From Sphingorhabdus sp. EL138 (GTDB lineage: Bacteria; Pseudomonadota; Alphaproteobacteria; Sphingomonadales; Sphingomonadaceae), in NCBI RefSeq assembly GCF_900258045.1, contig NZ_OGVD01000004.1, positions 868,001 through 932,000 on the forward strand: a stretch of DNA of 64,000 nt, written 5' to 3'. This document shows, in pieces, positions 1-64,000 of the stretch; the stretch's first letter is position 1; every line of letters starts with the position of its first letter. The position numbers and the translations under genes were made by a program. The notes beneath the pieces are model-generated. The model was not told the origin of the DNA. It was given only the letters and a program-made list of their open reading frames with translations, and searched no databases.

Positions 1-79
1 CATGTTGTCGCACAAACTGACTCTCAGGGGAATCCCTAAATATCGCACGCGAACAACGACCCGCCGGATAATCTTTATA

Positions 80-100
80 TCCCGGCTTTTTTCGCCGGGA
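80..100. terminator. Hairpin, possible terminator of a gene left of the window
   Basis: A perfect 7-bp stem (TCCCGGC at 80-86, GCCGGGA at 94-100) closes a loop of T residues. No T-run follows on either strand, so classic intrinsic termination is not well supported. It lies between the left window edge and the tRNA gene and may end a transcript that enters from the left. Confidence 0.35.
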
Positions 101-166
101 CACGCAATTGCCATAATAATCTTTGCGCTTTTAAAAAGAGGGCGCTAGGAGGCTTTCGGCTAGAGC

Positions 167-256
167 GGACAGGTGGCAGAGTGGTTGAATGCACCGGTCT
201 TGAAAACCGGCGTGCGTGCAAGCGTACCGTGGGTTCGAATCCCACCCTGTCCGCCA
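167..256 (+). tRNA. tRNA-Ser (anticodon UGA)
   Basis: The 90-nt sequence folds as a class II tRNA. The acceptor stem is GGACAGG (167-173) with CCTGTCC (246-252), followed by discriminator G and an encoded CCA (254-256). The anticodon stem is CCGGT/ACCGG around the loop CTTGAAA, which puts the anticodon TGA at 201-203. There is a long variable arm, as expected for serine tRNAs, and a T arm GTGGG-TTCGAAT-CCCAC. It decodes UCA and wobble UCN codons. No integrase gene or repeated tRNA 3' end is visible nearby, so it shows no sign of being used as an attachment site. Confidence 0.97.
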
Positions 257-283
257 GCCATTTCACCTTATATTTGTGCGTCT

Positions 284-496
284 TTAGTGGTTCGCCAGAC
301 CGCCTCTGGGGCCTTCCTCGCTTCTTTCAGGGACATAGGAATCATCCTCAGGCTCGTCGCTCGGCTCTGCCGGGCCGGCGTCGGGATCATAGCCTTCCGG
401 GATAAATTCATCGGAAGATGATTCGACATCTTTACTCGATGACACGCACGCGCTCAACAGCAGGAGCGCGGCGCCTGAAACGATTAACTTATACAT
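284..496 (-). CDS. Small acidic lipoprotein, function unknown
   Basis: The 70-residue product starts with a short basic end and a hydrophobic stretch, followed by a lipobox LLSAC with the cysteine at residue 17. This predicts a signal peptidase II-processed, membrane-anchored lipoprotein. The mature part is very rich in Asp, Glu, Pro and Ser and is probably disordered. The start is supported by a purine-rich ribosome site (AAGAAGGA) about 9 bases upstream. I recognise no domain. It stands alone between the tRNA and the next exported protein. The similar prokaryotic lipobox and good ribosome site make it a likely real gene despite its size. Confidence 0.7.
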   Translation of the reverse strand: MYKLIVSGAALLLLSACVSSSKDVESSSDEFIPEGYDPDAGPAEPSDEPEDDSYVPERSEEGPRGGLANH

Positions 497-676
497 GATT
501 TTTTCCTTCTTGCGGGGCCCGCCTGCTTTTAGGAAAGTTATGCATAAGATAACGAACGCCGGATGCGAACGCTATGCGGCACTATGAGCAATAGCTGAGA
601 TTTGCGCCATTATTTACCAGCGCCCAACCTGTTGCCCGGACATATTGAGGCAATTCGGGCTGGAGAGAAGGAAGCT

Positions 677-1021
677 TTATTCTTCTTTTACTGGCATGGT
701 ACCGGAACTCATGTAGCCCGCATAACCGTCAGTGAAAGCAAACAGAACGCCGTCCGCTTCTTCGGTAGCATAAGTTGTGGCTTCCTGTTCCGTACTGCCA
801 AATTCCAGTTCATCCTTTTTCATCGCTGCTATCATGGCGCTGCGTTCATCTGTGCAAGCGTCCTTAACGGCTTTTTTAAACGGGCCGCGCGCGGTCTTCT
901 GGGTAAGATGGGTAACGGTGAAATCGGTTAGACAGTTCGAGTAATTGACCCTGCTTGTTTCCGCATCGGCCATACCGGCAGTAGCGGCACTTAAGAGGGC
1001 GACAGTTGATAACATGAACAT
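677..1021 (-). CDS. Small exported protein, function unknown
   Basis: The 114-residue product begins with a hydrophobic segment ending near AGMADA, a probable Sec signal peptide cleaved after about residue 20. The mature part has two cysteines (in SNCLTDF and DACTDER) that could form one disulfide, and a small C-terminal part rich in Gly and Tyr. The start is decided by a strong AGGAGG site 8 bases before the ATG. It has its own upstream gap (1022-1147) and no operon partner. I do not recognise the family; a periplasmic location is an inference from the signal peptide. Confidence 0.65.
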   Translation of the reverse strand: MFMLSTVALLSAATAGMADAETSRVNYSNCLTDFTVTHLTQKTARGPFKKAVKDACTDERSAMIAAMKKDELEFGSTEQEATTYATEEADGVLFAFTDGYAGYMSSGTMPVKEE

Positions 1022-1147
1022 AAAATCCTCCTAAAAGCTATGCTTCGTATATATCACAACATGTCTGTGTAATGCTACGAAAAGCGTATCTGGAGCAATG
1101 ACGGTGCATTTTCCTCACTCACAAAAACTGGCCTTTTTTGTCAAATA

Positions 1148-1888
1148 TTAGAGAATCTTGAGTCGATAGCCTGATAGTCTGTCATAAAATGGCCGGCACG
1201 CATCCGCTACTTTTCGCTGAGCATCGGACAGCACGGGTTCGCTGTCCTTTGTCGGTGCGAATGTTGTGGTATCTATGACCCGGTTATACCAGTGGGACGC
1301 CCATATCCCATCCGTATCCCGTATCCCTGTGTTCCAGCGCAGCATCGCCGCGTCCCAAGGAATATCAAGAGCCCCGCAAAGCGCCTTCAAATGGCTTTCG
1401 GGATTGTGCAATATATCCGCGCTGTCCATCACGATCGGCGCAGAGCCGGTGATTTGAGCCGCCTGATCAAGATATTCAACCTGTCGCTGATATCCCAGAT
1501 CATCGGGCGTGACTTCGACGCGCTTGGCTGCATAGCTGGCGACGACCTGCTCCGGTTCACGGATCAGGAAGGCGTGTCGATGCTCCGGAAAGTCGGCAAT
1601 AGAAATCTTATCAACCATGTGATGCGGCATATGTTTCTGATACCAAAGCGCCTTGTCGCCCGGAACCGACCCGCGCATTGCCGATGTAACGGTATCCCAA
1701 TCGCAATCCATCGATGCGATAATCTCGTCAGCCATGGGTTGCCGAAAACCGGTCTTTTTGAGGAAAGCGCCGTAAAAGGGCTCATCGGTAACCGCACAAT
1801 CACTGCGGCTGCCAAAGCTGCGCATCATAGCGGTCGAGATGTTGCGCGGGCCCGACCACATGGCGATGCGAATGGGCTCTGACGTCAT
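1148..1888 (-). CDS. Sulfotransferase-like protein
   Basis: The 246-residue protein has near its N-terminus a P-loop-like motif, WSGPRNISTAMMRSF (about residues 10-24), of the kind that binds the 5'-phosphosulfate part of PAPS in sulfotransferases. A second motif, FLIREPEQVVASY (about residues 107-119), matches the 3'-phosphate site of that fold. Members of this family are often annotated only as sulfotransferase family protein, and the acceptor is unknown. Its ATG overlaps the stop of the upstream aminotransferase gene by 4 bases (ATGA), so the two are translationally coupled and may act on the same compound. Cytosolic; no signal peptide. Confidence 0.75.
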   Translation of the reverse strand: MTSEPIRIAMWSGPRNISTAMMRSFGSRSDCAVTDEPFYGAFLKKTGFRQPMADEIIASMDCDWDTVTSAMRGSVPGDKALWYQKHMPHHMVDKISIADFPEHRHAFLIREPEQVVASYAAKRVEVTPDDLGYQRQVEYLDQAAQITGSAPIVMDSADILHNPESHLKALCGALDIPWDAAMLRWNTGIRDTDGIWASHWYNRVIDTTTFAPTKDSEPVLSDAQRKVADACRPFYDRLSGYRLKIL

Positions 1889-2793
1889 GACGTCGTGTCG
1901 CGTTCAATCAAGGCTTTATAAAGTTCCTGCAGCCGTTCTACCATCGGTCCCCTGCCCTTGCTCAATATGCGGCCATCCACCTCTGTTGCCGGCACAACAC
2001 CGGCAAAAGTACCGGTTACAAAGGCTTCATCGGCACCATAAACATCGGTCAGGGAGAAATTCTTCTCATAGACCGGAATGTCATTCTCCCGGCAGAGCTG
2101 AATGACATTGCTCCGCGTGATCCCGCCCAGGCAATAGTCACCGCTGGATGTCCACACTTCGCCTTTGCGGACAATGAAGAAATGCGTGCTGTTGCAAGTC
2201 GCCACAAAGCCCTGCGGATCCAGCATCAATGCCTCGTCTGCCCCGGCCTGTGTCGCCTGAATGCAGGCGGTTATGCAGTTCAGCTTGCTGTGCGAGTTCA
2301 ATTTCGGGTCCTGCACCGCCGGATCGCCGCGCCGGACATGGACGGTAAACAACCGGATGCCGTTCGCCACCATGCTTGGCAGGGCTTCCTTATATTCCGG
2401 AATGATCACAATCGTCGCCGGTGAAATGACCACTCGCGGGTCCTGATAGGGCGTCGAGCGGATACCGCGTGTCACCATCAGGCGGATATGGCAAGCGGTC
2501 ATGCCATTAGCCTCTATCGTCTCATAAAGCCGCGCGACCAGCTCTTCCCGGCTGATGCCAATATCCATGGCGATGGCTTTGGCGCCTTCGAACAAGCGAT
2601 CCATATGCGCGCCGAGAAACGCTATACGGCCCTTGTGGACCCGCAAGCCTTCCCAGACCCCATCCCCCAGCATGAAACCGCTGTCAAACACCGACACCAT
2701 GGCCTCGGCCCGCGGTGTGATAGTGCCGTTGACGTTGATCAGGATCGTTTCGTTGCGAGCATCCTCGACATAGTCATGCGTTCCTTTTGCCAT
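1885..2793 (-). CDS. Class IV (fold type IV) aminotransferase, BCAT/D-amino acid transaminase-like
   Basis: The 302-residue product has the overall layout of PLP-dependent class IV aminotransferases: the FDSGFMLGDGVWEG region near residue 35-48, then MVTRG, an HSKLN lysine segment, QAGADEA, and GITR near the phosphate site. I chose the ATG at 2793, preceded by GAGGGA, because the longer open frame runs back into a repeat. Two normally invariant sites look different: the region that usually reads V-x-E-x-x-x-x-N reads VATCNSTHFF, and the PLP lysine segment is compressed. I recall a conserved subfamily with these features, so it may be active on an unusual amino acid. Coupled to the sulfotransferase downstream. 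Confidence 0.8.
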   Translation of the reverse strand: MAKGTHDYVEDARNETILINVNGTITPRAEAMVSVFDSGFMLGDGVWEGLRVHKGRIAFLGAHMDRLFEGAKAIAMDIGISREELVARLYETIEANGMTACHIRLMVTRGIRSTPYQDPRVVISPATIVIIPEYKEALPSMVANGIRLFTVHVRRGDPAVQDPKLNSHSKLNCITACIQATQAGADEALMLDPQGFVATCNSTHFFIVRKGEVWTSSGDYCLGGITRSNVIQLCRENDIPVYEKNFSLTDVYGADEAFVTGTFAGVVPATEVDGRILSKGRGPMVERLQELYKALIERDTTS

Positions 2794-2813
2794 CGATAGT
2801 TTCCCTCTTTTCT

Positions 2814-2883
2814 CCTCTCCCCTTGAGGGAGAGGACACCAAAGCCTTAGCGCCGAGGGCGCTTAGGCGACGTTGGTGAGGGGT
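2814..2883 (+). repeat. Palindromic repeat R1 (left end of DUF559 cassette)
   Basis: The unit starts with the hairpin CCTCTCCC/GGGAGAGG (2814-2834), continues through an inner palindrome AGCGCC-GAG-GGCGCT inside CTTA...TTAG, and ends with GGTGAGGGG (2874-2882). The same frame returns inverted at 3244-3310 and direct at 3342-3409, but each copy has a different inner stem. The 3' codons of the DUF559 gene are read from this repeat. Confidence 0.85.
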
Positions 2884-3227
2884 CTTGGGAAAGCGCAACC
2901 AAAATAGCTTCCAAAACGCCCTCTAAATTCTCGCCTATTTCATTATTCCAAAATCTAAGAACAGAATAGCCTTGCTTCTTCAACCATTGATCGCGCGCCA
3001 GATCATGATCATTATCATCATGTTGCGATCCATCTGCTTCCACAATCAGTTTCTTTTTTGTTGCATATGAAGTCGACAATATAAGGACCTATCGGTTGTT
3101 GTTTCCGAAATTTATATCCGCCTAATTGCCGGTCTCTTAGCCGGTTCCAAAGCAGGCGTTCCTGAGGCGTCATGTCGCGACGGAGCTGTTTGGCGCGTTT
3201 TAGAGTTTGCGGTTTATAACCGGTCAT
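2846..3227 (-). pseudogene. DUF559 (Vsr-like endonuclease domain) gene, frameshifted
   Basis: Reading on the minus strand from the ATG at 3227, the N-terminal half has DMTPQERLLWNRLRD and PIGPYIVDFICN, the hallmark first half of DUF559. The frame then shifts at an A6 tract (T6 on the plus strand, 3054-3059). With five A residues the protein would continue as KKKLIVEADGSQH ... SVLRFWNNE, the expected second half with the catalytic-looking E-x-DG and RFWNNE motifs. The spacing between VDFIC and LIVE is then exactly the family's. So a single-base insertion broke the gene, unless it is a sequencing error. The C-terminal tail SPTSPKRPRR is encoded by repeat R1. The alternative TTG start at 3254 would lie next to repeat R2. 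Confidence 0.85.
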
Positions 3228-3243
3228 TGGTGCTTTGCCTCGA

Positions 3244-3310
3244 CCCCTCACCAAGATTTTCTAACGAACAAGTTCGTAAGTAAATCTGTCCTCTCCCTCA
3301 AGGGGAGAGG
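3244..3310 (-). repeat. Palindromic repeat R2 (inverted copy)
   Basis: The copy is inverted relative to R1: it begins with CCCCTCACC (3244-3252) and ends with the hairpin CCTCTCCCTC...GGGGAGAGG (3290-3310). Its inner stem is ACGAAC-TT-GTTCGT (read on the minus strand), extended by AGATTT/AAATCT outside. The inner stem is unlike those of R1 and R3 in sequence but again self-complementary. Confidence 0.8.
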
Positions 3311-3341
3311 AAAAGTGGCCGAAACTGCAAAGAACAACCCT

Positions 3342-3409
3342 CCTCTCCCCTTGAGGGAGAGGATACCAAAGCCTTAGCAATTTATTGCTTAGGCGACGTT
3401 GGTGAGGGG
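3342..3409 (+). repeat. Palindromic repeat R3 (direct copy next to lpdA)
   Basis: It has the same outer parts as R1 (CCTCTCCC/GGGAGAGG, then ACCAAAGCCTTAG, then GCGACGTTGGTGAGGGG) but the inner palindrome is AGCAA-TTTA-TTGCT. It ends 10 bases before the stop codon of lpdA, so its hairpins would form in the 3' end of the lpdA mRNA and could act in termination or stability. Confidence 0.85.
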
Positions 3410-3419
3410 TAACGTCCAA

Positions 3420-4809
<1,390 letters not shown>

Positions 4810-4817
<8 letters not shown>

Positions 4818-5235
4818 AATTTTCTTTCAATTCAGTTCGTTCAACCAATAGCCACCACAAAATTCCAGCGGTAACTCCCCCAGTTCCTCCTAGTAAAATA
4901 CCGATTGAAAACACATTAGTTATGCTAGCGCCGAATAACTTCAAAACCAGCAAACATGCGAATGTGCCAACAATTGCACCTAATCCCCCCAAAACAAATG
5001 GACCGTTGGTCCAGCCCACCTTCCTAAAAAACAACAGCGAGGGAATGCCGATCAAAAAACTACACACCAAAACAAACGGGAAATACAGCGCGGAAAGGAA
5101 AAAAATATAACTCAGAACATTTATCACAGACGTCGTATCAGCATTGCCTTCATACATAATTCCGAGAATTGCTGTCTGAAGGGAAACTAGTAAAGCCACA
5201 GAAAAATAACGAATGATGTTTCCTGCTGGACTCAA
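4810..5235 (-). CDS. Small integral membrane protein between pdhC and lpdA
   Basis: The 141-residue protein shows four hydrophobic segments (about residues 9-27, 35-65, 78-100 and 108-130) and charged ends, typical of a four-helix inner-membrane protein. No known motif is visible. Its ATG overlaps the pdhC stop by 4 bases and its stop overlaps the lpdA start by 8 bases, so it is fully embedded in the operon and translationally coupled. The DNA is visibly richer in A and T than both neighbours, which hints at recent acquisition. It is not a known part of the pyruvate dehydrogenase complex, and I cannot assign a function. Confidence 0.75.
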
Positions 5236-6539
5236 GCCAGCATCCCCAACGGGTTCTCCACCAGCTCTTTAAACACCTGCATCAACTGCGCGCCGTCGGC
5301 GCCGTCAATGGCCCGGTGGTCGAAGCTGCCGGTGGCGCTCATGACGGTGGCGATTTGCAGGCTGTCGTCAATGACATGGGGGCGCTTCTGTCCTGCCCCG
5401 ATGGCCATGATCATCGCCTGTGGCGGGTTGATGACCGCATCGAAATTCTTGATGCCGAACATGCCCATATTGGAGATGCTGGCGGTGCCGCCCTGATATT
5501 CATGCATCTTGAGCTTGCCGTCCTTGGCGCGGCCAGCCAGATCTTTCATCTCGGTGGAGATGGTGCTGAGCGACTTGGTGTCGGCGCTCGTGATAATCGG
5601 CGTGATCAAGCCGCCGGGAATACTCACGGCCACCGAGATATCGGTGCGGGCAAATGTCTTGAGCTGATCGCCGTCAATTGAGACATTGCATTTCGGAACT
5701 TGCATCAGCGAGACCGCCAGCGCCTTGATCAGCAGATCATTGACCGACAGTTTGACGCCGCGTGGTTCCAGCGTCGCATTGAGTTCGCTACGCAGTTTGA
5801 GCAGCTTGTCGAGCTGGATATCCACGGTCAGATAGATATGCGGAATGGTCTGCTTCGCCTCGGTCAGGCGGCGGGCAATGGTCTTACGCATGCCGGACAG
5901 TTTCTCCGACGTGTGCGGAATATCGAAATCGCTGGCCGCAGATGCAGGCGTTGCGGCAGGGGCTGGTGCGGGCACGGCGGCTTGGCTTTTAACTGGCGCT
6001 GTGCCGCCTTCGGCCGCATCAATATCCGCCTTGATAATCCGTCCGCCGGGACCGGAGCCGCTGAGCGCGCCGAGATCAACGCCTTTCTGCTCGGCCAGAC
6101 GCCGGGCCAGCGGGCTGACCTTGATCCGCTCTCCTTCAGACGCCGGGGCGTCACCTTTCGGGGCCGGGTCCGTAACCTTTGGAGTAACGTCCCGTGACGG
6201 TTTCGCAGGCTTTTCCTCACCTTTCGGAGCGGGTGCTTCCTTCTTGGGCTTCTCCGCGGAACCTTCACCACCTTTCGAAGCCTCAGCAACATCTTCGCCC
6301 TCTTCAGCAATGATAGCAATCACTTCGCCGACTTTGACATTATCGGTCCCTTCGGCAACGACAATCTTAGCAATCGTGCCTTCGTCAACCGCCTCAAACT
6401 CCATCGTCGCCTTATCGGTTTCGATCTCGGCCAATAGATCGCCTGAAGCGACCTCATCGCCCTCTTTGACTAGCCATTTGGCCAGCGTCCCCTCTTCCAT
6501 CGTCGGTGACAAAGCGGGCATTTGAAGGTTGATCGGCAT
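5232..6539 (-). CDS. pdhC: Pyruvate dehydrogenase E2, dihydrolipoamide acetyltransferase
   Basis: The 435-residue core of the pyruvate dehydrogenase complex transfers acetyl groups from lipoate to CoA. It has one N-terminal lipoyl domain (residues 1-78) with the lipoylated lysine K43 in ETDKATME, an Ala/Pro/Lys/Glu-rich linker, a peripheral subunit-binding domain (about 138-175, [12 protein letters not shown] ... GPGGRI), a second linker, and the catalytic domain ending with FDHRAIDG, with the catalytic H408 and D412. The opening [11 protein letters not shown] is typical of the pyruvate-specific E2. The E1 subunits are not in the window. It is first in the run pdhC-membrane protein-lpdA; 149 bases separate it from the divergent stress gene. 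Confidence 0.95.
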
Positions 6540-6688
6540 GGAGAGGAAACCCTTATTCTATATCAACGTTGCACGCGTTTATGCGCAAATCACAGGAAAG
6601 CGCAAGCTGTGTAAATCTTGCATATCACAGGCTTTTATCGCAAGCATGGTTTTAATAGTAGAAATGCGCTGTCAGTTGGGGAGTTTTC

Positions 6689-7144
6689 ATGCGTACTTAC
6701 CTAGTGGTTATTGACGAAACCGAGGAGGCAAGCATAGCGCTTCGTTTCGCTTCACGCCGGGCGATGAAAACCAATGGTGCTTTGCACATATTGGCGTTGG
6801 TGGAGAGCGAAGGATTCGTTGCCTGGGGCGGCGTACAGGCTACGTTAGAGGAAGAAGCCAAGAACCGGGCCGAAGCTTTAGTTTCAAGCGCTGCGGGTAC
6901 TTTGTTTGACGAAACCGGAATCAGGCCCTCTATCACCGTCAAGGAAGGTAAAGGCGCCAAGGATGTCCGTAAATTGATGGGCGAGATTGACGGATTGGCG
7001 GCCCTCGTTCTGGGTGCCGCTGGTAATGGCTCGCCTGGTCCGTTGGTGACTCACTTTGCGGCAACGGAAGCGGGTACCCTCCCCTGCCCGGTAATGGTTG
7101 TACCCGGGTCACTGAGCAAGGAAGAGATTGACCGCCTAAGTTAG
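6689..7144 (+). CDS. Universal stress protein (UspA family)
   Basis: The 151-residue single-domain protein has the Usp beginning RTYLVVIDETEEASIALRFA and, near the C-terminus, the ATP-binding signature GAAGNGSPG followed by a hydrophobic end CPVMVVPG. This suggests an ATP-binding Usp. Such proteins accumulate in growth arrest or stress; the partner is unknown. The ATG is preceded by GGGGAG. It is divergent from pdhC, so the 149-base gap between them must hold promoters for both; I saw no clear operator there. It converges with the peroxiredoxin-like gene, only 4 bases away. Confidence 0.88.
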   Translation: MRTYLVVIDETEEASIALRFASRRAMKTNGALHILALVESEGFVAWGGVQATLEEEAKNRAEALVSSAAGTLFDETGIRPSITVKEGKGAKDVRKLMGEIDGLAALVLGAAGNGSPGPLVTHFAATEAGTLPCPVMVVPGSLSKEEIDRLS

Positions 7145-7148
7145 GAAT

Positions 7149-7670
7149 TCAGCCCAGTTCGCCGCGCGCCGGATAATCATTGGCCAGCGCGTAGTCTATA
7201 CCCATCATCAATTGATCTAGTGGCGGCCGTGTAAATGGCATGCTTTGGACGCTGGCAAAATAGAGTGTCTGGTCTGGACGGACCAGAAACAGAGCCGGTT
7301 CAGAGAAAATCGAAGGTTCCGGGCTGTCTGGTCGTCCGGCAGAGATATACAGACCCAGTTCACGAGCTATGTCTTCGCTCAGACCATAGCCAAGCATCAG
7401 CTCATCAATGCCCCAATCATGGGCCGACTTTTGGGCGCGTTCCTGATCATCCATGCTGATGGCGACAGCAGTAACGCCGCGTTCGGCGAAATCACCGAGC
7501 TTGCTTTGCAGGTCGCGCAATTGCCCTTTGCAGATCGGGCAATGCAGACCACGATAGAATAACAACAGAGTAAAGTTATCACCGGCACGTTGGCTGAGTT
7601 GAAACTGCCCGCCATCTGTCATCGGTACAGTGAAATCTGGAACGGCTTGAGTCGGTATCAGGGTCGTCAT
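7149..7670 (-). CDS. Peroxiredoxin-like (AhpC/TSA family) protein
   Basis: The 173-residue thioredoxin-fold protein has its active-site region at FYRGLHCPICKGQL, with C44 and C47 in a CxxC pair. Classic peroxiredoxins have a TxxC motif, so this belongs to the peroxiredoxin-like group with a thioredoxin-type dithiol. It may act on peroxides or as a disulfide reductase. There is no signal peptide, so it is cytosolic. It stands alone on the minus strand, convergent with the universal stress gene. A stress role is inferred from family and neighbour only. Confidence 0.85.
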   Translation of the reverse strand: MTTLIPTQAVPDFTVPMTDGGQFQLSQRAGDNFTLLLFYRGLHCPICKGQLRDLQSKLGDFAERGVTAVAISMDDQERAQKSAHDWGIDELMLGYGLSEDIARELGLYISAGRPDSPEPSIFSEPALFLVRPDQTLYFASVQSMPFTRPPLDQLMMGIDYALANDYPARGELG

Positions 7671-7728
7671 CAGGATATCCTTTTATGATTGTGCCTGCTT
7701 ATTCGTTCCCTGCGCTCATCCGGTTACA

Positions 7729-10014
7729 TTATCGGCTGCGATGACGAATATTTGCCGGACGACCGCGTTTTCCCTTACGATGCGGCTTTCCTTTGGGGCC
7801 ACTGCGTCCGCGCCGGGGCTCATGGCGACCCGGCATGTGATCGGCTCCTTCCGCAAGTTCAAAGAGCAGACTACCTGTGGCAGCATTAGCTTCTACCAAC
7901 CGCAGGTCGAGTTTTTGCCCGATATTATAGGTTACGCCTGTTTCAACACCCTCGAATTGTTGTTTTTGCTCGTCATAGTCGAACCGTTCCACACCCAGTG
8001 TCCGGACAGGAACCAAGCCGTCCCCGCCCAATTCCTCTACAGTGGCAAAAAAACCGAAATTCTGGACACCGGTGATCCGGCATTTCAGTATCTGACCAAC
8101 ATGATCGGATAAATGGGCCGAGATATAACGATCCACCGTCTCACGTTCGGCCATCATCGCGCGCCGTTCCAGTTGGCTGATCTTTTCGGATATCAGGTCC
8201 AGCTTGTCAGCCATGTCCTTGCTCAACCCACTTTGTGCAGGGATCAGATCATTCTTGGGTTTCGGCTGTTCCAATTTGCAACCACTCACCAAAGCGCGGT
8301 GCACAATCAGGTCGGCATAGCGCCGAATCGGGCTGGTGAAGTGCGCATAGCTGCCCAGTGAAAGGCCGAAATGCCCCATGTTGGTGGACCCATAATAAGC
8401 CTGCGTCTGACTGCGCAATATCTGTTCCATGACCAACGGTAAAATCTCCGCCTCGCCAACCTGCTCAATCAGGCGATTGAAAACCGATGGCTTGATCACC
8501 TGTCCCATTGCAAAACTGACATCAAAGCTCTTGAGATAGTCTTTGAGCGCAATGAGCTTCTCGCGCGAGGGTACTTCGTGAACCCGGTAAATGAGCGGTG
8601 ATTTATTGGATTCGAGCATTTTAGCCGCAGCGACGTTGGCCGCGATCATGTAGTCCTCTACCAGGCGGTGCGCATCGAGCCGTTCCCGCGTCGCAATCTC
8701 GGCAATCCGGCCTTGATCATCCAGGACTACCCGCTTTTCTGGCAGGTCAAGATTGAGGGGTTCTCTGCCATCTCTGGCTTTGGCAAGTAATTTCCAGCAC
8801 GCCCAAAGCGGCTCAAGAGCGCTCGCCTTCATGGGATGATCCTGTTTCCCGTCCATTGCGGCCTGCGCGTCTTCATAAGCAATATTGCCGGTCAGCCGAA
8901 CAATCGCCCGCGTGAAACGCGAGGAAGTAACCTTGCCCTTGGCATCAATTTTGAGATGACATGCCAATGCCGCCCGATCGACATCCTGCTTGAGCGAACA
9001 GACATCCGTAGACAGCGCCTCGGGCAACATTGGAACAACCCGGTCAGGGAAATAGACACTATTGCCGCGCTTGTATGCTTCACGATCCAGCTTGCTGCCG
9101 CTGCGAACATAGAAGGATACATCGGCGATCGCGACAATCGCCTTGAAACCGCCCGCATTATTGGCATCATCATCGGGCGCCGCCCAGATAGCATCGTCAT
9201 GGTCACGCGCATCGGCAGGATCGATCGCAACTATGGGCAGATCGGTGAGATCTTCCCTGTCCTCTTTGCTGAGTTCCAGCTTGGTGGCATGCGCGGCTTC
9301 ATCCAAAACATCTGTCGGAAATTCTAGCGGAATTTCATATTTATGGATGGCGATCAGGCTGAATGACTTGGGTGCAAAAGGATCACCTAGGACTTCTTTA
9401 ATGCGTGCCTTTACTTGACTACCGCGACCGACGGGCTCTGCAAGAACCAGTTTCCCTACTTCCGCTCCACCCAAATCGGATATAGCTGTGCTGCGTCTAA
9501 TTTTTCGATCTACAGGCTTCAGCCAGAACCGGTCGCGCTCGTCCTTTTCGACAACGCCCATCAGCATATCACTGCTTTGGGCAATTTTCTTCATGATGAA
9601 GGCGATATGGCCCTGACCACGTTCTTCCGTGCGCGCGAGAATACGGTCACCGACAGCCAAGGCCGCGCGGCGACCACGCTCCTTGATACGCAGCCGGGGT
9701 GCGGGGGCTTCGGCTTCCCAGCGTTCGGGCATGCCAATCGCCTCATTGCCGTCGATTTCGACGATTTTCAGCACCGTGACCTTGGGAATACCGCCCATTT
9801 TGTGAAAGGCCCGGCCAGGTGTGCTGTCGATCAGGCCTTCGTCGGCCATGTCTTTCAGCAAAGCCTTGAGAGCAATTTTGTCCGACCCACGCAAGCGAAA
9901 GGCCTTGGCGATTTCCCGTTTACCGGCGGGTTGGTCTGACTTTTCGATAAAGTCCAATATCTGTTTGCGCGACGGAACCTGTCTTGGCTTGTGAGATTTG
10001 GACGATTTCGCCAT
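7729..10014 (-). CDS. rnr: Ribonuclease R
   Basis: The 761-residue 3'-5' exoribonuclease degrades structured RNA. The order of domains is an N-terminal winged-helix segment (about 1-65), cold-shock-like OB domains, the RNB catalytic domain with the metal-binding run DPADARDHDDA (about residue 262), and a C-terminal S1 domain (GQILKCRITGVQNFGFF). A basic tail rich in Lys, Arg and Gly ends the protein (GRSGPKGKPHRKGKRGRP). Length and motifs fit RNase R rather than RNase II. Its ATG overlaps the proS stop by one base (TAATG), so it is coupled to the prolyl-tRNA synthetase. Confidence 0.96.
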   Translation of the reverse strand: MAKSSKSHKPRQVPSRKQILDFIEKSDQPAGKREIAKAFRLRGSDKIALKALLKDMADEGLIDSTPGRAFHKMGGIPKVTVLKIVEIDGNEAIGMPERWEAEAPAPRLRIKERGRRAALAVGDRILARTEERGQGHIAFIMKKIAQSSDMLMGVVEKDERDRFWLKPVDRKIRRSTAISDLGGAEVGKLVLAEPVGRGSQVKARIKEVLGDPFAPKSFSLIAIHKYEIPLEFPTDVLDEAAHATKLELSKEDREDLTDLPIVAIDPADARDHDDAIWAAPDDDANNAGGFKAIVAIADVSFYVRSGSKLDREAYKRGNSVYFPDRVVPMLPEALSTDVCSLKQDVDRAALACHLKIDAKGKVTSSRFTRAIVRLTGNIAYEDAQAAMDGKQDHPMKASALEPLWACWKLLAKARDGREPLNLDLPEKRVVLDDQGRIAEIATRERLDAHRLVEDYMIAANVAAAKMLESNKSPLIYRVHEVPSREKLIALKDYLKSFDVSFAMGQVIKPSVFNRLIEQVGEAEILPLVMEQILRSQTQAYYGSTNMGHFGLSLGSYAHFTSPIRRYADLIVHRALVSGCKLEQPKPKNDLIPAQSGLSKDMADKLDLISEKISQLERRAMMAERETVDRYISAHLSDHVGQILKCRITGVQNFGFFATVEELGGDGLVPVRTLGVERFDYDEQKQQFEGVETGVTYNIGQKLDLRLVEANAATGSLLFELAEGADHMPGRHEPRRGRSGPKGKPHRKGKRGRPANIRHRSR

Positions 10015-11549
10015 TAATAGGCTTTGCCGATAAGAATCCGTTCGACCGCTGGCTTACCCGTGAAAATACAGTTGCCGTCCACCGCTGCTGCCTCGTTCGG
10101 TACATTGCGGAAGGTCAGTTTCAGCTTTTTCAGTCTCTCTTCAATCTGATCAAGTTCTTCGCCGGTTGCACGGCACCATTGGACTTCCAGCCAACCAGGA
10201 TATTTTTTATTCTCTTTGTAGAATTTCTGAACATCCGTAAAATCGGTCAAACCGCGCGTAATATTGGAATCCAGTCGTTGCTTGGCTTCACCATGCAATT
10301 TCGTTTGGATTTCTTTCAACAACGTCGGCGCCTGTTCCGCAAAGGTGTCTTTCGCAAGAATCTGGGCATCGAGCTTGCCATTATCTTTATAAAGCGCGTC
10401 GCGGCGAAGAGCCGACACATTGCCTTCCGCAACATCTCGCGGCCCAATCTCCAATATAAGCGGCGCGCCTTTTTTGACCCAGGACCAACGCTTGTTCGAC
10501 GCCTTGGCGCCGCTCTTGTCGAGTTTAACCCGGACATTCTCGTCAAAAGCCCGCAGTCCGGACAGTTGTTTCGTAAGCGCGGTACAGAAATCGAGAACCT
10601 CTTCATCCTCTGGCTTGTCGCGCAGCATGGGAATGACCACCACTTGATATGGCGCAATAAGCGGAGGTACGCGTAGGCCATCATCGTCACCATGCGTCAT
10701 GATCACGCCGCCGATGAGCCGCGTAGAAGTGCCCCAACTCGTCGTATAGGCGAACTGAAACTGTCCTTCCTTGTCCTGATAGCGGATGTTTTGAGCCTTG
10801 GAGAAGGTCTGGCCAAGAAAATGCGAGGTGCCGGCTTGCAATGCCTTACCGTCCTGCATCATTGCCTCGATAGAATAGGTGGCGTCCGCGCCAGGAAAAC
10901 GCTCATTCTCGGGTTTCTCACCAGCAACAACAGGCATCGCCAGCACATCTTCAGAGAAGCTGCGGTACATTTCCAATATGTCGAGCGTTTCTTCCATCGC
11001 TTCGTCGCGTGTTGTATGGGCGGTATGACCTTCTTGCCAAAGGAACTCGCTGGTTCGCAGGAACATTCGTGTCCGCATTTCCCAACGCACAACATTGGCC
11101 CACTGGTTGATCATAACTGGCAGGTCGCGCCAGCTTTGTACCCAGCGCGAAAAGGCGGTGCCGATGACGGTTTCGGACGTTGGCCGGACTACCAAAGGTT
11201 CTTCAAGCTTTGCCTCTGGATCAACTACAAGGCCGTCAGCATTGTCTTTCATCAACCGGTGATGCGTAACAACTGCCATTTCCTTGGCAAAGCCATCGAC
11301 ATGTTCCGCTTCCTTGGCGAAATAACTGAGCGGAATGAACAATGGGAAATAGCAGTTTTCATGACCGGTGGCCTTGATCCGCTGGTCCATGAGAAACTGT
11401 ACCCGCTCCCAGATACCATAGCCCCACGGCCGCATGACCATGCATCCGCGCACGCCGGACTCTTCAGCCAAATCGGCCTCGGCAATAAGCTGTTGATACC
11501 AAGCTGAAAAGTCAGCTTCTCTGGTTACGGATAGAGCGTTTTTCTTCAC
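10014..11549 (-). CDS. proS: Prolyl-tRNA synthetase, type 3 (archaeal/eukaryotic-like)
   Basis: The 511-residue class II synthetase attaches proline to tRNA-Pro. Class II motifs are present: motif 2 near RTRMFLRTSEFLWQEGHTAH and motif 3 near TRLIGGVIMTHGDDDG. It lacks the long editing insertion of the common bacterial form, and the ending VERILIGKAY with a C-terminal zinc-type domain is characteristic of the archaeal/eukaryotic-like group found in some alphaproteobacteria. The beginning is preceded by a purine-rich stretch and 50 bases separate it from the phaR stop. It is first in a two-gene operon with rnr. Confidence 0.95.
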   Translation of the reverse strand: MKKNALSVTREADFSAWYQQLIAEADLAEESGVRGCMVMRPWGYGIWERVQFLMDQRIKATGHENCYFPLFIPLSYFAKEAEHVDGFAKEMAVVTHHRLMKDNADGLVVDPEAKLEEPLVVRPTSETVIGTAFSRWVQSWRDLPVMINQWANVVRWEMRTRMFLRTSEFLWQEGHTAHTTRDEAMEETLDILEMYRSFSEDVLAMPVVAGEKPENERFPGADATYSIEAMMQDGKALQAGTSHFLGQTFSKAQNIRYQDKEGQFQFAYTTSWGTSTRLIGGVIMTHGDDDGLRVPPLIAPYQVVVIPMLRDKPEDEEVLDFCTALTKQLSGLRAFDENVRVKLDKSGAKASNKRWSWVKKGAPLILEIGPRDVAEGNVSALRRDALYKDNGKLDAQILAKDTFAEQAPTLLKEIQTKLHGEAKQRLDSNITRGLTDFTDVQKFYKENKKYPGWLEVQWCRATGEELDQIEERLKKLKLTFRNVPNEAAAVDGNCIFTGKPAVERILIGKAY

Positions 11550-11600
11550 GTATTCTGTTCCTGTCGGAAAAGTTTTAAAATCGGAGACCTGGAGGTCGAA

Positions 11601-12242
11601 TCAATCGTCGAGATTATCTATCTTCGATTGAATATCTGCCAGCTGTTGTTTGAGATCCATAATCTCTTTGTCTTTTGCAGACATTTCTTCTTCCGGCTCT
11701 GGCTCTAACACCGGTTCTTCATCGTTAGATGCTGTTTTGTCCCCTAGTCCCAGCGGATTCAACGCTTTTTCGACGACGCTGCCCAGCGGACTGGATTTCA
11801 AGGCATTTTCAATGGCTTCCTGAAACTGCTTCTGGTTTTTGACTGCCATCTGTCCCAAGGGATTTTTATTGAGAGCCCCTTCGACAGCTTCCTGAAACTG
11901 TTTCTGGTTTTTGCGAAAATTGTCCATTGATGCTTCGAGATATGACGGCATCAGTGACTGCATGCTGTTGCCATACATGGAGATAAGCTGGCGCAGGAAA
12001 TTGACCGGCAGCATATTCTGACCGCTGCTTTCCTCATCAACGATAATCTGGGTGAGCACATTATGTGTAATGTCATCACCAGTTTTCGCGTCGACGACCA
12101 CGAAGTCAACATCATCACGCGTCATTTCCGCCAGAAAATCCAGCGTAATATAATTGGACGTCTGTGTGTTGTAGAGTCGCCGGTTGGCATATTTTTTTAT
12201 TATGATCGGGCCGTCCGGATCACCCTTTTTTGTCTTCGCCAT
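11601..12242 (-). CDS. phaR: Polyhydroxyalkanoate synthesis regulator PhaR
   Basis: The 213-residue protein has the N-terminal PHB/PHA DNA-binding domain, IIIKKYANRRLYNTQTSNYITL, followed by the PHB accumulation domain with VDEESSGQNMLPVNFLRQLI. It represses phasin and PHA genes when granules are absent. I start it at 12242, where AGGAGA precedes the ATG, rather than at the longer open frame (12269). An unusual feature is a tandem repeat, KNQKQFQEAxExALxxxPLG, at about residues 110-128 and 135-153, and an acidic C-terminal coiled-coil-like end (KEIMDLKQQLADIQSKIDNL). No phaC or phasin gene lies in the window. Confidence 0.92.
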   Translation of the reverse strand: MAKTKKGDPDGPIIIKKYANRRLYNTQTSNYITLDFLAEMTRDDVDFVVVDAKTGDDITHNVLTQIIVDEESSGQNMLPVNFLRQLISMYGNSMQSLMPSYLEASMDNFRKNQKQFQEAVEGALNKNPLGQMAVKNQKQFQEAIENALKSSPLGSVVEKALNPLGLGDKTASNDEEPVLEPEPEEEMSAKDKEIMDLKQQLADIQSKIDNLDD

Positions 12243-12439
12243 GTTATCTCCTGTGAACCATATCGCCATTTTTTTCGGATTAAGTCGATAGAGCTTGAAA
12301 AATCTTTGCTATTCCGACCGCTTTAGACAAAATTGTGCATCGCCGCAACCAAAGCTGCTCCCTGAGTTTTGTATATTGCAATCGGCGCGGAATTTAGCCG
12401 ATTAGTTCATGTGCGTTTGCGATATGGCAGATGCTCAAA

Positions 12440-13495
12440 TCAGGCCCAGTAACGGCTGTAACGATTGCCCAGACCAGTTATCAGTTCATATTGCGACAGG
12501 CCGGACTGGAGCGATGCTCTTGGCAGATCATAATCTGCTGAGATCCAATCAGATTCTTTAAGGTCAGGAGCGTCGGATATATCAACCGCGACCAAATCCA
12601 TCGATATACGCCCGAGAACGGGCAGCTTGGTTTGATCCTTGGAAAATATACCTGTGTTGGAAAAGCCGCGCAAATATCCGTCGGCATATCCCATCGCCAA
12701 TATGGCAATTGGATGGTCTCTTTCAGCTGTGTATTTGGCGTTATAGCCTACCTGATCACCGTGTTGCAGGTTACGGGTCTGTAGAATTTGCACTTCCGGG
12801 AAAGCCACTTGCTGAATTGTCTCAACGAGCGCCGGTCTTTGCTTTCCTCCGTAAAGAGACAACCCAGGTCTGGTGCAATCGAAATGATAGTCTTGTCCCA
12901 AAGCGATACCTGCACTGTTGCTGAGGCTCCGTCGCTTCCCGGGCACAAGTTGCAGCGCGTTGGCAAACTGCTCCAGTTGAGCTTCGTTTTGGGGGACATC
13001 CTCGTCTGCAGAAGCTAGGTGGCTCATAACAATGTCGATATTCATTTCACTCCAGTCGCACTGATGCAATTCCGAAACATTGATGCCTAGGCGGTTCATC
13101 CCGCTATTGATCATCAGGTCGCATGGGCGTCCCGTTTCACGCCATCGGACTGCTTGTTCCACGCTGTTCAATACCGGTTTGGCGGATGATGTGATGGCAA
13201 ATGGCATGTCTTCCGGACGTACGCCGTTTAAAACGGAGATGTTGGTGTGTGCCTCGGCACAAGATTCTATCTCCTTGGCTTCCCGCCAATTGGCGACATA
13301 GAAATCCCGGCAACCTGCGGATTGCAAACGCTGAAAAACCTCAACGGCACCAAGACCGTAAGCGTTGGCCTTTATCGCTGCTCCAGCGCTGGCAGCACCG
13401 CTCATATTATCCAGCGCGTGCCAATTGGATAGCAAGGCGCCGGCATCCAAACGCAGCCTTGTGGGTGATGGAATATCAATGACTTTATCGCTCAT
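12440..13495 (-). CDS. alr: Alanine racemase
   Basis: The 351-residue PLP enzyme interconverts L- and D-alanine for peptidoglycan. The PLP lysine is K42 in AAIKANAYGLG. The C-terminal half has the catalytic tyrosine in GDQVGYNAKYTA and the typical GRISMDLVAVDIS. The length is typical. It follows the transporter gene by 18 bases and no strong ribosome site is visible, so it may be translated by read-in from that gene. Whether the transporter carries a related amino acid is unknown. Confidence 0.93.
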   Translation of the reverse strand: MSDKVIDIPSPTRLRLDAGALLSNWHALDNMSGAASAGAAIKANAYGLGAVEVFQRLQSAGCRDFYVANWREAKEIESCAEAHTNISVLNGVRPEDMPFAITSSAKPVLNSVEQAVRWRETGRPCDLMINSGMNRLGINVSELHQCDWSEMNIDIVMSHLASADEDVPQNEAQLEQFANALQLVPGKRRSLSNSAGIALGQDYHFDCTRPGLSLYGGKQRPALVETIQQVAFPEVQILQTRNLQHGDQVGYNAKYTAERDHPIAILAMGYADGYLRGFSNTGIFSKDQTKLPVLGRISMDLVAVDISDAPDLKESDWISADYDLPRASLQSGLSQYELITGLGNRYSRYWA

Positions 13496-13513
13496 GATGC
13501 GGCGATAGTCAGT

Positions 13514-15151
13514 TTAATCTGCTTCGTCGAGTGCTGCTTCCGGGTCCTTGGGAATGCCCCACCAGGCTACGATAACGCCAAAGGCAACGACGACCCAGGT
13601 ATACCAGAGGCCTGAATAGACATCACCCGATCGAGCGACGATATAGCCCGCAATCAGGGGCAGAAAACCGCCGAGATATCCCGCCCCGATATGGTAAGGT
13701 ATCGACATGGAGCTATAGCGGATTTTTGGTGGGAACATCTCAGCCAGGAGCGCCGCTACTGATCCGTAAGTGAGTGCGCTGAGCGCGCCCAAAACGAGCA
13801 ATATTGCGACAATGCCCAATATGCGCACAGCTCCAAGCTGCTGCTCTTCGAAATCAAAGCCTGAAGCACTGAGTGCGCTGCGAATTCCGTCCCGCCGCGC
13901 CGCCCCGTCACTGAACCAAGCCGTGTCGACTGCGATTTCCTCGCTGCCAGCGAAGAGTTTCAAATCCGATGCATCGGTGACCGTATAGGCAACACCAGAA
14001 GCCGTCAAAGTCTCCAGAATCTTGCCGCAGTCGCTTTGTTCACGGCTGAACAGCTCGGCAAAGGGGTCCGTGCTGCAAGCCGTGCCTTCTACACGAACCG
14101 GAGTAGCCTCCGATGCCGCCGACAATCCGGGATTGGCAAGTTGTCCCAAGCCCCAGAAGGATGGGAAAAGAAGAAATAGAGACAGGATTGCGCCAACGAT
14201 AATCGGCTTCTTCCGTCCTACTTTATCTGACCATTTTCCGACGACAAGATAGAAAGACATCGCAATCAAACCGGCGAAAAACAGAATCAGGTCAACAGTC
14301 AAATCATCGACATTCATTGGGCCACGAAGAAATGACATGCCGGAGAAAAAGGCTGTGTACCAAATCGTGGTCAATATCCCGGTAATCCCGAACAGGGCGA
14401 CGAAAATCCGCTTCTTGTTGCCGGGATAGGAAAAGCTTTCGGTGAACGGGTTTTTGGAGGTTTTTCCTTCAGCCTTCATCGCCTGGAAAACCGGACTTTC
14501 ATTCAACTTCAAGCGCATCCACAGCGAAATGCCGAGTAATATTATCGAGAGCAAGAAGGGAATACGCCAGCCCCAATCGTTGAAATCATCGGTTGGAATC
14601 AGGAAACGGCAAGCTAGCACCACGCCAATGGACAATACAAAGCCGCCGGCAACGCTGGCCTGAATATAGCTGGTATAATAACCGCGTTTCTCTGTTGGTG
14701 CATGTTCCGCGACATAGATGGCCGCACCGCCATATTCGCCGCCCAGCGCCAGTCCCTGCAAAACACGCAGGAAGATAACAATCGCTGGCGCTGCCAGTCC
14801 GATGGTTTCGGCACTGGGGATCAAGCCAACACCAGCGGTCGCTATCCCCATCAGGGTGACGGTAACCAGAAACGTATATTTGCGCCCCAGTCGATCGCCC
14901 AGAAAGCCAAACAGGACAGCGCCTACAGGTCTGAAACCAAAGCCGATCGCAAAAGTTGCCCAAACCAACAGGATTTCAAGTGTTTCATTACCGCTTGGGA
15001 AAAAGGTGGGGCCAATGATGTAGAACAAGGTTCCGTAGATAAAGAAATCATACCATTCGAATATCGTTCCGGCGGATGACGCGCCGATGACAAGCTTGAT
15101 TTCCTTGTCGGTTGGTTCGCGCTGCATTGCAACGGCTGCCTCACTGGCCAT
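13514..15151 (-). CDS. MFS transporter, metabolite:H+ symporter (MHS) type
   Basis: The 545-residue protein has twelve predicted membrane helices and the MFS signature loops GFLGDRLGRK (after helix 2) and GKWSDKVGRKK (after helix 8). FEWYDFFIYGTL in helix 1 and GGEYGGAAIYVAEHAP are typical of MHS carriers such as ProP, KgtP and ShiA. I start it at the ATG at 15151, with GGAGGG upstream, rather than at a TTG further out. It is longer than usual because of about 110 residues between helices 9 and 10 with two cysteines, predicted periplasmic. The substrate is unknown; its place after the propionate operon would fit an organic acid. Confidence 0.88.
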   Translation of the reverse strand: MASEAAVAMQREPTDKEIKLVIGASSAGTIFEWYDFFIYGTLFYIIGPTFFPSGNETLEILLVWATFAIGFGFRPVGAVLFGFLGDRLGRKYTFLVTVTLMGIATAGVGLIPSAETIGLAAPAIVIFLRVLQGLALGGEYGGAAIYVAEHAPTEKRGYYTSYIQASVAGGFVLSIGVVLACRFLIPTDDFNDWGWRIPFLLSIILLGISLWMRLKLNESPVFQAMKAEGKTSKNPFTESFSYPGNKKRIFVALFGITGILTTIWYTAFFSGMSFLRGPMNVDDLTVDLILFFAGLIAMSFYLVVGKWSDKVGRKKPIIVGAILSLFLLFPSFWGLGQLANPGLSAASEATPVRVEGTACSTDPFAELFSREQSDCGKILETLTASGVAYTVTDASDLKLFAGSEEIAVDTAWFSDGAARRDGIRSALSASGFDFEEQQLGAVRILGIVAILLVLGALSALTYGSVAALLAEMFPPKIRYSSMSIPYHIGAGYLGGFLPLIAGYIVARSGDVYSGLWYTWVVVAFGVIVAWWGIPKDPEAALDEAD

Positions 15152-15176
15152 ATTCGCCCTCCCCAAGGTGCTTTGA

Positions 15177-17147
15177 TTATTCCAGTTCGAGTATCACTGC
15201 ATCGACGGCAAGGCTATCCCCTTGTTCCGCCTCGACCGATTTCACGACGGCATTTTTCTCTGCACGCAAGATATTTTCCATCTTCATTGCCTCGACCACG
15301 GCCAATGGTTGGCCTTCCTCGACCTTGTCGCCTTCTTTGACGTGCAGCGCCACAAGCAGTCCCGGCATCGGGCAAAGGAGATATTTGGAAAGATCCGGCG
15401 GAACCTTTTCTATCATATACACGGCATGTTGCGCGATATGGGCAGGCAAGACCTGCACCTTGTGGGTTGCGCCATGTGTGTTGAGCGCAAAGCCATTGGC
15501 GGTCTTGGCAATTTTCACCGACAGGGGTTCTTCGCCAATATTGGCGAGAATCAGGCTATCACCAGGCGTGTAAGCTACAGACAGGTCGATATCCTGATCA
15601 TCGACCAGAATAGCTTCTTCGGATACGGAGACCTGCTGAATGCTGTCACCAATTTTGACTTCCCATTCAGATGGCGGTTGCAGCCGCTGACCCAATTGAT
15701 TGTCAATCCGGCGTGCGCGATCCGCGTGGGCAGTCGCAGCAAAAGCAGCAATGGCAGCGAGATTACGCAGCAAATCATCCGTCGCGGGTGCCCCCTGAAA
15801 ACCATCAGGATATTCTTCGGCAATAAAATTGGTCGTGATATTGCCCTCGCGAAACCGCTCATGCTGCATCAGCGCTGAAAGAAAATCGATATTGTGTCCC
15901 GGTCCGGTAATCTCGAACCGGTTCAGCGCATCAATCTGACGATCAATGGCTTCAATGCGGGTTTCGCCATAGGTGATCAGTTTGGCAATCATCGGATCAT
16001 AGAAGATCGAGACTTCGCCGCCCTCCGCAACACCGTCATCTATCCTGATGCCTTCTTCGGCTTCTGGCGGGTTATATTTAACCAGACGTCCGGTGGACGG
16101 CAGGAAGTTGCGATAGGGATCTTCGGCATAGACGCGGTTTTCGACCGCCCAACCGGTGAGGGTCACATCATCCTGCGTCAGCGGTAGCTTCTCGCCATAG
16201 GCCACGCGGATCATCTGTTCGACCAGATCGAGACCGGTAATATATTCGGTAACGGGATGCTCGACCTGCAACCGGGTGTTCATTTCAAGGAAATAGAAAC
16301 TCTTGTCCGCGCCGACGATCAGTTCGACTGTACCCGCGCTGTGATAATCCACCGCTTTGGACAGAGCGACCGCCTGTTCACCCATTTTCTTGCGCATTTC
16401 AGGGTCAACAAAAGGAGATGGCGCCTCTTCGACGACTTTCTGGTGCCGCCGCTGAATCGAACATTCGCGTTCGCCGAGATAGATGACATTGCCATGCTTA
16501 TCGCCGAGCACCTGAATTTCAATATGGCGAGGTTGTTCGATAAATTTTTCGATAAACACCCGGTCATCGCCGAAACTGGCAAGCCCTTCCCGCTTGGTCG
16601 CCTCAAAGCCTTCGCGGACGTCTTTCTCGTTCCAAGCGAGACGCATGCCTTTTCCGCCGCCGCCAGCGCTGGCTTTCATCATCACCGGATAGCCGATTTC
16701 GCCAGAAATTTTGACGGCGTGATCGGTGTCATCAATCTCACCGATATGGCCGGGAACAACGCTGACTCCAGCTTTCTCGGCCAGTTTTTTGGATTCAATT
16801 TTGTCACCCATGGCGGCAATCGCATTGGGTGGTGGCCCGATAAAGGCGATATCGTTTTCAGCAAGCTGTTCCGGAAAGCTGGTGCGTTCGGAGAGAAAGC
16901 CATAGCCGGGATGTACCGCTTCTGCTCCAGTTTCCTTACAGGCCGCAATAATCTTGTCCGCAATCAAATAAGACTCTGCTGCAGGAGAAGGCCCGATATG
17001 CACAGCCTCATCTGCCATCTGCACATGTGGTGCGCGCGCATCTGCGTCGGAATAAACAGCAACCGTTTTGATACCCATTTTCTCAGCCGTGCGAATGACC
17101 CGGCAAGCAATTTCACCACGATTGGCGATTAGTATTTTTTTGAACAT
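15177..17147 (-). CDS. pccA: Propionyl-CoA carboxylase, biotin-carrying alpha subunit
   Basis: The 656-residue protein contains biotin carboxylase ([15 protein letters not shown] at the start, an ATP-grasp glycine-rich loop KASAGGGGKGMR near residue 160) and a C-terminal biotinyl domain with the biotinylated K622 in EAMKMEN. It carboxylates biotin with ATP and bicarbonate; PccB then transfers the carboxyl to propionyl-CoA. The presence of pccB, mce and mcm in the same operon argues for propionyl-CoA rather than acetyl- or methylcrotonyl-CoA. Its ATG overlaps the upstream small membrane gene by 19 bases. Confidence 0.94.
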   Translation of the reverse strand: MFKKILIANRGEIACRVIRTAEKMGIKTVAVYSDADARAPHVQMADEAVHIGPSPAAESYLIADKIIAACKETGAEAVHPGYGFLSERTSFPEQLAENDIAFIGPPPNAIAAMGDKIESKKLAEKAGVSVVPGHIGEIDDTDHAVKISGEIGYPVMMKASAGGGGKGMRLAWNEKDVREGFEATKREGLASFGDDRVFIEKFIEQPRHIEIQVLGDKHGNVIYLGERECSIQRRHQKVVEEAPSPFVDPEMRKKMGEQAVALSKAVDYHSAGTVELIVGADKSFYFLEMNTRLQVEHPVTEYITGLDLVEQMIRVAYGEKLPLTQDDVTLTGWAVENRVYAEDPYRNFLPSTGRLVKYNPPEAEEGIRIDDGVAEGGEVSIFYDPMIAKLITYGETRIEAIDRQIDALNRFEITGPGHNIDFLSALMQHERFREGNITTNFIAEEYPDGFQGAPATDDLLRNLAAIAAFAATAHADRARRIDNQLGQRLQPPSEWEVKIGDSIQQVSVSEEAILVDDQDIDLSVAYTPGDSLILANIGEEPLSVKIAKTANGFALNTHGATHKVQVLPAHIAQHAVYMIEKVPPDLSKYLLCPMPGLLVALHVKEGDKVEEGQPLAVVEAMKMENILRAEKNAVVKSVEAEQGDSLAVDAVILELE

Positions 17148-17386
17148 AATTTATTTTTCTCGCGAATAATCACAAAAATGGAAAGCAAATAGGGCAGGAT
17201 GATACAAGCCAAAAACAACAATGATGGTCCGCTGCACTCTCCGTTTGCAATTTTCATCTCAAGTGCATTTTTGCAGCCACCCAACTGAGAATTTGAAAAC
17301 ATCAAGAAAGCTGTAACCAAGCCAAACCATAAAATTCCGATGGCGACCGCCACAAACACTTTTAGAAAGACACGGTTTGAGATCAC
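17129..17386 (-). CDS. Small two-helix membrane protein between bioB and pccA
   Basis: The 85-residue product has two hydrophobic segments (about residues 8-31 and 54-73) and a basic C-terminal end. Three cysteines lie in or near the loop and tail. The start is GTG inside GTGA, overlapping the bioB stop, and its 3' end overlaps pccA by 19 bases. The DNA is visibly AT-rich compared with both neighbours. I do not recognise a family. The tight overlaps argue that it is translated with the operon, but a small protein of this length without homologues in hand stays uncertain. Confidence 0.6.
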
Positions 17387-18414
17387 TCAGCCGCCTCCAA
17401 CGCGCTATCCCTCAGTTCCGCTGCCATCGGAACCAGTCCCAGTTTTTCAAACATCGCTTCGTCGGCATCATCGCCTGCATTGCCAGTTGTCAGCAATTTA
17501 TCACCGGTAAATATGCTGTTCGCTCCTGCCATAAAGCAGAGCGCCTGTGTGCTTTCCGACATCGATTCCCGGCCAGCGGATAGTCGCACCATCGAGGCTG
17601 GCATCGTAATCCGCGCTACCGCAATCGTGCGGACAAACTCGATATCGTCGATTTTCGCTAGCGGCGTATCGGCAAGCATATCGCCAAGCACGGTGCCCTT
17701 GACAGGAACCAGCGCATTCACAGGAACACTCTCTGGATGTTTAGGTAATGTTGCGAGCGCATGAATAAATCCGACCCGGTCTTCGCGTGTCTCGCCCATG
17801 CCGACAATCCCGCCAGAGCACACATTGATGCCGCTGGTCCGCACATTTTCGAGCGTTTCGAGACGATCGTCAAAAGTCCGCGTTGTGATCACCTTTTCAT
17901 AATGCTCGGGTGACGTGTCGATATTGTGGTTGTAATAATCCAGCCCTGCCTCAGCCAGCATGTCCGATTGTTTCTGGGTCAACATGCCAAGGGTCATGCA
18001 CGTTTCCATGCCCATTTGCCGGACGCCTTTGACCATTTCGATAATCGCCGGCATGTCGCGGTCTTTGGGATTTCGCCATGCTGCACCCATGCAAAAACGG
18101 GATGAGCCGCGGTCTTTGGCTTGCGCCGCCGTTTGCAGTACCGAGCGGACATCAAGAAGTTTTTCCGCTTTCAGACCACTTTCGGCATGAGCAGATTGAT
18201 TGCAATAACCGCAGTCTTCCGGACATCCGCCGGTTTTGATTGATAGCAATGTAGAAAGTTGCACCTGCCCCGGTGTGTGATGCTGACGGTGCATGGTGGC
18301 TGCTTGAAACAACAATTCATCAAAGGGGAGGTTGAACAGGTCCGCAATTTCTTCGCGTGACCAGTCTTGTCTGACAGCGGTCTCGCTTGCGTCACTCACT
18401 TCGGTTTCGGTCAT
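17383..18414 (-). CDS. bioB: Biotin synthase
   Basis: The 343-residue radical-SAM enzyme inserts sulfur into dethiobiotin. The [4Fe-4S] motif CPEDCGYC gives C64, C68 and C71. Further conserved stretches are [28 protein letters not shown] and the C-terminal [12 protein letters not shown]. Its ATG overlaps the mcm stop by 4 bases. The other bio genes (A, D, F) are not in this window. Being inside the propionyl-CoA operon makes sense because PccA is a biotin enzyme; this would tie cofactor supply to enzyme supply. Confidence 0.97.
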
Positions 18415-20549
18415 TCAGCGGCTTCCTCGGTTTCAGGTGGCATGTTGTGGCCCAGCAGGCGCAATATGTCAGCGGCACATTCCACAATATTGCTGCCTGG
18501 TCCATAGATTCCGACAACACCCGATTTACGGAGAAATTCATAGTCTTGCGGCGGGATAACGCCGCCGGCAAAAACCTTGATATCACTGCGCCCCGAATCG
18601 CGCAGCATCTGCACCAATTCGGGAATCAACGTCTTGTGGCCAGCGGCCAGACTGGACGCGCCCACGGCATCAACATTTTCCGAAAGAGCCAGATCGCGGG
18701 TTTCTCCCGGTGTCTGGAATAGCGGGCCGGATATCACATCGAATCCCATATCGGTAAAAGCGCTGGATACGACATTGGCGCCGCGGTCATGCCCGTCCTG
18801 CCCCATTTTCGCGACCAGGATTTTTGGTTTGCGGCCAAGGCGCTGGGACACGGTATCAACACCATCCACCACCAGAGCATATTGAGGATCGCCCTCATAG
18901 GCAGCTCCGTAAATGCCTTTCACCGGTGTCGGCTTGGTTGCGTAACGGCCAAAGGCGGCTTCCATTGCATCGGATATTTCGCCCAGAGAAGCACGTTTGC
19001 GTGCGGCATCGACCGCAAGCGCCAGCATATTGCCATCGGCCTTGGCGCCGTCAGTGATAGCTTGCAATGCCGTCTGACAGGCATCCTCATCCCGCTCTTT
19101 GCGCATCTTGTCGAGGCGAGCGATCTGCCCCTGCCGCACTTTCGCATTGTCAATATCGAGTGTTTCGAGCTGGTCCTCGTCTTCCAGAACATATTTGTTC
19201 ACGCCGACAATGACATCGTCGCCCTTATCGACCCGCGCCTGACGACCGGCAGCAGCTTCCTCGATCATGCCCTTGGGCCAGCCATCGGCCACGGCTTTGG
19301 CCATGCCGCCCTCAGCTTCCACCCGCTCGATAATCTCCCAGGCCTTTTCGACCAGTTCGTCGGTCAGGGCTTCGACATAATAGCTGCCACCGAGCGGATC
19401 GACGACTTTGGTAATGCCGGCTTCTTCTTGCAAAACAATCTGTGTGTTGCGGGCAATCCGGGCGGAAAAGTCGGTCGGCAGCGCAATCGCTTCATCCAGC
19501 GCATTGGTGTGGAGTGATTGGGTGCCGCCCAATGTAGCGGCCATCGCCTCGATGGTCGTCCGAATCACGTTGTTGTATGGATCCTGCTCGGTCAGCGAAA
19601 CGCCTGATGTCTGACAATGGGTCCGCAACATCTTGGACCGTTCCGATTGTGCGCCCAGATCGGTCATTACGCGGTGCCACAAAGTTCGTGCGGCACGCAA
19701 CTTGGCGACTTCCATGAAGAAGTTCATCCCGATGCCGAAAAAGAAACTCAGGCGGCCTGCAAATGCATCAATATCCAGACCTGTTGCCATGGCCTGTTTG
19801 GCATATTCACGGCCATCGGCAATGGTGAAAGCCAATTCCTGTACCGCCGTCGCACCGGCTTCATGCATATGATAGCCGCTGATCGAAATGCTGTTGAATT
19901 TCGGCATATGCTCGGACGTATAGGCTATAATATCCGAAATAATCCGCATGGAAGGCGCAGGCGGATAGATATAGGTGTTGCGGACCATAAACTCTTTAAG
20001 AATGTCATTCTGGATCGTGCCCGCAAGCTTGTCCTGGGAAACGCCCTGCTCTTCTGCAGCAATGATATAGAAGGCCAGACACGGAATAACCGCCCCGTTC
20101 ATGGTCATCGAAACCGACATGGTATCGAGCGGAATTCCGTCGAACAGAATTTTCATATCCTCGATACTGTCAATCGCGACGCCAGCTTTACCGACGTCGC
20201 CGACAACTCGAGGGTGGTCGCTGTCATAGCCGCGATGGGTCGCGAGGTCGAAAGCTACCGAGAGACCTTTCTGACCAGCAGCGAGATTACGACGATAGAA
20301 GGCATTGGACTCTTCGGCGGTAGAGAAGCCAGCATATTGACGAATGGTCCATGGCCGTCCGGCATACATGCTGGCCTTCACACCGCGCGTAAAGGGTCCG
20401 AAGCCAGGAAGACCCGGATCACCGGTATCATCCGCTGTGTAAAGTGGTTTGACGCCGATACCTTCTGGTGTCTCCCAAGTCAGGTCGCGCCCTTTGACCT
20501 CTTTGTCCGCGAGCGCTTTCCAGTCTTCTATCGTCGGTTTGTCAGTCAT
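18411..20549 (-). CDS. scpA: Methylmalonyl-CoA mutase
   Basis: The 712-residue catalytic subunit converts (R)-methylmalonyl-CoA to succinyl-CoA. The N-terminal TIM-barrel half contains [18 protein letters not shown]. The C-terminal B12-binding domain holds the base-off/His-on motif DGHDRG, with the cobalt-binding H587, followed by [12 protein letters not shown]. The domain layout is that of the single-chain large subunit (McmA/ScpA). The start overlaps the enoyl-CoA hydratase stop by one base (TAATG). No gene for the MeaB/ArgK chaperone is seen next to it. Confidence 0.96.
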
Positions 20550-21334
20550 TATTCGCCCTTAAATTCGGCTTTCCGTTTCTGCAGGAAGGCAATCGCACCT
20601 TCACGTGCATCGTTGCTGTCACCGGCCAGTCGCTGCCCCTCCGCTTCTTTCAACAGGGCTGAAGCATAGTCGCTTTCCAGCGCCGCGGCCAGATTTTGAC
20701 GCATGACACCCAGCGCAACAGTTGGTCCGCCGGCCAGTCGCTTCGCCAGCGCATTGGCCTCATCCATCAAAGCTGCATCGTCGACACATTTATAGACCAA
20801 TCCCCAATCTGCGGCTTTTTCACCGGGAATTTTTTCGCCGAGCATCATCATCTCTGTGGCACGGGCCTTGCCTACCAGCCGGGTGAGCATCCAGCTTGCG
20901 CCGCCATCGGGTACCAAGCCGATATTGACAAAAGCCTGCAAGAAATAAGCGGATTTACCGGCAATGGCAAAGTCACTGGCCAGCGCAATGGAACAACCCA
21001 CGCCTGCGGCAGGGCCGTTGACCGCAGTGATGGTTGGAATATCCAGCTTGGCGAGTTTCAACATCAGCGGGTTATAGTGCTGATTTAGCGCCGCATAGGA
21101 GCCCTGCCCACCCGACAAAGCGCTGGCGCCGCCTTTGGCCTGCAGATCGGCACCGGCACAAAAGGCGCGCCCTTCACCGGTAATGATGACAGCGCGTGCA
21201 TCCTCCAGCTTGTCCAGTGCCAGTAACAAATCATCCGCCATGTCCAGAGAACAAGCGTTCAAGCGGCTTGGCTGGTTCAGCGTGATGGTTGCCACCTGAT
21301 CGGCAATGTTCAGTTTGATATTCTCGAATTCCAT
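20549..21334 (-). CDS. Enoyl-CoA hydratase/isomerase family protein
   Basis: The 261-residue crotonase-fold protein has the oxyanion-hole segments [11 protein letters not shown] (about residue 56-66) and [16 protein letters not shown] (about residue 105-120). The second catalytic glutamate of classic hydratases falls in a region reading [14 protein letters not shown], which has D rather than E, as in PaaG/PaaB-like isomerases. The product may thus be an isomerase or hydratase of an acyl-CoA feeding propionyl-CoA. A good ribosome site (AAAGGGAC) precedes the ATG. It sits between mce and mcm in the operon. Confidence 0.85.
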
Positions 21335-21404
21335 ATTTTGTCCCTTTGAGTGGCGTCAAGCCGGTTCGATGCCGGATCAACTTTATAGTATTCTCTGTGG
21401 TGGA

Positions 21405-21839
21405 TTAATGATCCTTAGGAGTTTCCATTATCTCGGTTAGCATCCCGCCCATATCCTTGGGATGCACAAAAAAGATAAGTGTTCCATGCGCGCCGATGCG
21501 CGGTTCGCCCAAAACGCGCTTGCCCATGGCTTCGAATTCGGCCTTGGCGGTACGGATATCTGGCACTTCAAAGCAGATGTGATGTTGTCCGCCCAATGGA
21601 TTCTTGGAAAGGAAGCCGTGGATCGGACTGTCCTCACCAAGCGGTTCGATGAGTTCAATCTGCGTGCCGTTGGTGGGACCGTCAGCTGGTGTGTCAACAA
21701 AGCAGACCTTTACGCCCTGCGCCGGCAAATCAAACGGATCGTGGATTTTCGTCGCCCCCATGACATCTTGCCAATGCGCTATGCTGTCCGGAATGGACGG
21801 TGTGACGACGCCGATATGATTGAGGCGGCCTAGTTTCAA
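21405..21839 (-). CDS. mce: Methylmalonyl-CoA epimerase
   Basis: The 144-residue vicinal-oxygen-chelate protein converts (S)- to (R)-methylmalonyl-CoA, linking carboxylase and mutase. Metal-ligand positions are in LNHIGVV (His), in HHICFEV (His) and in the C-terminal GGMLTEI (Glu). I chose the TTG at 21839, which overlaps the DUF808 stop in TTGA; the longer open frame upstream is a shadow of DUF808. The protein starting there (KLGRLNHIGVV) aligns with the family's usual beginning. Its place between pccB and mcm supports the call. Confidence 0.92.
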   Translation of the reverse strand: MKLGRLNHIGVVTPSIPDSIAHWQDVMGATKIHDPFDLPAQGVKVCFVDTPADGPTNGTQIELIEPLGEDSPIHGFLSKNPLGGQHHICFEVPDIRTAKAEFEAMGKRVLGEPRIGAHGTLIFFVHPKDMGGMLTEIMETPKDH

Positions 21840-22780
21840 TGTGCTTCTCCGTGCGGAATGATTTTGTGGACCAATGGCGCGATCACTGCGCCGATGGCTA
21901 CGCCGAACAATCCGGATAGTATCGCAAAACTGATCCCGCTGGCAAATAGCTGGGCGTTTTCTGGAAATAGCCCAACCAGAGGATGGGAAATAATACCGAT
22001 CAGATGCTCCGGGCCATGCCAGCCAACGGCGGCGATATTGTGTACCAGCAAGCCTCCGCCAACCCACGCCATGGCCAATGTGCCAATGATCGAGATAGTC
22101 GCGAGTAATTTCGGCATGAACGCCACCAGACTGCGGCCGAAGGAAGCCACGAAACCGTCATTTTCAGTCGCAAGGTGCAAACCCACATCGTCCATCTTAA
22201 CAATCAAGGCGACCACGCCATAAACACCCACTGTTATCACAATACCGATCAACGCAAGGATGATGCCCTGCTGCCACCAAACCTCTTCGGTCACTTCGGA
22301 CAGGGCGATAGCCATAATCTCACCGGACAGGATGAAATCAGTACGGATAGCGCCGGATACCATTTCATCTTCGCGTCCCGGGCCTTCGACAATGGCAGGT
22401 TTGTCATGCTTAGTCGTCTCATCGACATGGAGCCACTCAAGCACCTTCTCCGCAGCCTCGTAGCAAAGGAAGAGACCTCCAAGGATCAGGATGATCGGGA
22501 TAAGAAAAGGCGCAAACTGGCCAAGGAGAACCGCTGCCGGAAGCAGGAACAGAAGCTTGTTCTTGATTGATCCCTTGGCGATCTTCCAGATCATCGGAAG
22601 TTCGCGCGCCGGGCTAAAACCTGTCACATATTGCGGGGTGACCGCAGCGTCATCGATCACAACACCGGCAGATTTAGCACCTGCACGCGCCGCCGCTGCG
22701 CTTATGTCATCAACTGAGGCTGCGGCCACCTTGGCAATGGCTGCGACGTCGTCGAGAAGGGCTACTAGTCCTGTTGGCAT
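21836..22780 (-). CDS. DUF808 family inner-membrane protein
   Basis: The 314-residue protein starts MPTGLVALLDDVAAIAKVAAAS and continues with GAKSAGVVIDDAAVTPQYV, the typical N-terminus of the DUF808 (YedI) family. Several long hydrophobic segments follow (about residues 75-105, 160-195, 228-255, 280-305). The function of the family is not known. It starts directly after the CdiI-like gene stop (TAA ATG) and its stop overlaps mce. Its position in the propionate operon may be incidental. Confidence 0.88.
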   Translation of the reverse strand: MPTGLVALLDDVAAIAKVAAASVDDISAAAARAGAKSAGVVIDDAAVTPQYVTGFSPARELPMIWKIAKGSIKNKLLFLLPAAVLLGQFAPFLIPIILILGGLFLCYEAAEKVLEWLHVDETTKHDKPAIVEGPGREDEMVSGAIRTDFILSGEIMAIALSEVTEEVWWQQGIILALIGIVITVGVYGVVALIVKMDDVGLHLATENDGFVASFGRSLVAFMPKLLATISIIGTLAMAWVGGGLLVHNIAAVGWHGPEHLIGIISHPLVGLFPENAQLFASGISFAILSGLFGVAIGAVIAPLVHKIIPHGEAH

Positions 22781-23143
22781 TTATTTAGATATCCCATCGC
22801 GTTGATTTGGTGGGGTGGGTGCAACATCCAGTTTTTCATCAACCATTTTTATGAATTTTCTGGCGTCATTGGGAAATCTGAAAAACACGTTCACACTAAA
22901 ACCGTCATTTAGAGATTTTCGGGGATCAGTTTTCTTGGCTATTCCCTGCTTCCATGCAGACCATTCAAGAATAACGGCACTCAACATTTCCGAAGTGAAT
23001 TCTGATATTGCATGGTCAATTGCTTCTTCAGGCGAGGAATAAAAATCATCCCAACTTTGATGCACGTAACCACCTAGAAACTGATACAAGCTTGGCCAGT
23101 GTTTCTCGGCTTGCATTCTAAAGTCTCGACGCTTTTCAATCAC
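22781..23143 (-). CDS. Probable CdiI-type immunity protein (orphan)
   Basis: The 120-residue protein contains [18 protein letters not shown] followed by [14 protein letters not shown], which matches the core of the contact-dependent growth inhibition immunity family I know as CdiI_2 ([13 protein letters not shown] ... SPEEAI). Members bind and block a toxin domain delivered by neighbouring cells. No CdiA/CdiB or polymorphic-toxin gene lies in the window, so it is an orphan. Its ATG overlaps the pccB stop by 4 bases and it abuts DUF808. The DNA is AT-rich compared with the flanking genes. The family call is from memory and moderately sure. Confidence 0.7.
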
Positions 23144-24666
23144 AACGGAATGTTATCATGCTTCTTCCAAGGGTTTTCCAACTCCTTGTTTCGCAGCTTC
23201 CGCAATCCCAACGCCACGCGTCTCCGCGTCGAATGCGGCATGATAACTTCATCAACAAAACCCTTTTGAGCCGCAATAAACGGGTTGGCGAAGCGGTCTT
23301 CATATTCCTTGGTCTTCTCGGCAATCTCCTCTTCGGTCTTGCCGCGAAAGATAATTTCTACTGCCCCTTTCGCGCCCATGACAGCGATTTCGGCGGTCGG
23401 CCACGCGTAGTTGAGATCACCGCGCAAATGCTTGGATGCCATGACGTCATAAGCACCGCCATAGGCTTTACGCGTGATGATGGTGATCTTCGGCACAGTC
23501 GCTTCGGCATAGGCAAAGAGCAGTTTTGCGCCGTGTTTGATAATGCCATTATGCTCCTGTGATGTGCCGGGCAGAAAGCCGGGGACGTCCACCAAGGTAA
23601 TGATCGGAATATTGAACGCATCGCAATAGCGGACGAAGCGCCCGGCCTTCTTGGACGCATTAATATCAAGACAGCCGGCGAGGACCATGGGTTGGTTAGC
23701 TACTACGCCTACCGTTTGTCCTTCAATGCGGCCAAAGCCACAAATGATATTGGCGGCATGTGCTGGTTGAATTTCGAAAAAATCGCCTTCATCGACCATT
23801 TTCTGAATGACCTCATGCATATCATAAGGCTGGTTGGCGTTGGCCGGGATCAGAGTATCTAGACTGTCCTCCAGCCGATCCCATGGATCAGCCGTGGGGC
23901 GCTCTGGCACCTCTTCCCGATTGCTCAGCGGCATATAGTCAATGAAATCACGTGCTGCGAGCAGCGCTTCGATATCATTCTCATAAGCGACATCAGCAAC
24001 GCTTGTCTTGGTCGTATGGGTCACTGCCCCACCTAGCTCTTCCTGCGTGACGATTTCGTTGGTTACGGTTTTTACAACGTCCGGACCCGTGACGAACATA
24101 TAGCTGCTGTCCTTCACCATGAAGATGAAGTCCGTCATCGCAGGCGAATAAACGGCACCGCCTGCACAAGGTCCCATTATAAGGCTGAGCTGCGGGATCA
24201 CACCGCTCGCCAATACATTCCGCTGGAAGACATCGGCATAGCCGCCCAATGATGCCACTCCTTCCTGAATACGCGCACCGCCGCTGTCGTTGATACCAAT
24301 GACCGGAGCGCCAACCTTCATGGCATTTTCCAGCACCTTGCAGATTTTCTCAGCATGACGTTCTGACAGCGAACCGCCGAAGACTGTGAAGTCCTGACTG
24401 AAGACGAACACGAGGCGGCCGTTGATTGTACCGGAACCAGTGACCACGCCATCACCCGGTATCTTCGTTTCTTCCATACCGAAATCGACGCAATTATGCT
24501 CGACATAGGTGTCGATCTCTTCAAACGAGCCCTCATCAAGCAACACTTCGATCCGTTCGCGTGCTGTCAACTTGCCTTTGGCGTGCTGAGAATCAATCCG
24601 TTTTTGACCGCCGCCCAGATGGGCCTCCGCGCGCTTGGCTTCGAGCTGCTCGATAATCGTCTGCAT
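23140..24666 (-). CDS. pccB: Propionyl-CoA carboxylase beta subunit (carboxyltransferase)
   Basis: The 508-residue carboxyltransferase moves the carboxyl from biotin to propionyl-CoA. It has the two crotonase-like halves of the family: the N-terminal part with [20 protein letters not shown] and [12 protein letters not shown] (oxyanion hole), and the C-terminal part with [13 protein letters not shown] and [10 protein letters not shown]. The start is preceded by GGGGGA. The family fits propionyl-CoA carboxylase, and the operon (mce, mcm, pccA) settles the substrate. It is the first gene of the operon; 139 bases lie between it and the glutathione reductase gene, and the operon promoter should be there. 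Confidence 0.95.
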
Positions 24667-24805
24667 GAATCCCCCAAGATGATTTGGAACTGTGATTTGG
24701 CTACGGAAACGTCCCTAGCCAATGCACGGAGGATTATGCAATCGTCAATAAAAATTAATCGATCAATTAAGTTTCTTTCGAAACGGCCTGTGCCGTAACG
24801 TCAAC

Positions 24806-26152
24806 CTATTTCAACAAGACCAATTCTTCCGACATACTGGGGTGCAAAGCGACAGTGTCATCAAACGCCTGTTTGGTTAAACCTGCTTTGACCGCGACAG
24901 CAGCTGCCTGAAGAATCTCCGGAGCATCGGGACCAATCATATGCAGGCCGAGAATTTTCTCGCTCGTCGCCTCAACGATCATTTTGTAGAGACTGCGTTC
25001 CGGCCGATCAGCAAAGGCATTGCGCATTGCCCGGAAGTCAGACGAATAGACTTTGATGTTGCCGTATTGTGTCCGCGCTTCACCTTCAGTCAGGCCAACG
25101 GAAGCAATTGGCGGCTGAGAGAATACCGCCGACGGGATGCAATCATAATCAACAGTCCGCGGTGTATTGTTGAACACCGTATCGGCAAAAGCTTGCCCTT
25201 CGCGAATGGCAACGGGGGTCAGCTGAACACGGTCCGTTACATCGCCGACGGCATAGATGCTATCGACATTGGTCCGGCTATACTCATCGACCTTGATGGC
25301 GCCTTTCTCGTTGGTTTCGACATCAGCATTTTCGAGGCCAAGCCCATCAATTTTCGGACGCCGCCCGGTTGCAGCAAGAACAACGTCGGCCCGCATGGCA
25401 GGCTTGCCGTCCATGTAGACATCTAGCGCGCCGTCTTCCCGCTTCTCAATCTTGTCGAACGTGCAGTTGAATTTGTAATTTATGCCCTTGGTCATCGCAA
25501 TCTGCAGCAAACGGTCGCGCAAGCTCTCGTCATAACCGCGCAAGATCACATCCGAGCGGTTTACAACGAAGACTTCGCTGCCGAGACCGTTGAATATGCC
25601 GGCAAATTCATTGGCAATATATCCGCCACCAGAGATGATGACTGTTTCAGGCAGCTTCTCCAGATGGAACATTTCATTGGAAGTCAGCATATGCTCACTG
25701 CCCGGAAAGTCCGCCACATCAGGCCATGCGCCCACAGCAACCAATATATATTTGGCGGTCACGGTCTTGCCGCTGGCCAGTTTTACTTCATGCGGGCCAA
25801 CAATCTCCGCGCGCTCCAATATGATCTCGACATCGTGATTGTTCAATGTCTGCGTATAGGCGTTGTTGAGCCGATCGACATCGGCAAGAATATGATCGCG
25901 CAGCTTTGTCCAATCAAACTTGGCATTTTCCCAAGTCCAGCCAAAATTTTTGCCATCTTCGAGATCTTCGGAAAAATGAGAGCCGTACACCAGCATCTTT
26001 TTCGGCACACAGCCGCGAATGACACAAGTACCGCCTACGCGATATTCTTCCGCAACTGCAACTTTGGCACCGTATGAAGCCGACACCCGCGCCGCTCTGG
26101 TTCCACCCGAACCCGCGCCGATGACGAACAGGTCATAATCATATTCCGACAT
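24806..26152 (-). CDS. gor: Glutathione-disulfide reductase
   Basis: The 448-residue FAD enzyme reduces GSSG with NADPH. It has the FAD motif GAGSGG (12-17), the redox disulfide CVIRGC (C43/C48), the NADPH-binding motif GGGYIANEFAG, and the C-terminal HPSMSEE with H437 and E442. The GGTCVIRGCVPKK context fits glutathione reductase, not lipoamide dehydrogenase or mercuric reductase. The ribosome site AAGGAACAA precedes the ATG. It is downstream of pgi on the same strand with 18 bases between. Confidence 0.94.
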   Translation of the reverse strand: MSEYDYDLFVIGAGSGGTRAARVSASYGAKVAVAEEYRVGGTCVIRGCVPKKMLVYGSHFSEDLEDGKNFGWTWENAKFDWTKLRDHILADVDRLNNAYTQTLNNHDVEIILERAEIVGPHEVKLASGKTVTAKYILVAVGAWPDVADFPGSEHMLTSNEMFHLEKLPETVIISGGGYIANEFAGIFNGLGSEVFVVNRSDVILRGYDESLRDRLLQIAMTKGINYKFNCTFDKIEKREDGALDVYMDGKPAMRADVVLAATGRRPKIDGLGLENADVETNEKGAIKVDEYSRTNVDSIYAVGDVTDRVQLTPVAIREGQAFADTVFNNTPRTVDYDCIPSAVFSQPPIASVGLTEGEARTQYGNIKVYSSDFRAMRNAFADRPERSLYKMIVEATSEKILGLHMIGPDAPEILQAAAVAVKAGLTKQAFDDTVALHPSMSEELVLLK

Positions 26153-26170
26153 TATTTGTTCCTTAATAAC

Positions 26171-27664
26171 TCAGACAGAAAATGCCCGGTTTTTTAGTAT
26201 TTCGGTCGAAGCGTCCATTTGGTTACTGTCCCCTGCCAAAAGCGCATTGGCCATTTCTTTGCCCAATTCAACACCAAATTGATCAAACGGATTGATGCCC
26301 AAGAGTACCGCATTTGCAAAAGTGCGATGCTCATAAAAGGCAATGAGTGCCCCTAGTGTCCGCCCGTCGAGATCGTCTAGTAATAGAGTCGTTGATGGCC
26401 TGTCACCCGGATAATTTCGATTACTATCATCGGAAGTTTTGCCGGCCATCAGCGCAGCGCTCTGTGCGAAACAATTGAGTAACAATCCCTGATGATGTTC
26501 GGCCGCCAATGAATGGCCCGGCTCAATCACAGCCAAAAATTCAACCGGCACCAGATGGGTACCTTGGTGCAGCAGCTGGAACACGGCGTGCTGGGCGTCC
26601 GTCCCTATTCCGCCCCATACAATCGGACTGCTATGACGATCCAGCGGTTTGCCATCTGCCATAACCGACTTGCCATTGCTCTCCATTTCCAGCTGCTGCA
26701 GATAGTCCGGCAGCAGTCTCAGTCTTTCGTCATAGGCAAATACCGCGCGCGTCTCGCAATTTCTGACCTGGCTGTAATATTGGTCGCAAAATGCTGCTAA
26801 CACCGGAATATTCCGTTCAAATGGCGTCTGCCTGAAATGTTCGTCCATTTCCGCTGCACCCGTGAGCAAGTCGTTGAAAACCTCTATACCGAGCGTCAGT
26901 GCCGCGCTAAATCCAATGGAGGACCAGAGTGAATAACGCCCGCCAACTGTCTCCGAGAACGGCAATATACGGCTTTCATCAATGCCCCACTCAACGGCCT
27001 TGTCGGGCATTGCCGTCAACGCAATGATTTTACCGAATGGATCAGAGACACCCTGCTCCTTCATCCAGTCCGTAACCGATCTCGCATTCAGAAATGTTTC
27101 TGCTGTGGTGAAACTCTTCGATGCTATAACAAGCAGCGTCTTGTGAGCATCAAAGCGCTCCAATACAGGCTCTAGCGCGCAGCCATCAATATTCGAGATG
27201 ACCGCCGTTTGATATTTTTCATCTCCGATTTTCAATGCTTCGAGCAGCAATTTCGGTCCCAATGCCGAACCACCTATTCCAAGATGGATGATATATTCAA
27301 TTTCTCCAAGCGCACCTGCCTCGATTGCCTGAACCAAAGCTTGCATGCGGTTTTTCAACAATTGGGCATTTTCAACACTGGTTTCTAAACCTATTCCGCG
27401 CTCCGCTGTATGTTCCGCTGCGCGACCTTCACTGGGATTTATGGCGACGCCACTGGTCAGGGCTTCAATTTCGTCGGATAGGTTCCTGTCAGCGGCAAGC
27501 TTTTGAAAGCTTTCAAGCAAGGCACTGTCCATATGTGTTTTCGAAAAATCAAAATAGATACCGGATTGTTCGAAGCCGAATTGCTTGGTTCGTTGCGGAT
27601 CCGCTTCGAACAGGTTTTTCAAGGTTGATGCAGGTTGGGTTTCAATCGCGTTCCAATGATCCAA
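26171..27664 (-). CDS. pgi: Glucose-6-phosphate isomerase
   Basis: The 497-residue enzyme interconverts glucose-6-phosphate and fructose-6-phosphate. It has the family signatures IGIGGSALGPKL (about residue 128) and, further on, ASKSFTTAETFLN, GGRYSLWSSIG and the C-terminal lysine signature region INPFDQFGVELGKEMA. The start is read as TTG at 27664; an ATG a few bases upstream is out of frame, so the exact start is uncertain. The gene precedes gor and both may be one transcript. Confidence 0.93.
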   Translation of the reverse strand: MDHWNAIETQPASTLKNLFEADPQRTKQFGFEQSGIYFDFSKTHMDSALLESFQKLAADRNLSDEIEALTSGVAINPSEGRAAEHTAERGIGLETSVENAQLLKNRMQALVQAIEAGALGEIEYIIHLGIGGSALGPKLLLEALKIGDEKYQTAVISNIDGCALEPVLERFDAHKTLLVIASKSFTTAETFLNARSVTDWMKEQGVSDPFGKIIALTAMPDKAVEWGIDESRILPFSETVGGRYSLWSSIGFSAALTLGIEVFNDLLTGAAEMDEHFRQTPFERNIPVLAAFCDQYYSQVRNCETRAVFAYDERLRLLPDYLQQLEMESNGKSVMADGKPLDRHSSPIVWGGIGTDAQHAVFQLLHQGTHLVPVEFLAVIEPGHSLAAEHHQGLLLNCFAQSAALMAGKTSDDSNRNYPGDRPSTTLLLDDLDGRTLGALIAFYEHRTFANAVLLGINPFDQFGVELGKEMANALLAGDSNQMDASTEILKNRAFSV

Positions 27665-27821
27665 AGCATATTCTTTCTTGTTATTTACAACGACCTAGTA
27701 GCCCCGCCTTTTCGATCTTAGCTCTATCCTGCGACCCTTTGATGAACAAGGCCAAATCACCAGCCATCATCGCTAAATACTGTCTCTTGACCGCACGCGC
27801 CATTATCAGCAAAGGGGCGCG

Positions 27822-28628
27822 ATGAAAGATAAATCCGCTCCGCGCTCTGAAACCGCTGATTTCATGGTCTTCCTCGTAAAGTTGGCTTTGTTCGTCATAA
27901 TTTTGCGCAGCTTTATCGTCTCGCCTTTCAATATCCCTTCGGAATCCATGCAGCCGCGTCTGATGGTCGGGGATTACCTGCTCGTGGCGAAATGGCCCTA
28001 TGGCTACTCAAAATATAGCATGCCGTTTAGTGTTCCCGTCATTCCAGGCAGGATATTGGCCAATACACCTGAACCTGGTGATGTAGTCGTCTTCAAGGCA
28101 CCGCCCAGCGGCACTGATGATTATATCAAACGGGTTATAGCCTTGTCCGGTGATATTGTTCAGGTGACCAACGGTGTAGTTTCGATCAATGGTGCTGAGG
28201 TCCAGCGCAAGAAGATTGACGATTACACACATGCAGTGTCTGCCAACAGCCCCTGTTATGCCACATATTTTGAAACAACCAATGCTGATGGCGAACGAAT
28301 TTGTCGTTATCCTCAGTTTGAAGAAACACTACCCAACGGCAGAAAATACAAGGTACTCGACGTCAATGAAGCATCCGAAGGCGACAATACAGAGACCTTT
28401 GTTGTACCAGACGGACATATGTTCCTGATGGGTGACAATCGTGATCGCAGCGCCGATAGTCGTTTTCCTGCAGTAGAAGGACAAGCTATTGGTATGGTCC
28501 CACAGGAAAATCTGGTAGGACGTGCGCTGGTTTCTGTCTTCTCGACCGACGGGTCTGCTGAGTGGATCAAACCATGGACCTGGTTTAGCGCAGCGCGGTG
28601 GGGGCGTATTGGAGAGGGCTTTGAATAA
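27822..28628 (+). CDS. lepB: Signal peptidase I
   Basis: The 268-residue inner-membrane serine protease cleaves Sec and Tat signal peptides. One N-terminal membrane segment (about 14-34) precedes the catalytic region IPSESM with S42, and the general-base lysine is K103 in DDYIKRVIALSGD. GDNRDRSADSR and the end RWGRIG complete the family's boxes. AAGGGG precedes the ATG. It is first in the canonical lepB-rnc-era operon; its stop lies inside the rnc start region, so the two overlap. Confidence 0.96.
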   Translation: MKDKSAPRSETADFMVFLVKLALFVIILRSFIVSPFNIPSESMQPRLMVGDYLLVAKWPYGYSKYSMPFSVPVIPGRILANTPEPGDVVVFKAPPSGTDDYIKRVIALSGDIVQVTNGVVSINGAEVQRKKIDDYTHAVSANSPCYATYFETTNADGERICRYPQFEETLPNGRKYKVLDVNEASEGDNTETFVVPDGHMFLMGDNRDRSADSRFPAVEGQAIGMVPQENLVGRALVSVFSTDGSAEWIKPWTWFSAARWGRIGEGFE

Positions 28629-29289
28629 ACCGGAATTTCTGGATTGGCTGACCAAAGTAACCGGAAAAGAACCCGGTGACGAGACGCTTTATATCCGTGC
28701 GGTCACCCATGGCAGCTTTGGCGATGACGACTATCAGCGTCTTGAATTTCTGGGTGACCGTGTCTTGGGCCTGACCATAGCCGCCCAGCTTTACAAACAG
28801 TTCCCCAATGAACCGGAAGGTAAACTGTCTCAACGGCTCAATGGCCTGGTCTCGGGCAAAGTCTGTGGAGAGATTGCGCTAGACACAGGAGTTTCCACTC
28901 ATTTGCTGCTGGGTAAACAGGCACGAGATGATGGTGCCCGGCAGAGCGCCAAGGTATTGGGTGACGTCATGGAGTCTTTGATTGGTGCTGTTTATCTTGA
29001 TCATGGGATGGAAACAGCGAAAGACTTCATCCTCAAACATTGGGGCGGACGGATATCCGGCATGGAGAAGGACGTCCGGCATCCCAAATCCGCCCTGCAG
29101 GAATGGGCCGCGGCACATAATCGCAAGATGCCCGTTTATCAGCTGGTTGAGAAAGCTGGTCCGCATCATGATCTGCGTTTCACGGTGAAAGTCAGTATCA
29201 ATAAGGTTGGTGAAGTGGAAGCAACGGCTTCCTCGATTCAGACCGCGGAGACGACCGCCGCAAAACTGTTTCTGGAAAAATATACATGA
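28621..29289 (+). CDS. rnc: Ribonuclease III
   Basis: The 222-residue double-strand-specific endoribonuclease processes rRNA and mRNA. The signature RLEFLGDRVL has E42 and D46, and the second catalytic pair is in GDVMESLIGA. A C-terminal double-stranded RNA-binding domain (PKSALQEWAA to the end) follows. I chose the TTG at 28621, after GGAGAGG, overlapping the end of lepB by 8 bases; the longer frame is a shadow of lepB. The spacing from GGAGAGG to TTG is short, so translation may rely on coupling to lepB. Confidence 0.93.
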   Translation: MNKPEFLDWLTKVTGKEPGDETLYIRAVTHGSFGDDDYQRLEFLGDRVLGLTIAAQLYKQFPNEPEGKLSQRLNGLVSGKVCGEIALDTGVSTHLLLGKQARDDGARQSAKVLGDVMESLIGAVYLDHGMETAKDFILKHWGGRISGMEKDVRHPKSALQEWAAAHNRKMPVYQLVEKAGPHHDLRFTVKVSINKVGEVEATASSIQTAETTAAKLFLEKYT

Positions 29290-30179
29290 CTCAAAAATGT
29301 GGTGTAGTGGCGTTGATCGGCGCACCCAATGCGGGTAAATCGACGTTGATCAACGCTCTTGTTGGTCAGAAGGTGGCGATCACCAGTTCTAAACCGCAAA
29401 CTACGCGGACTCGGTTGCTTGGTATCGCGATCGAGGATGAGGCGCAGCTGCTCCTCGTCGATACACCTGGTATTTTTGAACCGCGCCGCCGACTTGACCG
29501 CGCGATGGTCTCTGCGGCCTGGGACGGTGCCGAAGATGCCGATATTGTCATTATGCTGGTGGACTCGCGTGCTGGTCTTGGCCCCAGAGTCACGTCGATT
29601 GTGGAACGCATCAAGCACCGTCCGGAAAAATTGATACTGGTAATGAACAAGGTCGACATTGCAGCGAAGGACAAATTGCTCGCCCATGTGACCAAGTTAA
29701 ATGATCTGTGCGGGTTTAATGAAACCTTTTTTGTCAGCGCCAAAACCGGCGATGGGCTTGATGAACTGAAATCCTACCTAGTTGATGCGATGCCGGAAGG
29801 TCCGTGGCATTTTCCGGAAGATCAGGTGTCGGACGTCAGTGAAAGGCTTTTGGCAGCCGAGATCACCAGGGAACAGGTTTTCCGCCAACTTCATGCGGAG
29901 TTGCCCTATGCGACGGCCATTGCGATGGAGCAATATAAGGAACGTCCAGATGGCTCGTTGGAAATTCACCAGCAAATCCTGGTAGAAAAACCAACCCAAC
30001 GCGCGATCATCCTGGGCAAAGGTGGCCACCAGATCAAGGATATCGGCGCGAAGGCGCGTGCAGAGCTGTCCGAAATATTGGGCAAGACTGTCCATCTCTA
30101 TCTTCACGTCAAAGTCAGTGCAAATTGGGATGAAGACAAGAGCCTTTATCAGGATATGGGATTGGATTGGGTCAAATAG
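29286..30179 (+). CDS. era: GTPase Era
   Basis: The 297-residue GTPase takes part in 30S subunit assembly. The G motifs are in order: GAPNAGKSTLIN (G1), QTTRTR (G2 region), DTPG (G3), NKVD (G4) and SAKTG (G5). The C-terminal KH domain holds GKGGHQIKDIGAKAR. Its ATG overlaps the rnc stop in ATGA. It is the third gene of lepB-rnc-era, and the family and gene order leave little doubt. It converges with the diguanylate cyclase gene 29 bases away. Confidence 0.97.
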   Translation: MTQKCGVVALIGAPNAGKSTLINALVGQKVAITSSKPQTTRTRLLGIAIEDEAQLLLVDTPGIFEPRRRLDRAMVSAAWDGAEDADIVIMLVDSRAGLGPRVTSIVERIKHRPEKLILVMNKVDIAAKDKLLAHVTKLNDLCGFNETFFVSAKTGDGLDELKSYLVDAMPEGPWHFPEDQVSDVSERLLAAEITREQVFRQLHAELPYATAIAMEQYKERPDGSLEIHQQILVEKPTQRAIILGKGGHQIKDIGAKARAELSEILGKTVHLYLHVKVSANWDEDKSLYQDMGLDWVK

Positions 30180-30208
30180 GCGCAGACGTTGAACAATCGC
30201 CGTGCGGT

Positions 30209-31396
30209 CTAGTAGCGTTCGATATATCTGATCTGGGTAAAGCTGTTGTCATTATGCGCCTCAACCACACAATTGCGTCCCCCAGCTTTGGCCTCGTATA
30301 AAGCTGAGTCAGCCCGGCGTAAGGCCATAGCAAAACTCTCGTCCTCAAGGATCAAGGCTATACCAAAACTGGCAGTTATCCGATCTTCCGGCGCAATCTC
30401 CGGGTGAACGATCATCCCGATCGATAACCTCAGATGTTGCGCCACAATCAGGCGATCTCCCGACGTTACTTTGTCGAGGATTACGATAAATTCTTCGCCG
30501 CCGATGCGCCCTACCTTGCCCAGATTGCCAGTGACTCTCTGTAGAACTGATGCTGCTCGTGTCAGTACATTGTCACCGGTTTCATGGCCAAAATTGTCGT
30601 TTACCTTCTTGAATTCGTCGAGATCGACAATCATTACCGCGCGGTCTGACATATCGTTTTTGCTGAGTTCTTTGCTGATAAACTGGTCCAGTCCACGCCG
30701 ATTCATAAGGCCGGTAAGTGGGTCGATCGTGGTTGCCAATTGATATTTGAGGATGATGTTATGGCCGACCACTATCAGCATAACGACACCGCATGCCAAT
30801 CCGCAAATGGCACTGGAGGCGTGCAATGCCATGGCATAGGCGGACCCTTGGTAGTTGGCGGCTGTGTGTGTTGCATCGAGGACGCCGTAGATCACATATG
30901 GCCGAAGGAAATAGATGAAACACAGTGCTGCGATCAGAAAGAACATGATATTGTCCAGCACGCCGCTGCGCTTCTTCCAGAATAGCGGTAACGCACAGGA
31001 TAATATCAACCCCGCGGTCAAGGATGAGAAAATTGACCGCAAGATAATATCTGGGTCAACGAAGCTGAACCAGAGCAATGGCATCATTCCAACGCCTGCG
31101 ATCCCGCCAATAGCGATCAACGGATACCGCGCTCTATAGTGAGCAAATATCGACAAGATCAGACCGATGCTGAAACACCAGAATATCAGCTTGGCAACCA
31201 TATCCGAAATAACAGGATCCAAAAATGATCGACTGATATCTACCAGAAATGCCCCAAGGCCGCAGAGATAGGCGGAGGCAAGCCATCCGGCCATATGCTG
31301 TTTGCGATCATATAGATAGATGACCGCAAACACCGTGGCAAACAATGCCAGAATCACAACCATCAAGCTGCGGAAGATAAGGTTCGCTTCAATCAT
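30209..31396 (-). CDS. Membrane-bound diguanylate cyclase
   Basis: The 395-residue protein makes c-di-GMP from two GTP. The N-terminal half has six or seven hydrophobic segments (about residues 8-28, 34-55, 65-84, 92-112, 118-137, 147-168 and 190-212), a membrane sensor of unknown input. The C-terminal GGDEF domain keeps the catalytic loop as GGEEF (299-303), preceded by DPLTGLMNRRGLD. The product-inhibition site RxxD, usually just upstream of that loop, reads GNLG here, so feedback inhibition is predicted to be absent. It is divergent from the tandem PilZ gene, with 248 bases between them. Confidence 0.92.
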   Translation of the reverse strand: MIEANLIFRSLMVVILALFATVFAVIYLYDRKQHMAGWLASAYLCGLGAFLVDISRSFLDPVISDMVAKLIFWCFSIGLILSIFAHYRARYPLIAIGGIAGVGMMPLLWFSFVDPDIILRSIFSSLTAGLILSCALPLFWKKRSGVLDNIMFFLIAALCFIYFLRPYVIYGVLDATHTAANYQGSAYAMALHASSAICGLACGVVMLIVVGHNIILKYQLATTIDPLTGLMNRRGLDQFISKELSKNDMSDRAVMIVDLDEFKKVNDNFGHETGDNVLTRAASVLQRVTGNLGKVGRIGGEEFIVILDKVTSGDRLIVAQHLRLSIGMIVHPEIAPEDRITASFGIALILEDESFAMALRRADSALYEAKAGGRNCVVEAHNDNSFTQIRYIERY

Positions 31397-31468
31397 CCGA
31401 TCATTAGACGGAAAAACAGGGTTCTGTTTAAGGGACGGCAGATACCAATCCTAAAGGTGGAGCACGTC

Positions 31469-31520
31469 CTTAAAGGCGTTTCGCAATCCATCGTACAATT
31501 AGGCGAAATCGCCCCTTAAG
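31469..31520. repeat. Long imperfect inverted repeat between dgc and PilZ genes
   Basis: Left arm CTTAA-A-GGCG-TTTCGC (31469-31484) pairs with GCGAAA-T-CGCC-CC-TTAAG (31503-31520) to give 15 base pairs with two small bulges and an 18-base loop. No T-run follows, so it is not a simple terminator. It lies in the divergent promoter region of the diguanylate cyclase and PilZ genes and may be an operator, an RNA hairpin or a REP-like element. Confidence 0.65.
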
Positions 31521-31644
31521 ATAGTAAACGGACGACCGTTATAAATACAGTGTTTCAGGACTTCGATCATAGCAACAATGGCGACGGCCCTCGCACAACA
31601 ATTGAGCCACTCTTTTTATCCACTTCAGAATAAGGTAAAATTAA

Positions 31645-32319
31645 ATGGTCGGTAATGTTCAAACGGCTGAGTTTGGAGCCTTTAATGGCAGCAACGGGGA
31701 AATCGACCAGGAACGTCGGAAAAAGGAACGTCAGCTCACTGTTTTTCGCCTGGCAAAAATCGTATCCGGCACGGCTGAAGGTTGGGGCTTCATAAAAAAT
31801 ATCTCGGGCAGCGGCGTCATGATCGAGATACATCCCAGCTTTGAAATGGGAGACACCGCAACAGTTGCTTTGACTGATGACGTGGCACTTACCGGGAGCA
31901 TACGCTGGCGCAAAGACGCATTGGTGGGCATGCAATTCCAAAATGAAATCAACGTGAATGAACTGCTCGCAAGCTTGCGGGTCCACAATAAGTACCAACT
32001 CTCTCGGTTACCGCGGGTGCACATGCGGCAAGCCATAGTTTTCAGGATCGGTTCAACTTTGGTCAAAGCCGAAATCTGCGATATTTCACCCGCCGGAATC
32101 CGGATTGATGCTGATTATCTGTGTGAAGTTGGCAATCAACTGACATTGGTTGTTCCACAATTGGGTGACATAACCGGTACCGTCAGGTGGCAAAAAGGAT
32201 CGGAAATCGGGATTAAATTCCATAAACGGGTTTCCGTTCCCCAGATTACCGATTGGTTGGCGAACTTTTATACCACGGAAACAAAACCTGAATCAGGGCG
32301 TGGGGTTGAACTGGGTTAA
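31645..32319 (+). CDS. Tandem PilZ domain protein (c-di-GMP effector candidate)
   Basis: The 224-residue protein has two PilZ-like domains. The first (about 30-108) has RRKKER and NISGSGV; the second (about 125-210) has RLPRVHMR and DISPAGI. These are the arginine-rich and D/N-x-S-x-x-G motifs that bind c-di-GMP. There is no output domain or signal peptide, so it probably works through a protein partner in the cytosol. A weak ribosome site (AAGG) precedes the ATG. Its divergent neighbour makes c-di-GMP, which suggests a local sensor-effector pair. Confidence 0.88.
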   Translation: MVGNVQTAEFGAFNGSNGEIDQERRKKERQLTVFRLAKIVSGTAEGWGFIKNISGSGVMIEIHPSFEMGDTATVALTDDVALTGSIRWRKDALVGMQFQNEINVNELLASLRVHNKYQLSRLPRVHMRQAIVFRIGSTLVKAEICDISPAGIRIDADYLCEVGNQLTLVVPQLGDITGTVRWQKGSEIGIKFHKRVSVPQITDWLANFYTTETKPESGRGVELG

Positions 32320-32401
32320 GCGACTTTGGGCTTTCTCAAGGATGTTTGCTTTATCTTGAAAGCGGAAATTGAACGCTAAGTTTAGACTGTCGACATTCCG
32401 C

Positions 32402-33001
32402 TCATCGCGATTGTTTAACTGCAATAACGTAGACATGCGTTTCAGGATATTGATCAAGTTCCATGTGCATCAGCGACAAGCCGTTGTCCAAGAGGATCCT
32501 GATGTTTTCAGTTATCCCGATCGTGCTGTAATAAAAGGTGTCGTTACACCATTCACTTTCGCCACCGCCTGACCCATCGCCAAAAGTATATATCAACACC
32601 CCATCCTCGTTCAAAAGCTGGCATAGCTTTGTAAGAACTGGCTTTTGCATGTCGAGAGGTAGATGAAAAATACTGTCCCAAGCAATGATGAAGTCGAACT
32701 TTTTTGATGTTTCCCACGAACTGATGTCTTGATGAATAAAATCTTCTTCAGGATGATTTTGCGAAGCCAGTCGTATCATTTCTTTGGATACGTCCAGACC
32801 GGTAACCTTGTATCCATTTGATTGCAAAATACGGATAAACCGCCCGCCAGCTCCGCATCCTACATCGAGAGCTGAACCGCCATCTGGCGCAAAACCAATC
32901 GCCCTTTTGAACTGTTCCACTCCGTAGCGGGAACTATTGTGACGATCATTCCACCACTGTGCAATTTTGTCATACTTCTCGCCAAGAACCGAGGGTTCCA
33001 T
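32402..33001 (-). CDS. Class I SAM-dependent methyltransferase
   Basis: The 199-residue protein has the SAM-binding motif I ALDVGCGAGGRFIRIL (about 40-55), the acidic loop of motif II (KVTGLDVSKEMI) and motif IV FDFIIAWDSIFHL. The substrate cannot be told; the size and layout fit small-molecule methyltransferases. Its ATG lies 42 bases downstream of the topA stop, so it may be co-transcribed with topA. No function can be assigned from the neighbours. Confidence 0.85.
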   Translation of the reverse strand: MEPSVLGEKYDKIAQWWNDRHNSSRYGVEQFKRAIGFAPDGGSALDVGCGAGGRFIRILQSNGYKVTGLDVSKEMIRLASQNHPEEDFIHQDISSWETSKKFDFIIAWDSIFHLPLDMQKPVLTKLCQLLNEDGVLIYTFGDGSGGGESEWCNDTFYYSTIGITENIRILLDNGLSLMHMELDQYPETHVYVIAVKQSR

Positions 33002-33043
33002 AATCTTGCATCCTCAACCATGTTGTGCATGCAGAGAACGCCG

Positions 33044-35617
33044 CTATTCCGTTTTTGCCTTCGCTGCCGCCTTCTTAGCCGCTGGTTTCTTCTTCGCTGC
33101 GGGTTTTTTCTTCGCCGCAGCCTTCTTCTTAGGTGCCGCCTTCTTCCTGCGCTTTTTAGCTGGGCCTTTCGCCGCGCGATCATCAATCAACTGCGCCGCT
33201 TCTTCCAGTGTCAGCTGATCCTTGTCCACCGTCTTGGGCAGCGACGCGTTGGTTGTGCCATCGGTGACATAGGGACCGTAGCGGCCATCCATCAGCTTGA
33301 TTTCTTCTTCGGTGCGCGGATGTTTGCCCATGATCTTTAACGGCTCAGCGCCTCTACGGCCGCCTTTACCGTTTTTCGCTGCATCTGCGAGCTTCGCAAC
33401 CGCCGCGTTCATTCCGATTTCAAACACCTCCATAGTATTTTCAAGCCGTGCGGACTTGCCGTCGTGGCTTAAATAGGGACCATAGCGGCCTATCTGCGCG
33501 TTGACTTCCTTGCCCGTCTCCGGGTGCATGCCGACTTCGCGTGGCAGGGAAAGCAGTTTTAATGCCCATTCCAGGCCAAAATCTTCCGCCGGCACATCTT
33601 TGGGGATGGAAGACCTTTTTGCTTCCTTACCCTCGCCGCGCTGAACATAGGGGCCAAAGCGGCCGACCATTTTGGTGATTTTTTCATCCGTATCGGGATC
33701 GATGCCCAAGTCCTGCGGGCCTTCATCCTCGTCAGCATTGGCTCCGCCGCCTTGGGCAAAACGGCGCGTATATTTGCAATCAGGATAGTTGGAACAGGCG
33801 ACAAACGCCCCAAAGCGGCCACCGCGTAGGGCCAGCTTGCCCTCGTTACAGCGAGGACATAGGCGAGGATCGCTGCCGTCTTCTTTTTCCGGGAACAGAT
33901 AAGGCTCCAGAAATTTGTCGAGTTCCGCCGTAACTTCGGACGGCAGTTTCTCCATGACTTCGGCTGTCTTGGGTTTGAAATCATACCAGAAGGCTTCGAG
34001 AATCTTCTGCCATTCTGCTCGGCCACCGCTGACTTCGTCCAGCTCATCCTCAAGTTCTGCCGTGTATTCATAAGCGACATAGCGTTGGAAAAATCTTTCT
34101 AGAAAACCTGTTAAGAGACGTCCGCTTTCCTCTGCAAAGAAACGATTTCCTTCGGTTCGGATATAGGCGCGATCTTTGAGCGTTTTGATGATCGAGGCAT
34201 AGGTAGAAGGACGGCCAATGCCGAGTTCTTCCATCTTCTTGACCAGGCTTGCTTCGCTGTAACGCGGAGGAGGCTGGGTGAAATGCTGATTGGCTTCGAC
34301 AGATTTTTTCGCCGGGCTGTCACCTTTGGACATAGCTGGCAACAAGCCGCCATTTTCATCTTTGCTGTCGTCGCGGCCTTCTTCGTAAAGTGCCATAAAG
34401 CCGGGAAATTTCACAACCTGCCCGGTTGCGCGCAGACCGGTCTGACCGGTACCGTCGAGCATATCGATCGTTGTGCGTTCCAGGCGCGCGGCGGCCATCT
34501 GGCTGGCCATAGCGCGTTTCAGGATCAGGCTGTAAAGCTTCGCATGATCACCGCTGCCCACACTGTCGCGGGTAAAGCTGGTTGGACGGATGGCTTCATG
34601 GGCCTCCTGAGCATTCTTGGCTTTGGACTTGTAGACACGAGGCTTGTCCGGGACATAGCTGGCGTCATAACGATCGGAAATCGCCTTACGCGCGGCAGAG
34701 ATGGCGCTGTCATCCATCTGTACGCCATCCGTACGCATATAGGTAATCGCGCCATCTTCATAAAGCTGCTGAGCAATCCGCATGGTGTGGCTTGCCGAAT
34801 AGCCGAGTTTACGCGCCGCTTCCTGTTGTAAGGTTGAGGTTGTAAACGGCGGCGGCGGATTGCGGGTAAGTGGCTTGGTTTCAACTGTTTCAATCGTGAA
34901 CAGGCCGTTTTCAACCGCTGTTTTGGCAACAGTTGCTTCGGCCTCGTTGGACAGATCCATCTTGCCAAGCTTTTTACCCTGATGGATGGTCAGACGGGCT
35001 TCAAATGCCTGACCGCCCTGCTCCATCTGTGATGTGACCGACCAATACTCTTGTGGATTAAAGACTTCGATTTCGCGCTCACGCTCGACGATCAGGCGCA
35101 AAGCTACGGATTGGACCCGGCCAGCGGATTTGGCGCCGGGTAGTTTGCGCCACAGTACGGGTGACAGCGTGAAACCGACAAGATAATCCAATGCACGGCG
35201 GGCGCGATAAGCGTCAATCAGGTCATCATCCAACGTTCGTGGATGGGCCATGGCATCCGTAACCGCCGATTTTGTAATTGCGTTAAAAGTGACCCGATCG
35301 ACTTTTTCAGGCAGCGCCTTTTTCTTCTTCAAAACCTCAAGCACGTGCCAGCTAATCGCTTCCCCTTCCCGATCAGGGTCGGTCGCGAGAACGAGGCGGG
35401 TCGCCTTTTTGGATTCGTCGGTAATCGCTTTCAGCTGCTTGGTCTTGTCCGAATAAGGCTGCCAGACCATGGAAAAACCATCGTCCGGGTCAACCGAGCC
35501 GTCTTTGGGCGGCAAGTCGCGGATATGGCCGTAAGAAGCCAGTACCTTGAAATCCGAACCCAGATATTTTTCGATTGTTTTCGCTTTGGCGGGTGACTCA
35601 ACGATTACTAATTGCAT
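33044..35617 (-). CDS. topA: DNA topoisomerase I
   Basis: The 857-residue type IA topoisomerase relaxes negative supercoils. The order is the Toprim domain (VESPAKAKTIEKYLG at the start, DPDREGEAISWH near residue 76), the core with catalytic Y293 in ITYMRTDG, one C4 zinc-type finger (CPRCNEGKLALRGGRFGAFVACSNYPDC), then several GRFGPYV/GRYGPYL repeats of the C-terminal type, and a Lys/Ala-rich tail. That tail is low-complexity DNA-binding sequence, common in alphaproteobacteria. It is in line with dprA upstream (111 bases). Confidence 0.96.
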   Translation of the reverse strand: MQLVIVESPAKAKTIEKYLGSDFKVLASYGHIRDLPPKDGSVDPDDGFSMVWQPYSDKTKQLKAITDESKKATRLVLATDPDREGEAISWHVLEVLKKKKALPEKVDRVTFNAITKSAVTDAMAHPRTLDDDLIDAYRARRALDYLVGFTLSPVLWRKLPGAKSAGRVQSVALRLIVEREREIEVFNPQEYWSVTSQMEQGGQAFEARLTIHQGKKLGKMDLSNEAEATVAKTAVENGLFTIETVETKPLTRNPPPPFTTSTLQQEAARKLGYSASHTMRIAQQLYEDGAITYMRTDGVQMDDSAISAARKAISDRYDASYVPDKPRVYKSKAKNAQEAHEAIRPTSFTRDSVGSGDHAKLYSLILKRAMASQMAAARLERTTIDMLDGTGQTGLRATGQVVKFPGFMALYEEGRDDSKDENGGLLPAMSKGDSPAKKSVEANQHFTQPPPRYSEASLVKKMEELGIGRPSTYASIIKTLKDRAYIRTEGNRFFAEESGRLLTGFLERFFQRYVAYEYTAELEDELDEVSGGRAEWQKILEAFWYDFKPKTAEVMEKLPSEVTAELDKFLEPYLFPEKEDGSDPRLCPRCNEGKLALRGGRFGAFVACSNYPDCKYTRRFAQGGGANADEDEGPQDLGIDPDTDEKITKMVGRFGPYVQRGEGKEAKRSSIPKDVPAEDFGLEWALKLLSLPREVGMHPETGKEVNAQIGRYGPYLSHDGKSARLENTMEVFEIGMNAAVAKLADAAKNGKGGRRGAEPLKIMGKHPRTEEEIKLMDGRYGPYVTDGTTNASLPKTVDKDQLTLEEAAQLIDDRAAKGPAKKRRKKAAPKKKAAAKKKPAAKKKPAAKKAAAKAKTE

Positions 35618-35728
35618 ATTTTCCGATTTTCATTTGTCTCACGTATACGCGCGAGGCTGTTGCACAGGTTGGACGTTCGTCAAGCCCTTGATCGACGAAA
35701 ATGCCATTTAGCCGAATTTTGAAGGATT

Positions 35729-36841
35729 TCAACTAGGCAAACTTACGCGGGCACCAGCATGGCGGGTCAATCGACCTGCCAGCTCAAGCTCCAGCAAAAT
35801 CATCTGTACCGACGAAGCGGATAGGCCGGATTGCCGGACCAGCTCATCCACTGATACCGGCGTCATGCTCAGCAAATCGGCTAGAGCCTGCCGTGCTGCG
35901 TCATCAATGTCTTCAGGCGGTGTTTCCCTTAACTTCGTTCCATCACCTGTATTGTCAAACAGGTCATAGGGCATGTTTGCGCCCGCTGCCTGGTCATCAA
36001 AATGGCTGATGAGCTCCAGAACATCTTCCGCCGACTGAATCAGGATGGCACCCTCCCGGATCAGGCCGTTGCAACCCCGAGAGCGTGGATCAAGCGGTGA
36101 TCCGGGAACTGCCATGACATGGCGTCCCGCCTCGGATGCCAGACGCGCTGTAATCAAGGAACCGGACTTGGGCGCGGCTTCAACAACCACTGTGCCTCTT
36201 GTCAATCCGGCGATGATACGGTTGCGATAGGGAAAATGCCTTGCCTTGGGCTCGGTGCCGGGCGGTTGTTCTGCAATCAGCAGGCCATCTCGCGCGATCT
36301 GTTGTTGCAGCCCTTCGTTCTCGGGCGGATAATGAACATCTATTCCGCCAGCGATGACCGCAACAGCCGATTTGGCAAGCGACCCCTGGTGTGCCGCGGT
36401 GTCTATTCCCCTCGCCAGACCGGAAACCACCGTTATGCCTTCCGACATAAGTGCGTTCGCAAGATCTCTGGCAAAGCGGCATGCGGCGGCAGAGGCATTG
36501 CGGGCGCCGACGATTGCAACGGCGGGATGGCTGAGCAGGGAGAGATTACCACGGTAAATCAGCGCGGGTGGCGCGTTGCTCAGTTCCGCAAGCAGAAAGG
36601 GATAGTCGGGGTCGCCCAGAAAAATATAGCGCGCTCCGAGTTTTTGGACCCTGTCCATCTCCCGTTTGACAGCGCCCCGTTCGGCAAGGCGCGGTGCCCT
36701 GCCCCCGCCTCGTGCTGCCAGTTCGGGAATCATGTCCAGCGCCTTCGCGGCGGAGCCATAGCGGTGGATCAACTGAACATAGCTGACCGGGCCGATATTG
36801 GCGGATCGAATCAGCCGCAGCCGATCAAAATCGTCATTCAT
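35729..36841 (-). CDS. dprA: DNA-processing protein DprA
   Basis: The 370-residue protein loads RecA on incoming single-stranded DNA in transformation. The Rossmann-like core contains VAIVGARNASAAACRFARDLA, VVSGLARGIDTAAHQGSL and FPYRNRIIAGL. An N-terminal SAM/HhH-like segment (about 1-60) and a C-terminal winged-helix segment (PVSVDELVRQSGLSASSVQMILLELELAG) complete the family layout. ATG at 36841. It lies 29 bases after the plsY stop on the same strand. No other competence gene is in the window, so its role here is open. Confidence 0.95.
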   Translation of the reverse strand: MNDDFDRLRLIRSANIGPVSYVQLIHRYGSAAKALDMIPELAARGGGRAPRLAERGAVKREMDRVQKLGARYIFLGDPDYPFLLAELSNAPPALIYRGNLSLLSHPAVAIVGARNASAAACRFARDLANALMSEGITVVSGLARGIDTAAHQGSLAKSAVAVIAGGIDVHYPPENEGLQQQIARDGLLIAEQPPGTEPKARHFPYRNRIIAGLTRGTVVVEAAPKSGSLITARLASEAGRHVMAVPGSPLDPRSRGCNGLIREGAILIQSAEDVLELISHFDDQAAGANMPYDLFDNTGDGTKLRETPPEDIDDAARQALADLLSMTPVSVDELVRQSGLSASSVQMILLELELAGRLTRHAGARVSLPS

Positions 36842-36870
36842 CTTACATACCGTGTAACGGTTAGGGGAAG

Positions 36871-37464
36871 TCAGGAGGCTCCGACTTTGGGTTCTTCGCC
36901 TGCCAATAGTCGCTCGACATTAGCGCGATGCTTCCAGATTACAAGTAATGCGAAACCTATAAACATCGGGGTCCATGAATAATGGGCGGTTATTACAGCG
37001 GCTATAGGGACTGAGACGGACGCCAGCATGCCACTGACCGAAGAATAGCGCAGAATTACTAGGGCTGCGATCCATGTAACGGCAAAGACTATACCCAATA
37101 TAGGGTCTAATGCGGCAACAATGCCCAGCAAGGTAGCCACGCCTTTGCCACCTTTGAATTTCAGCCAGACAGGGTAGAGGTGCCCCAAAAATGCACCCAT
37201 TCCGGCCAATACGCCCAATCCGTCCGAAAAACTCGCTGCAACAAGCACTGCCGCGGCCCCTTTGCCAACATCCAGCAACAGCGTCAGCGCCGCAATCGCC
37301 TTGTTACCAGTCCGTAAAACATTGGTCGCACCAATATTCCCTGACCCAATCGTCCGAAGATCTCCGCTGCCCGTTAACTGTGTTAACAGCAGGCCAAAGG
37401 GTATCGATCCCAGCATATAACCGAAGAAAACAGCCAAAATTGGTTCAATCCACATGGATTGCAT
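36871..37464 (-). CDS. plsY: Glycerol-3-phosphate acyltransferase PlsY
   Basis: The 197-residue inner-membrane enzyme acylates glycerol-3-phosphate from acyl-phosphate in phospholipid synthesis. The motifs are GSIPFGLLLTQL (loop 1), GSGNIGATNVLRTGNK, FLGHLYPVWLKFKGGKGVAT and the membrane helices between. I chose ATG 37464, preceded by AAAGGGGA, as the long frame upstream has no signal. It precedes dprA. Confidence 0.93.
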   Translation of the reverse strand: MQSMWIEPILAVFFGYMLGSIPFGLLLTQLTGSGDLRTIGSGNIGATNVLRTGNKAIAALTLLLDVGKGAAAVLVAASFSDGLGVLAGMGAFLGHLYPVWLKFKGGKGVATLLGIVAALDPILGIVFAVTWIAALVILRYSSVSGMLASVSVPIAAVITAHYSWTPMFIGFALLVIWKHRANVERLLAGEEPKVGAS

Positions 37465-37612
37465 CGTACCAAATCCCCTTTGATTTCCGAGGGCTATCTG
37501 TAAGAAGGTCTTTGAGCAAGGGTTTTGCGTTGTAAAAACAGGTAAGATCAACCAGTTGTAAGATCAGTCGATGCGGTTGAAGAACGCGCTTACCTTAGTT
37601 AAGGGCCGAATA

Positions 37613-38425
37613 ATGACAGGCAATCAAGCAAACATGGCCGGCCCGCTTCTATTCTTCGATACGGGTGTAGGAGGACTGTCAGTCCTTCGCGAGACAAAGA
37701 AATTGTTGCCCACAGCACCGATCATTTATGCCGCTGACTATGCAGGCATGCCATATGGCATGAAATCCGAAGACGAGCTTTCTACCAGAATACCTCTTTT
37801 GCTTGGCCGGCTTGTTGAACGCTACAAACCGCAAATGGTCACGATCGCATGCAACACTGCGTCCACCATCGCGCTTGATGTGGTTCGATCTGTCCTCGAC
37901 ATTCCGGTCGTGGGAACGGTCCCTGCGATAAAGCCGGCCAGCCAAATGACGAAAACCGGAGTTATTGGCCTACTCGGCACGCGCGCTACGATTCGTCAGC
38001 CCTATGTCGATCGTTTGGCCTCAGAATTTGCAGCTGACAAAAAATTGATACGATTTGGCGCCTCTGATCTGGTGCATGCTGCCGAAGCAAAACTGCGTGG
38101 TGAGATACCCGATAGCACCCTTATTGAGGCCGCGGTTGCGGGCTTGACCGAACAACAGGATGGCGAAAAGATAGATACGGTCATTTTAGCCTGTACTCAC
38201 TTTCCATTGGTGCAAACGGAATTGCAAAAATCTTTTGTAAGAGACATTCAATTTATCGATGGTTCACAAGGAATTGCGAGACGAATTGCATATCTTAGCC
38301 GCGGCGTCAGTTGGCCAGAAACCTCTGAAAACGGTGTGTTTGTGACGACTGGTGATTTGGAGAAATTGCCGCCTTATCAAAATAGCTTGGATGAATTTGG
38401 GCTCACAAAACTGGAAGCCTTATAG
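37613..38425 (+). CDS. murI: Glutamate racemase
   Basis: The 270-residue enzyme makes D-glutamate for peptidoglycan. The first motif is FFDTGVGGLSVL, and the two catalytic cysteines are C80 in ACNTAS and C194 in ACTHFPL. I start it at ATG 37613, with AAGGG upstream, though an earlier in-frame ATG at 37571 is open. It is divergent from plsY and 109 bases before hemA. With alr it forms the second racemase for cell-wall D-amino acids in the window. Confidence 0.94.
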   Translation: MTGNQANMAGPLLFFDTGVGGLSVLRETKKLLPTAPIIYAADYAGMPYGMKSEDELSTRIPLLLGRLVERYKPQMVTIACNTASTIALDVVRSVLDIPVVGTVPAIKPASQMTKTGVIGLLGTRATIRQPYVDRLASEFAADKKLIRFGASDLVHAAEAKLRGEIPDSTLIEAAVAGLTEQQDGEKIDTVILACTHFPLVQTELQKSFVRDIQFIDGSQGIARRIAYLSRGVSWPETSENGVFVTTGDLEKLPPYQNSLDEFGLTKLEAL

Positions 38426-38467
38426 CCAAATAGCTTATTGCGAATGGTTCGCGCTGGAAATTCGTTG

Positions 38468-38491
38468 AAAAGGCCGTTATTGGGCTTTTTT
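38468..38491 (+). terminator. Possible intrinsic terminator of murI
   Basis: The stem AAAAGGCC (38468-38475), loop GTTATT and GGGCTTTTTT (38482-38491) can pair with one G-G mismatch and end in a T6 run. It lies between murI and the hemA start, so it probably ends the murI transcript. Confidence 0.45.
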
Positions 38492-38534
38492 GAGGGATCG
38501 CTTGATAGAAAAATGACACGGGAAATGGTGTAAA

Positions 38535-39749
38535 GTGAACTACGATAAGGTTTTTTCTCAAGCGATTGACCGCCTTCATAGTGAAGGTCGCTATCGTGTT
38601 TTTATTGATATATTGCGAAACAAAGGGACCTTTCCCAACGCGCGCTGCTTCGCGCATCATAATGGCCCAAAGCCGGTTACTGTCTGGTGTTCCAATGACT
38701 ATCTGGCGATGGGTCAGCACCCGGATGTCATCTCTGCAATGGAAGAAGCTTTGCATGATGTGGGCGCCGGTTCAGGCGGCACTCGCAATATCGGTGGCAA
38801 TACGCACTATCATGTTCAGCTGGAAAGTGAATTGGCTGATTTGCACGGAAAATCTGGTGCATTGCTCTTTACATCCGGTTATGTTTCAAACGAAGCCACT
38901 CTGTCGACGCTGACCAAAATTCTGCCCGGTTGTATTATTTTCTCCGACGAATTGAACCATGCATCGATGATTGCGGGTATCAAGAATAGCGGTTGTGAGA
39001 AACGCGTGTTCCGTCACAATGATCTGGAGCACCTTGAAGAGCTGTTGGCTGTGGAAGATCCAGACGCTCCCAAACTGATCGCCTTTGAAAGCATCTATTC
39101 CATGGATGGCGATGTAGCACCGTTACATGCTATCTGTGATCTGGCTGACAAGTATAATGCACTAACCTATTGCGATGAAGTCCATGCTGTAGGCATGTAC
39201 GGAAACCATGGCGGCGGCATTTCAGAGCGGGACGCAGCGGCAGACCGTATCACAATTATCGAAGGTACGCTGGCCAAGGCAGTAGGTGTGATGGGTGGCT
39301 ACATCACCGCCGATCAAAAGATTATCGATGTAATCCGTTCCTACGCACCGGGCTTTATTTTCACCACCAGCCTGTCACCGGTTCTTGTTGCAGGCGCCTT
39401 GGCAAGTGTGCGGCATCTAAAAAAATCAAATGCAGAGCGTGATGGCCAGCAGGCGGCTGCGCAATTGCTGAAAACCATGTTCTCTGACGCGGGTCTACCT
39501 GTGATGGACTCTACCACTCACATAGTCCCGCTGTTGGTGGGTGATCCAGTCAAAGCCAAGAAGATCAGCGACATCTTGTTGGCTGAATATGGTGTTTACG
39601 TTCAACCCATCAATTATCCAACGGTTCCAAGAGGTTTGGAGCGCTTGCGCTTTACGCCTGGCCCGGTCCACACTGAAGAAATGATGGCCGAACTTACCAA
39701 GGCTCTGGTTGAGATCTGGGGCAGAATGGAATTGCAACTCGCAGCCTGA
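38535..39749 (+). CDS. hemA: 5-Aminolevulinate synthase
   Basis: The 404-residue PLP enzyme condenses glycine and succinyl-CoA to 5-aminolevulinate, the first haem step of alphaproteobacteria. The sequence shows [34 protein letters not shown] and the PLP lysine K248 in EGTLAKAVG. The start is GTG with no strong ribosome site. Its substrate succinyl-CoA is also the product of the propionate operon at 15-25 kb, although that link is general metabolism. It is followed 40 bases later by the exonuclease gene. Confidence 0.96.
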
Positions 39750-39789
39750 TTGCGTTGCACTGGAACTTTTTGAAGTTCTGGCGCTATAG

Positions 39790-40794
39790 ATGGGTATGGC
39801 TAAGTCATCCCATTGGATAGAACCTCACCCCCACGGCATCTACATCAAACCCGCAGACGCGTGGATTGATCCTTCCCGCGCGGTTTCACGTGCGTTGGTC
39901 ACGCACGGCCATGCTGATCATGCGCGAGGTGGTCATGAAAAGGTTTGGGCTACTCCAGAGACTCTGGCAATCATGAACCTCCGTTATGGGACTAACGTCG
40001 GTGAACCAGTGTCATATGGCGGAGGAATAGAGCTCGGCGGCGTCAAAATAAGTTACCATTCTGCAGGGCATGTTCTGGGGTCCGCGCAAATATTGATGGA
40101 GTATCAAGGTGAGCGGGTTGTTGCGACTGGAGACTATAAACGTCGAGCGGATCCGACCTGCGCTCCTTTTGAGGTAATACCCTGTGATATTTTCATTACC
40201 GAGGCCACCTTTGGACTCCCTGTTTTTAAGCATCCAAGCACAGATGTAGAAATCCAGAAATTACTGTCTGCAAAGGAAGCTCATCCTGAGCGTTGCATAC
40301 TCGTTGGCGCATATGCGCTGGGAAAGGCGCAACGGGTCATTGGGGAGTTAAGAGCCGCGGGATATAATGACACAATCTATTTGCATGGTGCCCTGGAAAA
40401 AATGTGTACGCTTTATGGGGAGCTTGGCGTGGATCTGGGAGACATTCAACCGGTCATGGAGACCGAAAAAGAAGTCATGCGCGGACAGATCATACTGGCT
40501 CCGCCTTCTGCTCTTAACGACCGCTGGAGCCGCCGGTTACCGGATCCGGTAACTGCTATGGCGTCCGGTTGGATGCGCGTCCGGCAACGGGCCCGCCAAC
40601 GCAATGTAGAGCTACCCATCATCATGTCAGATCATGCCGATTGGGATGAACTGACCCAGACTATCAAAGATGTATCTCCTACGGAAACTTGGGTGACACA
40701 TGGCCGTGAAGATGCACTGGTCCATTGGTGTGCCCTGAACCAGATCAAGGCAAAAGCATTGGAGCTCGTGGGCCGCGAAGAGGAAGATGACTGA
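39790..40794 (+). CDS. Ligase-associated metallo-beta-lactamase-fold exonuclease
   Basis: The 334-residue protein has the metal motif HGHADHARGG (about 40-49), then GDYKRRADPTCAPFE and the beta-CASP-type lysine/histidine segments ILVGAYALGKAQR and SDHADWDEL. It matches the exonuclease that accompanies the ATP-dependent DNA ligase of the Lhr-associated repair module. The ligase starts 3 bases after its stop, so they are one transcriptional unit. The start may be ATG 39790 or 39796. It probably trims DNA ends before ligation. Confidence 0.9.
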   Translation: MGMAKSSHWIEPHPHGIYIKPADAWIDPSRAVSRALVTHGHADHARGGHEKVWATPETLAIMNLRYGTNVGEPVSYGGGIELGGVKISYHSAGHVLGSAQILMEYQGERVVATGDYKRRADPTCAPFEVIPCDIFITEATFGLPVFKHPSTDVEIQKLLSAKEAHPERCILVGAYALGKAQRVIGELRAAGYNDTIYLHGALEKMCTLYGELGVDLGDIQPVMETEKEVMRGQIILAPPSALNDRWSRRLPDPVTAMASGWMRVRQRARQRNVELPIIMSDHADWDELTQTIKDVSPTETWVTHGREDALVHWCALNQIKAKALELVGREEEDD

Positions 40795-40797
40795 CAC

Positions 40798-42372
40798 ATG
40801 CAGGATTTCTCAAACCTCCTTGATCGGCTCATCTATACCCGGTCTCGCAACGACAAGCTGGGTTTGATTAGCGCTTATCTGAAAAAGGCACCTGATCCTG
40901 ATCGTGGCTGGGTTTTGGCAGGATTAACCGGCGAGCTGGACTTCCCGACTGTCAAAGCTTCTGCTGTCCGCAATATGGCAATGGAACGGGTCGATGAAAC
41001 GCTATTTCGATTAAGTCGTGATTTTGTGGGAGACACTGCAGAAACAGTGGCGCTTATCTGGCCTGAGCAGACTGATAAATCGGTAGTCGGGATACCGACT
41101 GTAAGTGAAATTGTGGACGAATTGGCTTCCGTCAGTCGGTCTGATGCGCCGATATTGCTCGCTAATTTCATGGATAGGATGGGTTCTAATGAGCGTTATG
41201 CGTTGCTGAAACTGGCAACCGGCGGCATGCGTGTAGGCGTTTCGGCGAGATTGGCCAAAACTGCTTTTGCCAAGACTTATGACATGCCCGTCGAAGATAT
41301 TGAAGAGGTCTGGCATGCGCTGCAGCCTCCCTATTCGGAACTATTTGCATGGGGAGAGGGCAAGGCTGATCGTCCGGACTTGACTGGTGTCCCGTTTTTT
41401 CGACCATTCATGCTAGCCCATCCGCTGGAGGACAGAACAATAGACCTGACGGACTATGCTGCCGAGTGGAAATGGGATGGCATTCGTATTCAGATTGTCG
41501 GCACCGGTCAGGAAACGAGACTGTTTAGCAGAGGAGGAGATGACATCACCCGGTCCTTTCCGGATGTTGCCGAAGCCTTTGCAGCAGTCGGCGTGCTGGA
41601 TGGCGAGCTTCTGGTTCGAGGTGAATATCAGGGTGGCCAGGCGGCAAGTTTCAATGCTTTGCAACAACGACTCGGTCGCAAAAAAGTATCTGCAAAGATG
41701 CGGGCAGAATATCCGGCCTTTGTGAGGCTGTATGACATCCTGTTTGATGGTGAAACCGACTTGCGTGAGCAGAGCTGGATTGACCGACGAAGAGCGCTCG
41801 AAATATTCGTGCCAAAAATAAATACTGAGCGCTTTGACATATCAACCATATTGGAAGCGCGTGATTTTGAGCATCTGGGCGAAATCAGAGATGGTGCGAG
41901 AGATGCCGCGATTGAAGGCATCATGCTCAAACGAAAAGACAGTCCTTATATATCTGGCCGGAAAACCGGGCTTTGGTACAAATGGAAGCGCGATCCGCTG
42001 GTTGTAGACTGCGTGATGATGTACGCCCAGCGAGGTTCCGGGAAAAGATCATCTTTCTACTCGGACTATACGTTCGGATGCTGGACAGAGGATGGAGAGC
42101 TTTATCCTGTCGGAAAAGCTTATTCGGGTTTTACGGACGAGGAGCTGAAAATGCTCGACCGATTTGTCAGGCAAAATACGCTGGATCGTTTTGGTCCTGT
42201 CCGCGAAGTCGAAAAAACAATGGTTTTGGAAGTCGCGTTTGATTCCGTTCATGAAAGCAAACGCCATAAGTCGGGTTTGGCTATGCGGTTTCCAAGAATA
42301 TCCCGCATCAGGACCGACAAGCCCGCTGAAGAAGCCGATCGGGTTGAAACCTTGCGAAAGATGATTTCATGA
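40798..42372 (+). CDS. ATP-dependent DNA ligase
   Basis: The 524-residue enzyme seals nicks with ATP. After an N-terminal DNA-binding domain (1-200) comes the adenylation motif EWKWDGIR with the AMP-linked K225, then FSRGGDDIT, LDGELLVRGEYQGGQAASF, EGIMLKRKDSPY and WYKWKRDP (motif V). An OB-type C-terminal part follows. It is the LigC-like/cisplatin-family ligase of Lhr-linked modules, not the NAD ligase. The usual lhr helicase and pdeM phosphoesterase do not follow it; the next gene is in the opposite direction. Confidence 0.93.
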   Translation: MQDFSNLLDRLIYTRSRNDKLGLISAYLKKAPDPDRGWVLAGLTGELDFPTVKASAVRNMAMERVDETLFRLSRDFVGDTAETVALIWPEQTDKSVVGIPTVSEIVDELASVSRSDAPILLANFMDRMGSNERYALLKLATGGMRVGVSARLAKTAFAKTYDMPVEDIEEVWHALQPPYSELFAWGEGKADRPDLTGVPFFRPFMLAHPLEDRTIDLTDYAAEWKWDGIRIQIVGTGQETRLFSRGGDDITRSFPDVAEAFAAVGVLDGELLVRGEYQGGQAASFNALQQRLGRKKVSAKMRAEYPAFVRLYDILFDGETDLREQSWIDRRRALEIFVPKINTERFDISTILEARDFEHLGEIRDGARDAAIEGIMLKRKDSPYISGRKTGLWYKWKRDPLVVDCVMMYAQRGSGKRSSFYSDYTFGCWTEDGELYPVGKAYSGFTDEELKMLDRFVRQNTLDRFGPVREVEKTMVLEVAFDSVHESKRHKSGLAMRFPRISRIRTDKPAEEADRVETLRKMIS

Positions 42373-42521
42373 AAAAGCCTGCAGTGCATCTTCCGATGCC
42401 TGGCGATCATTTAAGATACAGAGGCAAACGCCAAAAAGTTTCGCCGAGGTCAGATTATATATGTCCTGAAACGCCAGACGGTCTCCACCAGGTGCTCAGA
42501 CTATGACAGTTTACTAAAGTT

Positions 42522-43502
42522 TCAAGCATCTATTATTGTAGCAAACCGTTCCGGATCGACATTGCCACCGGAAATTGTAATCACTGTTCTGTCCGTTGCA
42601 GTTGCTTTGCCAGACAAAATCGCTGCCAAAGCCACTGCCCCTCCAGGCTCGACCACCAGACGTAATCTTTCAAACGCAACCCGCATTGCGTGATGCACCT
42701 CCGCTTTGGTCACAGCCACAGCATTAGCCTTCCGCGCTTTCAAAACATCAAAAGTCAGCGGTGAAACCAAAAGCGTCTGCAAAGCATCACATTCTGTGGG
42801 CGGCGGGTTATCCTGCACCGGGACAATGCTACCGCCCTCCAGCGATCGTTTCATATCGTCCCAGCCTTCGGGTTCAACAACCGTTATGTCCGCTTCTGGA
42901 TTGACCAGTGATATCCCGGTCGCCAGTCCGCCACCGCCACAACATGCTACCAGATGGTCTGGCGGTGTTCCGGCCTGAGCAATCATCTGTTCCCGAATTT
43001 CGACACCGGTGCTGCCCTGCCCTTCAATAATCCACGGATCATCAAAGCTGGGAACAATAACCGCCCCACTCTCGCCGGCCAGCTCTGCCGCCAGTTGCTC
43101 GCGGGAATCGGCGAGACGGTCATAGGTGATCACCTCCGCACCAAGCTTCTTTGTATTCTCTAGCTTCGCCAGTGGTGCATCGGCAGGCATGATGATCGTT
43201 GCCCTGACTCTGAGGCGTTGCGCTGCCCAGGCCACACCCTGCGCATGATTACCGCTCGAAAAGGCCACCACGCCGCACTTGCGTTGATCTGCACTGAGAT
43301 CGGTCAGACGGTGCCAGCCACCGCGTATTTTGAAGGCACCGATAGGTTGCAGGCATTCCGCCTTGCACCAGATTGTTTTGCCATCGACGGTCAGCGGCAA
43401 TAGCGGCGTTTTGGGAAGAATATCTGCAACCTTGCCTGCGGCCCGCTCAACCCCCGCTGCACTGGGTTTGCGGGACGGGTCTAAAAGTAATTGCTCTGTC
43501 AT
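42522..43502 (-). CDS. Threonine/serine dehydratase-like PLP enzyme
   Basis: The 326-residue fold type II protein has the PLP lysine K58 in GAFKIRGGW, the phosphate-binding loop CGGGGLATG, and SSGNHAQGVAWAAQ. It lacks an ACT regulatory domain and so resembles the catabolic or short threonine ammonia-lyase, or a serine racemase-like enzyme. It is divergent from the polyamine genes with 53 bases to the dehydrogenase start. Whether it belongs to that locus is unclear; the distance suggests shared promoter space. Confidence 0.85.
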   Translation of the reverse strand: MTEQLLLDPSRKPSAAGVERAAGKVADILPKTPLLPLTVDGKTIWCKAECLQPIGAFKIRGGWHRLTDLSADQRKCGVVAFSSGNHAQGVAWAAQRLRVRATIIMPADAPLAKLENTKKLGAEVITYDRLADSREQLAAELAGESGAVIVPSFDDPWIIEGQGSTGVEIREQMIAQAGTPPDHLVACCGGGGLATGISLVNPEADITVVEPEGWDDMKRSLEGGSIVPVQDNPPPTECDALQTLLVSPLTFDVLKARKANAVAVTKAEVHHAMRVAFERLRLVVEPGGAVALAAILSGKATATDRTVITISGGNVDPERFATIIDA

Positions 43503-43555
43503 GGCGTCCTTCTATATGCGGTTACTGGATTCCTCTAGCAAAATGAGTGTGCGAT

Positions 43556-44773
43556 ATGAGCAAGGTTCTGGTGATTGGTGCAGGCGGTGTCAGTTCAGTG
43601 GCAGTGCACAAGATGGCGCAGCTAATAGCCGCAGAAACAGGCCCGTTTTCCGAGATCATGCTGGCCAGTCGTACGGTTTCCAAATGTGAAGCCATTGCCG
43701 AGTCCGTGAAAGAGCGGACGGGCGTATCTATTGAAACCGCGCAAATTGATGCCGATGACGTCTCGGCCATGACCGCGCTTATCGAACAGGTGCAGCCCGC
43801 TCTCGTCGTCAATCTGGCGTTGCCCTATCAAGATTTACCGATCATGGATGCCTGTCTGGCCACAAAAACCGATTATCTCGACACCGCCAATTATGAACCG
43901 CGCGATGAAGCCAAGTTCGAATATAAATGGCAATGGGATTATCATGATCGTTTCAAGGGCGCCGGTATCATGGCGCTGCTCGGGTCCGGCTTTGATCCCG
44001 GTGTGACTTCTATCTTCACCTCTTGGCTGAAGAAGCATCATTTTGATCGCATCGACACGGTCGACATTTTGGATTGCAACGGCGGCGACCATGGCCAACA
44101 TTTTGCGACCAATTTCAATCCGGAAATCAATATCCGCGAAGTGACCGCGCCGGCACGCCACTGGGAGAATGGAAAATGGGTCGAGACCCCTGCACTGTCC
44201 CACAAACAGGAATTTGATTTCGAGGCGGTCGGCCCGAAAAACATGTATCTCATGTATCATGAGGAAATTGAATCCCTCAAAACTCATATTCCGGAAATCA
44301 AGCGCATCCGGTTCTGGATGACCTTTGGCGATGCTTATCTCACCCATCTGGAAGTGCTACAAAATGTTGGCATGACGCGGATTGATCCGGTTATGTACGA
44401 AGGGCGGGAGATCATACCGCTGCAATTTCTGAAAGCAGTATTGCCCGAACCGGCGAGTCTTGGCGAGACGACCAAAGGAAACACCAATATCGGCGTGATC
44501 GCGACCGGCGAAAAAGATGGTGTACAGAAAACGCTCTATGTGAAAAATATCTGCAGCCATGAAGCTGCATTTGAAGAAACCGGCAATCAGGGCGTGAGCT
44601 ACACCACCGGCGTACCGGCGATGATCGGTTCGGCGCTGATGCTGTCCGGCCAATGGAGCGGTGACGGTGTGTTCAATATGGAAGAATTTGACCCTGATCC
44701 GTTTATGGAAATGCTGAACGAGCATGGCTTGCCCTGGACGCTGGAAGAGCTGGACGCTCCTCTGGCATTTTAG
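43556..44773 (+). CDS. Carboxynorspermidine/carboxyspermidine dehydrogenase (saccharopine dehydrogenase family)
   Basis: The 405-residue protein has an N-terminal Rossmann motif VLVIGAGGVSSVAVHKMAQL and a C-terminal catalytic part like saccharopine reductase. It is immediately followed by nspC, so it should join putrescine or diaminopropane with aspartate semialdehyde and reduce the product to a carboxy-triamine. With ornithine decarboxylase nearby, putrescine and hence carboxyspermidine is likely. I start it at ATG 43556; a GTG at 43547 is also open. The stop and the nspC ATG are directly adjacent (TAG ATG). Confidence 0.9.
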   Translation: MSKVLVIGAGGVSSVAVHKMAQLIAAETGPFSEIMLASRTVSKCEAIAESVKERTGVSIETAQIDADDVSAMTALIEQVQPALVVNLALPYQDLPIMDACLATKTDYLDTANYEPRDEAKFEYKWQWDYHDRFKGAGIMALLGSGFDPGVTSIFTSWLKKHHFDRIDTVDILDCNGGDHGQHFATNFNPEINIREVTAPARHWENGKWVETPALSHKQEFDFEAVGPKNMYLMYHEEIESLKTHIPEIKRIRFWMTFGDAYLTHLEVLQNVGMTRIDPVMYEGREIIPLQFLKAVLPEPASLGETTKGNTNIGVIATGEKDGVQKTLYVKNICSHEAAFEETGNQGVSYTTGVPAMIGSALMLSGQWSGDGVFNMEEFDPDPFMEMLNEHGLPWTLEELDAPLAF

Positions 44774-45937
44774 ATGGAAACCAAAGCAGGCGATCCCGGC
44801 GCATTTGCGCATTTTGATCTGGCGCGGGTCCCCTCGCCTGCTTTTGTCGTGGATGCAACGGCTGTTCGCGGGAATCTTGAGATATTGGCGGATGTAAAAG
44901 CGCGATCCGGTGCGAAAGTGCTGCTTGCGCTAAAGGCCTTTTCGATGTGGTGTCTGGCACCGCTAATCGATGAATATCTCGACGGTTTCTGTGCTTCAGG
45001 AGTGTGGGAAGCGAAGCTCGCCAAAGAGCAGTTTAATGGCTCCATCAGCACCTATTCACCGGCCTATAAAGCAGAAGACCTTGCCGAGATTTTGACGCTT
45101 TCCGATCATATCACTTTCAACAATCTAGCGCAGATTGACAGGTGGAAAAACGAGAGTGGTCAGGGGTTGGATAACTGCGATATTGGCCTTCGCCTGAACC
45201 CCGAAATTGCTTTGGGCGAAACGCCAAAATATGATCCCAGTCAACGGCATAGCCGATTGGGCTTTCCTGTGTCCCAGTTGCTGCCAGAGCATTTCAACGC
45301 GATTTCCGGCGTGCATTTCCACAATCTTTGTGAACAGAATTTTGATGCCTTGGAAAAGACATGGAGTAAAATTGAACCACTGATCGCCCCTCATTTTGAC
45401 AAGCTCGAATGGATCAATCTGGGCGGTGGGCATCATATCACGCGGGACGATTATGATCGCGAGGCGTTGGTCCAATTCCTGTCTGACCTCAAGGCAAAAT
45501 CCGGTTGCGACATCTATCTTGAACCCGGCGAGGCGGTCGCACTTGATGCCGGCATATTGGTTGGCGAGATATTAGATATTTTCGATAACGGCATGCCAAT
45601 TGGTATCACCGATATATCCGCCACGTGCCATATGCCCGATGTCATAGAAGCGCCTTATCGACCCGCGATGCTTGGTGAAACCAGCGACGGAGATATAATC
45701 AGACTTGGCGGTCCAAGCTGTCTGGCCGGTGATATTATCGGCGACTATCAGCTTCCGGAACCCGCGCATGTTGGCCAGCGGATCGCCTTTCTCGATCAGG
45801 CCCACTATTCAATGGTCAAAACCAACACATTTAATGGCGTACCCTTGCCCTCGATCTGGTTGTGGAATAGTGACACTGACGATTTGCGCTGTGTGAAGGC
45901 GTTTGACTGGACGGAATTTCGCGACCGTCTCAGCTAA
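44774..45937 (+). CDS. nspC: Carboxynorspermidine/carboxyspermidine decarboxylase
   Basis: The 387-residue PLP enzyme of the alanine-racemase fold decarboxylates the carboxy-triamine to spermidine or norspermidine. The PLP lysine is K54 in LLALKAFSMW. The middle has GVHFHNLCEQNFD, NLGGGHHIT and EPGEAVALDAG, and near the C-terminus DISATCHMPDVIEAPYRP with the catalytic cysteine. It begins next to the dehydrogenase stop. The pair gives the route used by many bacteria that lack SAM decarboxylase. Confidence 0.93.
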   Translation: METKAGDPGAFAHFDLARVPSPAFVVDATAVRGNLEILADVKARSGAKVLLALKAFSMWCLAPLIDEYLDGFCASGVWEAKLAKEQFNGSISTYSPAYKAEDLAEILTLSDHITFNNLAQIDRWKNESGQGLDNCDIGLRLNPEIALGETPKYDPSQRHSRLGFPVSQLLPEHFNAISGVHFHNLCEQNFDALEKTWSKIEPLIAPHFDKLEWINLGGGHHITRDDYDREALVQFLSDLKAKSGCDIYLEPGEAVALDAGILVGEILDIFDNGMPIGITDISATCHMPDVIEAPYRPAMLGETSDGDIIRLGGPSCLAGDIIGDYQLPEPAHVGQRIAFLDQAHYSMVKTNTFNGVPLPSIWLWNSDTDDLRCVKAFDWTEFRDRLS

Positions 45938-46005
45938 AGCCACCGCAAAATTGCTGTATCGCAATAGCATTCCGCATTTGTGCCATATTTATCCGCCATA
46001 GAGAC

Positions 46006-46020
46006 TTTACAGATTGTAAA
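46006..46020. promoter_or_regulatory. Dyad operator candidate TTTACA-GAT-TGTAAA
   Basis: A perfect 15-bp inverted repeat lies 92 bases before the ornithine decarboxylase start. Its core TTACA-N3-TGTAA recurs at 47338-47350 before the MAPEG gene. Two copies of one dyad in the same locus point to a shared regulator. Confidence 0.6.
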
Positions 46021-46111
46021 AGCGGGCATATAGCCGCCGTCGCTGCCCCATGGCTACTTGTGATTCCGCAAGGCAGCTCAATCGATCTTAAAATCTAGGG
46101 GGTCCCTTGAG

Positions 46112-47311
46112 TTGCACAATTTCCATGATGCGCAGGAGCTGACGAAGGCTCTTTGCCCCGATATTCCAGTTTTGCTGAACCGCCCGCACGCTGCGCGGCG
46201 CGCGGCGCGTTACTTTGTCGAGCAGTTTCCCGGCAAGTCGCTTTATGCAGTGAAGGCGAACCCGTCTCCTGCACTTTTGAAGCTGTTGTTCAATGAAGGC
46301 GTGACTCACTATGATGTCGCGTCAATTGAAGAAGTACGGGTGGTCCACAACACACTGCCAGAGGCCGTGCTGTGCTTCATGCATCCGATCAAGTCCGAAG
46401 CGGTCATCCGTGAAGCTTATGTCAATCATGGCGTGCGCGTATTTTCGCTCGATTCCATCGAAGAGCTGGAGAAGATTGAGCGGGCGACCGATGGTGCGGA
46501 CGATTTGACGCTTTGCGTTCGTATCAAAGTGGCGTCTGAATTTGCGCAGATCAGCCTGGCATCGAAATTCGGTGTGGAAGTCGATGCGTCTGTCGAGCTG
46601 CTACAGCGTAGTCGTCAAGTTGCTGATGAACTGGGCATCTGTTTCCATGTTGGCAGTCAGGCGATGACGCCCCTGGCTTATGTCCACGCACTGGAACGCG
46701 TGCGAACCGCAATTGTTGCGGCTTCAGTCACCGTGGATATTGTGAATGTCGGTGGCGGGTTTCCGTCCATATATCCCGATATGGCGCCGCCTTCACTCAA
46801 CCATTATTTCAGCGCGATTGACCGGACGTTTGAAGATCTGCCGATCAGCTATTCCGCCGAACTCTGGTGTGAGCCTGGCCGCGCGCTGGCGGCCGAATAT
46901 AACTCGCTGATCGTGAAGGTTGAACAGCGCCGCGGGAACGAGCTTTACATTAATGACGGCGCTTACGGCACCTTGTTTGACGCGGCCCATATTGGCTGGC
47001 GCTTTCCGGTACAATTGCTTGACAATAGTTCCGATGATACGGCGATGACCGAGTATAGCTTTTATGGCCCAACCTGCGACGATATGGACCATATGGCGGG
47101 TCCTTTTGTCCTACCCGCTGATGTGAAAGCTGGCGACTATATCGAAATCGGTATGTTGGGCGCCTATGGGTCGGCGATGCGAACCAAGTTTAATGGCTAT
47201 GGATCGATCGACGATTATGACGTGGCGGATGAACCGATGGCGAGCGTTTATGTGGGCGATAATCTCGACCGGACGGACCACGAAAATGTGGTCTCCTTCC
47301 CCGGCGCATGA
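46112..47311 (+). CDS. Ornithine decarboxylase (alanine racemase-fold, eukaryotic-type)
   Basis: The 399-residue PLP enzyme makes putrescine from ornithine. The PLP lysine is K48 in LYAVKANPSPALL, the phosphate-binding glycines are in NVGGGFPS, and the catalytic cysteine is C322 in GPTCDDMD. The C-D-x-x-D end fits the ornithine/diaminopimelate-type enzymes; the absence of diaminopimelate features and the neighbours support ornithine, with lysine possible as a second substrate. The start is TTG after AGGGGG. It feeds the two preceding genes with putrescine. Confidence 0.93.
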   Translation: MHNFHDAQELTKALCPDIPVLLNRPHAARRAARYFVEQFPGKSLYAVKANPSPALLKLLFNEGVTHYDVASIEEVRVVHNTLPEAVLCFMHPIKSEAVIREAYVNHGVRVFSLDSIEELEKIERATDGADDLTLCVRIKVASEFAQISLASKFGVEVDASVELLQRSRQVADELGICFHVGSQAMTPLAYVHALERVRTAIVAASVTVDIVNVGGGFPSIYPDMAPPSLNHYFSAIDRTFEDLPISYSAELWCEPGRALAAEYNSLIVKVEQRRGNELYINDGAYGTLFDAAHIGWRFPVQLLDNSSDDTAMTEYSFYGPTCDDMDHMAGPFVLPADVKAGDYIEIGMLGAYGSAMRTKFNGYGSIDDYDVADEPMASVYVGDNLDRTDHENVVSFPGA

Positions 47312-47337
47312 CGTCCGATTAAGTTGCATTTGACAAT

Positions 47338-47350
47338 TTACAATATGTAA
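47338..47350. promoter_or_regulatory. Dyad operator candidate TTACA-ATA-TGTAA
   Basis: The 13-bp inverted repeat immediately follows a TTGACA -35-like element (47330-47335) upstream of the first MAPEG gene. It shares its half sites with the repeat at 46006-46020. Its place in the promoter suggests repression by steric block. Confidence 0.6.
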
Positions 47351-47395
47351 CGCAGGTTCCGCCTCATATTTGGCCGAATAGGGGAGGAAGCTATC

Positions 47396-47824
47396 ATGAG
47401 CACTGCAATTTTGGCGCCAGCGGCGCTGCTGGTCATCTGGTCACTTGTTATGCTGTTTTGGATGGCCGGAACGCGGCTCCCGGCAGCCAAGAAAATGGGG
47501 ATCGACATCACCGCAAAGCCTGGCGGGCGCGGGCCGGATGTCGATCCCCAATTGCCGGACAAAGTTGCGTGGAAATCCCATAACTATACACATCTGATGG
47601 AACAGCCGACGCTGTTTTACGCCACAGTCATCATCTTGGCAGTCGCCGAGGCTGGGACGGGAATAAACCTGTGGCTAGCCTGGGCCTACGTATTGCTGCG
47701 TATTACTCACAGCATCTGGCAGGCAACGGTCAATCTGGTGAACGTGCGCTTTCTGCTATTCGTGGCATCGACAATTTGTCTGCTGATCATGGCGATGAAT
47801 GCCTTTTTCACGACTTTTGTGTGA
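47396..47824 (+). CDS. MAPEG family membrane protein (first of two)
   Basis: The 142-residue protein has four hydrophobic segments and the conserved RLPAAKKMG and NYTHLMEQPTLFYA in the first loop, followed by WAYVLLRITHSIWQ. This matches the MAPEG family of membrane-bound glutathione or eicosanoid-related proteins. In bacteria the role is usually unknown. Strong ribosome site GGGGAGGA. Followed by a paralogue 22 bases later. Confidence 0.88.
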   Translation: MSTAILAPAALLVIWSLVMLFWMAGTRLPAAKKMGIDITAKPGGRGPDVDPQLPDKVAWKSHNYTHLMEQPTLFYATVIILAVAEAGTGINLWLAWAYVLLRITHSIWQATVNLVNVRFLLFVASTICLLIMAMNAFFTTFV

Positions 47825-47846
47825 TCTTTTTTTGGGGGAAATAACA

Positions 47847-48281
47847 ATGGAAAATAGTTCTATCTTACAGCCGGTCGTGGCACTCATATTGTGGACCATG
47901 ATCATGTGGCTGTGGATGTACGTCACGCGCATTCCAGCGATGAACAAGGCGAAGGTAGACCCGGACAAACTCAGCCGCGAATCCACCGCTGGTGGTCTGG
48001 ATGCTCTGCTGCCACCGGAAGTGCAGTGGAAGGCGCATAATTATAACCACCTGCTCACCGAACCGACATTGTTCTACGCCGTATGCATCGTGTTGGCGAT
48101 TGTCGGACAGGGAGATGGTCTGAACCTGACCATCGCATGGGCTTATGTTGGTCTCCGAGTCGTCCACAGCCTGATCCAGGCGACGGTCAACAAGATCATG
48201 TACCGCTTTTTGGTATTTGCTTTGTCCAGCCTGTGTATTATCGCTCTGGCTATCCATGCAGCGCTTGCGGTGTTCCACTAA
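47847..48281 (+). CDS. MAPEG family membrane protein (second of two)
   Basis: The 144-residue paralogue of the preceding protein has the same segments RIPAMNKAK, NYNHLLTEPTLFYA and WAYVGLRVVHSLIQATVNKI. The true ATG is 47847 with GGGGGA upstream, not the earlier frame from 47799. The two genes arose by tandem duplication and might form a hetero-oligomer in the membrane, as the family is trimeric. They sit between ornithine decarboxylase and the nitrilase. Confidence 0.88.
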   Translation: MENSSILQPVVALILWTMIMWLWMYVTRIPAMNKAKVDPDKLSRESTAGGLDALLPPEVQWKAHNYNHLLTEPTLFYAVCIVLAIVGQGDGLNLTIAWAYVGLRVVHSLIQATVNKIMYRFLVFALSSLCIIALAIHAALAVFH

Positions 48282-48299
48282 CCAGAAACGGCCCTCCCC

Positions 48300-49259
48300 A
48301 TGTCCAATCTCTTGAATGTCGCCATAGTCCAAGCGGCACCGGTTCCCTTGTGCATTGACAAGGGCATCGAACAGGCCGTCGATTTGGCACGGAAGGCCGG
48401 CGACCAGGACGCGCGGATGATAGGCTTTGGTGAGACGTTTCTCGGCGGTTATCCAATCTGGCTTGATGAGGCACCCGGCGCCGCGCTTTGGGATCATCCG
48501 GGCAGCAAGGCCCTGCACCGCATCTTGATGGATCAGGCGGTCGTCGAAAATGACCCGCGATTAGCTCCGCTGCAGGAGCTAGCCGATACGAAAAATCTCT
48601 GCATATCCATTGGTGTGCATGAACGACTGCGCTCTAGCCTTTACAACAACCAGATGCTGTTCCGCCCGGACATGCCGGTTTTAAACCATCGCAAGCTGGT
48701 CCCTACCCATGGCGAGCGCTTGATCTGGAACCGCGGCGATGGCTCAACCATCAATGTACATCAAGCCGATTGGGGCCGCACGGGGAGCCTGATTTGCTGG
48801 GAGCACTGGATGCCGCTCGCTCGCACTGCAATGCATAACTTGCGGGAAGACGTCCATGTCGCCGCTTGGCCGACGGTTAGAGAGACCTATCAGATTGCCT
48901 CGCGCCATTATGCCTTTGAGGGCGGGTGTCATGTGCTGGCCGCGGGCACATTGTTGCATCGCGATGATTTGCTGGAAGGCCTGAAACTGGTCGGTGGCAA
49001 TGACGAAGCGCTAGCGCTTTTTAAAGAAATTCCAGACACACAGTTACAATTTGGTCAAAGCATAATTGTCGCGCCTGATGCCACTATTCTAGCAGAAGCA
49101 GGTGAAAAGGACATGATCCTCGCGACTGAAATCGATCTCGATGCTGGCAAGGAAGCAAAGGCTGCACTCGACGTAGACGGCCATTATTCCAGAGCGGACG
49201 TGTTTGACCTGACGGTTGATACGCGGTCAAAGGCTGGCGTGAACTGGTCCGGGGACTAG
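48300..49259 (+). CDS. Nitrilase-type carbon-nitrogen hydrolase
   Basis: The 319-residue enzyme has the catalytic triad E45 (GFGETFLGGYP), K132 (NHRKLVPTHGE) and C166 (LICWEHWMPLAR). The C-W-E-x-x-M-P-L-A-R context fits true nitrilases rather than N-carbamoylputrescine amidase. The substrate is therefore a nitrile; a polyamine-related substrate is only suggested by position. It starts 18 bases after the second MAPEG gene. Confidence 0.88.
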   Translation: MSNLLNVAIVQAAPVPLCIDKGIEQAVDLARKAGDQDARMIGFGETFLGGYPIWLDEAPGAALWDHPGSKALHRILMDQAVVENDPRLAPLQELADTKNLCISIGVHERLRSSLYNNQMLFRPDMPVLNHRKLVPTHGERLIWNRGDGSTINVHQADWGRTGSLICWEHWMPLARTAMHNLREDVHVAAWPTVRETYQIASRHYAFEGGCHVLAAGTLLHRDDLLEGLKLVGGNDEALALFKEIPDTQLQFGQSIIVAPDATILAEAGEKDMILATEIDLDAGKEAKAALDVDGHYSRADVFDLTVDTRSKAGVNWSGD

Positions 49260-49269
49260 ATTATCCCGT

Positions 49270-50481
49270 CTATGCCTTGGTAAAGCTAGAAACCAGCTCC
49301 ACGTGGGTCGACCATAGAAATTGACCCACAGGCCACAACGCGTCCAACTTATACCCGGCATCACAAAGTTGCTTTGCGTCACGCGCAAAGCTTGCGGGGT
49401 TGCAACTTATGTAGCAAATCTTCGGCACATCCGATTGCGCGATCTGCGCAATCTGATCCCGCGCACCGGCACGAGGTGGATCCAATATTACTGCTCCAAA
49501 CCGGTTCAGTTCTTCTGGACTGAGAGCTCGCCGGAACAGATCACGATGTTCCGTAAATATCTGACGACCGGACAGGTTTGCGGCCATTTTCAGCGCCCCG
49601 ATTGCATCCCGGGACCCTTCCGCGGCATAGACCTTATGACTGTCACCGAGTGCAAATGTGAATGTACCAAGACCCGCAAACAGATCCGCGACCAATTTGG
49701 TATCTCCCACTGTTTCCAGCATCGCTGCGACCAGTGCCGCTTTACCGTCGCCGGTGGGCTGCAGGAAACTGTTATGCGGCAAGGCCACCGCTATGCCGTT
49801 AAATGTTACCGTAACCGGCTCGGGCTCCCACTGCGTTTCGGGACCATAACCATTGTCCACGGACAGCCGAGCTAGATTATTTGCCTGCGCAAAGGCAGCC
49901 AACGCCTCGCGTTGTTCGAGACTTTCCGGCTCATAATTTTTTACACACAGGTCAACACCTTGATCGGCCAGACTGATCTCGACATTCATGTCATGCTTGC
50001 GCCGGGCCACCGATTTCAAAAAACTGCGCAACGGGTCAATCACGGCAAAAAGCTCGGGCCGCATGATTTCGCATTGCTTGAGATCAACAATTCTATGACT
50101 ACCCGCCCCGCTGAACCCCAGTTTGAAGCTTTTACCCATCATCGCGGCGCGCAGGCTGGCCCGGATACGGCTGTTGGGTTTTGAAATCTGTGGAGGATGC
50201 AATGTTCCCGCACTAAGCCCCTGCCCCTCCAGCGCATAAGCGACACGGTCAATTACAAATTGCGCATAGCTTTCATCATCCAGATGTTGCAGGCTGCACC
50301 CGCCACATTCCTTAAAATGCTGGCAAGGGGGGTCGACGTGATGCGGGCCTTTTATAAGACCGCCTTCCTCACTCAACCGATCAAGCGGCGCTGAAAAGGC
50401 GACATGGCGGCCATCAGCGGTCACGCCGTCGCCTTTGGCTGCAACACGCTGGATAAGATTAGGATCGGTTTCAGTGCTCAT
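49270..50481 (-). CDS. RlmD/TrmA-family RNA (uracil-5-)-methyltransferase
   Basis: The 403-residue SAM enzyme methylates uridine at C5 in rRNA or tRNA. A [4Fe-4S] cysteine cluster lies near residue 55-66 (CQHFKECGGC, plus a later C in QCEIMRPE), the SAM motif is VADLFAGLGTFTF, and the catalytic cysteine is in YISCNPASFARD. It starts at ATG 50481, overlapping the nnr stop in ATGA. It is probably RumA/RlmD-like; the exact target base cannot be told. Confidence 0.9.
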   Translation of the reverse strand: MSTETDPNLIQRVAAKGDGVTADGRHVAFSAPLDRLSEEGGLIKGPHHVDPPCQHFKECGGCSLQHLDDESYAQFVIDRVAYALEGQGLSAGTLHPPQISKPNSRIRASLRAAMMGKSFKLGFSGAGSHRIVDLKQCEIMRPELFAVIDPLRSFLKSVARRKHDMNVEISLADQGVDLCVKNYEPESLEQREALAAFAQANNLARLSVDNGYGPETQWEPEPVTVTFNGIAVALPHNSFLQPTGDGKAALVAAMLETVGDTKLVADLFAGLGTFTFALGDSHKVYAAEGSRDAIGALKMAANLSGRQIFTEHRDLFRRALSPEELNRFGAVILDPPRAGARDQIAQIAQSDVPKICYISCNPASFARDAKQLCDAGYKLDALWPVGQFLWSTHVELVSSFTKA

Positions 50482-51887
50482 ATGCACTCTTGTAGCGCTT
50501 TCGGGATATGATCAATCAGTATCTCCGGCGAAAAACTGGGCCCGGCGAGTTTCGCAGCACGGCCATGCAGCCACTGCCCCTGTTTTGCGGCCAGGAAAGC
50601 GTCTTTCTCATTCGCAAAGCGGGCTGCGATCATACCTGCAAGAACGTCGCCCGTTCCTGCTGTAGAAAGCCAGCTTGACGATGAGGGTGTCAGAGACACA
50701 GCGCCTTCAGCATTGGCAATCACGCTGTCGTTGCCCTTATGAACGACAACAGCACCGCTATCGGCAGCCAGTATCTTCGTGAGATCGATTTTCGATCCGT
50801 CATCGGTTTCGCACATTGTCGCAAATTCACCGGAATGGGGTGTTACAATAACAGGTGATGATCGACCTTTCAGACGGCTGAGACCAGCACTGCCCAACAA
50901 CATCAACGCATCGGCATCGAGCAGAACCGGTTTGTCGATATCCAGGACCAAATCCAAAAGCCGTTCTGCATGACCATCACGGCCCAGCCCGGGTCCGACG
51001 ACAATGATCGCGATTCTGTCATCCGATAATTGCTCTCGAAGCTGGACCCCATTCTCATGAGATTCGACAACGATGCTATGATTGGTTGAAGAGAACCCGG
51101 TTCCAGCGAACATCTTCACATAGCCAGCCCCTGATCGCTGTGCTGCCAAGGTCGTTAGTTTCGCTGCCCCCGGCATACGGCCAGCCACAACGGCAACCAG
51201 GCCCCTTGTATATTTATGATCCTCTGTCTCGGGTGGCTTAATTGTCGGTCGGGCAAGCAACCGCGCGGCCGAAGCCGCTTCCACGCCAATGTTCACCCCC
51301 GCCAGATATCCCATAAGTCCGCGGGCTGGCGCAAGATAATGCGCGGGCTTGAAGGCTCCGAGCGCAATCGTCAGGTCATACCGAGAAACCGCATTCAGTT
51401 TCGCTCCGGTATCGGTTTCAATGCCGCTGGGCAGATCAACCGCCACCCGTCGCTGCGCCCCCTCGAACAGGCGCTGGTGATGATCCAATAGAGTCCCTGA
51501 TACCGGTCGGGTGAGTCCGGTTCCAAACAGGCAGTCGACAAACTGTTTCGCTGGCTTTGCATCATCCAGAGCATAGGTTTTTCCCTGCCAGAGAGATTTC
51601 GCATTTTCCGCGGCATCTGTTCCAGGTTCGCTGCTTGCCGCGATGTAAACGTCCACACTTCTTTCCAGTAACGCCTGGGCAATGACATATCCGTCGCCGC
51701 CATTATTGCCGGGACCACAGAGCACCAGCGTGGGGCAATTGGGTGCCGCCCGCCAGATATAGTCAGCGGCACCGGTTCCGGCCCTGTGCATAAGCTCGAT
51801 TACGGATGTTCCGCTATCAATAAGCTGCTGTTCGGCAGCCTGCATCTCGGCAGCTGTCAGGATATGCCCATGATTGAGCAAGGCCAC
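50478..51887 (-). CDS. nnr: Bifunctional NAD(P)H-hydrate epimerase and dehydratase
   Basis: The 469-residue protein repairs damaged NAD(P)H. The N-terminal YjeF epimerase half has LCGPGNNGGDGYVIA and DCLFGTGL. The C-terminal dehydratase half, with a ribokinase fold, has HKYTRGLVAVVAG, VIVTPHSGEF and the ADP-dependent loop STAGTGDVLAG. Both domains are complete. It follows the small lipoprotein gene by 2 bases and overlaps the RNA methyltransferase gene, forming one operon with ilvD. Confidence 0.95.
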   Translation of the reverse strand: MALLNHGHILTAAEMQAAEQQLIDSGTSVIELMHRAGTGAADYIWRAAPNCPTLVLCGPGNNGGDGYVIAQALLERSVDVYIAASSEPGTDAAENAKSLWQGKTYALDDAKPAKQFVDCLFGTGLTRPVSGTLLDHHQRLFEGAQRRVAVDLPSGIETDTGAKLNAVSRYDLTIALGAFKPAHYLAPARGLMGYLAGVNIGVEAASAARLLARPTIKPPETEDHKYTRGLVAVVAGRMPGAAKLTTLAAQRSGAGYVKMFAGTGFSSTNHSIVVESHENGVQLREQLSDDRIAIIVVGPGLGRDGHAERLLDLVLDIDKPVLLDADALMLLGSAGLSRLKGRSSPVIVTPHSGEFATMCETDDGSKIDLTKILAADSGAVVVHKGNDSVIANAEGAVSLTPSSSSWLSTAGTGDVLAGMIAARFANEKDAFLAAKQGQWLHGRAAKLAGPSFSPEILIDHIPKALQECI

Positions 51888-51889
51888 CG

Positions 51890-52330
51890 CTAATTCCCGG
51901 CTTGTGCTGCCGGTCCATCCGCTTGATTGGCGGCATCTGCCGTGTCTGATGTCTTCATGCGCGCTGACATGAGATATTTATCGGAACCGACACTTACCAG
52001 GATCTTGTCATCTTCGACAATCTCGATCCTAGCTTTCTCCGATCCGTCAGCAGCTTCCAACCCGCGACCGTCGGTTAGGACATTGAACCGGCGAAAACCG
52101 CCGTCGGGATGCCGCACTATAAGGGTTACGCCATTTTCGCCGGACAGGCGTTCCGTTTGGCAGCCGCTTGAAAAATCGCTATCGCCATTGATCGCACATT
52201 CGATCCTGCCGTCATCGGCGGCCTGAGCCGCTGCACTATCTTCTGCTTCGGCCAGTCTTCCATTGTCCGGCTTTCCGCATGCTGTCACAAGCAAGATAAC
52301 TGCAAAACTGTTATATATCCGCATAGACAT
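51890..52330 (-). CDS. Small lipoprotein overlapping the ilvD 3' end
   Basis: The 146-residue protein begins with a signal segment and the lipobox LVTAC, cysteine at about residue 18. The mature part is acidic, with SGCQTERL and a beta-rich centre ([21 protein letters not shown]). Its ATG at 52330 lies inside the ilvD coding end, so the two overlap by 20 bases, and a weak GGAAA precedes it. I do not recognise the family. It is anchored to a membrane; no function can be inferred. Confidence 0.72.
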
Positions 52331-54032
52331 GTTTTTCCGCTTTCGCTCCGGGATGAGTGACAGCGCCCTTATAGGCCGGGCCGACATTCTGGGCATAGCG
52401 CCATAATGCACCTGACCCATAATCATTCACATGAGGAGTATAACGTGAACGGCGTTCTTCCAGGGTTTTCTCATCAACTTCAAGATCGATTATACCTGCC
52501 TCAGCGTCGATATTTATCATATCGCCGTCTTCGACCAACCCGATTGGGCCGCCATCGGCTGCTTCCGGCCCGACATGACCGATGCAAAAGCCCCGGGTTG
52601 CGCCCGAAAAACGGCCATCGGTGATAAGTGCGACCTTTTCACCCATGCCCTGACCATAGAGCGCCGCTGTGGTTGCCAGCATTTCGCGCATGCCCGGACC
52701 GCCTTTCGGGCCTTCGTTGCGGATGATGATGACGGAGCCTTCCTTGATCTCGCGCTTTTCGACGGCATCAAAGGCATCTTCTTCACATTCGAATATTTGT
52801 GCTGGACCGCGAAACTGTAAACGCGCCATACCTGCGACCTTCACAATTGCGCCTTCCGGTGCGAGCGATCCCTTCAAGCCGACCACGCCGCCGGTTTCGG
52901 TGATCGCATTCTTCACATCATATATGACCTTCTGGTCGTTATTCCATGTAATCTCATCGATATTTTCGCCCAATGTCTTGCCGGTTACCGTAATGCAATC
53001 GCCATTAAGCAGATCATTGTCCATCATGGTTTTCATCAGCATATAGACACCACCAGCATTATGCATGTCTCTCGCGACATATTTGCCGCCCGGCTTCAGA
53101 TCAGCCAGATAAGGCGTCGATTTGAAGGCTTCCGCAACATCAAACAGATCGAAATCTATACCCGCCTCACTCGCCATGGCTGGCAGATGGAGGGCCGCAT
53201 TGGTTGATCCGCCGGTGGCCGCTACGATACGGGCCGCATTCACAAAGGCCTCTCTGGTGCAGATATCGCGTGGACGCAGGTTGCGTTCGATCAAATCCAT
53301 AACCTGACGTCCTGCCGCCACCGCCATATCGTCGCGGCTTTCATAAGGCGCTGGTGCCATATTGCTGTTAGGTAATGACAATCCGATCGCCTCAGCCACG
53401 CAGGCCATGGTGTTGGCGGTAAACTGACCGCCACATGCGCCATGTCCGGGGCACGCGACTTTTTCGAGTTCAATCAGTTCCTGCAGCGGGCAGTTTCCGG
53501 CACTGTGCTGGCCAACGGCTTCAAACACATCGACAACAGTAACATCTTCGTCATGGAAACGGCCTGGCAAGATGGAACCGCCGTAGACAAAGATCGAAGG
53601 CACATTGAGGCGGAGCATCGCCATCATCATGCCCGGTAGGCTTTTATCGCAGCCCGCATAGGTTACCAATGCGTCGTAGCAATGGCCGCGGACGCTGACC
53701 TCTACCGAGTCAGCAATCACTTCACGCGATATGAGCGAGGATTTCATCCCCTGATGACCCATAGCGATACCGTCAGTCACGGTGATGGTATTGAACCGGC
53801 GCGGGGTGCCGCCGGCCTCGATGACGCCTTGACGTGCCATATCCGCTTGGGCATCCAGCAATGTGTTGCAAGGCGCGCTGTCATTGCCAGCAGACGCAAT
53901 GCCGACAAATGGTTTGGCGATGTCTTCCTCGGTCATGCCCATGGCATAATAATAGCTGCGCTGTGGCGCGCGTTCCGGGCCGACACTGACATGGCGGCTT
54001 GGTAGTCTGGATTTATCGAACGTCCGGGTCAT
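52311..54032 (-). CDS. ilvD: Dihydroxy-acid dehydratase
   Basis: The 573-residue iron-sulfur enzyme is the third step of valine and isoleucine synthesis. The cysteine ligands lie in [20 protein letters not shown] and [11 protein letters not shown]. The end [19 protein letters not shown] is typical. It is 60 bases after the N-formylglutamate-type gene. It shares its last 20 bases with the lipoprotein gene. Confidence 0.96.
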
Positions 54033-54092
54033 TTATTCGTCCTGCAAAAGAGGTGGCTGTAATTGCCGATCCTCCTTCCAAAACTGCGGCTC

Positions 54093-54818
54093 TCACGCAA
54101 GCCCTGTTCGTACTTTATCGCAGATTCGTAACAATATTTCTGAAAAACGGCGCTGACCGGTTTCATGTGAAATCAAATCCTGTCGAATCTCGATTTCTGT
54201 ATAGGCTTTGCCGATATCCTCTGCCTGCCGTTTCATCGTGGCGTGGAGGTCTTTGCCTGAATAGGGTTGCTGGTCACCAACAACCAGTCCTTCCTGTTCC
54301 AGATGTTGGATAGCGAGACGCGATGCTGCTTCCTGTTCGTTGTAAAGGACACCGATGTCCCATGGGCGCATTTCCATCAATCCGGATCGTAGCTTGGGCG
54401 TAAAACTGTGCAGAAACAATGTGAGCGCCGGATCCAGATCACGGATCAGCTCTGCCACCCGATCATGATAGGGGTGAAAGAACCGGTTGAGACGTGTGCT
54501 TCTTTCCCCATCACCAATTGCGTTACCGGTTATCTCGACCCCGTCGCTGCGAGCCGGAATGACGCCTGTTTCGTCCGGAAATCGATTGAGGTCGACGACC
54601 AGTCGGGATACCGTTCCCAATATCGACAGGTAACCGGGTGTTTCGGCCATGTAGCGGGCGATGTTGGCAACGCCGATATCATAAGCGATATGATCGTTCA
54701 GAAACTCCGGCGAAATCCCAAGATCAATGTCATCCGGAACATGATTGGCGGCATGATCAACCACGATCAGCACACCGCGTTCTTGCGGGACTCCAAAAAT
54801 TTCGAACGGTTCGATCAT
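54093..54818 (-). CDS. N-formylglutamate amidohydrolase-like protein
   Basis: The 241-residue protein has LIVVDHAANHVPDDIDLG at residue 15-32 and HSFTPKL (about residue 137), which are the metal-binding motifs of the N-formylglutamate amidohydrolase family (HutG type). No other histidine-degradation genes are near, so the true substrate may differ. Its ATG overlaps the ispE stop in ATGA. The annotation is family-level. Confidence 0.85.
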   Translation of the reverse strand: MIEPFEIFGVPQERGVLIVVDHAANHVPDDIDLGISPEFLNDHIAYDIGVANIARYMAETPGYLSILGTVSRLVVDLNRFPDETGVIPARSDGVEITGNAIGDGERSTRLNRFFHPYHDRVAELIRDLDPALTLFLHSFTPKLRSGLMEMRPWDIGVLYNEQEAASRLAIQHLEQEGLVVGDQQPYSGKDLHATMKRQAEDIGKAYTEIEIRQDLISHETGQRRFSEILLRICDKVRTGLA

Positions 54819-55669
54819 TTCAACCCTCCGATCATCGTCCAGCTATCCGGTAATTCTGCATTGATCATTTTTTCCGCATCCCTTGCCTGTCGTTCTGTTT
54901 CATAGAGAGCAAAGCAGGTTGCGCCTGACCCCGACATCCTTGAAACCACTGCACCAGTTTCATTCAAGTTCGATAAAATATTGCTAATAGCTGGGGCCAA
55001 TCGCTCTGCTGGGCCTTGTAAATCGTTGCGTCCAGACAGAACGATATCAAGAAGACCACCAGCTGGCAGGGTGCCGTGATCGATGCCATCCCAATCGCGA
55101 AAAATGGATGCCGTAGATACTGGAATAAGTGGGTTTACCAGAAGCACAAAATGTCCTGCTAGAGCGCCATTTTCTAAGGGCATCAGATCCTGCCCAATTC
55201 CCTTTCCCAAACATGTCTGATTGACAACGCAAGCAGGCACATCGGCGCCCAGCGGGGCAGAAAGTTTCGCAAGTTCAGATAGTGACAACCCTGCGCGCCA
55301 ATAGCGGTTGAGCAAGCGAAGTGTCGCTGCGGCATCAGCGGAACCACCGCCAATTCCCGAGGCAATAGGTAAACGCTTGTCGAGAAAAATACTCGCTCCG
55401 ACCGCCTCACCGGTGTGAGCGGCCAACAAACGGGCGGCATCCAGCACCAGATTGTCCTTATCGCTCAAACCCTTGGCAAAGGGACCCTTGATCGACAGTG
55501 TTATTTCATCACGAGGCTTTACGAACAGCAAATCTCCGTGATCGAGGAAAGCAAACACTGTCTCAATGTCATGATAACCATTGGCGAGACGTTTGCGAAC
55601 ATGCAGCGCAAGATTGATCTTAGCGCACGCGATCTCGCTATCGCCTTTATTCTGATCTGTCTGAAACAT
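54815..55669 (-). CDS. ispE: 4-Diphosphocytidyl-2-C-methyl-D-erythritol kinase
   Basis: The 284-residue GHMP kinase catalyses an ATP-dependent step of the non-mevalonate isoprenoid route. The N-terminal motif is CAKINLALHV, the ATP loop LPIASGIGGGSADAAATL, and the third GHMP motif SRMSGSGATCFALY. Its ATG overlaps the TPR gene stop by one base (TAATG). Both motif order and length match the family. Confidence 0.95.
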   Translation of the reverse strand: MFQTDQNKGDSEIACAKINLALHVRKRLANGYHDIETVFAFLDHGDLLFVKPRDEITLSIKGPFAKGLSDKDNLVLDAARLLAAHTGEAVGASIFLDKRLPIASGIGGGSADAAATLRLLNRYWRAGLSLSELAKLSAPLGADVPACVVNQTCLGKGIGQDLMPLENGALAGHFVLLVNPLIPVSTASIFRDWDGIDHGTLPAGGLLDIVLSGRNDLQGPAERLAPAISNILSNLNETGAVVSRMSGSGATCFALYETERQARDAEKMINAELPDSWTMIGGLK

Positions 55670-57357
55670 TAAGGAGAAACAAGATCGGCACGAAGGCCCA
55701 CATCGATTTTTTCCTTCAGGCGCTGCATATCTTCAGCATCAGCGAATAATTTGGCTGATTTCCAAGCATAGCGCGCTTCATATTTTCGGCCGACCGCCCA
55801 ATAGGCATCACCTAGATGTTCGTTTATCGTCGGATCTTGCGGTTCCCCTGCCCGGGCCAGCTCCAGATACCCGACCGCTTTCTCATGTTCACCGGTGACA
55901 TAATAAGCCCAGCCCAGGGAATCAGTGATTGCAGGCGAAGATGAACGAAGTTTATGTGCTCTGCGAATGGCAGCGATCGCGGAAGTGGTATTTTCGCGGC
56001 GTTCCAGCTGCGCATAACCCAGATAGTTCAATATGCTCGCTGAATCAGGTTGCAGCATGTCGGCTTTTTTCAGTGAGTTCAAACCTGCTGGCCAAAGTCC
56101 AGCCTGTTCCTGTGCGGCGCCAAGTGACAGCCAGTATGATGCCAGCAACGCATCTGGAGCGCCTCTCTTTTCCGCCAACGCTATAGCTTGTTCAAAGGCC
56201 GTGGCGGCCTCATTGTGATTGCCGCTTGCCTGAAGCAGTTGCCCCAGCAAAGCCCTCAATTCAGGCGTCTCAGGCATGGCGTCAGTGATTTTGCCCAAAC
56301 GTTTTTGCGCGCTTGTGTAATCTTCATCATCAACATAGCGCGCCACCTCCATGCTGATGGCCAATAAGGCGTAGGCACTGTCACTGGCTATTTCTTTAAG
56401 TGCAGTCCGGGCGGCTTGATTATTTTCGGTATTGCCATAAGCCTCAGCCAAAATAAGCTGTCCATAGTCATTATCCGGTGAAATCCGGGCGGCTGCCTGT
56501 GCGCTAACCAAACCCAGAAAATAGGCCCGCTGGGATCCCAAGTCAGATGCTAGCCGCTGCAGAAGAAAGCTTGTTCCGACCTGCGTATCCAACTTTTGGG
56601 AAAACACCTTTACTTTGCCAAGCTCTATGTCCTGGAACATTTTCCTTTCCGGGCCCGTGCGCTTTTTACTCAATATTCCCAAAGCAGTCTGCTCGTCGCC
56701 CTTGGCCAGGAAATGACGGGCAATGACAATACGCACCGGCGCCATGCGCGCTTCATTGCGATCAACAATTGCATCGATCAGTTGCATGACATCGTCTTCG
56801 TAGCCGCGAGCCAAAGCGTGCAAAATCAACTGTTCCTGATGATAATAGGTACCGGTCGTGTCTTTCTTGGCCGCCGCAAGGTCCGCAAGTGGGCTTTTCC
56901 GGTCAGCAGTGGAAAGCCAAGCGTTCAAGAATGGTGTTAAAAACCCAAAATTCTGTAAGGCTTCAAGCTGCAAAGAGGCGATTTCGGCTGCCTTATAATC
57001 GCGACGTGAAAAGGCATCAGCAAATAAAAGTAAAGGCATTTCCGCATCAATGCCACTGCGTGTGTCGAGAGTGCGGACCGCTTTGATTGCCAGATCAAAA
57101 TCGCCGGATTCAATCGCTTTTACGTAAGCTTTGCTCGCCAACAACAGGTTGTCCGGCTGTTCCTTCAGCGTTTCTGCATAGATAGCCGTAGCGGCTTCCG
57201 GTTTGTCCGATGATTCTGCCAATCGTGCTTCGACATATCGGTTAAGCGCATCAGCTCCATTGCTGCGCTTGGCGAGAGCCGGGCTACTCAATAGTGCGGC
57301 AATGATAAATACGCCAAAACCTGTTTTACATATTGGGGTAATTGGGACCTCCGCCAC
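55669..57357 (-). CDS. Exported tetratricopeptide-repeat protein
   Basis: The product of about 562 residues is made of TPR-like helical repeats from about residue 40 to the end, for example in the stretches PETPELRALLGQLLQASGNHN, SASILNYLGYAQL and PTINEHLGDAYWAVGRKYEA. Near the start is a hydrophobic stretch FGVFIIAALLSSPALA, a probable signal peptide. No in-frame ATG lies at the right place; I use GTG 57357, with ATT 57342 and TTG 57369 as alternatives, all inside the ETF-QO gene end. The protein is probably periplasmic or outer-membrane associated and may scaffold cell-envelope proteins. Confidence 0.8.
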   Translation of the reverse strand: MAEVPITPICKTGFGVFIIAALLSSPALAKRSNGADALNRYVEARLAESSDKPEAATAIYAETLKEQPDNLLLASKAYVKAIESGDFDLAIKAVRTLDTRSGIDAEMPLLLFADAFSRRDYKAAEIASLQLEALQNFGFLTPFLNAWLSTADRKSPLADLAAAKKDTTGTYYHQEQLILHALARGYEDDVMQLIDAIVDRNEARMAPVRIVIARHFLAKGDEQTALGILSKKRTGPERKMFQDIELGKVKVFSQKLDTQVGTSFLLQRLASDLGSQRAYFLGLVSAQAAARISPDNDYGQLILAEAYGNTENNQAARTALKEIASDSAYALLAISMEVARYVDDEDYTSAQKRLGKITDAMPETPELRALLGQLLQASGNHNEAATAFEQAIALAEKRGAPDALLASYWLSLGAAQEQAGLWPAGLNSLKKADMLQPDSASILNYLGYAQLERRENTTSAIAAIRRAHKLRSSSPAITDSLGWAYYVTGEHEKAVGYLELARAGEPQDPTINEHLGDAYWAVGRKYEARYAWKSAKLFADAEDMQRLKEKIDVGLRADLVSP

Positions 57358-58981
57358 CTTCGGGTACAACCCAGTTGATATTCTGGTTCGGGTCTTTGAT
57401 ATCACAGGTTTTGCAGTGGACGCAATTCTGCGCGTTGATCTGGAATTTCGGATTACCGGCATCGTCTTCGACAAACTCATAAACCCCCGCCGGGCAGTAA
57501 CGCTGTGATGGCCCGGCAAATACGGGTAGATTCACATCCACCGGCATAGACGCGTCCTTCAATTGCAAGTGAACCGGCTGATCTTCTTCATGGTTGGTAT
57601 TGGATAAAAATACCGAAGACAAACGATCAAAGCTTATCACGCCATCGGGTTTTGGATATTCGATAGGTTCACAATGTTCTGCCCGTTTCAGGCGCGTATG
57701 ATCCGGATGATGCCTCATCGTGAAAGGCATTTTGATTTTGAAATTCTCCGCCCACATGTTGATGCCAGCGATGATCGATCCCAGAAAATCGCCATATTTT
57801 TCGGCGGCAGGCAGAACGTTGCGAACAATACGCAGTTCTTCACGCACCCAGCTATTTTCATAAGCTGTGCCATAGGCCGCCAATTCATCGCTCTGGCGAT
57901 CCGCTACAATCGCTTCAAAAGCCGCTTCTGCAGCCATCATTCCGGTTTTCATTGCAGTATGCGTGCCCTTGATCCGCGGAACATTCACAAAACCGGCAGA
58001 ACAGCCGATCAGCGCACCACCGGGGAAGAACAATTTCGGTACGGATTGGAAGCCGCCGTCATTAATTGCGCGGGCACCATAGGAAATGCGTTTGCCACCT
58101 TCCAAAATCTTGCGGATTTCGGGATGCTGCTTCCAGCGCTGCATTTCTTCAAACGGAGATAGATAGGGGTTTTCATAGTTGAGCCACGTGACGAAGCCTA
58201 AAGCCACCTGATTATCGGCTTGATGGTAAAGAAAACCGCCGCCGTTAGAACCCTCTCCCAATGGCCAGCCCTGACTGTGAATGACACGGCCCGGGACATG
58301 CTTGTCGGGATCAATATCCCACAATTCCTTGATACCAAGGCCGTAAATCTGTGGTTGGCTATCCTTATCCAGCGCGAACTTCTCTTTCAGAATTTTTGTG
58401 AGATGTCCGCGAACACCCTCTGCAAAGAAAGTATATTTTGCATGGAGTTCCAGACCTGGCTGATAGTCAGGCTTGTGACTGCCATCGCGTGCTACGCCCA
58501 TGTCGCCTGTTGCGACACCTTTAACGGAACCATCTTCGTTGTAGAGAATTTCAGCGGCAGCAAATCCCGGAAAAATCTCGACACCCATGTTTTCGGCACG
58601 CTCACCAAGCCAACGACACAAATTGCCGAGCGACCCTGTGTAGGTTCCCTTATTATGCATGAAAGGCGGTGTCATAATGTGCGGAATGGAGAATTTCTTG
58701 TTCTTGGTCAGAACCCAATGCTGGTTGTCAGTCACAGGAACCGCTGCCATCGGGCAATCTTCTTCACGCCAATTGGGAAACAGTTCATCAAGTGCTTTTG
58801 GATCGATAACTGCGCCGGACAGGATATGCGCACCGATTTCGGAACCTTTTTCCAAAATACATACCGAGAGATCCTTGCCCGCTTCATCGGCCATTTGTTT
58901 GAAGCGGATAGCCGCGCTTAGTCCTGCTGGTCCCCCACCAACAATGACCACGTCATAAGGCATAGATTCTCGTTCACTCAT
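57326..58981 (-). CDS. Electron transfer flavoprotein-ubiquinone oxidoreductase
   Basis: The 551-residue flavoprotein passes electrons from ETF to ubiquinone in fatty-acid and amino-acid oxidation. The FAD motif is VVIVGGGPAGLSAAIR near residue 12. The C-terminal [4Fe-4S] ligands lie in YCPAGVYEF and CVHCKTCDIKDP. I start it at ATG 58981 (AGGAA upstream), not at the longer frame. The end overlaps the TPR gene start. It fits the acyl-CoA metabolism elsewhere in the window. Confidence 0.94.
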   Translation of the reverse strand: MSERESMPYDVVIVGGGPAGLSAAIRFKQMADEAGKDLSVCILEKGSEIGAHILSGAVIDPKALDELFPNWREEDCPMAAVPVTDNQHWVLTKNKKFSIPHIMTPPFMHNKGTYTGSLGNLCRWLGERAENMGVEIFPGFAAAEILYNEDGSVKGVATGDMGVARDGSHKPDYQPGLELHAKYTFFAEGVRGHLTKILKEKFALDKDSQPQIYGLGIKELWDIDPDKHVPGRVIHSQGWPLGEGSNGGGFLYHQADNQVALGFVTWLNYENPYLSPFEEMQRWKQHPEIRKILEGGKRISYGARAINDGGFQSVPKLFFPGGALIGCSAGFVNVPRIKGTHTAMKTGMMAAEAAFEAIVADRQSDELAAYGTAYENSWVREELRIVRNVLPAAEKYGDFLGSIIAGINMWAENFKIKMPFTMRHHPDHTRLKRAEHCEPIEYPKPDGVISFDRLSSVFLSNTNHEEDQPVHLQLKDASMPVDVNLPVFAGPSQRYCPAGVYEFVEDDAGNPKFQINAQNCVHCKTCDIKDPNQNINWVVPEGGGGPNYPNM

Positions 58982-59109
58982 TGTATTTTTCCTGTATTCA
59001 ACTCGATAAAATTTTCTTACATTCGCCCTACCGCAAACGGCAACCCTTTGGACAGAAACATGCTTGCCCGCCAATTGACCAATTCGTCAACTCATGACTC
59101 TATGCATAG

Positions 59110-59907
59110 ATGAATTTTTCTGCGTCTGCACCTGATGAAAACACGTCTGCTGAGCAGATAGAAAGCCTTCGCGACTGGTGGAGCCTGGCGGGTGTTGATC
59201 TGCATTATAACGATAAACCATCTGCACTATTGGGCGATACAGCTCCTGCCATCAAGCTAGCGGAGCCAAAACCAGTTGCTCCGACTGCCCCTACGGAAAG
59301 CAAGCCTGATTTAGCAAAAGCAAAGCCGCCAACTGAACGCGTCAGCGACAATTATCCGTCGGAGCACGACGAGTTTGTCGCATGGTTATCACGACCTGAA
59401 AACCTGATCGAAGCACAATGGTCGCAAAATCATGTTTTGCCGAGCGGCGTCATCGAGCCGGAAATCATGGTTATCGTTGGAATGCCGGAACAGGGAAATT
59501 TGGAAGAAAATTCACATTTTTCTCAGAAAAGCGCAGCCCTGTTGGCGAATATGCTGAGAGCTATAGAATGCGATTCGGACAAAATATATTCCGCTTCAAT
59601 CTCTTTGGTGCGTTCATATGACGGTCGTATTGACCCACAATATCACGAGCCGCTTAAAAAACGGATGCTTCATCATATCGAGCTGGTGAAACCAAAGCGG
59701 ATTATCGCATTTGGTGAATCGTCGTCGCACTTGTTTTTTAGCGAAAACTTGCTCACAGCGCGCAAAAATAAACAGTTTGTTAACCATGGTTCAGCCAAAA
59801 CCGAGGCAATTGCCACGTTTCATCCGCGAATTTTGATCGAAAGACCGGAGTTCAAAGCAGAAGCGTGGAAAGATTTGCAATTGCTGACTAGGATTTCGAG
59901 TAGATGA
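59110..59907 (+). CDS. Uracil-DNA glycosylase-fold protein
   Basis: The 265-residue protein has an Ala/Pro/Lys/Glu-rich N-terminal 100 residues, then a domain with MVIVGMPEQGN (in place of the usual GEAPG), IIAFGESSSHLFF and ATFHPRILIERPEFKAEAWKDL (motif HP). This is the layout of the UDG superfamily. The iron-sulfur cysteines of type 4/5 enzymes are absent; only one Cys (in ECDSD) is seen. Motif 1 lacks a clear catalytic acid, so its activity is uncertain. The stop overlaps the lytic transglycosylase ATG (ATGA). Confidence 0.8.
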   Translation: MNFSASAPDENTSAEQIESLRDWWSLAGVDLHYNDKPSALLGDTAPAIKLAEPKPVAPTAPTESKPDLAKAKPPTERVSDNYPSEHDEFVAWLSRPENLIEAQWSQNHVLPSGVIEPEIMVIVGMPEQGNLEENSHFSQKSAALLANMLRAIECDSDKIYSASISLVRSYDGRIDPQYHEPLKKRMLHHIELVKPKRIIAFGESSSHLFFSENLLTARKNKQFVNHGSAKTEAIATFHPRILIERPEFKAEAWKDLQLLTRISSR

Positions 59908-61667
59908 AAAACCAGTTTTCCTTAAAATTGAAACTTGCCGCGACCGCTGCCCTTATCACCCTGCCCATGCCCTCGGCGCTGGCGAAAGATGGCGGCGCGG
60001 TGTTATTCAAAAGCTCGTCGATCGCGAAAGATATTCCATCACAGTTAAAGCGCAAACAATCCGAACATTATCGCGCGATTTTCAAAGCGATGGGCGGCAA
60101 TGAATGGGACACGGCGAAGAATTTGATTGCCGATGCGCCTAATGGTCCCCTGAAATCCATTACTCAGGCAGAATATTTTCTCGCAGCAAACTCTCCCCGC
60201 GCTGAATTGGGGCCGCTTCTGGTTCTGGTCAATGAAGCCCCGCATATTCCGCAGGCTGCCCAGCTGGGTCGTCTGGCAAAGAAGCGCGGGGCTCAATTGC
60301 TTCCAAATCTGCCGCAGCGGCGTAATCTTTCTTACGTTCCGGGCTTACCCATTCGCAAAAAACCCAAAGCGATAGAATCAGACAATGCCGCCAATGCCAT
60401 TCGCGGCCGCATTTTAGGTTTCATCAAGAATGATAGCCCCCAATCGGCGGAGGCGCTGCTTTTCGAGACCGAGAATGTCCTTTCTTCTGATGCGCGTACA
60501 GAACTGGAACAGCGAGTGGCGTGGTCATATTATATCGAAAATGATGACAGATCCGCTCAACGTATGGCGCAAAAGGCCCAGAAAGGCAGCGGCCCCTGGG
60601 TTGCTCATGCCGACTGGGTCACCGGTCTGTCTTCCTGGCGTTTGAACGACTGTCAAACGGCTGCTGCTGCCTTTGATAATGTGGGCCGCCGCGCTGCCAA
60701 CCCTGATTTGCAAGCCGCCGGACTCTATTGGGGCGCACGGTCCGACATTGCCTGTGGTCAGCCGCAAAAGGCGCAAGGTAAGCTGCAAACAGCCGCCAAG
60801 CGTAGTGACAGTTTTTACGGACTTCTTGCTGCACAGACATTGGGCATGGATATAGCAACCAAGAAATCCGATGCGGGATTTGCAAAAGGCGACTGGAAGA
60901 CGCTGAAACAGCATGACAATGTCAAAGCTGCAATTGCCTTGGTCGAAATTGGCGAGGATGGCCTCGCTGACGAAGTTTTGCGGCATCAGGCGCGGATCGG
61001 CAATTCCAGTGATCACGCCGCGTTGTTAAAGCTGGCACGCGAACTCAGCCTGCCGCGTACGCAACTATGGCTCGCCCATCACGCGCCGCGCGGATTCAAA
61101 CCGGATGCGCAAGCGCGTTTTCCCGCCCCCAAATGGAAACCGGATGGCGGATGGCGCGTGGACCCAGCCCTTGTCTATGCCCACACATTGCAGGAATCTG
61201 CCTTTCGTAGCAAAGCCGTCAGCCCGGCCAATGCCATTGGCCTGATGCAGGTGCGTCCCGGAACAGCCGGCGATATCGCCCGGGCAAACGGACGGAATTT
61301 TCAGAAATCGCAACTGTTCGAGCCATCAACCAATCTGGAATATGGTCAGTCTTATCTCGAATATCTCGGTAGTTCGTCGATCACCGGCGGCAAGCTGCCC
61401 AAGGTGGCCGCAGCTTACAATGCCGGTCCGGGATCGGTCCAGCGCTGGAACAACGAAGTTCAGGATAAAGACGACCCGCTTCTCTACATGGAGAGCATTC
61501 CCTTTGTCGAAACCCGCGGATATGTCTCGATTATATTGCGCAATTACTGGATGTATGAACAGCAAGCCGGAATCAAATCAGCCAGCTTGAGCACGCTTGC
61601 TCAGAATAAATGGCCTGTCTTCCCGAGAAAGCCGACCAAAAACAAAACGCGTTTTACGGCCAACTAG
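59904..61667 (+). CDS. Soluble lytic murein transglycosylase
   Basis: The 587-residue exported enzyme cleaves peptidoglycan. A signal peptide (about 1-26) leads to a helical superhelix (about 30-400) and the C-terminal SLT domain with catalytic E431 in LQESAFRSKA, then GLMQVRPGTA and AAYNAGPGSV. The Slt70-like arrangement is complete. It overlaps the UDG-fold gene, an unlikely pairing in function, so coupling may reflect compact packing only. Confidence 0.93.
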   Translation: MKNQFSLKLKLAATAALITLPMPSALAKDGGAVLFKSSSIAKDIPSQLKRKQSEHYRAIFKAMGGNEWDTAKNLIADAPNGPLKSITQAEYFLAANSPRAELGPLLVLVNEAPHIPQAAQLGRLAKKRGAQLLPNLPQRRNLSYVPGLPIRKKPKAIESDNAANAIRGRILGFIKNDSPQSAEALLFETENVLSSDARTELEQRVAWSYYIENDDRSAQRMAQKAQKGSGPWVAHADWVTGLSSWRLNDCQTAAAAFDNVGRRAANPDLQAAGLYWGARSDIACGQPQKAQGKLQTAAKRSDSFYGLLAAQTLGMDIATKKSDAGFAKGDWKTLKQHDNVKAAIALVEIGEDGLADEVLRHQARIGNSSDHAALLKLARELSLPRTQLWLAHHAPRGFKPDAQARFPAPKWKPDGGWRVDPALVYAHTLQESAFRSKAVSPANAIGLMQVRPGTAGDIARANGRNFQKSQLFEPSTNLEYGQSYLEYLGSSSITGGKLPKVAAAYNAGPGSVQRWNNEVQDKDDPLLYMESIPFVETRGYVSIILRNYWMYEQQAGIKSASLSTLAQNKWPVFPRKPTKNKTRFTAN

Positions 61668-61670
61668 GAC

Positions 61671-61708
61671 AAAAAAACTGGATGAGCCATTGCAAGCCCA
61701 TCCGGTTT
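61671..61708 (-). terminator. Intrinsic terminator of ahcY
   Basis: On the minus strand the stem AACCGGATGGGC pairs with GCTCATCCAGTT (two G-U pairs) around an 8-base loop and is followed by T7. It lies 20 bases after the ahcY stop and between convergent genes. On the plus strand it has no T-run. Confidence 0.75.
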
Positions 61709-61727
61709 CTCCATCAATAGCGCGAAC

Positions 61728-63140
61728 TCAATAGCGATAGTGATCGGGCTTGAACGGGCCCTCTGGCGTCACGCCAATATATTCGGCCTGTTCCTGCGAC
61801 AATTTGGTCAGCTGCACACCCAATTTCGCAAGGTGCAGCTCGGCGACTTTCTCGTCGAGATGCTTCGGCAGGACATAAACGTCATTCTTATACTGCTCTG
61901 GCCGCAACCACAGTTCGATCTGCGCCATCACCTGATTGGTGAAACTGGCTGACATCACAAAGCTCGGGTGACCGGTCGCGCAGCCGAGATTGACCAGACG
62001 TCCCTGCGCCAGGATGATCAGCTTCTTGCCATCCGGAAATTCGACTTCATCGACCTGTGGTTTGATCTCGTTCCACTTCATGTTCTGCAGACCGGCAATC
62101 TGGATCTCGCTGTCGAAATGGCCGATATTGCAGACAATCGCGCGGTCTTTCATCTCGCGCATGTGGTCGACGGTGATCACGTCTTTGTTGCCTGTGGCGG
62201 TCACGAAGATATCAGCGCGTTTAGTCGCTTCTTCCATGGTGACAACTTCATAGCCTTCCATCGAAGCCTGCAAAGCACAGATGGGATCGACTTCAGTCAC
62301 AATGACACGCGCGCCGCCATTCCGGAGGGAGTCAGCAGAACCTTTACCAACATCACCAAAGCCAGCCACACAGGCCACTTTACCGGCTAGCATAACATCT
62401 GTCGCACGGCGAACGGCGTCGACCAGCGATTCTTTACAACCGTAAAGATTATCGAATTTCGACTTGGTCACGCTGTCGTTCACATTGATCGCCGGGAAAG
62501 GCAATTTTCCCTGCTTGGCGAGGTCATAGAGACGGTGAACACCAGTGGTGGTTTCTTCCGAAACGCCCTTAATGGTCTCAACCGTCTTGGTCAGATAGCC
62601 CGGACGTTCGGCCACAAAGCGCTTCAGCGTCGCAACAAAGACTTCCTCTTCTTCATTTTCAGGTGTGAACAGCTCTTCACCTGCTTCCACACGTGCACCC
62701 CAAAGCGCGAACATGGTTGCATCGCCGCCGTCATCCAGGATCAGATTGCAGGTTTCTTCCGGACCCCAATCGAAGATACGCTCGACATAAGCCCAATATT
62801 CTTCCAGCGTTTCGCCCTTGATGGCGAATACTGGCGTTCCACCAGCGGCAATCGCAGCGGCGGCATGATCCTGTGTTGAATAGATGTTGCAGGAAGCCCA
62901 GCGGACCGTTGCGCCCAGTGCCAGAAGTGTTTCGATCAACACCGCTGTTTGGATTGTCATGTGCAACGAACCGGTAATCCGTGCGCCTTTCAAAGGCTGT
63001 TCAGCACCAAATTCTTCGCGCAAAGCCATCAGGCCGGGCATTTCAGTTTCGGCAATCTCGATTTCCTTACGACCGAAGTCGGCAAGGGAAATATCCTTGA
63101 TCACATAATCCTGTGTTTGTGTATCCGCTGCGGTAGCCAC
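61728..63140 (-). CDS. ahcY: Adenosylhomocysteinase
   Basis: The 470-residue NAD-dependent enzyme hydrolyses S-adenosylhomocysteine to adenosine and homocysteine. Motifs are [13 protein letters not shown], the NAD-binding [15 protein letters not shown] and the C-terminal [14 protein letters not shown]. The start is set by the ribosome site: AAGGAG lies 7 bases before GTG at 63140 but only 1 base before the ATG at 63146, so the protein probably begins MATAADTQ. It has a 5' leader with a hairpin (63165-63190) and a strong dyad (63228-63251). Confidence 0.95.
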
Positions 63141-63164
63141 ATTCATTCTCCTTGAAAGACGAAT

Positions 63165-63190
63165 TGCCGCACCGGAAATCCCGTGCGGCA
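63165..63190 (-). promoter_or_regulatory. Hairpin in the ahcY 5' leader
   Basis: Perfect arms TGCCGCAC (63165-63172) and GTGCGGCA (63183-63190) enclose a 10-base loop. In the transcript it stands about 20 bases before the ribosome site of ahcY, so it may affect translation. I see no further conserved riboswitch elements. Confidence 0.5.
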
Positions 63191-63227
63191 GTTTCATCAT
63201 TCCTTAGCTTCTTGCGGCTTTGGAAGC

Positions 63228-63251
63228 AAATATAAAGATGTCTTTATATTT
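63228..63251. promoter_or_regulatory. Strong dyad operator upstream of ahcY (SahR-like site)
   Basis: Two 11-bp arms, AAATATAAAGA (63228-63238) and TCTTTATATTT (63241-63251), are exact inverted repeats with a TG spacer. ArsR-family SahR regulators that control methionine-cycle genes including ahcY in proteobacteria bind such AT-rich dyads, as far as I recall. The site is about 90 bases before the start, between ahcY and the exported-protein gene. Confidence 0.7.
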
Positions 63252-63263
63252 ATAATTTAGTTA

Positions 63264-63761
63264 CTAATTTTCGCTTGATGCGATAACAATCCCACAGCGA
63301 CCACCTGGCAAATTCGGTGACAATCCGTGAAATTGCGAAATATTGACCAGCGATGATAGCTTGCCGTCACTATCTGCCGCAGAATTTGCCAGATCTTTCA
63401 TGGTTTTGCATTCTGACAAATCACCGGAACCGGCACCGTATTTGTTGGCCAAGGAAACTGCATAGCGATCATAATGCTTCATCGCCTGTTTCTTGTTCCG
63501 GCCCTTCGCAAAATGTCCCCGAAGTATCCCGTTGCCAAGTTTTAACACCGGCTTTTTGTCGCGAACGAAGCGGTTATAATGAGGCAGAACATCATGTTCC
63601 GACTTCACGCAACGTAGCGCGGCAACCATGAGGCGGGATTGCAGGTCACGAACATGAGCGGCATCTGCTGCTGCCGGTGTCCAGCAGGCTGCTTGAGCGG
63701 ATCCCGCCAATGTGACGCTTGTGATTATCCCGACCAAAATGGATTTGTTAAACTTAGACAT
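63264..63761 (-). CDS. Exported protein, function unknown
   Basis: The 165-residue protein has a Sec signal peptide ending GSAQAA. The mature part starts ACWTPAAADAAHVRDLQSRLMVAALRC and has two more cysteines (SECKTMK and GRCGIVIA), so two disulfides are possible. It resembles an uncharacterised periplasmic protein of sphingomonads; no function is known to me. It lies upstream of ahcY on the same strand but the strong dyad and gap suggest separate control. Confidence 0.75.
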   Translation of the reverse strand: MSKFNKSILVGIITSVTLAGSAQAACWTPAAADAAHVRDLQSRLMVAALRCVKSEHDVLPHYNRFVRDKKPVLKLGNGILRGHFAKGRNKKQAMKHYDRYAVSLANKYGAGSGDLSECKTMKDLANSAADSDGKLSSLVNISQFHGLSPNLPGGRCGIVIASSEN

Positions 63762-63897
63762 TCCCCTAATCCCCTATTCCCATTGAGGACTACACAGTTG
63801 TTCTTTCTGACTTAGGGAATTTCTAAAGGCGTTGGTTAAGCGATGTTCATCATCCAAGTAGCGATAATTATGGGATAATCGTAATCTTCACCTGATT

Positions 63898-64000
63898 TCA
63901 TGCGCTGCCAAACTGACCCGACAACATGCCTGGATCAATCCCTTGTGCCTTCCAGGCCATTTCCCATTTATCTTTGGCCTCGGTTTCATAGAGCCATTCT
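63898..64000 (-). CDS. 3' end of a CDS continuing beyond the window
   Basis: The minus-strand frame from position 63999 reads EWLYETEAKDKWEMAWKAQG and ends in LSGQFGSA with a TGA at 63898-63900, an open reading of 33 codons at the window edge. The composition is protein-like and the frame is uninterrupted. Too short to identify; the real start lies right of the window. Confidence 0.55.
   Translation of the reverse strand, partial: EWLYETEAKDKWEMAWKAQGIDPGMLSGQFGSA

Follow-up and report, generated by a model that had tools for sequence, protein, structure and literature searches.

DUF559 nuclease genes beside BoxC/PIT-like triplex repeats: a likely partnership and a putative decayed example in Sphingorhabdus sp. 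EL138

Genes of the DUF559 family lie beside a structured, mirror-tailed hairpin repeat far more often than chance would allow. This link is strongly supported, and DUF559 is likely the missing partner of the BoxC/PIT triplex repeats. Such fold-up repeats have been puzzling since the 1990s, and DUF559 is a common family to which little function has been assigned. Joining these two unknowns gives both of them one hypothesis, which is testable in Escherichia coli K-12. In the window, meaning the whole stretch of 64,000 nucleotides analysed here, three copies of the repeat and a broken DUF559 gene occur together. We read them as a decayed two-part system, a structured repeat with a DUF559 nuclease that would act on it, at a probability of about 0.55. 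A search of the open-licence literature, a BoxC paper (PMC2267715) and a MITE review (PMC10969869) among it, found no statement joining DUF559 to these repeats, and earlier reports may exist.

Three repeat copies and a frameshifted gene in the window

The three copies follow a common plan, consisting of a CCTCTCCC-loop-GGGAGAGG hairpin, an inner stem within CTTA...TTAG, and the tail GGTGAGGGG. Copy A (2814-2882, plus strand) has its hairpin at 2814-2834, the inner stem AGCGCC/GGCGCT and its tail GGTGAGGGG at 2874-2882, directed toward the DUF559 gene. Copy B (3244-3310, minus strand) is inverted, with the hairpin at 3290-3310, the inner stem ACGAAC/GTTCGT and the tail at 3244-3252, also toward the gene. 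Copy C (3342-3409, plus strand), with the hairpin at 3342-3362, the inner stem AGCAA/TTGCT and the tail GGTGAGGGG at 3401-3409, adjoins the 3' end of lpdA (3420-4826, minus strand), a neighbour gene named from the first-pass annotation and the appearance of its translation, and whose site was compared across relatives. Reading the sequence confirmed the claim of that annotation that three copies share outer ends and carry differing but paired inner stems. Copies A and B are inverted around the DUF559 gene with their tails inward, while C is direct with respect to A and back to back with B. The hairpins of B and C are separated by a 31-nt spacer (3311-3341), which is identical in two related loci (L213 and L217) and differs in three others (L215, L219 and L221). 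In the window, a relaxed motif scanner placed three motifs that overlap or are shifted, two of them across B and C, so its coordinates there are rough.

The DUF559 (PF04480) gene (2846-3227, minus strand) is frameshifted. Its first part lies in the frame 3260-3018 (ATG at 3227) and its second in the frame 3088-2846, the end of which runs into copy A. Against PF04480 the two halves, each in a frame of its own, align to positions 4-53 and 50-108 and score 66.9 and 71.7 bits, above the gathering cut-off of 20.6, placing the gene in the family. The switch of frame falls near a homopolymer (3054-3059), and a sequencing error may lie behind the frameshift. Relatives with an intact DUF559 gene exist, and a profile search of the window's own genome (3.66 Mb, 4 contigs) found no further DUF559 match. 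Thus, of the earlier description of A and B as inverted around one DUF559 gene with C direct beside lpdA, the arrangement stands, while the gene proves to be split over two frames.

The repeat is also found elsewhere in this genome. An exact 21-mer occurs seven times in the 3.66 Mb, plus once at two mismatches, against one match for a reversed-pattern control. The search with the outer ends that had been suggested at first pass recovered nine relaxed hairpins in the 4 contigs against one control match; these occurrences are not due to chance. Six of the nine lie beyond the window, as two inverted pairs without a gene (hairpin starts 136 and 137 bp apart), one single element and one bare hairpin.

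Fold and layout of the repeat

Nineteen DUF559 regions from the genus, additional to those of the association tests, served for repeat typing and contributed to a collection of inner stems, which holds 66 distinct sequences with hairpin, spacer and tail, and 63 distinct inner regions. For the inner regions, the median z-score of folding is -2.9, and 71% lie below -2. For 31 of the 63, picked by length and composition and then aligned, 88.5% of cells are paired compared to 62.7% in shuffles, and 68 cells are double-changed compared to 24, values that none of 300 shuffles reached; the test somewhat favours structure because one set of sequences supplied both alignment and structure. The inner stem thus covaries, as the first-pass annotation had proposed should be checked, and the pattern argues strongly for compensatory change.

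The tail carries a second signal. In repeat types read by eye, it is the purine arm of the hairpin written backwards, in which A may become T. Among 167 distinct hairpins near DUF559 with asymmetric arms, the mirror match exceeded the direct match in 101 and fell below it in 14, with 52 ties. Tails matched their own purine arm at 8.23 of 9 positions, a value that none of 200 arm swaps reached (7.28 when swapped), across 230 hairpins near DUF559, which are not independent because they hold only 43 distinct purine arms. The mirror score of 170 hairpins far from DUF559 was 7.21. A purine tail that mirrors the purine arm of its hairpin is, judged from sequence, the signature of a purine-motif intrastrand triplex. 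The earlier suggestion that selection acts on a folded structure is supported by both kinds of covariation, within the inner stem and between purine arm and tail.

This layout is that of the BoxC/PIT/TM triplex motif of E. coli (PMC4666352), which likewise has a pyrimidine arm, a purine arm, a mirror purine tail and inverted close pairs. The published search used loops of 1-6 nt, whereas the window copies have 37-39 nt with a second hairpin between purine arm and tail, and some other DUF559 repeat types have 2 nt. For this reason, the window repeat is best read as a variant of the BoxC/PIT triplex motif, a kinship that was not recognised at first pass. Since the second hairpin lies in the 37-39 nt before the tail, the variable inner stem would be an insert in the triplex loop. 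The E. coli motif forms a triplex in vitro, and footprinting in vivo by Holder et al. saw no triplex (PMC4666352).

Other identities were considered for the repeat. A simple terminator reading was rejected: terminators need no mirror tail, and PIT elements have neither promoter nor terminator activity according to earlier work cited by Holder et al. (PMC4666352). The CGTC-tagged REPs of alpha-Proteobacteria, as described in PMC3733652, are similarly palindromes tagged at one end, mostly in inverted dimers, and 'apparently lack a dedicated transposase'. Their stems end in AT pairs and their tag is CGTC, while the window repeat has C-G pairs and the tail GGTGAGGGG, so membership was rejected against that description. 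Rfam gave 12 matches at E up to 1, mostly miRNA hairpins and none at gathering score, and was uninformative. The RIME elements of rhizobia are a further candidate for comparison.

Association with DUF559 across bacteria

DUF559 is present in 92 of 147 relatives and in 145 of 398 genomes of the phylum. The regions tested comprised 80 from the window's own family, taken from the relatives' listing, and 40 from the phylum listing (20 from other families of the class, 20 from elsewhere in the phylum). They were the best-scoring listed places, picked without looking at repeats, and are not a random draw. In the family set and with no repeat model, an inverted repeat of score at least 40 spans 65 of 83 DUF559 domains compared to none of 830 random placements, which answers the proposed comparison of inverted copies around the gene with chance. 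When only domains flanked by 300 nt or more on each side are counted, the figures are 65/82 for the family, 12/22 for the class and 11/20 for the phylum, against 1/800, 1/200 and 1/200 random placements. In the first gene control for inverted repeats, four of six first-set matches lay at the end of a locus; with edge genes left out, 4 of 804 other genes are spanned.

The triplex motif gives the same picture. It occurs within 350 nt of 122 of the 125 DUF559 domains and on both sides of 89, compared to 64 and 3 of the 804 other genes in the same regions. By set, the motif was found on either side of 83/83 domains in the family, 20/22 in the class and 19/20 in the phylum, and on both sides of 69/83, 9/22 and 11/20, respectively. 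Motif density is 4.0 per kb near DUF559 and 0.097 per kb elsewhere, and base-shuffled flanks of DUF559 contained no triplex motif. The inverted arrangement is mostly tails-inward, with 230 motif tails toward the DUF559 gene and 119 away, counts that include some hairpins twice because a palindromic hairpin can match on both strands.

A second, named set used YcjD as the query and took the best 80 of 149 relatives, from which seven loci with flanks under 330 nt were dropped. The motif was found at 71 of the 73 usable loci compared to 2 of 130 other genes, so the first-pass remark that DUF559 genes often stand near such repeats holds in both sets. In Enterobacteriaceae, it is present at 29 of 30 loci and on both sides at only one, meaning almost always on one side; outside this family, it is present at 42 of 43 and on both sides at 35. 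The set includes metagenome-assembled genomes (MAGs) labelled Chloroflexi, Planctomycetota, Elusimicrobia and Marinimicrobia, and one Planctomycetia MAG has no motif, yet a strong inverted repeat. One contig labelled Chryseobacterium (L280) carries an Enterobacteriaceae-like ycjD with 67% identity to that of E. coli, likely a contamination or mislabel.

Among 12 further named loci, in a scan that left out L241, the motif lies within 350 nt in 10, including 4/4 from Deinococcus and 2/4 from cyanobacterial plasmids. The two remaining cyanobacterial loci lack the motif; a strong inverted repeat is present at one and absent from the other. At the Pseudanabaena DUF559 gene (L255), a strong inverted repeat scoring 128 is built around an AATT centre and escaped the triplex scanner; AT-richer repeat variants may exist. 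DUF559 genes on Synechocystis plasmids (L254 and L252) adjoin genes annotated as BREX PglX, DUF1156 and VapC toxin-antitoxin, a defence-like setting that differs from the chromosomal ones. PADLOC, run on two DUF559 proteins, returned no defence-family match.

Two other enzyme families served as negative controls, each with its best 30 loci, of which one (Vsr) and seven (Y1) were dropped for flanks under 330 nt. The motif was present at 1/29 classical Vsr (PF03852) loci, unlike at DUF559, and at 0/23 loci of Y1 transposases. The Vsr result bears on an alternative that we hold improbable, that DUF559 is a host repair nuclease, engaged in very-short-patch-like repair or the processing of structured DNA at stalled forks, with the repeats serving its gene as regulatory or damage-signal sites. 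YcjD has been assigned to the PD-(D/E)XK superfamily, and searches with its profile pick up Vsr (PMC1189080). Beyond this likeness in superfamily and motifs, Caulobacter VsrA carries a DUF559 domain, the DNA damage (SOS) response of a methyltransferase mutant depends on VsrA, and the protein has been proposed to be a mismatch-repair nuclease (PMC12907096). The solved DUF559 relative, 3hrl, is named only 'Endonuclease-Like Protein'. Against a repair role stand the rarity of the motif at classical Vsr genes and the consideration that a regulatory site needs neither genome-wide copies nor an inverted pair shared along with the gene at several sites.

In E. coli, the proposed partnership can be followed at ycjD. 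The gene is present in MG1655. Among 5426 complete E. coli genomes, 3365 have a ycjD match and 2061 have none. The copies 3' of ycjD match the BoxC/PIT/TM motif and are one loop base off a sequence in Table 1 of PMC4666352, which counts 23 triplex-motif copies in MG1655, describes five pairs in inverted orientation and notes increased instability in the vicinity. In that description, the copies show no link to mobile elements or to a functional class of neighbours, and no mobility gene is reported, in contrast to the DUF559 gene found here. The main text does not contain 'ycjD' or any word beginning with 'nuclease' ('endonuclease' fell outside this look-up).

In a comparison of 60 E. coli genomes listed by even steps, the 37 with ycjD hold 13-27 repeat places (median 18, the ycjD place included) and the 23 without it 1-16 (median 5), a difference with a rank-test value of 1e-10 in a test that ignores relatedness. 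Lineage confounds this comparison, because eefRABCD and ycjD are alternatives at one place and ycjD is conserved in phylogroups A, B1 and C (PMC12817139).

Repeat types, movement and the proposed mechanism

Repeat families differ among DUF559 genes, even inside one genome. At 33 of 39 loci with a paralogue, the repeat of the nearest foreign homologue was closer than that of the own-genome paralogue. A strict non-syntenic version gave 24/39 (p 0.10) and, by genome, 7/17 (not significant), with a synteny filter that is over-strict in that any flank ORF at 35% identity counts as homologous. Across 3971 non-syntenic pairs, protein and repeat similarity correlate at rho 0.15 (2/999 permutations reach this), and for pairs with at least 55% protein identity, mean repeat similarity is 0.53 compared to 0.35 when permuted (0/999). 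As far as such sequence comparisons can tell, the linkage between protein and repeat is real and partly due to vertical inheritance.

Dispersed copies of four repeat types were counted in 32 genomes of the genus and compared with typed DUF559 genes, the window genome being typed by hand from its broken gene. Further same-type copies occur in 6/6 genomes with a type-2 gene (p 0.011) and in 4/4 with a type-4 gene (p 0.018), while for type 1 and type 3 the p values are 0.06 and 0.38. Copies are also present despite no typed gene (type 2 in 11/26 genomes, type 4 in 15/28, type 1 in 15/17 and type 3 in 10/29), counts in which the type-1 pattern also catches type-3 hairpins and not all DUF559 genes of the genus are typed. 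Genome-level copy number thus follows the matching DUF559 moderately, with many exceptions. In one genome (G013), 14 of 19 type-2 copies stand in close pairs 62-85 bp apart.

Supporting mobility, genome G076 holds three units of DUF559 gene plus repeats at different sites (L042, L043 and L044). The first two share 516 bp at 97.9% identity, covering the gene and both repeats, and no other plus-strand match was found between their 15-kb regions. The third is a diverged copy, with 91.6% identity to L042 over 510 bp and 683 bp at 85.8% shared with L043. No target-site duplication was recognised by eye at the sharp L042/L043 homology boundary. Among close DUF559 relatives (at least 65% identity), 61 of 73 pairs are syntenic, and movement is therefore rare.

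These units could also be explained if DUF559 were a passenger between repeats that form a mobile unit, with another enzyme, replication errors or recombination spreading the repeats. The sharing of gene and repeats as one unit fits this, as does the frequency of gene-less pairs and the persistence of repeats where no DUF559 was found (for instance in G011, in the incomplete genomes G008 and G029, and in E. coli lacking ycjD). However, one would not expect a random passenger to be this one nuclease across several phyla, motifs flank only 3 of 804 other genes on both sides, and Y1 transposases have none nearby at 23 loci. We therefore consider a mere passenger unlikely and prefer a DUF559 nuclease that acts on the repeats.

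The lpdA locus offers a comparison of occupied and empty sites, as the first-pass annotation had advised. Gene and repeats are present in the window and in four relatives (L213, L215, L217 and L219). A pair of repeats without the gene begins at the same TTTTCT/CCTCTCCCC border in L211, the closest relative (94% across the lpdA query), gene-less pairs also stand there in four others (L223, L226, L233 and L235), and in L216, L218 and L220 no such hairpin was found in the stretch examined. Depending on the species of the genus, DUF559 genes of two different subfamilies lie on one side of lpdA or the other (L045, L055, L062 and L212-L221), as if the locus had received such genes repeatedly.

Vsr-fold homing nucleases exist, and DUF559 might be a free-standing enzyme of this kind that cuts repeat sites lacking the gene and is copied in, the repeat being its target and not a cargo to spread. 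The occurrence of lpdA sites with the gene, with a gene-less pair or empty speaks for this, and so does the hpa cluster, within which the neighbours of DUF559 differ among three Deinococcus species. Homing alone leaves the dispersed gene-less pairs and the tight inner-stem covariation unexplained, and we rate it slightly below the passenger and repair alternatives.

Under the two-part reading, we infer that DUF559 recognises, cuts and spreads the repeat. The first part would be the repeat itself, made of pyrimidine arm, loop, purine arm and a purine tail mirroring that arm. One strand would fold into a hairpin, and the tail would lie back on it as a third strand in a purine-motif intrastrand triplex. 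In the window lineage, a second hairpin would have been inserted in the loop before the tail, where it needs only to keep its stem. The second part would be DUF559/YcjD, a Vsr-related PD-(D/E)XK nuclease encoded between or beside the repeats, which would bind the folded repeat when single-stranded, for example at a replication fork, and nick or cut it. Repair copied from another repeat would then spread or homogenise the repeats, occasionally carrying the gene along. The working mode would resemble that of REPIN-RAYT or a homing nuclease, without transposase chemistry. A simple version in which the enzyme moves the repeat is weakened, because the window gene is broken while six hairpins lie elsewhere in the genome.

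The comparison with REP/REPIN-RAYT systems extends to several features. In both, structured palindromes in inverted pairs flank a single enzyme gene, protein type goes with repeat type, and gene-less dispersed inverted pairs occur, here in G013 and the window's own genome. The REPIN-RAYT enzyme is a HUH tyrosine transposase, whereas the gene beside the repeat here encodes a PD-(D/E)XK nuclease of the DUF559 family; the GTAG tag is missing, and a third-strand mirror tail is present. With 0 PF01797 matches in the own genome as well, membership was rejected, and since enzyme class and tag differ, the likeness is one of working mode only. The first-pass suggestion of a RAYT-like role accordingly keeps its support from the flanking inverted repeats, the dispersed gene-less pairs and the similar repeats of similar proteins; the broken window gene, the moderate copy-number correlation and the strict nearest-homologue test count against it.

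A wider and more tentative reading, which we place somewhat short of even odds, is that DUF559/YcjD forms a new class of repeat-dedicated nucleases. Each of them would be tied to one repeat family, recognise a hairpin joined by a third strand, and spread its repeats with or without the gene. If true, BoxC/PIT repeats would gain, across bacterial phyla, the enzyme that has so long been missing, and REPIN-RAYT a counterpart driven by a nuclease. DUF559 might then also be the first enzyme for which an intrastrand triplex is shown as the target. The instability published for BoxC/PIT repeats could find its explanation here as well.

Two loci of the collection hold DUF559 within one open frame of 442 codons (L047, 6693-8019, and L094, 7438-8764). 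In L047, DUF559 is followed by a repeat-encoded linker and then a domain that by eye resembles a PrmC/HemK methyltransferase; the frame in L094 has the same length.
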